The notes beneath the pieces were generated by a model. It searched no databases, was not told where the DNA came from, and was given only the letters and a program-made list of their open reading frames with translations. The translations under genes were made by a program, and so were the position numbers. From a bacterium (GTDB taxonomy: Bacteria > Bacillota_I > Bacilli_A > RFN20 > DUOZ01), in the NCBI GenBank assembly GCA_012838555.1, contig DUOZ01000036.1, positions 1 to 34,375 of the forward strand: a stretch of 34,375 nt of DNA, given 5' to 3'. Of this stretch, positions 1 through 34,375 are shown piece after piece (the first letter of the stretch is position 1; each line of letters opens with the position of its first letter).

Positions 1-20
1 CATATGGTTAACCTCCTTAT
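1..20 (-). other. Start codon and ribosome binding site of a leftward gene cut by the window edge
   Basis: Read on the minus strand, positions 3-1 are ATG, preceded by a strong Shine-Dalgarno AAGGAGG about 8 bases upstream. This is what a real translation start looks like, so a gene runs leftward out of the window. Only its start codon is inside, so nothing can be said about the product. It is divergent from the HU gene, and the roughly 200 bases between them must hold both promoters. Confidence 0.6.
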
Positions 21-137
21 TTAGGCTAACATAACAACTAAATTATAACGGAATTTAGTTCTGCAAAAAAGAACAACCACAGTTAGTCCTAGATGATACA
101 ACGGAAATTACTATTTCAATTAACAAAATTTAAAAAA

Positions 138-181
138 TCAATAAAATATTACTTTTTTCTTATAATTAGTCGTGTTATAAT
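138..181 (+). promoter_or_regulatory. Promoter region of the HU gene
   Basis: Two TATAAT hexamers occur at 161-166 and 176-181, shortly before the HU ribosome binding site at 201-205. The first has a weak -35 candidate (TCAATA, 138-143) at 17 bases; the second has only a T-rich stretch at that distance. Which one is used cannot be told from sequence. Confidence 0.4.
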
Positions 182-212
182 TAGTTTAACTTAATCAATG
201 GGAGGTGCCATT

Positions 213-482
213 ATGAATAAAGTTGAATTAAGTAAAGTTGTGTCCGAAAAAACAGGGATTACTAAAAAACAGGCAGCTGAGGTTGTAGATGCAGTTTTTG
301 AAACCATCGTTGAAAGCCTCAAGAGAAATGAAGAAGTAAAAATCGGTAGCTTTGGTCAATTCAAATTAAAAGTAAGAGCTGCTAGAGAAGCTCGTAACCC
401 AGCAACTGGAGAAACAATTTTTGTGCCAAGCTCAACCGGTGTCACCTTCAAGCCTAGTAAGGTTTTGAAAGACCAATTATAA
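213..482 (+). CDS. hup: HU family DNA-binding protein
   Basis: Nucleoid-associated histone-like protein that binds and bends DNA non-specifically as a dimer. The 89-residue length is standard for HU. The central GSFGQF (45-50), the Arg-rich flank and the RNPATG arm tip (61-66) with the intercalating proline at 63 are the family signature. The start is taken at 213 because an upstream in-frame ATG at 198 overlaps the Shine-Dalgarno GGAGG (201-205), which sits 7 bases before 213. The gene stands alone with its own terminator. In Bacillus the HU gene hbs follows spoIVA; here spoIVA lies about 29 kb away, so that linkage is not kept within the window. Confidence 0.95.
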   Translation: MNKVELSKVVSEKTGITKKQAAEVVDAVFETIVESLKRNEEVKIGSFGQFKLKVRAAREARNPATGETIFVPSSTGVTFKPSKVLKDQL

Positions 483-490
483 TAACTGTT

Positions 491-516
491 AAAAATCTCT
501 TCGGAGATTTTTTCTT
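491..516 (+). terminator. Intrinsic terminator of the HU gene
   Basis: A perfect 9-bp stem (491-499 with 504-512) is closed by an extra-stable C(UUCG)G tetraloop and runs directly into a T tract. It begins a few bases after the HU stop codon. Confidence 0.93.
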
Positions 517-568
517 TTATCAGTAATTATCACCGATACTAATTTAATACAATATAATGGTGATTATT

Positions 569-1219
569 ATGTGGAAAATTATTTTATGTGGTTATACAGG
601 TAAAACAGGTAGTGTCTTACTTGATTATTTATTGGAGAAAAAAGATATAAACATTGTTGGATTAGTAAATTCTACTTCATTACCACTTGAAGAAACAATT
701 AAATTAAGAGGATCAAATGTTGTTATTGATTTTACTACACCTAGAAGTGGTTATTATAATGGAGTAGTTGCTTTAAATAATAAAAATCATTATATTTGTG
801 GTACAACAGGATTAACTAATCATCAAATTAGGCATTTAGATGATTTAGCAAGAGAGAAAAGTTTAAGTGTTGTCGTGTGTCCTAATTTTGCTAAAGGGAT
901 TAATGCTTTATTAAAAGCCATTCCTTTATTTGATTCTATATATGATTATGCTTTTATTAGTGAACATCATCATATTACAAAATTAGATAAACCTTCAGGA
1001 ACTGCACTTAAGTTAAAAACTAAATTTAAGAATCCAAATATAGATATTAATTGTTATCGCTCAATTTCACCTGTTATTTTTCATACTTTAACTTTTTATT
1101 CAGAATATGAAACTGTATCTATAACACATCAGGTTAATAATAAAAGAGCTTTTTGTGATGGAGTTTATGAAGCATTAAAACATTTAGGTCAATTTGTTGG
1201 TGTAAAGAATGAAATTTAA
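569..1219 (+). CDS. dapB: 4-hydroxy-tetrahydrodipicolinate reductase (DapB), short form
   Basis: Reduces 4-hydroxy-tetrahydrodipicolinate with NAD(P)H in the diaminopimelate/lysine pathway; in spore formers the same pathway also feeds dipicolinate. The N-terminal nucleotide-binding loop is GYTGKTG (8-14), followed by DFTTP (54-58) and GTTGLT (78-83). The catalytic signature lies at 132-146: E132, H133-H135, K138 and KPSGTA; H134 and K138 align with the E. coli proton donor His159 and Lys163. At 216 residues it is shorter than the usual 240-270, but both ends are present. Start at 569 is preferred because GGTGA (559-563) lies just before it; an in-frame ATG at 557 overlaps a TATAAT. No other dap gene is nearby. 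It overlaps the next gene by 11 bases. Confidence 0.88.
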   Translation: MWKIILCGYTGKTGSVLLDYLLEKKDINIVGLVNSTSLPLEETIKLRGSNVVIDFTTPRSGYYNGVVALNNKNHYICGTTGLTNHQIRHLDDLAREKSLSVVVCPNFAKGINALLKAIPLFDSIYDYAFISEHHHITKLDKPSGTALKLKTKFKNPNIDINCYRSISPVIFHTLTFYSEYETVSITHQVNNKRAFCDGVYEALKHLGQFVGVKNEI

Positions 1220-1859
1220 ATTTAAAAATTTATTATTACTCATTCTTATTACTTTTGACCTATTTTTATTTATAGATGTAGTAAATCTATATAATGCCAA
1301 CTATGTAGGAAGATTTAATATAACAGATCCAGCAAGTTTATATATTGTTATTAATAGGCAAAATCATAAAGATAATATGTTCTTATCTTATCAAGACACT
1401 GTTATTGGATTGTCTTATGATAAAGTGAAACTATTAGAATTTGCCTTAATTTTTAATATATATGAAATAGATTATTATATTGATTATACGATGTATGAAC
1501 ACATAAATCTTAAGATTAAAAATTTTAGTATTAATTCAATGGGAGGAGCCTATATCATTGAGGCTTTAAATTTTAATTTTGTTTATGTTCATAATGCCGA
1601 TGAAATTAACTTTACATATGTTCTTCAAAGAGTTGATAAAATTGATGTCTTAAAAATAAACTGTGTTGATGAAACCCTATTTAAACACCCTTTGTTTAGT
1701 AAACCTATTTACAATTTGGTTATAGATAAATGTTCGATTTCAGATAAGTTATTAGAAAGTTTATATGAAGAAGCAATTGATATTTATGTTTTAACTAGTA
1801 AAACTTTATTGGTTAAATATAAAAATAATTTATTATCGATAATGGAATTACCATTATAA
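1209..1859 (+). CDS. Unknown protein with N-terminal membrane anchor
   Basis: No family recognised. The 216-residue product starts with a basic stretch (KFKFK) and a single hydrophobic segment at about residues 7-26, with no lipobox cysteine, so it is probably an anchored protein with a domain of roughly 190 residues outside the cell. That domain is rich in Ile, Tyr and Asn, with alternating short hydrophobic strands, suggesting a beta-rich or solenoid fold. The start overlaps the end of dapB by 11 bases with GGTG just upstream, so translation is probably coupled. A bidirectional terminator follows immediately. Pairing with dapB might suggest an envelope or spore-related role, but that is only inference. 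Confidence 0.7.
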   Translation: MKFKFKNLLLLILITFDLFLFIDVVNLYNANYVGRFNITDPASLYIVINRQNHKDNMFLSYQDTVIGLSYDKVKLLEFALIFNIYEIDYYIDYTMYEHINLKIKNFSINSMGGAYIIEALNFNFVYVHNADEINFTYVLQRVDKIDVLKINCVDETLFKHPLFSKPIYNLVIDKCSISDKLLESLYEEAIDIYVLTSKTLLVKYKNNLLSIMELPL

Positions 1860-1884
1860 AAAGGCCTTAACGGCCTCATTTTTA
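1859..1884. terminator. Bidirectional terminator between convergent genes
   Basis: The stem AGGCC (1862-1866) pairs with GGCCT (1872-1876) around loop TTAAC. An A run lies to the left and a T run to the right, so it can end transcription from both the unknown anchored gene and the leftward cupin gene, whose stop codon is at 1882-1884. Confidence 0.85.
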
Positions 1885-2388
1885 CATATGATGATTTTCT
1901 AGTGCTTCTTTTTTAGTATGATGGATTGTTCCTTTAGGATGTTGAACTGGAGCATAGATTGAATATAACTTGATAGGTGTATTACCAACATTAATTAAAT
2001 TATGCCATTTACCAGCTGGGACGATGAAAATATCATCTTCTTTTACGTGTTGTCTAAAGTCTAAATTATCTTTACTATTACCCATTAAGACCATACCTTG
2101 ACCTTCTTCGATTCGAATGAATTGATCAATATTAGGATGTATTTCTAGTCCAATGTCGTCTCCAACAGGGATTGACATTAAAGTAAGTTGTAAATGATTA
2201 CCCGTCCATAAGGTTGTACGGAAATTATTATTGTTAACAGTTGCTTCTTCTATATCAATGACAAATGGATTAGGTCCATAATCCATTAATGTTGCTTGAC
2301 GATATAAATAAGGTTGAGGGAACACTGGATAAAAAATAAATGGGTTGTAATAATAGTATGGGTATAAATACGGATTTAAATTATACAT
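1882..2388 (-). CDS. Cupin-domain protein with Tyr/Pro-rich N-terminus, probable spore coat protein
   Basis: The 168-residue protein has a Tyr/Pro/Phe-rich N-terminus (about residues 1-30, including a YYYY run), then a single cupin beta-barrel. Cupin motif 1 is visible as GLEIHPNIDQF..EEGQG and motif 2 as PAGKWHNLINVGN, giving likely metal ligands His, Gln/Asp, Glu and His. The barrel resembles cupins often annotated as mannose-6-phosphate isomerase-like in Bacillus and Clostridium, but an enzyme activity is not shown. The low-complexity Tyr-rich tail resembles coat proteins, and the gene has a sigma-K-type promoter. Start at 2388 (ATG) is chosen over an upstream TTG at 2394, because GGAAGG lies 7 bases before it. 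The spore-coat role is inferred from tail and promoter together. Confidence 0.82.
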   Translation of the reverse strand: MYNLNPYLYPYYYYNPFIFYPVFPQPYLYRQATLMDYGPNPFVIDIEEATVNNNNFRTTLWTGNHLQLTLMSIPVGDDIGLEIHPNIDQFIRIEEGQGMVLMGNSKDNLDFRQHVKEDDIFIVPAGKWHNLINVGNTPIKLYSIYAPVQHPKGTIHHTKKEALENHHM

Positions 2389-2416
2389 TAGCAAACCTTC
2401 CTTTCTTACCTAATAT

Positions 2417-2445
2417 TAAGATATGAGTATTGCCTAGTTTAGGTG
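2417..2445 (-). promoter_or_regulatory. Sigma-K-type promoter for the cupin gene
   Basis: On the minus strand CACC (2445-2442) is followed by a 16-base spacer and CATATCTTA (2425-2417). This matches the Bacillus sigma-K consensus mACm - 16 - CATAnnnTA at every defined position. Transcription would start near 2410, leaving room for the ribosome binding site. No comparable sigma-A promoter is visible. Sigma-K acts in the mother cell late in sporulation. Confidence 0.6.
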
Positions 2446-2490
2446 AAATCTTTAGGGTGAAACTTTATTTTACTCGTAATAGCTTCTGCT

Positions 2491-2518
2491 TTTTCAAAGC
2501 TAAATAAAATGCTATAAT
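2491..2518 (+). promoter_or_regulatory. Promoter of dnaD-nth
   Basis: TTTTCA (2491-2496) and a perfect TATAAT (2513-2518) are separated by 16 bases. Transcription should start near 2525, at or next to the GGTGAG ribosome binding site, so the leader would be very short. Confidence 0.6.
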
Positions 2519-2536
2519 ATATTTGGTGAGAAATTT

Positions 2537-3172
2537 ATGGAAGAATATAAAAAGATATTACCTTTTGTTGATATACGAATGTTATTACTTGATCGTTATA
2601 AAGATTTAGGACTTTCTGAAAAGGAAGTTATGATTCTTTTAATGGTTGATTATTACTTAAATAAAGGAATAAACATTATAGCTCCTGAAACATTATCAGT
2701 TAAAATGTCGATGGATATAAGCGAAATTGATTCAATTTTTTTAGGTTTGGTAAATAAAGGTTTAGTTTATGTTAAAGATGACTTAACTACTTCATTAGAA
2801 GGTTTATATAAAAGATTATTTGATGGTGTTAAATTCGAAATTGGTAAAATAAATACTTATACCAAAGAAGAAAGTGATAGTTTATACTCCTTATTTGAAA
2901 AAGAATTTGGACGCCCCTTAACTAATATGGAGTTAGAAGTAATGCGTTCATGGATGGAAAATGGTTATTCAATTAACTTAATTAAGGAAGCATTACAAGA
3001 AACAATAGCAAAAAATATACGAAATATTAAATATGTTGATAAAGTAATATTAAGTTATATTAGAGAAAAAGAAATAAAACAAGAGGGCTTTTCAACTAAT
3101 TCTGAAAAGTGGAGACATAATATAGAAGAAACAATTGAGATAGCCAATATTAATTGGCTAGATAAGAAGTAA
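2537..3172 (+). CDS. dnaD: DNA replication initiation protein DnaD
   Basis: Primosomal protein that, with DnaB and DnaI in Bacillus, loads the replicative helicase and remodels origin DNA. Two domains are visible: an N-terminal winged-helix domain (about 1-95) and the C-terminal DnaD domain (about 113-180), with EFGRPLTNMEL at 123-133 and the YVDKVILSYIREK segment near 166-178 that contains the conserved DNA-binding motif. The 211-residue length fits. The start has GGTGAG at 2525-2530. nth follows one base after the stop codon, the same pairing as in Bacillus, where asnS is upstream on the same strand; here asnS is inverted and convergent. Confidence 0.92.
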   Translation: MEEYKKILPFVDIRMLLLDRYKDLGLSEKEVMILLMVDYYLNKGINIIAPETLSVKMSMDISEIDSIFLGLVNKGLVYVKDDLTTSLEGLYKRLFDGVKFEIGKINTYTKEESDSLYSLFEKEFGRPLTNMELEVMRSWMENGYSINLIKEALQETIAKNIRNIKYVDKVILSYIREKEIKQEGFSTNSEKWRHNIEETIEIANINWLDKK

Positions 3173-3173
3173 T

Positions 3174-3830
3174 ATGAAAAAACAAAATCTTAATCAATTT
3201 TTGGAAATTCTTGATAAGATGTTTCCACATGCTCATGGAGAATTAAATTATCAAAATATTTATCAGTTATTTGTAGCGGTTATGTTATCGGCTCAGACAA
3301 CTGATGTTCGTGTTAATATAGTTACACCATCTTTATTTGAGAAATATCCTTCATTTAAGGCTTTGAAAGAAGCAAAATTAGAAGAATTAGAAGATTTAAT
3401 TAAATCAGTTGGCTTATATAAAACTAAAGCAAAAAATTTAATTAGTAGTGCTTCAATTGTTGTTGATAAGTATAATGGTGAAGTACCAACTAGCCTTGAA
3501 GAATTAATTAAACTGCCAGGTGTAGGAAGAAAAACAGCTTCAGTAATCTTAATAGAAGGTCACAATATTCCTGCTTTCCCTGTTGATACCCATATTGAAA
3601 GAACGTCAAAACGATTAGGTTTTGCACTCCCTAAAGATGATGCTTATAAAGTAGAATTAAAACTTAGGAAAAAATTCCCTCAAGAAATGTGGAGGAAATT
3701 ACATCATCAGATGATTTTTTTAGGAAGATATGTTTGTCTAGCTAGGAAACCAGATTGTGAGAATTGTTTATTAAATGAGATATGTCCTAAGAAAGAATAT
3801 AAAGTAAAGAGTAAAAGTAAAAAGGTCTAA
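3174..3830 (+). CDS. nth: Endonuclease III (DNA glycosylase/AP lyase)
   Basis: Base-excision repair enzyme removing oxidised pyrimidines and cleaving the abasic site. The helix-hairpin-helix LPGVGRKTA carries the catalytic lysine at 120, and the catalytic aspartate is D138 in PVDTH. A [4Fe-4S] cluster site with the standard C-x6-C-x2-C-x5-C spacing is at residues 188, 195, 198 and 204. At 218 residues it is a typical length, with a Lys-rich C-terminal tail. It begins one base after the dnaD stop codon with only a weak ribosome binding site, so it is probably translationally coupled to dnaD. Confidence 0.96.
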   Translation: MKKQNLNQFLEILDKMFPHAHGELNYQNIYQLFVAVMLSAQTTDVRVNIVTPSLFEKYPSFKALKEAKLEELEDLIKSVGLYKTKAKNLISSASIVVDKYNGEVPTSLEELIKLPGVGRKTASVILIEGHNIPAFPVDTHIERTSKRLGFALPKDDAYKVELKLRKKFPQEMWRKLHHQMIFLGRYVCLARKPDCENCLLNEICPKKEYKVKSKSKKV

Positions 3831-3858
3831 TACAAGCTCGTATTAGACCTTTAGTTTT
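3816..3858. terminator. Bidirectional terminator between nth and asnS
   Basis: A perfect 13-bp stem (3821-3833 with 3840-3852) surrounds a 6-base loop; the nth stop codon is inside the left arm. A/T-rich flanks on both sides give a U tract in each direction, the better one on the minus strand for asnS. Confidence 0.88.
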
Positions 3859-5254
3859 AGAATGATAAGTTTTTAGGAGTCCTAGCAAATGGAATGACAT
3901 CACGGATATTTTGCATACCAGTAATATACATCATAAATCTTTCAAAACCTATACCAAATCCAGCGTGCTTAACTCCGCCATATTTTCTTAATTCAAGATA
4001 CCATTCAAGTCCTTCGAAAGGAATGTTCATTTCTTTCATTCTTCGAACTAGAACATCGTATCTTTCTTCTCTTTGAGATCCTCCGACTAGTTCACCAACA
4101 GCAGGGACTAATAAATCACTTGCGGCTACTGTCTTGCCATCATCATTTAATCTCATGTAGAATGCTTTAATTTCTTTAGGATAATCAGTTAAGAAGACGG
4201 GTCCTTTAATATAGTGTTCACATAAATATCTTTCATGTTCAGATTGTAGGTCCATTCCCCATTCAATCTTACTATTTTCAAATTTATGACCGTCTTCAAC
4301 AGCTTTCTTTAGAACTTCAATTGCACTTGTATATGTCATTCTCTTAAATTCTTGATTAACTACAAGGTTTAATCTTTCAAGTAAGGTTTTATCTATCATT
4401 TGATTAAAGAATTTCATTTCTTCAGGACAGTTTTCTAAAACATAATTAATACAATATTTAACTAAGTCTTCAGCTAGATCCATTTCATCTTCTAAATCAG
4501 CAAAGGCGATTTCAGGCTCAATCATCCAAAACTCTGCTGCGTGTCTAGTTGTGTTTGAGTTTTCTGCTCTAAATGTAGGTCCAAAAGTATAAACATCACG
4601 GAAAGCAAGAGCGAAAGCCTCAGCATTTAATTGACCTGAAACAGTTAAACTAGCCTTCTTACCAAAGAAGTCTTGATCATATTTAGCATCACTTCTAGTT
4701 GTTACAATAAATGCTTCTCCTGCACCTTCAGCATCATTAGCTGTAATTATTGGCGAATGTACATAAACAAATCCTTGTGATTGGAAGAATTCATGGATTG
4801 CCATTGATAAAACTGAACGAACACGGAAGACCGCACTAAAGGTATTAGTTCTTGGTCTTAAATGAGCGATTTCTCTTAAGTATTCAAAACTATGTCTTTT
4901 CTTTTGTAATGGATAAGTGTTATCACATTCACCTTCAACTTGAACTCCAGTTAAATGAATTTCAAAAGGTTGAGGTGCATCTGGAGTAAAGACAACTTTT
5001 CCATTAATAGTTAAGGCTGTTCCAGTTGTTAATTTTGATATTTCATCAAAGTTTTCATTTCTAGTAATATCATAAACTAATTGAGCACTTCTAAAATAAG
5101 TACCATCATTTAAAGCAATAAAACCAATTTTACCATTATCTCGATTAGTTCTAACCCAACCTTGTAAGATAACATAATCGATATCATCTTTTTCCATTTG
5201 GTCACCAGTTAAACTGATTTCATAAAGTTCACGAACTGTTCTAAATTCTAGCAT
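3857..5254 (-). CDS. asnS: Asparaginyl-tRNA synthetase
   Basis: Class II aminoacyl-tRNA synthetase charging tRNA-Asn. An N-terminal OB-fold anticodon-binding domain (about 1-120) precedes the catalytic core. Class II motif 2 is visible around [19 protein letters not shown], and motif 3 is [12 protein letters not shown] near the C-terminus. The chosen ATG at 5254 gives 465 residues, the normal AsnRS length, and has AGGAGGT about 6 bases upstream. The open frame extends 33 codons further upstream, but that part lies in the T-box leader and is not coding. Expression is predicted to rise when uncharged tRNA-Asn accumulates. Confidence 0.96.
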
Positions 5255-5267
5255 AAATGTACCTCCT

Positions 5268-5506
5268 ATAAAAAAAAGACTTGTTGCAAAGGAACGATTT
5301 TTGGTCGTGGTGCCATCCTTCTTCACAAACGAGTCTTTAGTTTGCCTTTTCAATACGTTAACGCCGTAATACGTAAGATTTTTAGTCTTCTTTACATGAA
5401 AGTGTTGGTATTTATGCCTACTAATGACTCATTCTCACCGTTTTAGAGCTCTCTTTGCATTTTCAACATAAAACGTCTTTCACTAATTTAATGATATATA
5501 CTTGCA
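5268..5506 (-). promoter_or_regulatory. T-box leader, asparagine-specific, controlling asnS
   Basis: All main T-box parts are visible on the minus strand. Stem I is closed by TGAAAG (5482-5477) with CTTTCA (5402-5397). The GGTGAGAA element is at 5439-5432. The specifier codon AAC (Asn) is at 5406-5404, followed by A. The T-box sequence near 5319-5305 resembles AGGGTGGNACCGCG. The antiterminator pairs AAGGA with TCCTT and ACGA with TCGT, leaving a 7-base bulge that begins with TGGC (5315-5312). TGGC complements a tRNA acceptor end GCCA, as expected for tRNA-Asn with discriminator G. The competing terminator pairs 5338-5326 with 5286-5275 and ends in eight T. Binding of uncharged tRNA-Asn should favour read-through. 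Confidence 0.93.
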
Positions 5507-5512
5507 ATATTT

Positions 5513-5541
5513 ATTATAGCCATCTATTTATTTTTTGTCCA
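5513..5541 (-). promoter_or_regulatory. Sigma-A promoter of the asnS T-box transcript
   Basis: TGGACA (5541-5536) and TATAAT (5518-5513) are spaced by exactly 17 bases on the minus strand. The -35 element lies inside the last codons of rex, so asnS has its own promoter immediately behind rex. Confidence 0.8.
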
Positions 5542-6169
5542 TCTTATTTTGTTGTTTACGTTTAAACTTGTAAATAACATCTTGAATCATTGATACTAAA
5601 TCAATATGTTGCACAATAACGCCTCTTTTTGTCACAATTTCTCCATCAGAGAAGTTGATAAAGGCATTAACTCCTAAATTCACTAATATATCTGCGACTT
5701 GTTGAACTTTTTCACCAGGTATAGCAAGAATTGCGATTTTAACTCCGTGTGGGAATTTTTCTTTAATATCGTCAATGTGATAAACAGGTAATTTAGCATT
5801 TTCATTTACTTTGTTAATATCACTATCAAAGGCACAAACAATTTTACCGACTCGATATTCAAAAGTGTTATATTTACTTAATGCTCTTCCCATATTACCC
5901 ATACCAATTAAGACAACTTTTTCGCCAACTCCATCACCTAGTTCTTTATCAAAACAAGCGATAAGTTCATCAACATTATAGCCATAGCCTTGTCTTCCTA
6001 AATGACCAAGATATGAAAAGTCACGTCTAACTGTCGTTGCTTCTAGTTCCATGGCAACTGCTATATCAGCTGACATTAATCTAGTAACACCTTTTGAACG
6101 CATATTTTTTAACACTCTTAAATAGTGCGGGTATCTATTCATAGTTGCAACTGGTATCTTTTTACTCAT
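5528..6169 (-). CDS. rex: Redox-sensing transcriptional repressor Rex
   Basis: Dimeric repressor that senses the NADH/NAD+ ratio and represses fermentation and NADH-oxidation genes until NADH rises. An N-terminal winged helix (about 1-75) includes the recognition region ATTVRRDFSYLGHLGRQGYGYNV, followed by a Rossmann domain with G89-x-G91-N-M-G94 and an acidic pair near D115 for the NAD ribose. At 213 residues it is full length. GGTGA precedes the ATG. The gene follows tsaD by 92 bases with no terminator between, so it may be partly co-transcribed; a TATAAT lies in the gap. In Bacillus rex also lies close to the tsaE-tsaB-rimI-tsaD cluster. Confidence 0.95.
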   Translation of the reverse strand: MSKKIPVATMNRYPHYLRVLKNMRSKGVTRLMSADIAVAMELEATTVRRDFSYLGHLGRQGYGYNVDELIACFDKELGDGVGEKVVLIGMGNMGRALSKYNTFEYRVGKIVCAFDSDINKVNENAKLPVYHIDDIKEKFPHGVKIAILAIPGEKVQQVADILVNLGVNAFINFSDGEIVTKRGVIVQHIDLVSMIQDVIYKFKRKQQNKMDKK

Positions 6170-6261
6170 TTATAAATCACCAACTTCTTTTAACTACGTC
6201 GTTATTTTAACAAAAAACCATATATTTGTAAAATTATACGAAAATAAGGTCTATATATTTA

Positions 6262-7284
6262 TTATAACAGTGAAAAGTCCTCTAGTCTCCAATCAGGATC
6301 AACACCATCATTTAAATCACCAAAGATTTTTTTATCATATAGCATACTGCCAACTTTTGCTATCATTGCTGCATTATCAGTACAACACCATAATGGTGGA
6401 ATTAAAACCTCAATTTCATTATTAATTTCTTTGATTTTTTCTTGAACTTGCCTTCTTAAATAGCTATTAGCAGAGACTCCTCCACCTAATACAACTTGTT
6501 TAACATCATATTGCTCAAGGGCTAATAATAGTTTATCAATTAACATATTAACTGCGACTAATTGGAAAGAAGATGCCATATCTTCAACAATAATATCTGT
6601 TTTATTTTGTTTTAATTTATGAACAAGATTTACAACCGCTGTTTTTAAACCACTATATGATACATCTAAAGATTTGTCATTCATAGGTGAAGGTAAATTA
6701 TAATTTGGGTTACCTTTATTAGCTAGTTTATCAATAATAGGTCCACCAGGATAAGATAAACCTAAGACACGAGCAACTTTATCATAAGCTTCACCGATGG
6801 CATCATCTCTAGTTTCACCTACAATTTCAAAACTTAAAGGCTCTTTTAAATAAACTAATTCAGTGTTACCACCAGATACAACGAGAGCTAAGCAAGGGTA
6901 TTGTAATGGTTTAATAAACTCATTTGCATAAATATGACCTGCTAAGTGATGAACATAAATAAGCGGTATATCATAAACTAAAGATAATGTTTTAGCAGCT
7001 TGCATCCCTACATGAAGTGCTCCAATTAAACCTGGACCTTTAGTTAAAGCAATCGCACTAACATCTTCCATTGTTACATTTGCCTTATTTAAAGCCTCTT
7101 CAAGTACCATTGTTATTTGTTCGACATGGATTCTAGAAGCTACTTCTGGCATAACACCACCATATTTTTGATGGATTTGAACTTGTGAAGAAACAATATT
7201 AGATAATAAGTTATTATCATTTTCTAATACTGCAACGCTTGTTTCATCACAACTTGATTCAATCCCGATAATAATTTTCCTCAT
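6262..7284 (-). CDS. tsaD: tRNA N6-adenosine threonylcarbamoyltransferase TsaD
   Basis: Catalytic subunit that, with TsaB and TsaE, transfers threonylcarbamoyl to A37 of ANN-decoding tRNAs (t6A). Of the ASKHA-fold motifs, SSCDETSVA lies near 10-18, KGPGLIGAL at 82-90, SGGNTELV near 137-144 and a C-terminal TDNAAMIA. H113 and H117 in HHLAGH are the metal ligands. Start 7284 gives 340 residues, the usual length, with GAAGGAG about 9 bases upstream; an ATG at 7302 overlaps that site and is rejected. It overlaps rimI by 26 bases. Together with rimI, tsaB and tsaE it forms a tight operon. The TC-AMP synthase TsaC is not in the window. Confidence 0.96.
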   Translation of the reverse strand: MRKIIIGIESSCDETSVAVLENDNNLLSNIVSSQVQIHQKYGGVMPEVASRIHVEQITMVLEEALNKANVTMEDVSAIALTKGPGLIGALHVGMQAAKTLSLVYDIPLIYVHHLAGHIYANEFIKPLQYPCLALVVSGGNTELVYLKEPLSFEIVGETRDDAIGEAYDKVARVLGLSYPGGPIIDKLANKGNPNYNLPSPMNDKSLDVSYSGLKTAVVNLVHKLKQNKTDIIVEDMASSFQLVAVNMLIDKLLLALEQYDVKQVVLGGGVSANSYLRRQVQEKIKEINNEIEVLIPPLWCCTDNAAMIAKVGSMLYDKKIFGDLNDGVDPDWRLEDFSLL

Positions 7285-7735
7285 AATAAACTGCTCCTTC
7301 ATTTAATTTTTTAAGCATTACATGAGCATCTTCTCCATCTTGGTAATACTTTTCTCTTTTTCCAATAATTTTAAAGCCATATTTTTCATATAAACTAATC
7401 GCTGCAAGATTAGAAACTCTTACTTCAAGTGTTACTGTATTACAGTTAAGAATTTTTAACCTCATTAATAAGTCATCCATTAAAACTTTACTTAAGCCTT
7501 TACCCCTTAAAGGTTTAACAATCGTTACTTTTGTAATCATCGCATCATCATCAATTGCCCAAAAACCATAATAACCAATGATCATGTTATTAGATTCAAG
7601 TACAAAAAGATAAGCATACTTATTTTGTGTTAATTCATTTAAGAACATCGCTTTACTCCACGGTGTTTTATATGAATTTTCCTCGATGTTTAAAACTAGT
7701 TCTAAATCTTCTAAAGTCATTTCTCTTACTATCAT
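7259..7735 (-). CDS. rimI: Ribosomal-protein-alanine N-acetyltransferase RimI
   Basis: GNAT acetyltransferase that classically acetylates the N-terminus of ribosomal protein S18. The acetyl-CoA loop is RGKGLSKVL (about 76-84), and the C-terminal block EVRVSNLAAISLYEKYGF is highly characteristic of RimI. Length is 158 residues. It stops with TGA, supporting the standard code. It lies inside the t6A operon, 5 bases after tsaB and overlapping tsaD, the same order as in Bacillus; the clustering is conserved although the chemistry differs. Confidence 0.93.
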   Translation of the reverse strand: MIVREMTLEDLELVLNIEENSYKTPWSKAMFLNELTQNKYAYLFVLESNNMIIGYYGFWAIDDDAMITKVTIVKPLRGKGLSKVLMDDLLMRLKILNCNTVTLEVRVSNLAAISLYEKYGFKIIGKREKYYQDGEDAHVMLKKLNEGAVYYEENYYRD

Positions 7736-7740
7736 AAGCC

Positions 7741-8328
7741 TTAATCCTTTAAATAAATTGGGACTGCTAAATGTGGATTTTCAACATCGTCAATTATTGA
7801 AGATAAATCTTCTAATTGCTGAATAATATCAACTTCAACTTTGTTTTTATCTAAAAGATGAGCGTCTCCTACAATTTCAAAGTCTTGATATTCATTAATA
7901 AGTTGTTTAATTTCTTCTAAAGTTAAGACTTTATCTTCAATTAAAGGTTTCCCGTCCTGATAAATTCCAACATAAGCTCTTTTGCTTCTAGCATCAATAA
8001 GAGCAATTTTTTTATCTCTAGCACCACTAAGCATATTTAATGATGATACTAAACAAAGTGGAATATTTCTAGTTGTCGAATAAACTTTAGCAATAGTTAA
8101 ACCAATTCTAATTCCTGTGTATGATCCTGGACCATTTGTAACAACAATTCTTGTTACATCTTTAGGATTTATATTAGTAATTTTAAATAAACGGTCGATT
8201 TCTCCAATTGTAAGTTCAGATTGCTTTTGCCAAGCTTCATATTGAGTAGATGCAATAACTTTTCCGTTTTTAGAAAGGCCAACAGCTAAATATTTAGCAG
8301 ACGTATCAATCAGTAATTGTATGTGCAT
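7741..8328 (-). CDS. tsaB: tRNA t6A biosynthesis protein TsaB
   Basis: Partner and paralogue of TsaD; the two form the heterodimer to which TsaE binds. The N-terminal ASKHA beta-strand LLIDTSAKYLAVG and the block GPGSYTGIRIGLTIAK (about 67-82) are diagnostic. At 195 residues it is slightly shorter than many homologues (about 230), the C-terminal part being reduced, as in other low-GC lineages. The start overlaps tsaE by 23 bases, indicating coupled translation. Confidence 0.94.
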   Translation of the reverse strand: MHIQLLIDTSAKYLAVGLSKNGKVIASTQYEAWQKQSELTIGEIDRLFKITNINPKDVTRIVVTNGPGSYTGIRIGLTIAKVYSTTRNIPLCLVSSLNMLSGARDKKIALIDARSKRAYVGIYQDGKPLIEDKVLTLEEIKQLINEYQDFEIVGDAHLLDKNKVEVDIIQQLEDLSSIIDDVENPHLAVPIYLKD

Positions 8329-8785
8329 GTTTTTCCACTTCCTTAATTAGTCTTTCATAATGATTAGACTTTGCAATAAATTTAATGTATCTAGTATTTT
8401 CATCAATTCTTTCAATTACTACTTCTAAATAATCTTCAGGTAATGCATATTCAATAAATTGAGGCCATTCAATTAAAGAAACACCATCACCTTCAAAATA
8501 TTCATCCCAACCTAAATCTTGCTTAACACCTTCAAGTCGATAAGCATCTATATGATAAAATGGCATATTTCCATTAAAATAACATTTCACAATATTAAAA
8601 GTTGGACTATTAACAATTCCCTCGATTTTTAAGCCTTTGGCAATACCTTGAGCAAAGGTTGTTTTACCTGCTCCTAAATCACCATTTAATAAGATAACAT
8701 CATTCTTTGATAAAAATGAGGCGGTTAAATAGGCTAATTTTTGTGTTTCTTCTTTACTTTTACTAATAAACTGTGTTTGATACAT
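8306..8785 (-). CDS. tsaE: tRNA t6A biosynthesis ATPase TsaE
   Basis: P-loop ATPase required with TsaB and TsaD for multiple turnovers of t6A formation. Walker A is GDLGAGKTTF (35-44), followed by SPTFNIV and HIDAYRLEG, the family's conserved strand and switch segments. At 159 residues it is typical. TTGAGGTAG precedes the ATG. It is the first gene of the leftward operon tsaE-tsaB-rimI-tsaD and ends with TGA inside tsaB. Confidence 0.95.
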   Translation of the reverse strand: MYQTQFISKSKEETQKLAYLTASFLSKNDVILLNGDLGAGKTTFAQGIAKGLKIEGIVNSPTFNIVKCYFNGNMPFYHIDAYRLEGVKQDLGWDEYFEGDGVSLIEWPQFIEYALPEDYLEVVIERIDENTRYIKFIAKSNHYERLIKEVEKHAHTITD

Positions 8786-8823
8786 AATATCTACCTCAAC
8801 TATATTATTTTATCACTTTTATC

Positions 8824-8866
8824 AAATAATAAAAGACAAGTAATAACGAAATGTCATTACTTGTCT
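8824..8866 (-). terminator. Terminator behind the zinc-ribbon gene pair
   Basis: A perfect 11-bp stem (8866-8856 with 8844-8834 on the minus strand) with an 11-base loop is followed by a T-rich tract. It separates the zinc-ribbon genes from the tsa operon. Confidence 0.85.
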
Positions 8867-8888
8867 CATATGTATTAATTTTAATTAA

Positions 8889-9314
8889 CTAATTATTATG
8901 TGTTAAAAGTATGATGATATTGATGATAATACTAACAACACAAAGGAAGTAAGCTAAGATAGATAAGAATATAGCTGCTCCGTTACTCCCATCTTTATTT
9001 GTTTTTCTTTCATGTAATGATAAAACCAAGCCTACAGTAATAATTAATAGAGGACGAAGATTATTATTTAGAATATCAATAAAATCGTTATAGGAAAAGG
9101 GAGTATTGTTTAGAAGCATTCTAATAATAGTAAATATATATAATAATACTCCATATAAAGATGTAATTAATCCTACTTTACCTAAAAAATTATTTTTTGT
9201 ATTAAGTTTTCGAGGTGTTTTAGATACTTCACATCCGCATTTTGGACAAATAATAGCAGCTATAGATAATTTTTCTCCACAATTAGCACAGAACTTAGAA
9301 TTTTGATTTTCCAC
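8889..9314 (-). CDS. Zinc-ribbon membrane protein, tandem copy 2
   Basis: The 141-residue protein has an N-terminal zinc ribbon with cysteines at 9, 12, 23 and 26 (CxxC-x10-CxxC), a polar linker and about three membrane segments (near 45-68, 87-101 and 112-137). The function is unknown; such proteins are often small membrane adaptors. The start is GTG at 9314 with GGAGGCGAT just before it. It lies 23 bases downstream of its paralogue with the same cysteine positions and nearly the same ribosome binding site, so the pair arose by tandem duplication. A strong terminator follows. Confidence 0.85.
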   Translation of the reverse strand: MENQNSKFCANCGEKLSIAAIICPKCGCEVSKTPRKLNTKNNFLGKVGLITSLYGVLLYIFTIIRMLLNNTPFSYNDFIDILNNNLRPLLIITVGLVLSLHERKTNKDGSNGAAIFLSILAYFLCVVSIIINIIILLTHNN

Positions 9315-9337
9315 GTGATCGCCTCCGTTTATTAAGT

Positions 9338-9775
9338 TTATACGATATTAATTACTATCAATAAAAATAAGTTAATAAAACTTAAAAAATAAGCTATTAG
9401 TGATAAAATGAAGGCTGTATTATTTAATCGATTATAGTTTTTGCTTTTTTCATGTAAAGCAATAACGAAGCCTATTGAAACTATAAGTAAGATATATAAC
9501 ATGCTGCTTATTGTATTGATAAATAAAGAAAAGATACTATAACCAGAATATTTAAAATAGTCTATATGAGCTACTATATCTAGAATCCTAAAAAAGAAGT
9601 AAGCTACTCCATATATTGCAAGAACTAAACTAATCTTACTAGCTAAACTAATAGTGGTAGATTTCAACTTTTTTGCAAGTTTACCCACTTCGTATCCACA
9701 TTTTGGGCAGATAATAGCAGCTGCTAGTATTTGTTCACCGCAATGTACACAAAATTTATTGTTTTGGTTATTCAT
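9338..9775 (-). CDS. Zinc-ribbon membrane protein, tandem copy 1
   Basis: The 145-residue paralogue of the downstream gene has the same N-terminal zinc ribbon (C9, C12, C23, C26), a basic linker and three hydrophobic segments, the last at the very C-terminus. Start 9775 is chosen because GAGGCGAT precedes it; the open frame extends 16 codons further without a ribosome binding site. The two copies share the ribbon closely (FCxxCGE..AAIICPKCGxEV) but diverge in the membrane part, so the duplication is not recent. Function unknown; the zinc-ribbon assignment is firm, the role is not. Confidence 0.85.
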   Translation of the reverse strand: MNNQNNKFCVHCGEQILAAAIICPKCGYEVGKLAKKLKSTTISLASKISLVLAIYGVAYFFFRILDIVAHIDYFKYSGYSIFSLFINTISSMLYILLIVSIGFVIALHEKSKNYNRLNNTAFILSLIAYFLSFINLFLLIVINIV

Positions 9776-9858
9776 AATATCGCCTCTCTTAAATTTATTA
9801 CCAGAATGGTATATGTGTTGCAATAAAAAATGTGTTTATTACGATAAAATTGTCTTAA

Positions 9859-9887
9859 TTGTATATAATAACTTTAAATGCTATAAT
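9859..9887 (+). promoter_or_regulatory. Promoter of the ferredoxin-NADP reductase gene
   Basis: TTGTAT (9859-9864) and TATAAT (9882-9887) are 17 bases apart; AAGGAG at 9897-9902 is the ribosome binding site. Confidence 0.6.
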
Positions 9888-9910
9888 AACTCGAACAAGG
9901 AGTGTAGATT

Positions 9911-10885
9911 ATGCTAGATGTAATTATTATTGGAGCCGGACCAATGGGAATATTTGCTTCTTTCTATGCCGGAATGCACAAAATAAACGCCTTAACAATT
10001 GAATCACATAACGAACTAGGCGGACAATTAACAAGATTATATAAAGAAAAAAATATATATGACATACCAGGATTCAAAAAAATTAAAGCTCAAGATTTTA
10101 TTGATAATCTATTAGATCAATATTCAGCCTATAAAGATGTTGTTAAAATTATGAATAATACCATTATTAAAGGCTTTAATATAAAATCTAACTCTTTTGA
10201 AGTTGTTACTTCTAAAGGTAATTTTGAATCAAGATTACTACTAATTACTAGTGGTAATGGAACTTACATCCCTAGAGAATTAGATGTTGATGGAGCTAGT
10301 GAATGTAAAAATATAATTTATCACATTGAAAGATTAGATGATTTTAAAGATAAAAAGGTAATTCTTCTTGGTGGTGGCGATAGTGCTGTTGATTGGGCAT
10401 TAGAGTTAGAAAAATATGCTAAAGAAGTAACGTTAGTCCATCGCCGAAATGAGTTTAGAGCACATCAAAGTAGTGTCGATCAATTACTTAATTCATCAAT
10501 AAAGGTTATGACCCCTTATCTAACTAAAGAAATAGTTAAAGATGGGGCTAAGGCTAAATCGATTATTGTTGAAAACGTTGAAACAAGTGAAAGAGTTACT
10601 TTAGATACTGATTATGTAATTGTTAATTTTGGTTTGATTATTTCTAATAATGTTGCAACACAACTTGGTTTAGCTAATATTAACGGAAATATTATTGTAA
10701 GTGCAAATATGGAAACTTCTTTAGAAGGAGTCTATGCTGCAGGAAACTGTGTCACATATGAAGGTAAAATTAAAACGATAACCTGTGGCATGGGTGAAGT
10801 AAGTGTTGCAATTAATTCTATTAACTTTAAATTACATCCTTCAAAAGCTCCACAAATTCCATATTCATCATTAATGTTTAAATAA
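9911..10885 (+). CDS. Ferredoxin/flavodoxin-NADP+ reductase, YumC type (TrxB-like)
   Basis: FAD-dependent enzyme moving electrons between NAD(P)H and ferredoxin or flavodoxin. The FAD-binding motif GAGPMG is at 8-13 and the NADPH-binding motif GGGDSAVDWA starts at 154, with HRRNEFRAH (phosphate recognition) after it and the C-terminal FAD segment GVYAAGNC. Thioredoxin reductases carry a CxxC before the second Rossmann domain; here that segment (about 130-145) has only C132, so it is the FNR type. The 324-residue length matches YumC homologues. A monocistronic unit with its own promoter and terminator. The ferredoxin at 26.1 kb and the 2-oxoacid oxidoreductase at the window end are plausible partners. 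Confidence 0.9.
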   Translation: MLDVIIIGAGPMGIFASFYAGMHKINALTIESHNELGGQLTRLYKEKNIYDIPGFKKIKAQDFIDNLLDQYSAYKDVVKIMNNTIIKGFNIKSNSFEVVTSKGNFESRLLLITSGNGTYIPRELDVDGASECKNIIYHIERLDDFKDKKVILLGGGDSAVDWALELEKYAKEVTLVHRRNEFRAHQSSVDQLLNSSIKVMTPYLTKEIVKDGAKAKSIIVENVETSERVTLDTDYVIVNFGLIISNNVATQLGLANINGNIIVSANMETSLEGVYAAGNCVTYEGKIKTITCGMGEVSVAINSINFKLHPSKAPQIPYSSLMFK

Positions 10886-10912
10886 TAATTGACTAATATA
10901 AATTTAGAAAAT

Positions 10913-10952
10913 AAAATAAGACTATCAGGTGTTGAATAGTCTTATTTTAATA
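10913..10952 (+). terminator. Intrinsic terminator of the reductase gene
   Basis: A perfect 13-bp stem (10913-10925 with 10936-10948) with a 10-base loop; the right arm ends in TTTT. Confidence 0.85.
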
Positions 10953-10974
10953 TTAAGCCAAAAGGAGAAATATT

Positions 10975-11478
10975 ATGAAATACTATATTAAACAAAAAGT
11001 CTTTACCATTGGTGATAAATATGATATCTATAATGAACAAGGTGAACCTTTATTTCATGTTCAAGGTGAAATTTTCACTTTTGGATCAAAGCTTCATCTT
11101 TATGATTTAGCAGGTAATGAATTATATTTTATTAAACGTAGGATTTTTACTTTTTTACCAACATATGAAATCTATCAAGGTGATAATTTAGTTGCTACTG
11201 CCCATAAACAATTTACCTTTTTTATTTCTAGAATTTCAATAAGTAGTCACCTTGGTGAATTTGTAATTCATGGTGAAGTCTTTGCCCATGAATATACAAT
11301 CGAAAAAGATGGTGTCGTTGTCGTTGAAATTCATAAAAAATGGTTTAGTTGGGGCGATACCTATGAAATAGATATTCACGATATTAACAATATTTCCTTT
11401 TATTTAGCATTAGTTATTACTATTGATAATTGTATGCATAATAGTAGTTCTAGTTCTTCTAGAAGTAGTAGAAGATAA
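10975..11478 (+). CDS. LOR/YxjI-family (tubby-like) protein
   Basis: The 167-residue protein has repeated beta-strand units of the type KxxIFTFxxxYEIYxxxG, the pattern of the LURP-one-related/YxjI family, a tubby-like beta barrel of unknown biochemical role, possibly phospholipid or scramblase related. The strongly biased C-terminus is a run of Ser followed by Ser/Arg residues after the folded part, probably disordered and unusual for the family. AAGGAG lies 9 bases before the ATG. It converges on the GDPD gene with only four bases between the stop codons and no evident terminator. Confidence 0.85.
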   Translation: MKYYIKQKVFTIGDKYDIYNEQGEPLFHVQGEIFTFGSKLHLYDLAGNELYFIKRRIFTFLPTYEIYQGDNLVATAHKQFTFFISRISISSHLGEFVIHGEVFAHEYTIEKDGVVVVEIHKKWFSWGDTYEIDIHDINNISFYLALVITIDNCMHNSSSSSSRSSRR

Positions 11479-11482
11479 ATAA

Positions 11483-12490
11483 CTAATCAAAATATTCATC
11501 AAGCACTTGTTTTAATAATGTTGGACGGTCAGTCATAATGCCGTCTGCTCCTAATTTGATTAAAGTATGCATATCTTCTTCATTGTTTATTGTCCAATAA
11601 TGAACTGCAATATTATGATTGTTTGCAGCCTTAATTAAACCTTTTGTAGCTAAATTTATACCTTTTTCACTCATAGGTATTTGAAGTAAGGCTATTTGAT
11701 CATTATAGAAAACATCTAGTTTTAATAATTGTAAAATAAAGAATTTAACTACTCCATTAGTCGCAGGAGAATACATTAAGTTTTTATGTGTTGTTTGTTT
11801 TAATTTAACTAGTTCAGCTTGAATATCTTCATTAAATGATGCCAACGAAATGCGTTTATAAGTATTATATTCTTCATCTAATTTATCCATCATTTCAATA
11901 ACTAATTCTAAAGTTCTTAAGCCTACTTCTTTTTCTTGTTTAATTTCAATACTAATTAAATTATTAGGAAAGGCTTTAATTACATCTTCTAATCTTGTTG
12001 CTAAAAATTTTGTTTCATGTCTAGGTGAAACTCCGCTTGGATAATTAACGTCTAATGGTGTAACTTCCTTACCCTCATAATTCAAAAATTTCTTTTTTAC
12101 TCCATCATAATAGTCATAACCAAAATCGACTTCTTGCTCCATTAACTCTACATATGTAACTTCGCTTACTTTGATATCATCTAAATTAGTTGTTCTTCCT
12201 AATGTTGTATCATGTATTAAGATAATTTCTTCATCTTTAGTCATGTTAACATCAATTTCAAGTAAACAATTAGGATCAATACTATAAGCATTGTAAAGAG
12301 CCTCCAATGTATCTCCTGGGAATTCTAAATTACCGCCTTGATGAGCGATTAATAGAGGGGCTTCTTTTTTAATTTGAGGATTCTCACCATTAAAACTATG
12401 TGATTTAGGTAAAAAGGCGATTATTGTCCAGACTATAGATATTGTTAAAATTATTAAAAGGGTTATTTTCAATTTTTTAAATCTTTTCAT
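11483..12490 (-). CDS. Membrane-anchored glycerophosphodiester phosphodiesterase
   Basis: Hydrolyses glycerophosphodiesters, from phospholipid or lipoteichoic acid turnover, to glycerol-3-phosphate and an alcohol. One N-terminal membrane segment (about 8-27) anchors the enzyme, with the catalytic domain probably outside. The GDPD core is visible: H50 in LIAHQGG, E78 and D80 in LEIDVNMT, H93 in LIHD, IEIKQE, and the C-terminal WTINNEED..GADGIMTDRP. The usual HRG is HQG here, and the PENT motif reads PGDT, tolerated deviations seen in some homologues. Length 335. TTGAGGTGAAAG provides the ribosome binding site; it has its own extended -10 promoter behind the terminator of the ATP-grasp gene. 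Confidence 0.92.
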   Translation of the reverse strand: MKRFKKLKITLLIILTISIVWTIIAFLPKSHSFNGENPQIKKEAPLLIAHQGGNLEFPGDTLEALYNAYSIDPNCLLEIDVNMTKDEEIILIHDTTLGRTTNLDDIKVSEVTYVELMEQEVDFGYDYYDGVKKKFLNYEGKEVTPLDVNYPSGVSPRHETKFLATRLEDVIKAFPNNLISIEIKQEKEVGLRTLELVIEMMDKLDEEYNTYKRISLASFNEDIQAELVKLKQTTHKNLMYSPATNGVVKFFILQLLKLDVFYNDQIALLQIPMSEKGINLATKGLIKAANNHNIAVHYWTINNEEDMHTLIKLGADGIMTDRPTLLKQVLDEYFD

Positions 12491-12508
12491 GCTTTCACCT
12501 CAAGTAAA

Positions 12509-12517
12509 ATTATATCA
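12509..12517 (-). promoter_or_regulatory. Extended -10 promoter of the GDPD gene
   Basis: On the minus strand TGATATAAT (12517-12509) is a TGn-TATAAT extended -10 with no good -35 at 17 bases. The same TATGATATAAT string precedes the gene at 26374. Confidence 0.6.
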
Positions 12518-12525
12518 TAATAAGT

Positions 12526-12549
12526 AAAAAACCACCTTTCAGGTGGTTA
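12526..12549 (-). terminator. Terminator of the ATP-grasp gene
   Basis: An 8-bp stem (12548-12541 with 12537-12530, minus strand) with a 3-base loop is followed by six T. It overlaps the stop codon of the ATP-grasp gene. Confidence 0.88.
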
Positions 12550-13401
12550 AGTTAGATACTTTTTAATGGCTTTTATAAAGTCTTCAACATGACTAGGTGA
12601 AACATGGAAATATAGATTTGGCTCTATAAATCCTGTTTTAACTAATAATAGTTTGCCATTATCATTAACATAATCTATTTTTGCATATACAGGTGCAAAT
12701 TCATAAACGCTCATTACTTGATTACAAAACTCAATTTCATCATAACTAGGATTATATAATTCCTCTTCTTCTTTTACTGATAAGGTAATATCATCGGTTA
12801 TTGGCTTTCTTTTAACTGCAAAAGAATAAACACCATCAAAATACATCGCACTTATTTCTCCATTTTCTTTTACATTATGTATGTATGGTTGCACTAGTAT
12901 TGGTGTTTTTTTATTAATTGGTAAGTCACTAATTGTTTGATATATTTGTTCTATTTGGTCTTTTTTAAAGTGATAAGTTCTTAATCCTTTCGCTCCAAGT
13001 GTGTGTTTAATAACAATATCATCATAATTACAATTATTAATCACTGCGATTAAATCACTGAGGCTATCGGCTATTTGGGTCGGTATGATTGATATACCTT
13101 TGTTTTCAAGTTTCTTTAGATATAGTTTATTACAATTATTTTTAATTACTTCTTCGTTATTAATTAAGGTTGTTTTAGTTGAAACATCACTAACCCAATT
13201 TAAAAATGAATCTACATTATCAATATAATCACAAGCAGAACGAAGAATAACTAAGTCATAATATTCCCACTTTGTGTTAGGATCGTTCCAAACTTCTTTA
13301 GTAACGCTATAACCATGATTTTTTAAGGCGTTTGCTAATATATCATCACAGGGGCTTTTGTCTTTATATAGATGACAAACTGCCAAAGCTATTTTTTTCA
13401 T
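12547..13401 (-). CDS. ATP-grasp ligase, DcsG/RimK-like
   Basis: The 284-residue protein resembles the ATP-grasp group that includes the D-cycloserine ligase DcsG and prokaryotic glutathione-synthetase-like proteins. The N-terminal pre-ATP-grasp part has CDDILANAL and LVILRSACDY (the usual form is IRSTWDY). The nucleotide-binding part includes VIKHTLGAKGL and LVQPYI..GEISAMYFDGVYSFAVKRKP, and the metal-binding end is GFIEPNLYFH with Glu and Asn. The substrate is unknown; an amide or peptide ligation is expected from the fold. The leftward unit is monocistronic, with its own promoter and terminator. No biosynthetic genes lie next to it, so a natural-product role is not supported. Confidence 0.82.
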   Translation of the reverse strand: MKKIALAVCHLYKDKSPCDDILANALKNHGYSVTKEVWNDPNTKWEYYDLVILRSACDYIDNVDSFLNWVSDVSTKTTLINNEEVIKNNCNKLYLKKLENKGISIIPTQIADSLSDLIAVINNCNYDDIVIKHTLGAKGLRTYHFKKDQIEQIYQTISDLPINKKTPILVQPYIHNVKENGEISAMYFDGVYSFAVKRKPITDDITLSVKEEEELYNPSYDEIEFCNQVMSVYEFAPVYAKIDYVNDNGKLLLVKTGFIEPNLYFHVSPSHVEDFIKAIKKYLT

Positions 13402-13447
13402 TAGGCTACCTCCTACTAAATATTATGCAACTACTTAACTGATGTCT

Positions 13448-13456
13448 ATTATAACA
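13448..13456 (-). promoter_or_regulatory. Extended -10 promoter of the ATP-grasp gene
   Basis: Minus strand TGTTATAAT (13456-13448) is an extended -10 element; a TTTTAT at 17 bases may be a weak -35. The cre-like site at 13484-13497 lies just upstream of this promoter. Confidence 0.55.
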
Positions 13457-13483
13457 TTTTAGTATTTTAAATAAAAGTTAAAA

Positions 13484-13497
13484 TGTAAGCGTTAACA
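13484..13497. promoter_or_regulatory. cre-like operator (CcpA/LacI family) before the nucleoside transporter
   Basis: TGTAAGCGTTAACA matches the catabolite-responsive element consensus TGWAANCGNTNWCA at every defined position. It lies in the 290-bp space between the divergent ATP-grasp and transporter genes, about 195 bases before the lipoprotein start. The rest of this space is AT-rich, with TATAAT at 13558-13563 and an inverted repeat CTTATA-GT-TATAAG at 13616-13629; which promoter serves the transporter is unclear. Confidence 0.6.
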
Positions 13498-13691
13498 ATC
13501 AAAACGTGGCTAAACTTAGTTAAAAAAATAGCATAAGTTAGTATTTTATAGTTAAAATATAATTAGTGATTATTTGTTAAACGATAGTAATTAAAATAAT
13601 AAAAAAGTTTAAATTCTTATAGTTATAAGCAGTTAAATGGTAATAATAAAGTTGAATTTAGTTTTTTGATTATTTAAAGGAGGAGAGAAAA

Positions 13692-14837
13692 TTGAAAAAA
13701 CTGATTGCTTTATTATCATTGACTGCCTTTTTAATCGGAGGATGTCAAGATGAAAAAAAAGGACACGAATCATATACACCTTCATATTCGACAGCAAATA
13801 AGAAAATCGGATTAGTCACTGACGTTGGTTCAATTGATGATAAGTCATTTAACCAAACATCATGGGAAGGTATAGTTGATTTTGCTGAAACTAATGGTTT
13901 AGCTATTGAAACTAACTATAAATATTTCCAACCTTCTGGTGGAAGTAATGCCGGAACCCAAGACTATATTACAGCGATAAACAATGCCATTAACTGGGGA
14001 GCTGAAATTGTCGTATGTCCAGGATTCTTATTTGAAGTAGCTATTTATGAAATTCAAGAAAAAAATAAGAATATTGGTTTTGTCTTAATTGATGGTACAC
14101 CGAATGAAGGTAATTATGAGGATGTCTATGTAGCGCCTAATACAGTATCTATTTTATTTAAAGAACAAGAGTCAGGCTTTTTAGCTGGTTATGCTGCTGT
14201 TAAAGATGGTTTTACTAGTCTAGGATTTATGGGTGGTATGGCTGTTCCTGCGGTTGTTAGATTTGGTATTGGCTTTATTGCAGGAGCTTATTTAGCAGCA
14301 AAAGAAAATAACAATACGGAATTTAGTTTTAATAAAGATCATTATACTTATGTAGGTAAGTTTGAAGCCGATCCTAATATCAAAACAAGAGCAGAAAGTT
14401 GGTACAACGCTGGTGTTGAAGTTATTTTTGCTGCAGCTGGAGGAGCTGGCTCATCAGTATTAGCGGCTGCACAAGAAGGACAAGATAAATGGATGATTGG
14501 TGTTGATAAAGACCAAGCTAGTGATAGTCCTAGAGTCTTAACTTCAGCGACAAAAGGTGTTCATTCTGCTACTGTTTTAGCATTGGAAAGTTTCTATCAA
14601 AGTAATTTTGATGTTGGGGGTCAAATCTTAAATTTAGGAGCAGTTGATGATGGTGTTGGTTTGCCACTAGGTGAATCATGGAGATTCTCTAGTTTTACAA
14701 TTGAAGAATATCAATCTTTATATGATAAATTAGTTGATGGCACCATTAACGTTCCTTCTACACATGAAACTTTAAAAACTTATGTTGAAGGTTTGGGTTA
14801 TACATTAAATTTAAGTTTTGAAGATATAGGAATGTAG
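13692..14837 (+). CDS. BMP-family nucleoside-binding lipoprotein of an ABC importer
   Basis: Extracellular substrate-binding lipoprotein of the BMP/PnrA family, which generally binds purine nucleosides. The signal peptide ends in LIGGC, with lipid attachment at C18. The mature part begins with GLVTDVGSIDDKSFNQTSWEG and includes SGFLAGYAA, both characteristic of the family. The TTG start at 13692 is supported by AAAGGAGGAG about 6 bases before it and by the typical Lys-Lys signal start. A strong terminator-like hairpin follows, then the ATPase and two permeases, matching the order of nupNOPQ in Bacillus. The exact ligand is inferred, not shown. Confidence 0.93.
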   Translation: MKKLIALLSLTAFLIGGCQDEKKGHESYTPSYSTANKKIGLVTDVGSIDDKSFNQTSWEGIVDFAETNGLAIETNYKYFQPSGGSNAGTQDYITAINNAINWGAEIVVCPGFLFEVAIYEIQEKNKNIGFVLIDGTPNEGNYEDVYVAPNTVSILFKEQESGFLAGYAAVKDGFTSLGFMGGMAVPAVVRFGIGFIAGAYLAAKENNNTEFSFNKDHYTYVGKFEADPNIKTRAESWYNAGVEVIFAAAGGAGSSVLAAAQEGQDKWMIGVDKDQASDSPRVLTSATKGVHSATVLALESFYQSNFDVGGQILNLGAVDDGVGLPLGESWRFSSFTIEEYQSLYDKLVDGTINVPSTHETLKTYVEGLGYTLNLSFEDIGM

Positions 14838-14848
14838 AAAAATATAGT

Positions 14849-14876
14849 GAGGGAGTTAACCTCCCTCTTATTTTTT
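14849..14876 (+). terminator. Internal terminator/attenuator in the ABC importer operon
   Basis: Perfect 7-bp GC-rich stem GAGGGAG/CTCCCTC (14849-14855 with 14861-14867), loop TTAAC, then TTATTTTTT. It sits between the lipoprotein and ATPase genes. Partial read-through would give more binding protein than membrane complex. Confidence 0.88.
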
Positions 14877-14892
14877 AAAAGGCGGGGTAAGG

Positions 14893-16428
14893 ATGGTTGA
14901 ATTTGCAGTTGAGATGTTAAATATTACTAAAACTTTTGGTTCATTAGTTGCAAATGATGATATAAATTTACAGGTTAAGAAAGGTGAAATTCATGCACTT
15001 CTTGGTGAAAATGGTGCAGGAAAATCAACTTTAATGTCAATCTTGTTTGGGTTATATCAACCTGATAAAGGTGTTATTAAAATAAATGGCCAAGAAGTTA
15101 AAATAAGAAACCCTAATGATGCAAATGATTTAGGAATCGGAATGGTTCATCAACATTTTAAATTAGTTGAAGTTTTTAGTATCACTGAAAATATTATTCT
15201 AGGTAGTGAAACAACTAAATATGGAATATTAGATTTAGAAACTAGTAAAAAGAAAATAGAGCAAATGTCGAAAGAATATCATTTAGAAGTAGATCCAAAT
15301 GCTCAAGTAAGTGATATAACTGTAGGAATGCAACAAAGAGTAGAAATTTTAAAAATGCTTTATCGTAAAGCAGATATTTTAATCTTTGATGAACCTACTG
15401 CAGTATTGACTCCTCAAGAGATTGATGAATTAATGAAGATTATAAGATCGTTTGCTGATGATGGTAAAACAATTATTATTATCACTCATAAACTAAATGA
15501 AATTAAGCAAATCGCTGATTATTGTACAGTTTTAAGAAAAGGTAAAAAAATTGCGACTGTTGATGTTAAAAAGACAGACATAAGCGCATTGGCAAATATG
15601 ATGGTCGGTAGAGAAGTTAGTTTTAGTGTGGAAAAGACTCCTGCTAAGATTGAAGAGCCTTTACTTATTGTTGAAAACTTAACTTTTAAAGAACATAAAT
15701 CAAATAAAGAGATTCTAAGTAATGTTAATTTCAGTGTTAATAAAGGTGAAATTGTTACCATTGCTGGTGTAGATGGTAATGGTCAATCAGAATTAATTAA
15801 AATAATAACCGGTTTATTTACACCGACAAGTGGAAGGGTTATTTTTAAAGATACTGATATAACTAACACATCAATTATTGAACGTATAGAAAAAGGTATG
15901 GGTCATATCCCAGAAGATAGACAAAAAATGGGGTTAATTCTTGATTATACCTTAGCAGAAAACATGATTTTAAATAGTTATTTTAAAGAGGAATTTTCAA
16001 GTAAAGGAATCTTAAATAAAGAAGCAATGATTGATTATACAAATAGATTGATTAACAGGTTTGATATAAGAAGTTCAAGTGGAAGTTTAAGTATTGTTAG
16101 AGGAATGTCAGGTGGTAATCAACAAAAAGCGATTTTAGCTAGAGAAGTTAGTCGTGATCCTGATTTGTTAATAGCAGTTCAACCAACTAGAGGATTAGAT
16201 ATTGGTGCGATTGAATATATCCACAAAGAATTAATCGCTCATCGTGATAAAGGAAAAGCAGTTTTAATTGTTTCTTTTGAATTAGATGAAGTTTTATCTA
16301 TCTCTGATAGGATTTTAGTTATGTATAATGGAGAAATTGTCGTTTCATTAGATGCTAGTAAGACTAATGCTGATGAATTAGGTCTATATATGCTAGGAGC
16401 AAAAAGAGGTGAGTTAAATGGAGAATAA
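14893..16428 (+). CDS. Nucleoside ABC importer, dual ATPase subunit
   Basis: Cytoplasmic ATPase with two fused ABC domains, of the sugar/nucleoside (MglA/NupO) type, 511 residues. The first domain has Walker A GENGAGKST (38-46), signature ITVGMQQR and Walker B ILIFDEPTAVL. The second has a degenerate Walker A (VDGNGQSE), signature RGMSGGNQQK and a switch region QPTRGLDIGA, the usual asymmetry of this family. GGCGGGG and AAGG lie before the ATG. The end overlaps the first permease by 11 bases. Confidence 0.95.
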   Translation: MVEFAVEMLNITKTFGSLVANDDINLQVKKGEIHALLGENGAGKSTLMSILFGLYQPDKGVIKINGQEVKIRNPNDANDLGIGMVHQHFKLVEVFSITENIILGSETTKYGILDLETSKKKIEQMSKEYHLEVDPNAQVSDITVGMQQRVEILKMLYRKADILIFDEPTAVLTPQEIDELMKIIRSFADDGKTIIIITHKLNEIKQIADYCTVLRKGKKIATVDVKKTDISALANMMVGREVSFSVEKTPAKIEEPLLIVENLTFKEHKSNKEILSNVNFSVNKGEIVTIAGVDGNGQSELIKIITGLFTPTSGRVIFKDTDITNTSIIERIEKGMGHIPEDRQKMGLILDYTLAENMILNSYFKEEFSSKGILNKEAMIDYTNRLINRFDIRSSSGSLSIVRGMSGGNQQKAILAREVSRDPDLLIAVQPTRGLDIGAIEYIHKELIAHRDKGKAVLIVSFELDEVLSISDRILVMYNGEIVVSLDASKTNADELGLYMLGAKRGELNGE

Positions 16429-17593
16429 ACGTGAAAACTCAGCTTTAAGGTCATATGGACAAAAAGTTTTATCAAGATTTAAAGAGTTTAGAGTCTCATC
16501 AACTATGGATAAGATAAAGGCAAGTGTTATTAGTGCTTTAGGTGGCATTTTAGTTGGGTTAATTATTATGATGTTAATTAACTTTCAAGGTGTTATTGAT
16601 TTTATTATTACTCTTGCTTCAGGTAAGTTTAAGTTTGATCCTAATACTTATATAATTGGTTCAATAGTTCAATCAGCTCCAATTTTAATAGCGGGTTTAT
16701 CTGTTGCATTTGCTTTTAGAACAGGTTTATTTAATATTGGTGCTTCAGGACAGATTTTAGTTGGTGGAATAACAGCGATTTATATAGGGCATTTAATTTC
16801 TTTGCCTGGTCCTCTTCATTTTCTTGTAGCTTTAATTGGAGCGATAATCGCAGGAAGTATTTGGGGTGGAATAACAGGAACATTAAAAGCCTATTTCAAC
16901 ATTAATGAAGTAGTTACATCTATCATGTTAAATTATGTTGCTGCTCATTTAGTTAAGTTTTTATCTAGACAAAAACTAGTATTTGATTTATTCAGATCTC
17001 AGACCAAAATGTTACCAAAAAGTGCGACAATTCCAACATTGGGCTTAGATAGACTATTCCCTCATTCAGGTTTTGATATTTCAATATTTATAGCTATATT
17101 AACAGCAATTTTAGTTTTTATTATTTTAGAAAAAACAACACTAGGTTATCAATTAAAAGCGGTTGGTTATAATCCGTTAGGTGCCAAAACAAATGGGATT
17201 AAATATAGAAGAAATATTATTTTATCAATGTTGATTGCTGGAGCTTTAAGTGGATTAGCAGGAGGAATTATTTATCTTTCTGGAGCAAATGCTACACAAA
17301 TTAGAGTTCAAATAAATATTCCAGGTGAAGGTTTTGATGGTATTTCTGTAGCATTATTAGCAACAAATAGTCCAATTGGTGTTATTTTTTCTGCTATCTT
17401 TATTAACTTTATTACTCAATTTGGTTCTTTAGTCGAAGGTGCCTCTACATTTAAAAAAGAAATATCAGATGTTATTATTGCTGTAATAATTTATTTTAGT
17501 GCACTTTCATCAATTACTCTTTATTATCTAAATGTTAGAAAAAGAAAAAGACTAAAACATAATAGTGAATTAAACAAAGAAGGTGATGAGTAA
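16418..17593 (+). CDS. Nucleoside ABC importer permease 1 (NupP/YufP-like)
   Basis: Integral membrane permease of the branched-chain amino acid/ribose/nucleoside family, 391 residues. A basic cytoplasmic N-terminus (about 1-35) precedes roughly nine to ten membrane segments. The block FAFRTGLFNIGASGQILVGG is diagnostic of the nucleoside/sugar permeases, as is the coupling region GYNPLGAKTNGI that contacts the ATPase. AGGTGAG within the ATPase gene serves as ribosome binding site, and the genes overlap by 11 bases. It pairs with the next permease to form the channel. Confidence 0.93.
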   Translation: MENKRENSALRSYGQKVLSRFKEFRVSSTMDKIKASVISALGGILVGLIIMMLINFQGVIDFIITLASGKFKFDPNTYIIGSIVQSAPILIAGLSVAFAFRTGLFNIGASGQILVGGITAIYIGHLISLPGPLHFLVALIGAIIAGSIWGGITGTLKAYFNINEVVTSIMLNYVAAHLVKFLSRQKLVFDLFRSQTKMLPKSATIPTLGLDRLFPHSGFDISIFIAILTAILVFIILEKTTLGYQLKAVGYNPLGAKTNGIKYRRNIILSMLIAGALSGLAGGIIYLSGANATQIRVQINIPGEGFDGISVALLATNSPIGVIFSAIFINFITQFGSLVEGASTFKKEISDVIIAVIIYFSALSSITLYYLNVRKRKRLKHNSELNKEGDE

Positions 17594-18552
17594 TGGAACT
17601 TATTTATAACATATTACAAGCGACTTTTTTTACTATGACACCTTTGTTAGTAGTTGCTTTAGGAGGATTATTTTCTGAAAGATCAGGGGTTGTTAATATT
17701 GCTCTTGAAGGTATTATGGTAATGGGAGCATTTATAGGAATCTTTGTGATATCTATGATTGAAGGCGGCAGTATTCCTGGTCAACTAGTCTTAATTATAG
17801 GTGTGATAGTAGGTGGTTTAGTTGGCTTAATCTTTAGTGTTTTCCATGCTTTTGCCTCAATTAATTTAAAGGCAGATCAAACAATAAGTGGAACAGCCTT
17901 AAATATTTTTGCACCTGCAGTAGCCATATTTGTGGCTAGATCAATGCTTGGTGGAAGTAAAGAAATTAAGTTTTTAACCGTTTTTAGAATTAAAAGAGTT
18001 CCATTTTTAACTGATATTCCAATACTTGGTCGCATCTTTTTTGAGGATTTCTATATCACCTTTTATGTAGGTTTAATTATTTTATTAATCAGTTGGTTTG
18101 TTTTATATAAAACGAGACTAGGTTTAAGAATTAGAGCCTGTGGGGAAAATCCTCATGCAGCTGATAGTGTAGGTATAAATATTTATAAAATTAGATATAT
18201 AGGTGTTTTAACAAGTGGCTTTTTAGCCGGTATGGGTGGAGTTATCTTTATTATTTCTGCTTCTCAAGCCTTTGCAGCATCAGTAAGTGGATATGGTTTC
18301 TTAGCTATTGCAGTTTTAATCTTTGGTAACTGGCAACCTAAAAAAATTCTTTTTGCATCTTTCTTTTTTGGCTTAATGACAACACTAGCTGCTATGTACA
18401 CGGAAATACCATTATTAAAAGGACTAGGTTTAAGTGAAGAGTTTTATAATATGATCCCTTATATAGCAACATTAGTGGTCTTAGCTTTATTATCTAAATC
18501 ATCAAAGGCTCCTAAAGCAGTGGGGGTTATTTATGATAAAGGTGCTAGATAA
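17593..18552 (+). CDS. Nucleoside ABC importer permease 2 (NupQ/YufQ-like)
   Basis: Second permease of the importer, 319 residues with about nine to ten membrane segments. The segment FSERSGVVNIALEGIMVMGAF corresponds to the NIG/NIA block of permease 1, and GENPHAADSVGI is the ATPase-contacting EAA-like loop. Its ATG overlaps the stop codon of permease 1 (TAATG), showing translational coupling. It is the last gene of the operon, before a bidirectional terminator shared with thymidine kinase. Confidence 0.93.
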   Translation: MELIYNILQATFFTMTPLLVVALGGLFSERSGVVNIALEGIMVMGAFIGIFVISMIEGGSIPGQLVLIIGVIVGGLVGLIFSVFHAFASINLKADQTISGTALNIFAPAVAIFVARSMLGGSKEIKFLTVFRIKRVPFLTDIPILGRIFFEDFYITFYVGLIILLISWFVLYKTRLGLRIRACGENPHAADSVGINIYKIRYIGVLTSGFLAGMGGVIFIISASQAFAASVSGYGFLAIAVLIFGNWQPKKILFASFFFGLMTTLAAMYTEIPLLKGLGLSEEFYNMIPYIATLVVLALLSKSSKAPKAVGVIYDKGAR

Positions 18553-18556
18553 AAAT

Positions 18557-18590
18557 AAAAAAGTATCGATTCAATTGATACTTTTTTAAA
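18557..18590. terminator. Bidirectional terminator between the importer and tdk
   Basis: A long hairpin of about 13-14 bp (18557-18571 with 18573-18587, one G-T pair) begins with AAAAAA and ends with TTTTTT, so it works in both directions. Confidence 0.9.
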
Positions 18591-18593
18591 ATC

Positions 18594-19196
18594 TTAATTT
18601 TTCTTTAATACTAAGGTAGGTTTATCTTTTATTTCATGACAATGACGACATCTAGGTTCATAAGAATCTTGTCCACCGATTAAAACAAGTGGATCATTAT
18701 AAGAAGCAGGTTTGTTATTGACTAAACGTTGTGTTCTAGTTGCAGGTGCTCCACATTTAACACAAACAGCACTTAATTTAGTAACAAATTCTGCTCTAGT
18801 TAATAAATCTGGCATGATACCAAATGTCTCGCCTTTAAAATCTCTATCTAAACCTGCTAGCATGACTCTTCTACCACTATCAGCTAGAGTTTCACATACA
18901 TCGATTAATTCTTTTGAGAAAAACTGAGCCTCATCAATAGCCACGACTTCTGTATCAGGTTTAATATGATTTAAAATTTCATAAGCATTATCAACATTAA
19001 TACTTTTAACGCGATAACCAGAATGAGAAGCAATTTCATCATCTGAATAACGATTATCAATCGATGGTTTGATAACAAGAATGTTTTTCTTTGCATATTG
19101 TAAGACTTTAATTCTTCTTATTAATTCTTCAGTTTTACCTGCAAACATGCAACCACAAATAACCTCAATCCAACCAGATTTAAATTGTTGGTACAT
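18594..19196 (-). CDS. tdk: Thymidine kinase, type II
   Basis: Phosphorylates thymidine in the pyrimidine salvage pathway. The P-loop is GCMFAGKTEE (15-24), a variant of the usual GPMFSGK. VVAIDEAQFF holds the catalytic Glu, and two CxxC pairs (CVKC and CRHC) form the structural zinc site of type II enzymes, with the thymidine-binding lasso between them. Start 19196 gives 200 residues and has GGGGAGGA about 7 bases before it; an upstream TTG is rejected. It converges on the nucleoside importer, which fits a salvage role. Confidence 0.95.
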   Translation of the reverse strand: MYQQFKSGWIEVICGCMFAGKTEELIRRIKVLQYAKKNILVIKPSIDNRYSDDEIASHSGYRVKSINVDNAYEILNHIKPDTEVVAIDEAQFFSKELIDVCETLADSGRRVMLAGLDRDFKGETFGIMPDLLTRAEFVTKLSAVCVKCGAPATRTQRLVNNKPASYNDPLVLIGGQDSYEPRCRHCHEIKDKPTLVLKKN

Positions 19197-19223
19197 ACTA
19201 ATTCCTCCCCACAAACAAACAAC

Positions 19224-19251
19224 ATTATAACATTACTTGTTTAAAACAATA
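19224..19251 (-). promoter_or_regulatory. tdk promoter with overlapping inverted repeat
   Basis: On the minus strand TGTTATAAT (extended -10; TATAAT at 19229-19224) lies downstream of a 13-bp inverted repeat TTGTTT-T-AAACAA that coincides with the -35 region. The repeat may be an operator, or chance in AT-rich DNA. Confidence 0.5.
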
Positions 19252-19331
19252 ACTACTAATTTTATCTGATTTAGGCCTAATAGTAATTTTATAAATTTTG
19301 TAGGTTGTTAAATAAAAGAAAAAAGGTAATA

Positions 19332-19378
19332 ATTACAATAACTATTGTAATTTGATAGTTAATTTATTGTATTATATT
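19332..19378 (+). promoter_or_regulatory. YfhO-gene promoter with adjoining perfect palindrome
   Basis: ATTACAATAACTATTGTAAT (19332-19351) is a perfect inverted repeat with 9-base arms and a 2-base centre. It abuts a TTGATA (19352-19357), a candidate -35, with TATATT at 19373-19378 after 15 bases. This is the usual place for a repressor or activator site. A second TATAAT at 19431-19436 is closer to the gene but lacks a -35. Confidence 0.5.
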
Positions 19379-19457
19379 CATATAGAGTTGTAAAACACGG
19401 AAAAATATGGTAATAACAGTTCAGATAATTTATAATTTATTAAGTAGGTGAGCGAAT

Positions 19458-22400
19458 ATGGAATCTTTAAAAAATTATTGGAGAAAGTTTATAGAAAAAT
19501 TAAGTTTCTTTTCAAATAAATTTATTGAGTTTTTTCTTAAACATGAATACTTAAAAGTTTTCACTTTTTTATTCTTACTGGGATTAGTTATGTTTTCTTC
19601 TCGTACTGTAACTAATTATTTTACTCTACCAATGAATGGTGATTATATTTTGCAACAATTACCATTCCATGAAAATGGTTATGATAATATTTGGCATTTT
19701 CTAAGAACTGGTGAATTTGTAATGTGGAGTTATGAAAACTTCATTGGTGTTAATTATTTTGCTGCGAACACTTTTTATTACTTAACTAGTCCTTTCTTTA
19801 TTCCTATATTGTTTGTACCAAGATTCTTAATTCCTCAAATGATTTATATTATGATGGTAGTTAAATTAGCTACGGGAGGATTATTATTCTATATCTTATT
19901 AAAGAAATTTTATAAAGTCTCAAAAGAAGTATCATTTATTGGTGCTACTGTTTATGCTTTCTGTGGATGGGGAATGTATTATTTATGGTTTAATCATTTT
20001 GCAGATGTTTTAGCTCTTTTCCCATTAACCTTAATTGGAGTTGAATATTGCTTAACTAAAAGAAAAGGTTGGGTTTTAACCCTAGGTATGTTTTTAATGG
20101 GAATGACTAATTATTTCTTTTTATTTACTTTTGCTATAACTACTCCACTTTATGCTTTGTTTAGAGTTGTAGCATTAAATAAAGGAAAAGGATTTAAAGG
20201 TGCTAAAGAAGGATTTTTTGCTTTAGCTCAAACAGCCTTATACTTTATAGCAGGAATTCTTTTGACTGGTTTTATTTTATTACCTGCATACAGAGTTGTC
20301 GGAGACACTCCTAGAGTAGCTAATAGTAATTATTATGTTGAAAGATTATTAGAGTTTTTCTTTACAACAGTTGATAAGAAAGGTGCTTCATATGATTTTG
20401 GACCTCTTAAAGAACTAGATCAAATCTTTTCTAGAGAAAATTTTATGGGATTATTTGATCACTTGTTTGTTTTCTCAGGAGGAACTTATCAACAAAATCG
20501 TTTTTATTATCCAATTTCAACCTTCTTATACTTAAATGTTAGTGATTATAATTCATTATTATTTAATACTAATTTCTATGATAATGCAGCATCTAGTTTA
20601 TTTATTTCAACACCACTAGCCTTACTTCTTTGGTGTGCCCTCTTTGATAGCATAAAGAATAAGAAATATTGGAATTTATTTGGTTTTATTGTTGTTATAA
20701 TTATGTTATTTACGCCGATTACTTATGTAGCATTACACGGATTTACAACAGTTACTTATGCTAGATGGCAAATCTTTGTTGTAGCATTAAGTCTTATCTT
20801 TATTCTTACTTACTTTGATAAAATAAATAGAATGCCTAAATATTTAGACCTAGCAGTAATAATTAATTTAGGACTAGCTATTTGGGTCTTTGCAATAGCC
20901 TTTGGTTCTAATATGATTGATACTAGATATCGCATTTACTTTATAATAGGTCAAATCATTTATATTTTAGTAGCTTATATTTATCTAAGACACTTTTACA
21001 AATATAAAGAAATTGAAACTACTGATAACGATGATATAACGTTAATAGATCGTTTATTCTTTAATTCCAAACGCACTTATTCAATGTTTTATTTCATTAT
21101 CGTTGTGGAATTACTTGTTTGTTCGACATCAACATTATTTATGCACGGAGTTAAAAATTATAGTGAACTTTATGGAGGACAAGATAATTTAAGAGAACTT
21201 CATGAAATAGTCAATTATATTAAAGCGAATGATGATGATGACTTTTATAGAATCTTTAATACAGAAGCTGACCGAGGATATAATAATTTACAGATGAATT
21301 TAAATTATAATGGCTTATCAACTTTCCATTCAGTGTATAATTATCAATCCCAAGATTTAATTGATGCTTCTGATATTGCCTATCAAGGTAACTGGTCAAT
21401 GGGAGTTCATGAAAAACGTTATAATTTAGAAACATTCTTAAATGTCAAATATTATATCGTTAAAAAGGGTGATAATAATATCCCACTTGGCTATTCATTA
21501 ATGAAAGAATTTCCTAATCATAGTGTCTATGTTAATGATAATCATATTGAATTAGGTTATGCCTTTGATACAATCGCTAATTATAATTCAATTAAAAGAA
21601 GTACAGTATCAATGACATATAAAAGTTTAGATGTTTATGAAGTTGAATCTAATTATTATAATTTTGCTTTATTATATGATGAAGACTTTAAAGAAGTTAG
21701 TGAGTTACTAGGTGAAGATATTAGTGTTGAAGATAAAATAACTTCGACTTATTCTAAAGCTAATGGTGATATCTATTTCCTCCCTAGAAAATATATTAAA
21801 GAAGGAGCTAGTCAAGCAGAAAGAGACTTAATTGAAAATCAAAGTGAAGCTGAAAGAGAGAGATTAGCTATTAATCCTAATAATAAATTATCATCAACTT
21901 ATTTTAACTCTGAGTTAAAACAAAAATTAGGCAAATTAGATGATATTTACCATAAAGAGAATAAATTACTAGGACCATGGAAGAATGCTTCGATTAATCG
22001 AAATTGGGATGGAGATAAGATTATATATATTCCTCAAACACCGATTTGTGAAAATGCCTCATTAACAGAAGAAGGATGTAATGTCTTAGTTAATTTCCAT
22101 CTAGGGCCTAATGCTGATGTTAAGTTATATGGTGGAGAAAACAAAGACAAATTATTAGTAAGTGATTATCATATGATTCACCACTTTAATAAAGACAATG
22201 ATATAAAGTATTATCGAGGTTTCTATGTTAAAGAACCAGTTACAAGAGTGGTTATTGAATTCTTAAATGATCATACTTTCAATAGTAGATTAAAAGCTCC
22301 AGTTATTTACTATGAATATTATAGTGATTATTTATCTAGAATTAATAAATTAAAAGAAAATGAATTTAGTAATATTAGTTATACTAAAAACACCATTAGT

Positions 22401-22706
22401 TTTACAACCAATTATGAAGATAAGAAATTTATAGTCTTATCAGTTCCTTATAATGAAGGCTGGAGTATTAGTGTTAAAGATAAAAATGGTAATAAAGTAG
22501 AAGCACCTAAAATCTATAATGCCGATGGTGGTTTAATTGGATTTATTGCCTCTGAGGGTGAGCTTCACTATCATCTAAATTATGTTTCTCCTGGTATGAA
22601 AGAAGGTATTTCTGTTTCATTACTTGGATTAGTTGTTGTCATCGTCCTTTCATTATTTTATAACCGTAAATCAATTATTGAGTTTATTAAAAGTAGGGTT
22701 AAATAG
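19458..22706 (+). CDS. YfhO-family large membrane protein (GT-C-like glycosyltransferase)
   Basis: A 1082-residue polytopic protein. A cytoplasmic N-terminus (about 1-32) is followed by a first membrane segment and an outside loop with NGDYILQQLPFH, matching the YfhO family; the acidic residue there is where GT-C transferases carry their catalytic Asp. About 12 membrane segments run to about residue 570, then a large extracellular domain (about 570-1050) and one C-terminal membrane segment with a basic tail. YfhO proteins in Bacillus and Listeria take part in glycosylating teichoic acids. The substrate here is unknown. AGGTGAG precedes the ATG. A monocistronic unit with terminator; no partner glycosyltransferase (CsbB/GtcA type) is adjacent. 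Confidence 0.88.
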   Translation: MESLKNYWRKFIEKLSFFSNKFIEFFLKHEYLKVFTFLFLLGLVMFSSRTVTNYFTLPMNGDYILQQLPFHENGYDNIWHFLRTGEFVMWSYENFIGVNYFAANTFYYLTSPFFIPILFVPRFLIPQMIYIMMVVKLATGGLLFYILLKKFYKVSKEVSFIGATVYAFCGWGMYYLWFNHFADVLALFPLTLIGVEYCLTKRKGWVLTLGMFLMGMTNYFFLFTFAITTPLYALFRVVALNKGKGFKGAKEGFFALAQTALYFIAGILLTGFILLPAYRVVGDTPRVANSNYYVERLLEFFFTTVDKKGASYDFGPLKELDQIFSRENFMGLFDHLFVFSGGTYQQNRFYYPISTFLYLNVSDYNSLLFNTNFYDNAASSLFISTPLALLLWCALFDSIKNKKYWNLFGFIVVIIMLFTPITYVALHGFTTVTYARWQIFVVALSLIFILTYFDKINRMPKYLDLAVIINLGLAIWVFAIAFGSNMIDTRYRIYFIIGQIIYILVAYIYLRHFYKYKEIETTDNDDITLIDRLFFNSKRTYSMFYFIIVVELLVCSTSTLFMHGVKNYSELYGGQDNLRELHEIVNYIKANDDDDFYRIFNTEADRGYNNLQMNLNYNGLSTFHSVYNYQSQDLIDASDIAYQGNWSMGVHEKRYNLETFLNVKYYIVKKGDNNIPLGYSLMKEFPNHSVYVNDNHIELGYAFDTIANYNSIKRSTVSMTYKSLDVYEVESNYYNFALLYDEDFKEVSELLGEDISVEDKITSTYSKANGDIYFLPRKYIKEGASQAERDLIENQSEAERERLAINPNNKLSSTYFNSELKQKLGKLDDIYHKENKLLGPWKNASINRNWDGDKIIYIPQTPICENASLTEEGCNVLVNFHLGPNADVKLYGGENKDKLLVSDYHMIHHFNKDNDIKYYRGFYVKEPVTRVVIEFLNDHTFNSRLKAPVIYYEYYSDYLSRINKLKENEFSNISYTKNTISFTTNYEDKKFIVLSVPYNEGWSISVKDKNGNKVEAPKIYNADGGLIGFIASEGELHYHLNYVSPGMKEGISVSLLGLVVVIVLSLFYNRKSIIEFIKSRVK

Positions 22707-22717
22707 ATTAAAGTCTT

Positions 22718-22757
22718 AAAAGTATCAATTAGCTAATTAGTTGATACTTTTTATTTT
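22718..22757 (+). terminator. Terminator of the YfhO-family gene
   Basis: An 11-bp stem (22718-22728 with 22741-22751) with a 12-base loop is followed by TTATTTT. Confidence 0.85.
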
Positions 22758-22851
22758 AATCATTTATACTATAATCCCATGGTAAAAAATAGACTTTAAA
22801 ACAAAAGGTAAAAGATGTAGAATATAAAAGGTCGAAGAAAGGAGGAGACCG

Positions 22852-23451
22852 ATGAGAAGAATTAAACATCTGCTGCTTTTAGATACAGAATTTGTTTCAT
22901 CTAAAAAAGGACACTGGCCGTTCCAAATCGGATTTGTTGAGTATGAAATTAAAGATGGCAGATTTATTCGTGTCGGTGATTTCAACCTCCACATAAGACT
23001 AAGAGAAGGATTAACACTTAACACTTTTGCTAAACTTGTAACAGGTATGGATGAAGAAACCCTAGAAAAAGTAGGATTACCAATCGATACAGCACGTTAT
23101 CAAGTTATGAGTTATTTAGTCAAATTTCCTCTTGAGGAAACAGTCATTATTGGTTGGGATCCTCAAGGCGATAAAAAGATGCTTAATATCTTGCTAAATA
23201 GTGATGGTGAATTATTCGATATAAATAATTTTGCCTGGCTTGATGCAATGAAGATATTTAGGAAATATTATGCTAAATCAAAAAGCAATAATCCATCATT
23301 AAAGAGTGCATGTAAATATTTTAATGTTGATACATCGAATGCACATGATGCTCTTTCTGATGCAGAAATGACAGGTCAGGTTCTATTTAAGATGATAGAT
23401 GAATTAGGAGCCGAAAAAACAATGTTGGTTCCACAATTAGTAGCAGTCTAA
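22852..23451 (+). CDS. DEDDh 3'-5' exonuclease (DnaQ-like)
   Basis: The 199-residue single-domain exonuclease is of the RNase T/DnaQ fold. D11 and E13 in LDTEF form Exo I, D103/D107 in GWDPQGD lie in the Exo II region, and H165 with D170 in HDALSDAE form Exo III, the DEDDh arrangement. It is not fused to a polymerase. The substrate (DNA proofreading, RNA processing or nucleic acid turnover) cannot be decided. GGAGGAG lies just before the ATG, and a TATAAT at 22770-22775 may be its -10. A perfect terminator follows. Confidence 0.88.
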   Translation: MRRIKHLLLLDTEFVSSKKGHWPFQIGFVEYEIKDGRFIRVGDFNLHIRLREGLTLNTFAKLVTGMDEETLEKVGLPIDTARYQVMSYLVKFPLEETVIIGWDPQGDKKMLNILLNSDGELFDINNFAWLDAMKIFRKYYAKSKSNNPSLKSACKYFNVDTSNAHDALSDAEMTGQVLFKMIDELGAEKTMLVPQLVAV

Positions 23452-23484
23452 AAAAGGATATCGTAATTGATATCCTTTTTTAGT
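23451..23484 (+). terminator. Terminator of the exonuclease gene
   Basis: A perfect 12-bp stem (23451-23462 with 23469-23480), loop GTAATT, with a T run in the right arm and after it. Confidence 0.92.
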
Positions 23485-23597
23485 AAAACATTATTAATAA
23501 GTATATGCATATTAATGAGGTATTATTTGGCTAATGGGAATGTTTAGAATAAATCTTTGTAAGTGGTTTGAATATAGTTACTTATATGGGCGATAAA

Positions 23598-24282
23598 ATG
23601 AAAAAATATTTTTTGCAGGTAGTTTATTAAGTTAGATACTTACACTAATATTGAGATCGTTAATTAGCTATACATTTTACCTTTTTTTAACAACTGGTAT
23701 AATTTATACTAAGTTAATAATCGCTTTTATTATATACACAATTATATTTTCTCCTTATTTTGGGGTCGTAATCTTTACTAAAAAGGGAATAAGAACTTTC
23801 AATGATTTGATATGGAAAAGTGACAGATTTCAATTCGGTTTTAAAGTTAGTTATGATAGATATTTTTGCAATTGAGTATATAGATAGAGATTTTAATTCT
23901 ATAGACAAAGAAGTAAAGTATTCAAGAGGGGGAACATATGTTACCTTAAAATTACATGCAAGGATGATTCAGTTAAAAGATTAGTGTTATTCAAATTCGG
24001 TTTCCGTCAATGGCGTAAAATGCATCAAATTATTATCAATAATACAAATGATATTTTGGTAATAAATACTTCTGATGATTTAAAAAAAATATGGGTTTTT
24101 AACATTAAGTAATCCTTATTATCGTATTTAGTAGGAGTAAAGTCTGTATATGAACAAACTTGTGAACTAAAAGTTGATTTAATTCAACATCGGTCAAATC
24201 ATTCTCTATTAGGAAAAACTTAGGTAGTTTGGATAATAAAGTAAATGGTTATAAAATATTATATTTTGATATACATAAATAA
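23598..24282 (+). pseudogene. Decayed gene for a membrane protein, several frameshifts and stops
   Basis: The 840-bp space between two terminators holds the remains of one gene on the + strand. Open pieces in order are: a hydrophobic N-terminal part (23651-about 23860, ending FKVSYDRY); IFAIEYIDRDFNSIDKE..GGTYVTLKLH (about 23862-23960, next frame); CKDDSVKRLVLFKFGFRQW to SDDLK (about 23963-24088, original frame); KYGFLTLSNPYYRI (24087-24128); YLVGVKSVYEQTCEL to HSLLG (24125-24214); and NLGSLDNKVNG to FDIHK ending TAA at 24282. Frames return to the original after small compensating gains and losses, for example in an A run near 24082-24089. A fitting start is ATG 23598 (KKYF), but the first 50 bases are themselves broken. 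The family is not recognised; one or two N-terminal membrane segments and a beta-rich soluble part are seen. Confidence 0.75.
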
Positions 24283-24305
24283 AAAGCACCCTTTCGGATG
24301 CCTTT
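24281..24305 (-). terminator. Terminator of the leftward polytopic membrane gene
   Basis: On the minus strand a stem of about 10 bp (24305-24296 with 24291-24282, two G-T pairs) is capped by a GAAA tetraloop and followed by TTTTTATTTAT. Confidence 0.87.
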
Positions 24306-24325
24306 AAATTATCATATTAATTAAA

Positions 24326-25852
24326 TTATAAAGTGTAGATTCCAACACCTTGGTTTAGATAATAGACTACTTCAACTAAGATTAGTGAAGTTAATATGAA
24401 TGATAAACTTAAATATAAACGATCAACTAAGTCTTTGTCTTGATCACCGACAAATAGCATGATTAAACTATATCCTAAGGTTAAATAGATGATGCCACTA
24501 TAGCCAAATAAGGTGTTAATTAAAACAACTAAAGCTAAACTTAGGAAGATAAAGGCATAGAACCAATTATTATTAACTTTCCCTTTATCTTTATATGAAG
24601 TAAGTGAAAAGATACAAAAACATAAACCAATTAATATAGGGACGATACTATTAATTGCTAATGAATTAGTTATCTTTAATCCCTCATGGATTTCAAATAA
24701 TGATTTAATTAAGAATAATGAATTAATAGCAATAAAGACACCGACAAGATTTAAGGAAACAATATTTGATTCACCTTCACTAAAGTACCATTTCATGTAT
24801 GAACCAAAGACGATTAAACAAACTATTGCAAAGGTAAAACCATATCCAGGTAATAAATAATTATACAAAATGATTAATATAGCACCTGATAATAAAGATA
24901 ATAAGTTAAAGTAAATGGTTGAATTTTTACTTTTTTCAACAGAATCTAGAGTAGAACTTAAACCCATTTGTAAGACTAAAGCGATTAAAGATAAGAGTCC
25001 AAGGTCAAATCCTCCTAGTTTACTATCTTTAATGTCTTTAAATAATACATATGATAATGGTAGGAAGATAACCCCTAGAATAATTAAAGTAGCAAAATTA
25101 TAAATTTTAATTATTTCATCTTTGTTTTTTGCATTTTCATCTTTTTCATTTAATTTTCTAATTCCTAAATAGGTAACTATAACCATAACTAAGAAACTAA
25201 CAGTTACAAATAAGAATGTATAATTTAAATGTAAGAAGGAGTCTACAAAATTAATGTTTGAAAGGATAATCCCACTACTTAATGCAAGCATTAAAATAGA
25301 AGTTGATAAGATAATTCCATCATATGTTGTCCCGCTTTTTCTAACAAGCGGAGAAAATGATGTTCCAATAAAGGCAAATGTTAGAGTTATTAAAGCATAA
25401 TAGACATCGATTAACTCATCATTAAATGTTACACTTAATAAATAATAAGTTATGATTATAACAAATGAAATTAAAGCTAAATTGGAGATTGTTAACAAGG
25501 TATGTAATAATCTTCTTTTTGTTTGATCTCCGATTTCTAAAATTTTGGAACCTATTTGATAAGTAAATGAACAAATAATCCAGGACAAAGTAATACCTAG
25601 TCCTATGGAGAAAATGAGTAAAAATAAATGTGTTTGAAAGATTAAATAAATAATTAAAGCAATGATAGTTATACCAGTTAAAATAGCTTTAGTGTATGTG
25701 TTAGTACTAATGAGTGCCATTAATTGCGATCCCCATTTTTTAAATACCTCTTTGTTATATAACTCAAATAAAGTAATAAAGAGTGCACCTATATATATGA
25801 CAAAAAGGGCAAGTAAGATTAAAGGGATTATTGATACTTCGGCAAAGTTCAT
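24326..25852 (-). CDS. Unknown polytopic membrane protein
   Basis: No family recognised. The 508-residue protein is almost entirely hydrophobic, with about 14-15 predicted membrane segments joined by short loops; the longer polar loops are near residues 38-56 (containing a KKWGSQ segment), 105-115 (GDQTKRRLL) and 236-250 (a Lys/Glu/Asp-rich stretch, probably cytoplasmic). It has no signal peptide, soluble domain or recognisable transporter signature. AGGAGGG lies close before the ATG. A monocistronic leftward unit between a ferredoxin gene and a pseudogene; the neighbours give no functional hint. A transporter or flippase-like protein is possible. Confidence 0.75.
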   Translation of the reverse strand: MNFAEVSIIPLILLALFVIYIGALFITLFELYNKEVFKKWGSQLMALISTNTYTKAILTGITIIALIIYLIFQTHLFLLIFSIGLGITLSWIICSFTYQIGSKILEIGDQTKRRLLHTLLTISNLALISFVIIITYYLLSVTFNDELIDVYYALITLTFAFIGTSFSPLVRKSGTTYDGIILSTSILMLALSSGIILSNINFVDSFLHLNYTFLFVTVSFLVMVIVTYLGIRKLNEKDENAKNKDEIIKIYNFATLIILGVIFLPLSYVLFKDIKDSKLGGFDLGLLSLIALVLQMGLSSTLDSVEKSKNSTIYFNLLSLLSGAILIILYNYLLPGYGFTFAIVCLIVFGSYMKWYFSEGESNIVSLNLVGVFIAINSLFLIKSLFEIHEGLKITNSLAINSIVPILIGLCFCIFSLTSYKDKGKVNNNWFYAFIFLSLALVVLINTLFGYSGIIYLTLGYSLIMLFVGDQDKDLVDRLYLSLSFILTSLILVEVVYYLNQGVGIYTL

Positions 25853-25875
25853 AGTATTTCCCTCCTTTAATTGAA

Positions 25876-25881
25876 ATTATA
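25876..25881 (-). promoter_or_regulatory. Probable -10 element of the polytopic membrane gene
   Basis: A perfect TATAAT on the minus strand lies about 10 bases before the AGGAGGG ribosome binding site. No good -35 is seen at 17 bases. Confidence 0.4.
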
Positions 25882-25937
25882 ACTAATTACTTTGTCGTAT
25901 TAAAGGAAAAGTTGCCAAGTTATGGAAATAAAAGATA

Positions 25938-25962
25938 AAAAAAGAGAGCGATGATTCGCTCT
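25938..25962 (-). terminator. Terminator of the ferredoxin gene
   Basis: A 7-bp stem AGAGCGA/TCGCTCT (25962-25956 with 25951-25945, minus strand) and a 4-base loop are followed by CTTTTTTT. Confidence 0.9.
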
Positions 25963-25981
25963 ACTTTATCTAATAACTAAA

Positions 25982-26185
25982 TTACTTAGTTACTTCGATA
26001 GCTTGAGTTGGGCAAGAAGCTGCTGCTTCTTCAACGCTTGGGACTAAATCTGTTGGTAATTCAGTTTCGTCACCAAGAATATTTTCAGCTAGACCATCGC
26101 TACCGAATGCAAACACTGTATCAGCGATTGAAACGCAAACACCACAACCGATACATGCGTCTTTTTTAACTCTAGTTTTAGCCAT
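25982..26185 (-). CDS. fer: Ferredoxin, single [4Fe-4S] cluster
   Basis: Small soluble electron carrier of 67 residues. Cluster ligands are C11, C14 and C17 in CIGCGVC and C58 in SCPTQAI, the one-cluster arrangement of Bacillus Fer. The region between is acidic, as expected for docking with reductases. Likely partners in this window are the YumC-type reductase and the 2-oxoacid:ferredoxin oxidoreductase. AGGAGGA precedes the ATG; a good sigma-A promoter and a terminator make it a strong monocistronic unit. Confidence 0.95.
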   Translation of the reverse strand: MAKTRVKKDACIGCGVCVSIADTVFAFGSDGLAENILGDETELPTDLVPSVEEAAASCPTQAIEVTK

Positions 26186-26214
26186 AACAATATTCCTCCT
26201 AAATTAGCAATAAT

Positions 26215-26243
26215 ATTATATACTAGATGTTTAGAAAAAGCAA
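26215..26243 (-). promoter_or_regulatory. Sigma-A promoter of the ferredoxin gene
   Basis: Minus strand TTGCTT (26243-26238) and TATAAT (26220-26215) are separated by 17 bases. Confidence 0.75.
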
Positions 26244-26279
26244 ATGTGTTAAAAAAGCCTTGATTTGTATGACTTTTTT

Positions 26280-26295
26280 GTTAATCATAATTAAC
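26280..26295. promoter_or_regulatory. Inverted repeat between the ferredoxin gene and the cmk operon
   Basis: GTTAAT-CATA-ATTAAC is a perfect 16-bp inverted repeat flanked by T6 on both sides, upstream of both divergent promoters. It recalls a Rex site (TTGTTAA-N4-TTAACAA), but the spacing of the GTTAA/TTAAC halves is 6, not 4. It may be an operator or a chance AT-rich palindrome. Confidence 0.4.
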
Positions 26296-26333
26296 TTTTT
26301 TATCTATTAACAATGTTTATATTTTCCATTTGC

Positions 26334-26343
26334 TATGATATAA
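26334..26343 (+). promoter_or_regulatory. Extended -10 promoter of the cmk-der operon
   Basis: TATGATATAAT is an extended -10 (TGA-TATAAT) about 14 bases before the strong AAAGGAGGGG ribosome binding site, identical to the element before the GDPD gene. Confidence 0.6.
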
Positions 26344-26373
26344 TTGATACGGAATTAAAAGGAGGGGATGATG

Positions 26374-27105
26374 ATGGAAAAGCAGACAAGAACTAGTCGT
26401 TTTCGCAACTTAAGAAATCAGCTGAAAAAAGAATCTGCTTTTATCGAAGAAAATCCTCACCTTAAAGAAGCTTTTGATAAAGGGATTATTAAACCATCTG
26501 TTGAAACGATGAAAAGTAATGATCCTATTTTAACAAATGAACAAATTGAAAAAATGATTGAAGATATTAAAAATGATATTTTAAATAATCCATTAAAATC
26601 ACCTGAAGAAAAGAAAGCTAGTTTAAAAATGTTCGAAGAAAGAATTGAACAAGCTAGAAAGAGTACAGGAAGTGTTGAATCAATTGTTCAAGAAATTAAT
26701 GATTGGCAAAAAACTAATGTCAGGTCAAGTAAACGGCCTAATACGATAACTAATTCAACTAGATCAACGACAATGTTAAATGCTGTTAATGTTGATCTAA
26801 CAGTTGATGATTTAATTAAAGCTAGGCAAGAAGTTGTTGAAAAACTTAAAAAAGAAAAAGATAACCAAACATCAAAGTCATCACTACGTTTCGATGAAAC
26901 AATAATAGCTAAAGTATCTTCCTCACCAATTAAGACTAATCCTAATTTAAAAAAGAAAAGGAATATTTCAAAAATAGTCACTTGGGTCATTGTGGTAGTT
27001 TTACTGCTTATTTTATTGTTTGGGTTATTCTTGTTAATTTCGTTTTTCTTTTTTAGAGAAGCAGTTGAGCCTATATTTTCGTTTTTAAAGGAAATAATAG
27101 GATAG
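26374..27105 (+). CDS. Unknown tail-anchored coiled-coil protein upstream of cmk
   Basis: No family recognised. The 243-residue protein is highly charged and mostly helical, rich in Lys and Glu (about 1-195, with likely coiled-coil stretches near 50-105 and 145-165), then a basic KKKR motif and a single hydrophobic segment near 205-230, followed by a short tail: a cytoplasmic protein held to the membrane by its C-terminus. Of three consecutive ATG codons (26368, 26371, 26374), the third is chosen because GGAGG ends 8 bases before it. The gene is 17 bases before cmk and under one promoter with cmk and der. Its conservation next to cmk could hint at a role in division or envelope work, but this is not shown. 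Confidence 0.75.
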   Translation: MEKQTRTSRFRNLRNQLKKESAFIEENPHLKEAFDKGIIKPSVETMKSNDPILTNEQIEKMIEDIKNDILNNPLKSPEEKKASLKMFEERIEQARKSTGSVESIVQEINDWQKTNVRSSKRPNTITNSTRSTTMLNAVNVDLTVDDLIKARQEVVEKLKKEKDNQTSKSSLRFDETIIAKVSSSPIKTNPNLKKKRNISKIVTWVIVVVLLLILLFGLFLLISFFFFREAVEPIFSFLKEIIG

Positions 27106-27122
27106 TGTGAGGAGTTTGTTTT

Positions 27123-27785
27123 ATGAAGAAAATTACAATTGCAATTGATGGACCTGCAGCAGCAGGAAAAAGTACAGTCGCTAAATTAGTCGCTTATCAA
27201 CTTGATTACAATTATATAGATACAGGTGCAATGTATCGAGCATTAACTTTAAAAGCCTTAAATAATAACATTGATGTTAATGATGAAGACTCTTTATCAA
27301 ATTTACTTGATAATACAACGATTGAGTTTCATGGAAACAATGTTATTTTTATTGATGACGTAGATAAAAGTAAAGAAATAAGAAGTTCAATTGTTACAAA
27401 TAATGTTTCGATTGTGTCTAAACATAAAAAAGTTAGATTAAAAATGGTTGAACTTCAACGTCAATTATTAACTCAAGGTGGAGTTGTTATTGATGGTAGG
27501 GATATTGGAACATATGTATGTCCTGAAGCTGAATTAAAGATTTTTCAAATTGCGACAGTTGAATCTCGTGCGATTAGAAGATTTCAAGAAATGCAGGCTA
27601 AGGGAATTAATACAAGTTTAGAAGAAGTTATTAATGATATTAAAGAAAGAGATAGACTGGATTCAACTCGTGAATTTGCACCTTTAAGAAAAGCACATGA
27701 TGCTATCGAAGTTGATACTACTAATATGTCAATTGAACAAGTTGTTGATAAAATTGTTGAATTAGCCAAAGAAAGGATGATCTAA
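27123..27785 (+). CDS. cmk: Cytidylate kinase
   Basis: Phosphorylates CMP and dCMP to the diphosphates. The P-loop is GPAAAGKST (10-18), followed by DTGAMYRALT near 37-46 (CMP-binding) and DGRDIGTYV, the family signature, then RAIRRFQEM and RDRLDSTREFAPL in the lid and C-terminal part. At 220 residues it is full length. GAGGAG lies before the ATG. der starts immediately after the stop codon; in Bacillus cmk and der also lie in one region, with extra genes between that are missing here. Confidence 0.96.
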   Translation: MKKITIAIDGPAAAGKSTVAKLVAYQLDYNYIDTGAMYRALTLKALNNNIDVNDEDSLSNLLDNTTIEFHGNNVIFIDDVDKSKEIRSSIVTNNVSIVSKHKKVRLKMVELQRQLLTQGGVVIDGRDIGTYVCPEAELKIFQIATVESRAIRRFQEMQAKGINTSLEEVINDIKERDRLDSTREFAPLRKAHDAIEVDTTNMSIEQVVDKIVELAKERMI

Positions 27786-29096
27786 ATGCTTGATGGAGTA
27801 GTCGCTATTATCGGACGTCCTAACGTTGGGAAATCAACGATTTTTAATCGTATGATTGGTGAAAGAAAATCAATTGTTGAAGATTATCCAGGAGTTACTA
27901 GGGATAGAATTTATGGTACGTGTGAATGGCTTACTAGACAATTTAGAGTTATTGATACAGGTGGTATTGAATTAGAAGAAAGACCATTTCAAGAACAAAT
28001 AAGAATGCAAGCGGATATTGCTATTAATGAAGCAGATGTTATTGTTTTAGTTTGTGATGGTAGAACTGGTGTTACTAATGATGATCAATTTATTGCATCA
28101 ATGTTATATAAAATAGATAAACCGATTATTCTAGTAGTTAATAAAATTGATGATGGACATCTATTACCTAATATATATGACTTTTATGCATTAGGTTTAG
28201 GCGATCCTTTAGCGGTGAGCCCTTTACACGGTATTGGTATGGGGGATTTACTTGATAAAATTATTGAATATTTACCAAAACAAGAAGAAAGTATAGGTGA
28301 AGATACGCGAATTAAATTTTCAGTTATTGGTCGACCTAATGTTGGTAAATCATCATTGGTTAATGCCATTTTAAATCAAGAAAGAGTTATTGTATCTGAT
28401 ATTGAAGGAACAACTAGGGATGCTATAGATACTGATTTTATTAGAGATGATAAAGAATATACTGTTATTGATACAGCTGGTTTAAAAAGAAGAGGACAAA
28501 TATATGAAGCAATAGATAAATATTCTGCTTTAAGAGCTTTAAGTGCAATTGACCGTTCTGATGTTGTTTTATTAGTTATTGATGCTAGTACAGGCATAAG
28601 AATTCAAGATAAAAACGTTGTATCTTATGCTTTAGAAGCAGGAAAAGCTGTTACAATTGTCGTTAATAAGTGGGATACTGTTATTAAAGATACAAATACG
28701 ATGTCAGAGTATACTAAAAAAATTCGTGAAGAGTTTCAGTTTTTAACATATGCTCCTGTTGTTTATGTTAGTGCACTTAAAAAGCAAAGAATTAATACGA
28801 TATTTGAGGCAATTGATATATGTTATGAAAATGCTACAAAGAGAGTACAAACAAGTGTTATAAATGATGTTATTATGGATGCTCAACTTAGAAATCCAGC
28901 ATTTGAGTTTAATGGCGGAGTATTAAAAATTTATTATGTTTCCCAAGTTAGTATAAAACCTCCAACTTTTGTCTTGTTTGTCAATAACCCTGAATTTATA
29001 CACTTTTCTTACCGAAGATATTTAGAGAATAGAGTAAGACAAGCCTTTGGTTTTGAAGGAACACCTATTCATTTTATTTTGAGAGTTAAACAATAA
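27786..29096 (+). CDS. der: Ribosome assembly GTPase Der (EngA)
   Basis: Essential GTPase for large ribosomal subunit assembly, with two tandem G domains. G1 is GRPNVGKST near 9-17 and again GRPNVGKSS near 182-190; G3 is DTGG and DTAG; G4 is NKID and NKWD. A KH-like C-terminal domain covers about 355-436. At 436 residues it is the standard length. It starts at the base after the cmk stop codon, with AAAGGATGA as ribosome binding site. It is followed by a hairpin that ends the unit and overlaps the spoVIF ribosome binding site. Confidence 0.97.
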   Translation: MLDGVVAIIGRPNVGKSTIFNRMIGERKSIVEDYPGVTRDRIYGTCEWLTRQFRVIDTGGIELEERPFQEQIRMQADIAINEADVIVLVCDGRTGVTNDDQFIASMLYKIDKPIILVVNKIDDGHLLPNIYDFYALGLGDPLAVSPLHGIGMGDLLDKIIEYLPKQEESIGEDTRIKFSVIGRPNVGKSSLVNAILNQERVIVSDIEGTTRDAIDTDFIRDDKEYTVIDTAGLKRRGQIYEAIDKYSALRALSAIDRSDVVLLVIDASTGIRIQDKNVVSYALEAGKAVTIVVNKWDTVIKDTNTMSEYTKKIREEFQFLTYAPVVYVSALKKQRINTIFEAIDICYENATKRVQTSVINDVIMDAQLRNPAFEFNGGVLKIYYVSQVSIKPPTFVLFVNNPEFIHFSYRRYLENRVRQAFGFEGTPIHFILRVKQ

Positions 29097-29110
29097 ACTG
29101 TAAATTTCTT

Positions 29111-29148
29111 AAGCCTCTTACATATATTGATGTAGGAGGTTTTAATTT
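29111..29148 (+). terminator. Hairpin after der that also buries the spoVIF ribosome binding site
   Basis: A 13-bp stem (29111-29123 with 29130-29142, two G-T pairs) with a 6-base loop is followed by TTTTAATTTT, so it can act as terminator of the cmk-der unit. The right arm contains AGGAGG (29134-29139), the only ribosome binding site for spoVIF, 10 bases before its ATG. In read-through RNA the folded stem would therefore block spoVIF translation. No separate promoter is visible in the 53-base gap. Confidence 0.7.
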
Positions 29149-29149
29149 T

Positions 29150-29389
29150 ATGTCTAATAATCTATTTAAGCAGATTGAGAAGAAGTCTAAAGTTAAAAAA
29201 GAAGATTTAATGAATCTTGCTAAATCAATCCAAGGTAAAAATTTAAAAGACGAAGACAATTTGCGTAAATTAATTAAAGATATAGCAAAAATGGCAGGTA
29301 AAGAAGTTAGTAAAGAAAAAGAACAAAAAATTATTGATGCGGTAAAGAAAGATAAGGTACCAAAAAATCTTGATAAATTTGTTAAGTAG
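29150..29389 (+). CDS. spoVIF: Stage VI sporulation protein F homologue
   Basis: The 79-residue helical protein is similar to SpoVIF (YjcC) of Bacillus, which is needed for correct coat assembly late in sporulation. The family pattern is seen in LFKQIEKKSKVKKEDLMNLA (5-24), LKDEDNLRKLIKDIAKMAGK and VSKEKEQKIIDAV. Recognition is by similarity over the whole length, not by catalytic residues. It lies between der and spoIVA, ends in its own terminator, and its ribosome binding site is inside a hairpin. In other Bacilli a small SpoVIF-type gene also lies near spoIVA. Confidence 0.8.
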   Translation: MSNNLFKQIEKKSKVKKEDLMNLAKSIQGKNLKDEDNLRKLIKDIAKMAGKEVSKEKEQKIIDAVKKDKVPKNLDKFVK

Positions 29390-29411
29390 GCTTTAAAGAG
29401 TCTACTTTTTT
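29384..29411 (+). terminator. Terminator of spoVIF
   Basis: AAGTAGGCT pairs with AGTCTACTT (29384-29392 with 29399-29407, one G-T pair), followed by a T run; the spoVIF stop codon is in the left arm. spoIVA thus needs its own promoter; TATAAT at 29439-29444 with CATATAT at 29435-29441 is the only candidate, its sigma class uncertain. Confidence 0.82.
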
Positions 29412-29472
29412 ATGTCTAATTCAAAAGTTTAATGCATATATAATAATGAACTATTATTAGGGGGTAATTTTT

Positions 29473-30951
29473 GTGAATACAAAAGAAATTTTGCGAGATA
29501 TCGGGGCGCGTACCAAAGGGGATATTTATCTTGGCATTGTAGGACCGGTAAGAAGTGGTAAGTCGACATTTATTAAGCGTTTTATGGAAGTGGGTATTAT
29601 TCCAGGCATTAGTGATGAGTATGAAAAAGAAAGAAGTATTGATGAACTACCACAATGTGGTGCTGGTAAGAGTATAATGACAACTGAGCCTAAATTCGTC
29701 CCTTCAAGTGCCGTTAAAGTTAATGTTGATGATAATATTGCTGTTAATGTTAGATTAATTGATTGTGTAGGCTTTGTCTTTGATGAAGCTAAAGGCTATA
29801 AAGACGAAGAAGGAGAACGAATGGTTAAAACACCATGGTTTGAAGATTCAATACCTTTCTCTCAAGCTGCTAAAATTGGAACTGAAAAAGTAATTAATGA
29901 ACATTCAACTATCGGTGTTGTTGTTACTACTGATGGAACAATCTTAGACTTCCCAAGAAGTTGCTATGTAAGGCCAGAACAAGAGGTTGTTGAGCAACTT
30001 AAAGAAATTGGAAAACCTTTCTTAATTATTGTTAATTCTAAACAACCACAAAGTGAATCATGCTTAAATATCGTTAATGAATTAAGAGATAAACATGATG
30101 TTCCAGTTTTACCATTAAATGTTGAAACTCTTAATATTGATGAATTTGCAACGATCTTAAAAGAAGCATTATATGAATTCCCATTAGTCCAAATTGATGT
30201 TTCATTACCATCTTGGGTTGAAGTCTTAAATAATGATCATTGGTTAAAACAAAGCATTAATACTTCAGTAGAAGAAGCAATGAATAAAGCTCAAAAGATT
30301 AGAGATGCTGAAAGAATCGGTGACATTATTAAAGATAATGAATTTATTACTACTTATGAATTAGCATCTTTAGATACCTCGACTGGAAATGTTTTAGTCA
30401 ATTTAGATGTTAGAGATGGTTTATATGAAGAAATCATGAAGGAAATCGCCGGTTTTGATTTAGATAATCCAAGTGATTTATTACGTGCATTACAAGATTA
30501 TGCTAATTTAAGAAAAGAATTCTCTGGTTTAGGAGATGCTATTAGAATGGCCAAAACAACCGGATATGGTTTTGCAACTCCTTGTATAGATGATATTAAA
30601 GTTAGTAAACCTGAATTAGTTAAACAGGGTGGAAGATACGGAGTTAAAATCAAAGCCAATGCTCCTTCTTTACACATTGTAAGAGTAGATGTTGAGACAT
30701 CTTTTGAACCAATCATAGGTACAAAAGAACAAAGTGAAGAGTTAATTAATTACTTAAGTGAAGGTTATGAAGATAATCCTCAAATCATCTTTGAATCAAG
30801 TCTCTTTGGTAGAAAACTAGGTGATATCATTAAAGATGGAGTTAATGCTAAATTGATGGTATTACCAGAACCAACTAGAGCTAAGATCCAACATATCATG
30901 AAAACCCTCGCCAATAAGGGTAAAACCAATATTATCGCAATTATTTTCTAA
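29473..30951 (+). CDS. spoIVA: Stage IV sporulation protein A, spore coat base ATPase
   Basis: ATPase that polymerises on the forespore outer membrane to form the coat basement layer and is required for cortex formation. Walker A is GPVRSGKST (24-32), followed by PEKxx-like family blocks: DELPQCGAGKSIMTTEPKF, LIDCVGFVFDEAKGYKDE, EHSTIGVVVTTDGT, and the C-terminal end IIAIIF. At 492 residues it matches Bacillus SpoIVA and aligns along its whole length. The GTG start is supported by AGGGGGT 8 bases upstream. It is the clearest sign that the organism forms, or descends from formers of, endospores. A strong terminator follows. Confidence 0.97.
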   Translation: MNTKEILRDIGARTKGDIYLGIVGPVRSGKSTFIKRFMEVGIIPGISDEYEKERSIDELPQCGAGKSIMTTEPKFVPSSAVKVNVDDNIAVNVRLIDCVGFVFDEAKGYKDEEGERMVKTPWFEDSIPFSQAAKIGTEKVINEHSTIGVVVTTDGTILDFPRSCYVRPEQEVVEQLKEIGKPFLIIVNSKQPQSESCLNIVNELRDKHDVPVLPLNVETLNIDEFATILKEALYEFPLVQIDVSLPSWVEVLNNDHWLKQSINTSVEEAMNKAQKIRDAERIGDIIKDNEFITTYELASLDTSTGNVLVNLDVRDGLYEEIMKEIAGFDLDNPSDLLRALQDYANLRKEFSGLGDAIRMAKTTGYGFATPCIDDIKVSKPELVKQGGRYGVKIKANAPSLHIVRVDVETSFEPIIGTKEQSEELINYLSEGYEDNPQIIFESSLFGRKLGDIIKDGVNAKLMVLPEPTRAKIQHIMKTLANKGKTNIIAIIF

Positions 30952-30978
30952 AGCGTGGCAAAAGGCTACGCTTTTTTT
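30950..30978 (+). terminator. Terminator of spoIVA
   Basis: A 10-bp stem (30950-30959 with 30965-30974, one G-T pair) with loop AAAAG is followed by a run of seven T. Confidence 0.92.
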
Positions 30979-30981
30979 CTT

Positions 30982-31009
30982 AACCAATCGCCTAAAAATG
31001 CATATTATA
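30982..31009 (+). promoter_or_regulatory. Possible sigma-K-type promoter of the M15 peptidase gene
   Basis: CATATTATA (31001-31009) fits the -10 consensus CATAnnnTA; AACC (30982-30985) fits mACm at a 15-base spacing, one less than optimal. The start would be very near the ribosome binding site GGTGA at 31014-31018. Confidence 0.4.
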
Positions 31010-31022
31010 TTGTGGTGATAAT

Positions 31023-31703
31023 ATGCGAATACTTGTTTATGACCGTGGAGCAAATGTTGTAAGAGTTTTTAATAGAAGATTAACAGATGCAATGCCTTAT
31101 ATTAAAAATAGGTATTTAACAGTTGATGAGTTTCGAGGTTCATCAAATACTGATATTTTATGGACATCCAGAGAGTTTATGGAAAATTTCAATAAATTAA
31201 GAGAAAAATGGGGGAGTCCGATTCCAGTTAGATATGCATTTAAACGGATTTGGGAAGGTGGTCATAGTGGTCAATCTCAACACTATGCTGGTTTAGCAAT
31301 TGATATGGCTCAAGGAATGCCTAAATCAAAAAGAGATAAATTAAGAAACTTAGCTTCAAGAATGGGAATTTTTTCTTATGTAGAACCAGCTTCTTTAACA
31401 CCAACTTGGGTTCATATTGATAATCGTTTTGGTAAAGCTGCTTGCGGAGCAGGCTATCCAGTAGTTAGGAATGGTTCAAGAGGTAATTATGTAATGGTAC
31501 TTCAAGATGCCTTACTTAATTTAGGATATACATCAGTTAGAAATATTGATGGTATTATGGGGAGAAGAACGACTAATGCGTTAGGTAACTATCAAGACAA
31601 CAATAACTTACCACGAACTGAAGAAACTAATTGTCCAACTTGGCAATCAATCACATCGAGAGTGGTTGGTAAAGGAGTATCTCCAACTACATATTTACCA
31701 TAA
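31023..31703 (+). CDS. M15-type peptidase with peptidoglycan-binding domain
   Basis: Probable zinc DD- or LD-type cell wall peptidase. The catalytic domain (about 25-140) has SQHYAGLAIDMA, giving H87 and D94, and WVHID, giving H131: the zinc ligands of the M15 family (SxHxxGxAxD and WxHxD). A peptidoglycan-binding domain (about 147-213) with VRNGSRGNYVMVLQDALLNLG and DGIMGRRTTNAL follows. No signal peptide is present, which is unusual for a wall enzyme and would suit production inside the mother cell or spore. It follows spoIVA after a terminator and may have a sigma-K-like promoter. The spore link is inference. Confidence 0.85.
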   Translation: MRILVYDRGANVVRVFNRRLTDAMPYIKNRYLTVDEFRGSSNTDILWTSREFMENFNKLREKWGSPIPVRYAFKRIWEGGHSGQSQHYAGLAIDMAQGMPKSKRDKLRNLASRMGIFSYVEPASLTPTWVHIDNRFGKAACGAGYPVVRNGSRGNYVMVLQDALLNLGYTSVRNIDGIMGRRTTNALGNYQDNNNLPRTEETNCPTWQSITSRVVGKGVSPTTYLP

Positions 31704-31717
31704 AAAGAAGATAATAA

Positions 31718-32626
31718 ATGGATATCTTTCTACAAGTATTTTTTACTGTTTTGATTTTTCTTGGGGGTTTAATACTTATATACTCAATTTTTATTGTTAG
31801 AGTTTTACTTAGACCCAATCGACCAACTTTAGAAGAAGCATATCAAATAGAGATTGAGTGTAAAGGTATTGATGAAAATTGGATTAAGGTTAATAAAAGT
31901 AAAGATTTCATTATTCCAATAGATAATAAGAATTATTTATCTGGAAGTATTTTTTATTGTGAAAAACCCTCAAACAAATATATTATTGGTATTCATGGCT
32001 GGGGATATAATCGAGTTGGCATGTTTAAATATGTAGACATGTTAAGAGATATAGGATTTAATGTTGTTTTATATGATCATCGTGGACTTGGAAAATCTAG
32101 TGGCAAAATTGTAACTTTAGGTTATCGTGAAAAAGATGATTTGCATTTATTAATTAACTATCTAAAAAGTAATCATCAAGTAGATGTATTAGGTTTACAT
32201 GGTATTTCGATGGGAGCTTCAACTGCTCTATTATATCAACAAAATTACCATGGTGCAGATTTTATTATTGCTGATTGTGGATACGCTTCACTAAAAAGAT
32301 TAATTAAAGAAGTATTAAAGAGGGGGTATCATCTCCCAACATTTAATCTTTTATTAGTCGAATTTATTATATATTTAGTTGCAAAGTTTACTTATAATAG
32401 GGTTTCACCTTTAGAAAATATTGACCAATTAAAATGTCCAATATTATATATTCATGGGTTAAAAGATAATCTTATATCATATCAACATTCGATTGATATG
32501 TTTTTAAAAACCAAAGGGAAAAAAGAAATAATCTTAATAGATGGAGGTATTCATGCAGGTGCTATATTAAGTGATAAGGATAAATATAAAAAGACTGTAC
32601 AAGAGTTTATATTAAAAAACATTTAA
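31718..32626 (+). CDS. Alpha/beta hydrolase, membrane-anchored
   Basis: The 302-residue serine hydrolase has an N-terminal membrane segment (about 7-29). Family motifs are IIGIHGWGYNR (oxyanion region), YDHRGLGKSSG, the nucleophile elbow G-I-S164-M-G, D250 in GLKDN and H279 in GGIHAG, a complete catalytic triad. It resembles YqkD/serine aminopeptidase S33-like proteins whose substrates are unknown. It lies 14 bases behind the peptidase gene with only a weak ribosome binding site, so it may be co-transcribed with it. A bidirectional terminator separates it from the convergent AraC-type regulator. Confidence 0.85.
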   Translation: MDIFLQVFFTVLIFLGGLILIYSIFIVRVLLRPNRPTLEEAYQIEIECKGIDENWIKVNKSKDFIIPIDNKNYLSGSIFYCEKPSNKYIIGIHGWGYNRVGMFKYVDMLRDIGFNVVLYDHRGLGKSSGKIVTLGYREKDDLHLLINYLKSNHQVDVLGLHGISMGASTALLYQQNYHGADFIIADCGYASLKRLIKEVLKRGYHLPTFNLLLVEFIIYLVAKFTYNRVSPLENIDQLKCPILYIHGLKDNLISYQHSIDMFLKTKGKKEIILIDGGIHAGAILSDKDKYKKTVQEFILKNI

Positions 32627-32666
32627 AAAAGGAGGTAACATTTTGATCATTAACCTCCTTTTTGAT
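32624..32666. terminator. Bidirectional terminator between the hydrolase and the AraC regulator
   Basis: AAAAAGGAGGT (32626-32636) pairs with ACCTCCTTTTT (32653-32663), with T runs in both directions. The GGAGG inside it resembles a ribosome binding site but is part of the stem. Confidence 0.88.
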
Positions 32667-32667
32667 G

Positions 32668-33531
32668 TTAAATTTTTACGGGGACTAATTCAATATAACC
32701 TCTTTTTCCAATAGGTTCAAGTTGGATTCGAGGGTTTTTATCATCCCATCTATAACCTAAAGATTGAGGATTGAATTTATCTATTGCTTCCCAAAGTGTT
32801 TTGATAGCTTCTCCATAGTTTTCTTCTAAAAATGGTTCACCTATAAACTTAAGATATGTAGATTTCGGTAATGTAATTACATCAAAGCCTTCAGGAATTT
32901 CACCTTGATAATCAAGAGGTACTTCAACACCTTGAACATAAATGGATGTTCCTTCTTTTACATATTTTTTAGGTAACCATAAACAGACTGGTTCTCCTAA
33001 AGGAGATTTAATACTAGTTAAAATACCCCAAATATCACAACCAACTTCTTCACAATAATCCATATAATTATTGGCTTTAATACCTCTTTTAATTATTACT
33101 TTACGTTCTTCTTTTTCAACTACACTAATAAAAACATAATTCGTTTCTTTCATATGATGTTTCTCCTTTTTATCATATTTTATAAAGGGGATAAATAAGT
33201 TGATTGGTTTATTGTTACGAGAGTATTCATATGGATTAACCCCAAATTCTTTTAAAAATGCTCTTTGATAACCATCAACTGATTCGTATCCATACTCACT
33301 AGCAATGTCGATAATTTTAACTTTTTCATCACGTAATTTCATCGCAGATTTAGATAACTTCAACTTTCTAATATAATCACCTGGAGTAATATTTAAAACT
33401 TCTTGAAACAATCTACTTATATGCCAAGGTGAATAATGAAAGTTATTGGCTAAATCAACTAATGTAATTTTGTGTTCAATGTGTTCTTCAATAAATATTT
33501 GCATGTTTCTAACAATATCAATCTTACTCAT
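32668..33531 (-). CDS. AraC-family regulator with GyrI-like effector domain
   Basis: The 287-residue transcription factor has two AraC helix-turn-helices at about 9-105 (LVDLANNFHYSPWHISRLFQ and IIDIASEYGYESVDGYQRAF) and a C-terminal GyrI-like/SOUL-type small-molecule-binding domain from about 125 to the end, with IWGILTSI and GYIELVPVKI. It resembles Rob-type regulators that sense lipophilic compounds and act on efflux or detoxification genes, but no such gene is next to it. GAGGGATAG precedes the ATG. Its nearest neighbour, the hydrolase, is convergent, so its targets are not obvious. Confidence 0.9.
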   Translation of the reverse strand: MSKIDIVRNMQIFIEEHIEHKITLVDLANNFHYSPWHISRLFQEVLNITPGDYIRKLKLSKSAMKLRDEKVKIIDIASEYGYESVDGYQRAFLKEFGVNPYEYSRNNKPINLFIPFIKYDKKEKHHMKETNYVFISVVEKEERKVIIKRGIKANNYMDYCEEVGCDIWGILTSIKSPLGEPVCLWLPKKYVKEGTSIYVQGVEVPLDYQGEIPEGFDVITLPKSTYLKFIGEPFLEENYGEAIKTLWEAIDKFNPQSLGYRWDDKNPRIQLEPIGKRGYIELVPVKI

Positions 33532-33615
33532 TATCTATCCCTCAATTATATTTTAATTAGCATAGTATTTTTTATCTCGACTTTTTTTGCTATTATGCTT
33601 ACAAAATATTATATA

Positions 33616-33664
33616 TAAAAACCCTCATTAAGTTCACTACCTTAGTAATGATACTTTTGAGGGT
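33616..33664 (-). terminator. Terminator of the oxidoreductase operon
   Basis: Outer stem ACCCTCA/TGAGGGT (33664-33658 with 33627-33621, minus strand), inner stem TCATTAC/GTAGTGA with a 4-base loop, followed by TTTTTATAT. Confidence 0.85.
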
Positions 33665-33677
33665 GCTAAAGATTTAT

Positions 33678-34232
33678 TTATGCTAGGTAATTTTTATTAA
33701 AGTATTCTCTACCAGCTTTTAGTGCTTCATGATTTAAACTTATTAAGTGAGCTTTACTTTCACCAAAAATCTTTTGAAGCATTTTAATTATTAATTCATC
33801 ATCAAATAAATTAGTTTTAGCAAGATAAGCACCAATCATTACCATATTGGCTACTTTGAAGTTACCTAATTTACCAGCGATTTCATTTACTGGTATGTAA
33901 AAGACTTCAATATCATTTCTATTACTTTTTTGCTCAACAAGTGATGAATTAATAAACAAACGTCCATTTGGTTTTACTTTAACTTCGAATTTATCTAAAG
34001 AAGGTTTATTCATTACAATTACTGTATCAGCTTTAGAGATAACTGGTGAATTAACAGGGTTTTCTGAAATAGTAACAGAACAATTTGCAGTGCCACCGCG
34101 CGTTTCAGGCCCATATGAAGGGTACCATAATGTATTTAAATTACATTCATTAGCAGCATAAGCTAGTAATTGTCCCATTAGCATGACACCTTGACCACCA
34201 AAACCAGCACATATAATCTTTTCATCAATCAT
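33678..34232 (-). CDS. 2-oxoacid:ferredoxin oxidoreductase, gamma subunit
   Basis: Gamma subunit of the oxygen-sensitive enzyme that oxidatively decarboxylates a 2-oxoacid to the acyl-CoA, passing electrons to ferredoxin. ICAGFGGQGVMLMGQLLAYAA near the N-terminus and YPSYGPETRGGTANCSV (about 38-54) are diagnostic of this subunit. At 184 residues it is a separate gamma polypeptide, as in KorC/VorC-type complexes. Its ATG overlaps the stop codon of the beta subunit gene. Whether the substrate is 2-oxoglutarate, 2-oxoisovalerate or another oxoacid cannot be said from this subunit. The enzyme implies anaerobic metabolism. Confidence 0.93.
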   Translation of the reverse strand: MIDEKIICAGFGGQGVMLMGQLLAYAANECNLNTLWYPSYGPETRGGTANCSVTISENPVNSPVISKADTVIVMNKPSLDKFEVKVKPNGRLFINSSLVEQKSNRNDIEVFYIPVNEIAGKLGNFKVANMVMIGAYLAKTNLFDDELIIKMLQKIFGESKAHLISLNHEALKAGREYFNKNYLA

Positions 34233-34375
34233 TATTTGGCCTCCTTAGTAATATCCTTATATACACCAAGTGGATAATAAGGAATCATATTTTCTTCAGC
34301 CCATTTAAGTGCATCAATTGGAGTCATTCCCCAGTTAACTGGGCACGTTGAGATAAATTCTATTAATGAAAAACC
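34232..34375 (-). CDS. 2-oxoacid:ferredoxin oxidoreductase, beta subunit, C-terminal end (partial)
   Basis: The open frame from the right edge encodes the last 47 residues of the thiamine-diphosphate-binding beta subunit, including FISTCPVNWGMTPIDALKW and IPYYPLGVYKD, the expected C-terminus of the KorB/VorB type. It ends in TAATG, overlapping the gamma start codon by one base, with AGGAGG for the gamma gene inside its last codons. The alpha subunit is expected further right, outside the window. Confidence 0.92.
   Translation of the reverse strand, partial: GFSLIEFISTCPVNWGMTPIDALKWAEENMIPYYPLGVYKDITKEAK

Follow-up and report, generated by a model that had tools for sequence, protein, structure and literature searches.

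A Tyr-rich cupin behind a sigma-K-type promoter as a candidate spore coat protein in a little-known Bacilli lineage

Spore Cupins and Their Relatives

Cupins that are controlled by sigma-K or associated with the spore are already known as a kind. The B. subtilis cupin YrkC, which has a homologue in C. lentocellum, is listed in the SigK regulon and among the core sporulation genes of Bacilli and Clostridia (PMC3416734), and in Clostridium sordellii mass spectrometry detected the cupin domain protein H477_1872 among the proteins of the outer spore (PMC5927469). Matched by description and not by sequence, YrkC is likely homologous to the armed cupin described here, and H477_1872 is probably a relative of it. 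The Bacillus spore oxalate decarboxylase OxdD, likewise a cupin, is associated with the spore and has a putative sigma-K promoter (PMC5812249), but it belongs to a different subfamily. OxdD is a bicupin with a His/His/Glu manganese site per domain, while the protein studied here is a single barrel with other ligands and has neither the second cupin domain nor the His/His/Glu/His manganese sites that characterise OxdD.

The closest solved structure is that of BH2720 from Bacillus halodurans (PDB 2oa2), a structural-genomics cupin with the same core and the same Glu/His/Gln/His residues, although its solved chain has no Tyr-rich arm, its crystal is metal-free and no link to sporulation is reported there. 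XcTcmJ (PDB 3h50/2gu9) has an H-x4-Q...H zinc site at the same fold positions, yet it is only about 24% identical to the cupin of this study, is named for polyketide synthesis and is no spore protein. A literature search on Tyr-rich coat cupins found nothing direct; what is new here is the family-level description, which is missing from the databases searched. The original prediction, that such a protein is not usually annotated as a coat component, holds for these databases, in which an NCBIfam profile search with the cupin protein matched no family, but not for the yrkC cupin, which already stands in the SigK regulon (PMC3416734).

The gene lies in the window, i.e., the whole stretch of 34,375 nucleotides that was analysed, and belongs to a draft genome of 1.63 Mb in 151 contigs, with a completeness of 94.7%. 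Altogether, the evidence is best explained by a model, to which we assign a probability of about 0.82, in which this gene encodes a sigma-K-dependent mother-cell cupin that is built by its arm into the coat or exosporium. At a late stage of sporulation, SigK would transcribe the one-gene unit in the mother cell, and the product would be deposited in the spore coat or exosporium. There, the N-terminal arm, which comprises ~35 probably unfolded residues rich in Tyr, Pro and Asn, would dock the protein and perhaps be cross-linked through its tyrosines, while the barrel would serve as the functional head, whose presumed Glu/His/Gln/His metal site could let the coat bind metal or act enzymatically on small molecules. 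Dityrosine-type cross-linking is a property of Tyr-rich coat proteins.

The Cupin Gene and Its Product

The features of the locus, all on the minus strand, are the following:

1882 to 2388, minus strand: cupin gene, an open frame with an ATG start, 168 aa (Cupin_2 48.2 bits, curated cut-off 27.2; 2oa2 E 4.4e-55)
1882 to 2283, minus strand: cupin barrel, residues 36-168 plus stop (AlphaFold pLDDT; invariant columns)
2284 to 2388, minus strand: N-terminal Tyr/Pro-rich arm, residues 1-35 (10 Tyr, 6 Pro; predicted disorder)
2396 to 2403, minus strand: ribosome-binding site AAGGAAGG, 7 nt upstream of the start codon
2417 to 2445, minus strand: sigma-K-type promoter, -35 CACC (2442-2445), 16-nt spacer, -10 CATATCTTA (2417-2425); exact match, conserved in homologues
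1861 to 1877, minus strand: intrinsic terminator-like hairpin after the cupin stop codon (2 found in the scanned region, one per strand, with 0.3 expected by chance)

The cupin open frame is genuine. Its product belongs to the Pfam family Cupin_2 (PF07883), scoring well above the curated cut-off, and phmmer matches residues 34-167 to 2oa2/BH2720, a similarity that extends over the whole core and places the protein among BH2720-like cupins. The mechanical list of open reading frames starts the gene at a TTG at 2394, which appears less likely than the ATG at 2388, preferred because AAGGAAGG is located 7 nt upstream of it. Since the neighbour on one side is convergent and the dnaD-like gene on the other side is divergent, the cupin gene forms a single transcription unit, which the terminator-like hairpin at 1861-1877 is predicted to close. 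Around the named loci, no conserved neighbours of the cupin gene were found, only common paralogous families, and genomic context thus points to no partner.

The protein had been described as a metal-binding cupin barrel with a Tyr/Pro-rich tail. The Tyr/Pro-rich segment does exist, but it is N-terminal and not a tail. In the AlphaFold model (38 homologues), pLDDT falls below 50 for most of residues 1-33, which are predicted to be disordered apart from isolated residues, while most of the barrel has values of about 95 or higher. The ligands of the barrel are not the textbook ones, as set out below.

The Barrel, Its Presumed Metal Site and Domain Fusions

The motif-1 His-x-His...Glu is typical, not obligatory, for the Cupin_2 superfamily. 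The textbook ligands His/His/Glu/His, including this motif, were not found in the window cupin, which has Glu/His/Gln/His in the arrangement E82-x-H84-x4-Q89 instead; E82, H84, Q89 and H129 are invariant in 63 homologues. In XcTcmJ, His41, Gln46 and His80 bind zinc (PMC2954225), and because these ligands show the same H-x4-Q...H pattern, it is plausible that the four residues form a metal site. The top Foldseek match of the cupin model is 2oa2, and the nearest folds are functionally mixed.

Several homologues carry additional domains. Ten Bacillaceae loci were grouped as helical fusions, and nine carry a whole domain of ~130 aa between the start and the cupin (L064, L067, L081, L098, L103, L104, L108, L112 and L116), while L056 seemingly retains only part of it, its start having been called late. 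The model of L103 shows four confident helices in this domain, together with weak, below-cut-off Rubrerythrin matches. Because a fold search with the model of the helical fusion matched nothing but cupins and unrelated folds, it is on the four predicted helices and these weak matches that the description of the Bacillaceae domain as perhaps ferritin-like rests. In the Paenactinomyces homologue (L109:5665-6423), the cupin is fused to a DUF326-like Cys-rich helical domain that scores just under the cut-off.

Several plasmid copies of the cupin lie beside metal transport genes, namely FetAB-like, VIT, P-type ATPase/ArsR/CDF and CDF genes. The copies in question (L153, L157, L162, L169 and L171) are for the most part short forms in lactic-acid bacteria and S. 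aureus. Together, these neighbours, the fusions and the likeness of the metal site lean towards metal chemistry for the cupin, and the barrel is a candidate for a metal-dependent activity of the coat. A wider proposal, tentative and a little short of even odds, is that the protein represents an unnamed family of sigma-K coat metalloproteins in Bacilli and Clostridia, in which a Glu/His/Gln/His cupin is combined with an exchangeable N-terminal module and acts as a coat-borne metal store or a metal-dependent protective enzyme. The module would be the Tyr-rich arm, the arm plus a four-helix and possibly ferritin-like domain in Bacillaceae, or the DUF326-like Cys-rich helical domain in Paenactinomyces.

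It has also to be considered that the barrel may be catalytic in the coat, with a dioxygenase- or decarboxylase-like activity as the selected function, which would refine the coat model. This is possible but rather doubtful: the invariance of E82, H84, Q89 and H129, the binding of zinc by the same H-x4-Q...H set in XcTcmJ (PMC2954225) and the precedent of OxdD as an enzymatic spore cupin all argue for it, whereas activity has been demonstrated for no close relative, the BH2720 crystal lacks metal and the nearest folds are of mixed function.

The Tyr-Rich Arm and the Link to Sporulation

A homologue was scored as armed if its N-terminal extension reached 15 aa or more and contained three or more Tyr. 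By this measure, the Tyr-rich low-complexity segment is limited to spore formers: 77 of the 83 homologues from spore-forming lineages carry it, while all 13 from bacteria without endospores are armless (p 7e-12), as are six of the spore-lineage homologues. The 13 comprise two from spoIVA-negative Bacilli, one from Phocaeicola and ten plasmid copies, the latter from lactic-acid bacteria, Listeria, S. aureus, Streptomyces and Sphingobium. The arms of the homologues consist of 16% Tyr, 11% Pro and 11% Asn, as against 3.6% Tyr in the core. In Phocaeicola faecalis (L082:5872-6417), the same cupin has a lipoprotein-like leader in place of the Tyr-rich arm. A homologue with an arm on a Stenotrophomonas plasmid (L156) was set aside, being very similar to a Lysinibacillus plasmid gene (L164) with the same neighbours, a similarity that points to recent transfer or mis-assembly. 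A tree of 105 cores has little resolution, with 19/102 inner branches well supported, but places most short non-spore members in separate clades.

The presence of the gene is likewise linked to sporulation, for which spoIVA was used as a marker and is itself encoded in the window:

29473 to 30951, plus strand: spoIVA, ATPase of the coat basement layer (TIGR02836 614 bits), about 27 kb from the cupin gene

Of ten genomes that were checked from behind the named loci, nine have spoIVA, some with armless cupins among them, the exception being Phocaeicola. In a phylum sample of 392 genomes, the cupin orthologue occurs in 11 and spoIVA in 68, with both in 9 (p 4e-6). The cupin gene is thus an accessory gene that goes with sporulation: spores can be made without it, because only 9/68 spoIVA-positive genomes of the sample have it, and within its own order it is found in 2 of 22 spoIVA-positive genomes. 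The chemistry of the cupin is not spore-specific, since its core also occurs, armless, in bacteria that make no endospores. The design of arm plus barrel suggests a simple and testable rule, in which a Tyr/Pro-rich arm would mark a coat-targeted cupin and its absence a cytoplasmic one.

One can also imagine a SigK-dependent cupin that never joins the coat but acts as a soluble protein of the mother cell, where it might, for instance, handle metals or serve detoxification while the coat matures. The SigK regulon is not confined to coat genes, as dpaA shows, and the position of plasmid family members beside metal transport genes would suit such a role. However, it would leave unexplained the disordered Tyr/Pro-rich arm of the spore-lineage members, when other members are armless, and a cupin likened to this one by description is among the outer spore proteins of C. 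sordellii (PMC5927469), so that we regard a purely soluble protein as unlikely. A protein docked in the coat or exosporium through its arm remains the preferred interpretation, and it is to its expression that the promoter evidence relates.

The Promoter and Its Conservation

The gene had been predicted to follow a perfect sigma-K-type promoter, and this was borne out: CACC-16-CATATCTTA agrees with mACm-16-CATAnnnTA at all defined positions and is located near the start codon. The pattern has 3 matches in the window as against 0.63 expected from shuffles, the other two being inside coding frames. A match somewhere in the window is unremarkable, because 0.63 are expected by chance; the chance of one within the ~23 positions proper for a promoter -10 is about 2e-4 (arithmetic from the window expectation).

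Genome-wide, mACm-16-CATAnnnTA has 32 matches, compared with 9 for the reversed control. Among the 30 of the 32 that were inspected, only five lie outside long frames, each with a gene start 16-28 nt downstream. One of the five is the cupin promoter. The other four stand before the genes for a dipicolinate synthase A, whose matches to the DpsA/DpaA models (E 6e-59 and 2e-50) stay under the cut-off, a CwlD-related amidase (E 3.5e-9), a sporulation peptide of the YjcZ family (26.8 bits, cut-off 21.35) and a multi-LysM protein that matches the SafA/ExsA coat-assembly domain model (143.8 bits, cut-off 67.85). The loci of these four further promoters are L147, L124, L127 and L141. The gene dpaA, i.e., spoVFA, is listed in the sigma-K regulon (PMC3416734). 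As the intergenic matches include dpaA and other spore genes, the organism itself therefore uses the mACm-16-CATAnnnTA consensus for late spore genes, and the standard sigma-K promoter code is still in use in a little-known lineage of Bacilli whose genome is small.

Conservation was assessed in 86 homologues with a start codon and upstream DNA, drawn from 80 named loci plus phylum relatives, with 472 neighbouring genes with non-coding upstream DNA as the control. CATAnnnTA occurs within 130 nt upstream of 52/86 homologues and 38/472 neighbours. The count of sigma-K-like sites before homologues, which had been proposed as a check of the prediction, was strongly positive: the full promoter precedes 34 of the 86 homologues but only 4 of the 472 neighbours (p 1.7e-26), and averages 0.24 in base-shuffled homologue upstreams. 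Because the homologues are related, the p-values overstate independence, and the dereplicated figure, obtained after removing cores more than 75% identical, is safer (11/30 vs 4/472, p 6e-12). The -10 lies in the fixed interval -50 to -28 in 49/86 homologues and 17/472 neighbours (p 3e-32), and the exact -10 is missing in about 40% of homologues. The homologue of a relative from another family of the same order (genome G003; 58% identical) has CATAGTATA at -34, with the AC one base closer. Judged by these upstream regions, the predicted spore-specific promoter of the cupin family is conserved from Clostridium to Bacillus. Combined with domain evidence, it could allow hundreds of spore-former entries named 'cupin domain-containing protein' to be assigned to the late mother-cell programme.

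Sigma Factors and Sporulation Genes of the Genome

Profile matches show that the genome encodes SigK, SigE, SigF, SigG and SpoIVA. Each of the four sigma factors is best matched to its own model, in most cases with a score short of the equivalog cut-off, which is no surprise in a divergent lineage; SigK scores 294.5 bits with NF004471 (cut-off 252) and 283 bits with TIGR02846, below its cut-off of 298.65. Sigma-E and sigma-K promoters have a common -10 and differ in one -35 base, T versus C, which is read by Gln versus Arg (PMC517825). The discriminating residue is Arg in the SigK of this genome (ISRSYVSR) and Gln in its SigE (ISQSYISR), and the -35 of the cupin promoter carries the C. The sporulation and mother-cell reading of the original prediction is supported by this Arg-bearing SigK, by the same promoter at late spore genes and by an arm that tracks sporulation.

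Given the common -10 element (PMC517825), it could be argued that sigma-E, instead of or together with sigma-K, drives the gene and that its product is an early coat component. This appears slightly less probable still than a soluble protein: the base that separates the two promoter types is C here (CACC), the corresponding column of 49 aligned homologue promoters has C in 35, A in 13, G in 1 and T in 0, and the full sigma-E pattern precedes only 2/86 homologues. That the gene is an ordinary vegetative cupin behind a chance look-alike is very improbable, for although the pattern is expected 0.6 times per window, it is conserved, position included, in homologues of both Bacilli and Clostridia, the remaining intergenic matches of the genome have a spore context and the cupin gene is linked to spoIVA.

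Beyond the candidate coat cupin itself, the genome offers some minor observations. Spo0A was not found in this genome (G000), in which Spo0A_C is absent and the best receiver match is a YesN-type regulator, nor was it found in the relative G003, while a full-length match exists in the other spoIVA-positive relatives among the 31 sampled genomes; both genomes are drafts of ~150 contigs, and an assembly gap is the default explanation. In G003, spoIVA occupies two overlapping frames (C34:1076-2538), from a frameshift or an assembly error. At 12547-13401, the window encodes an ATP-grasp protein nearest to the D-cycloserine synthetase DcsG, far below the cut-off (138.8 vs 360 bits). The protein at 31023-31703, directly downstream of spoIVA, has a SleB-like peptidoglycan-binding C-terminus and an N-terminus that by eye has the look of a D-Ala-D-Ala-carboxypeptidase domain, and is possibly a spore cortex enzyme.
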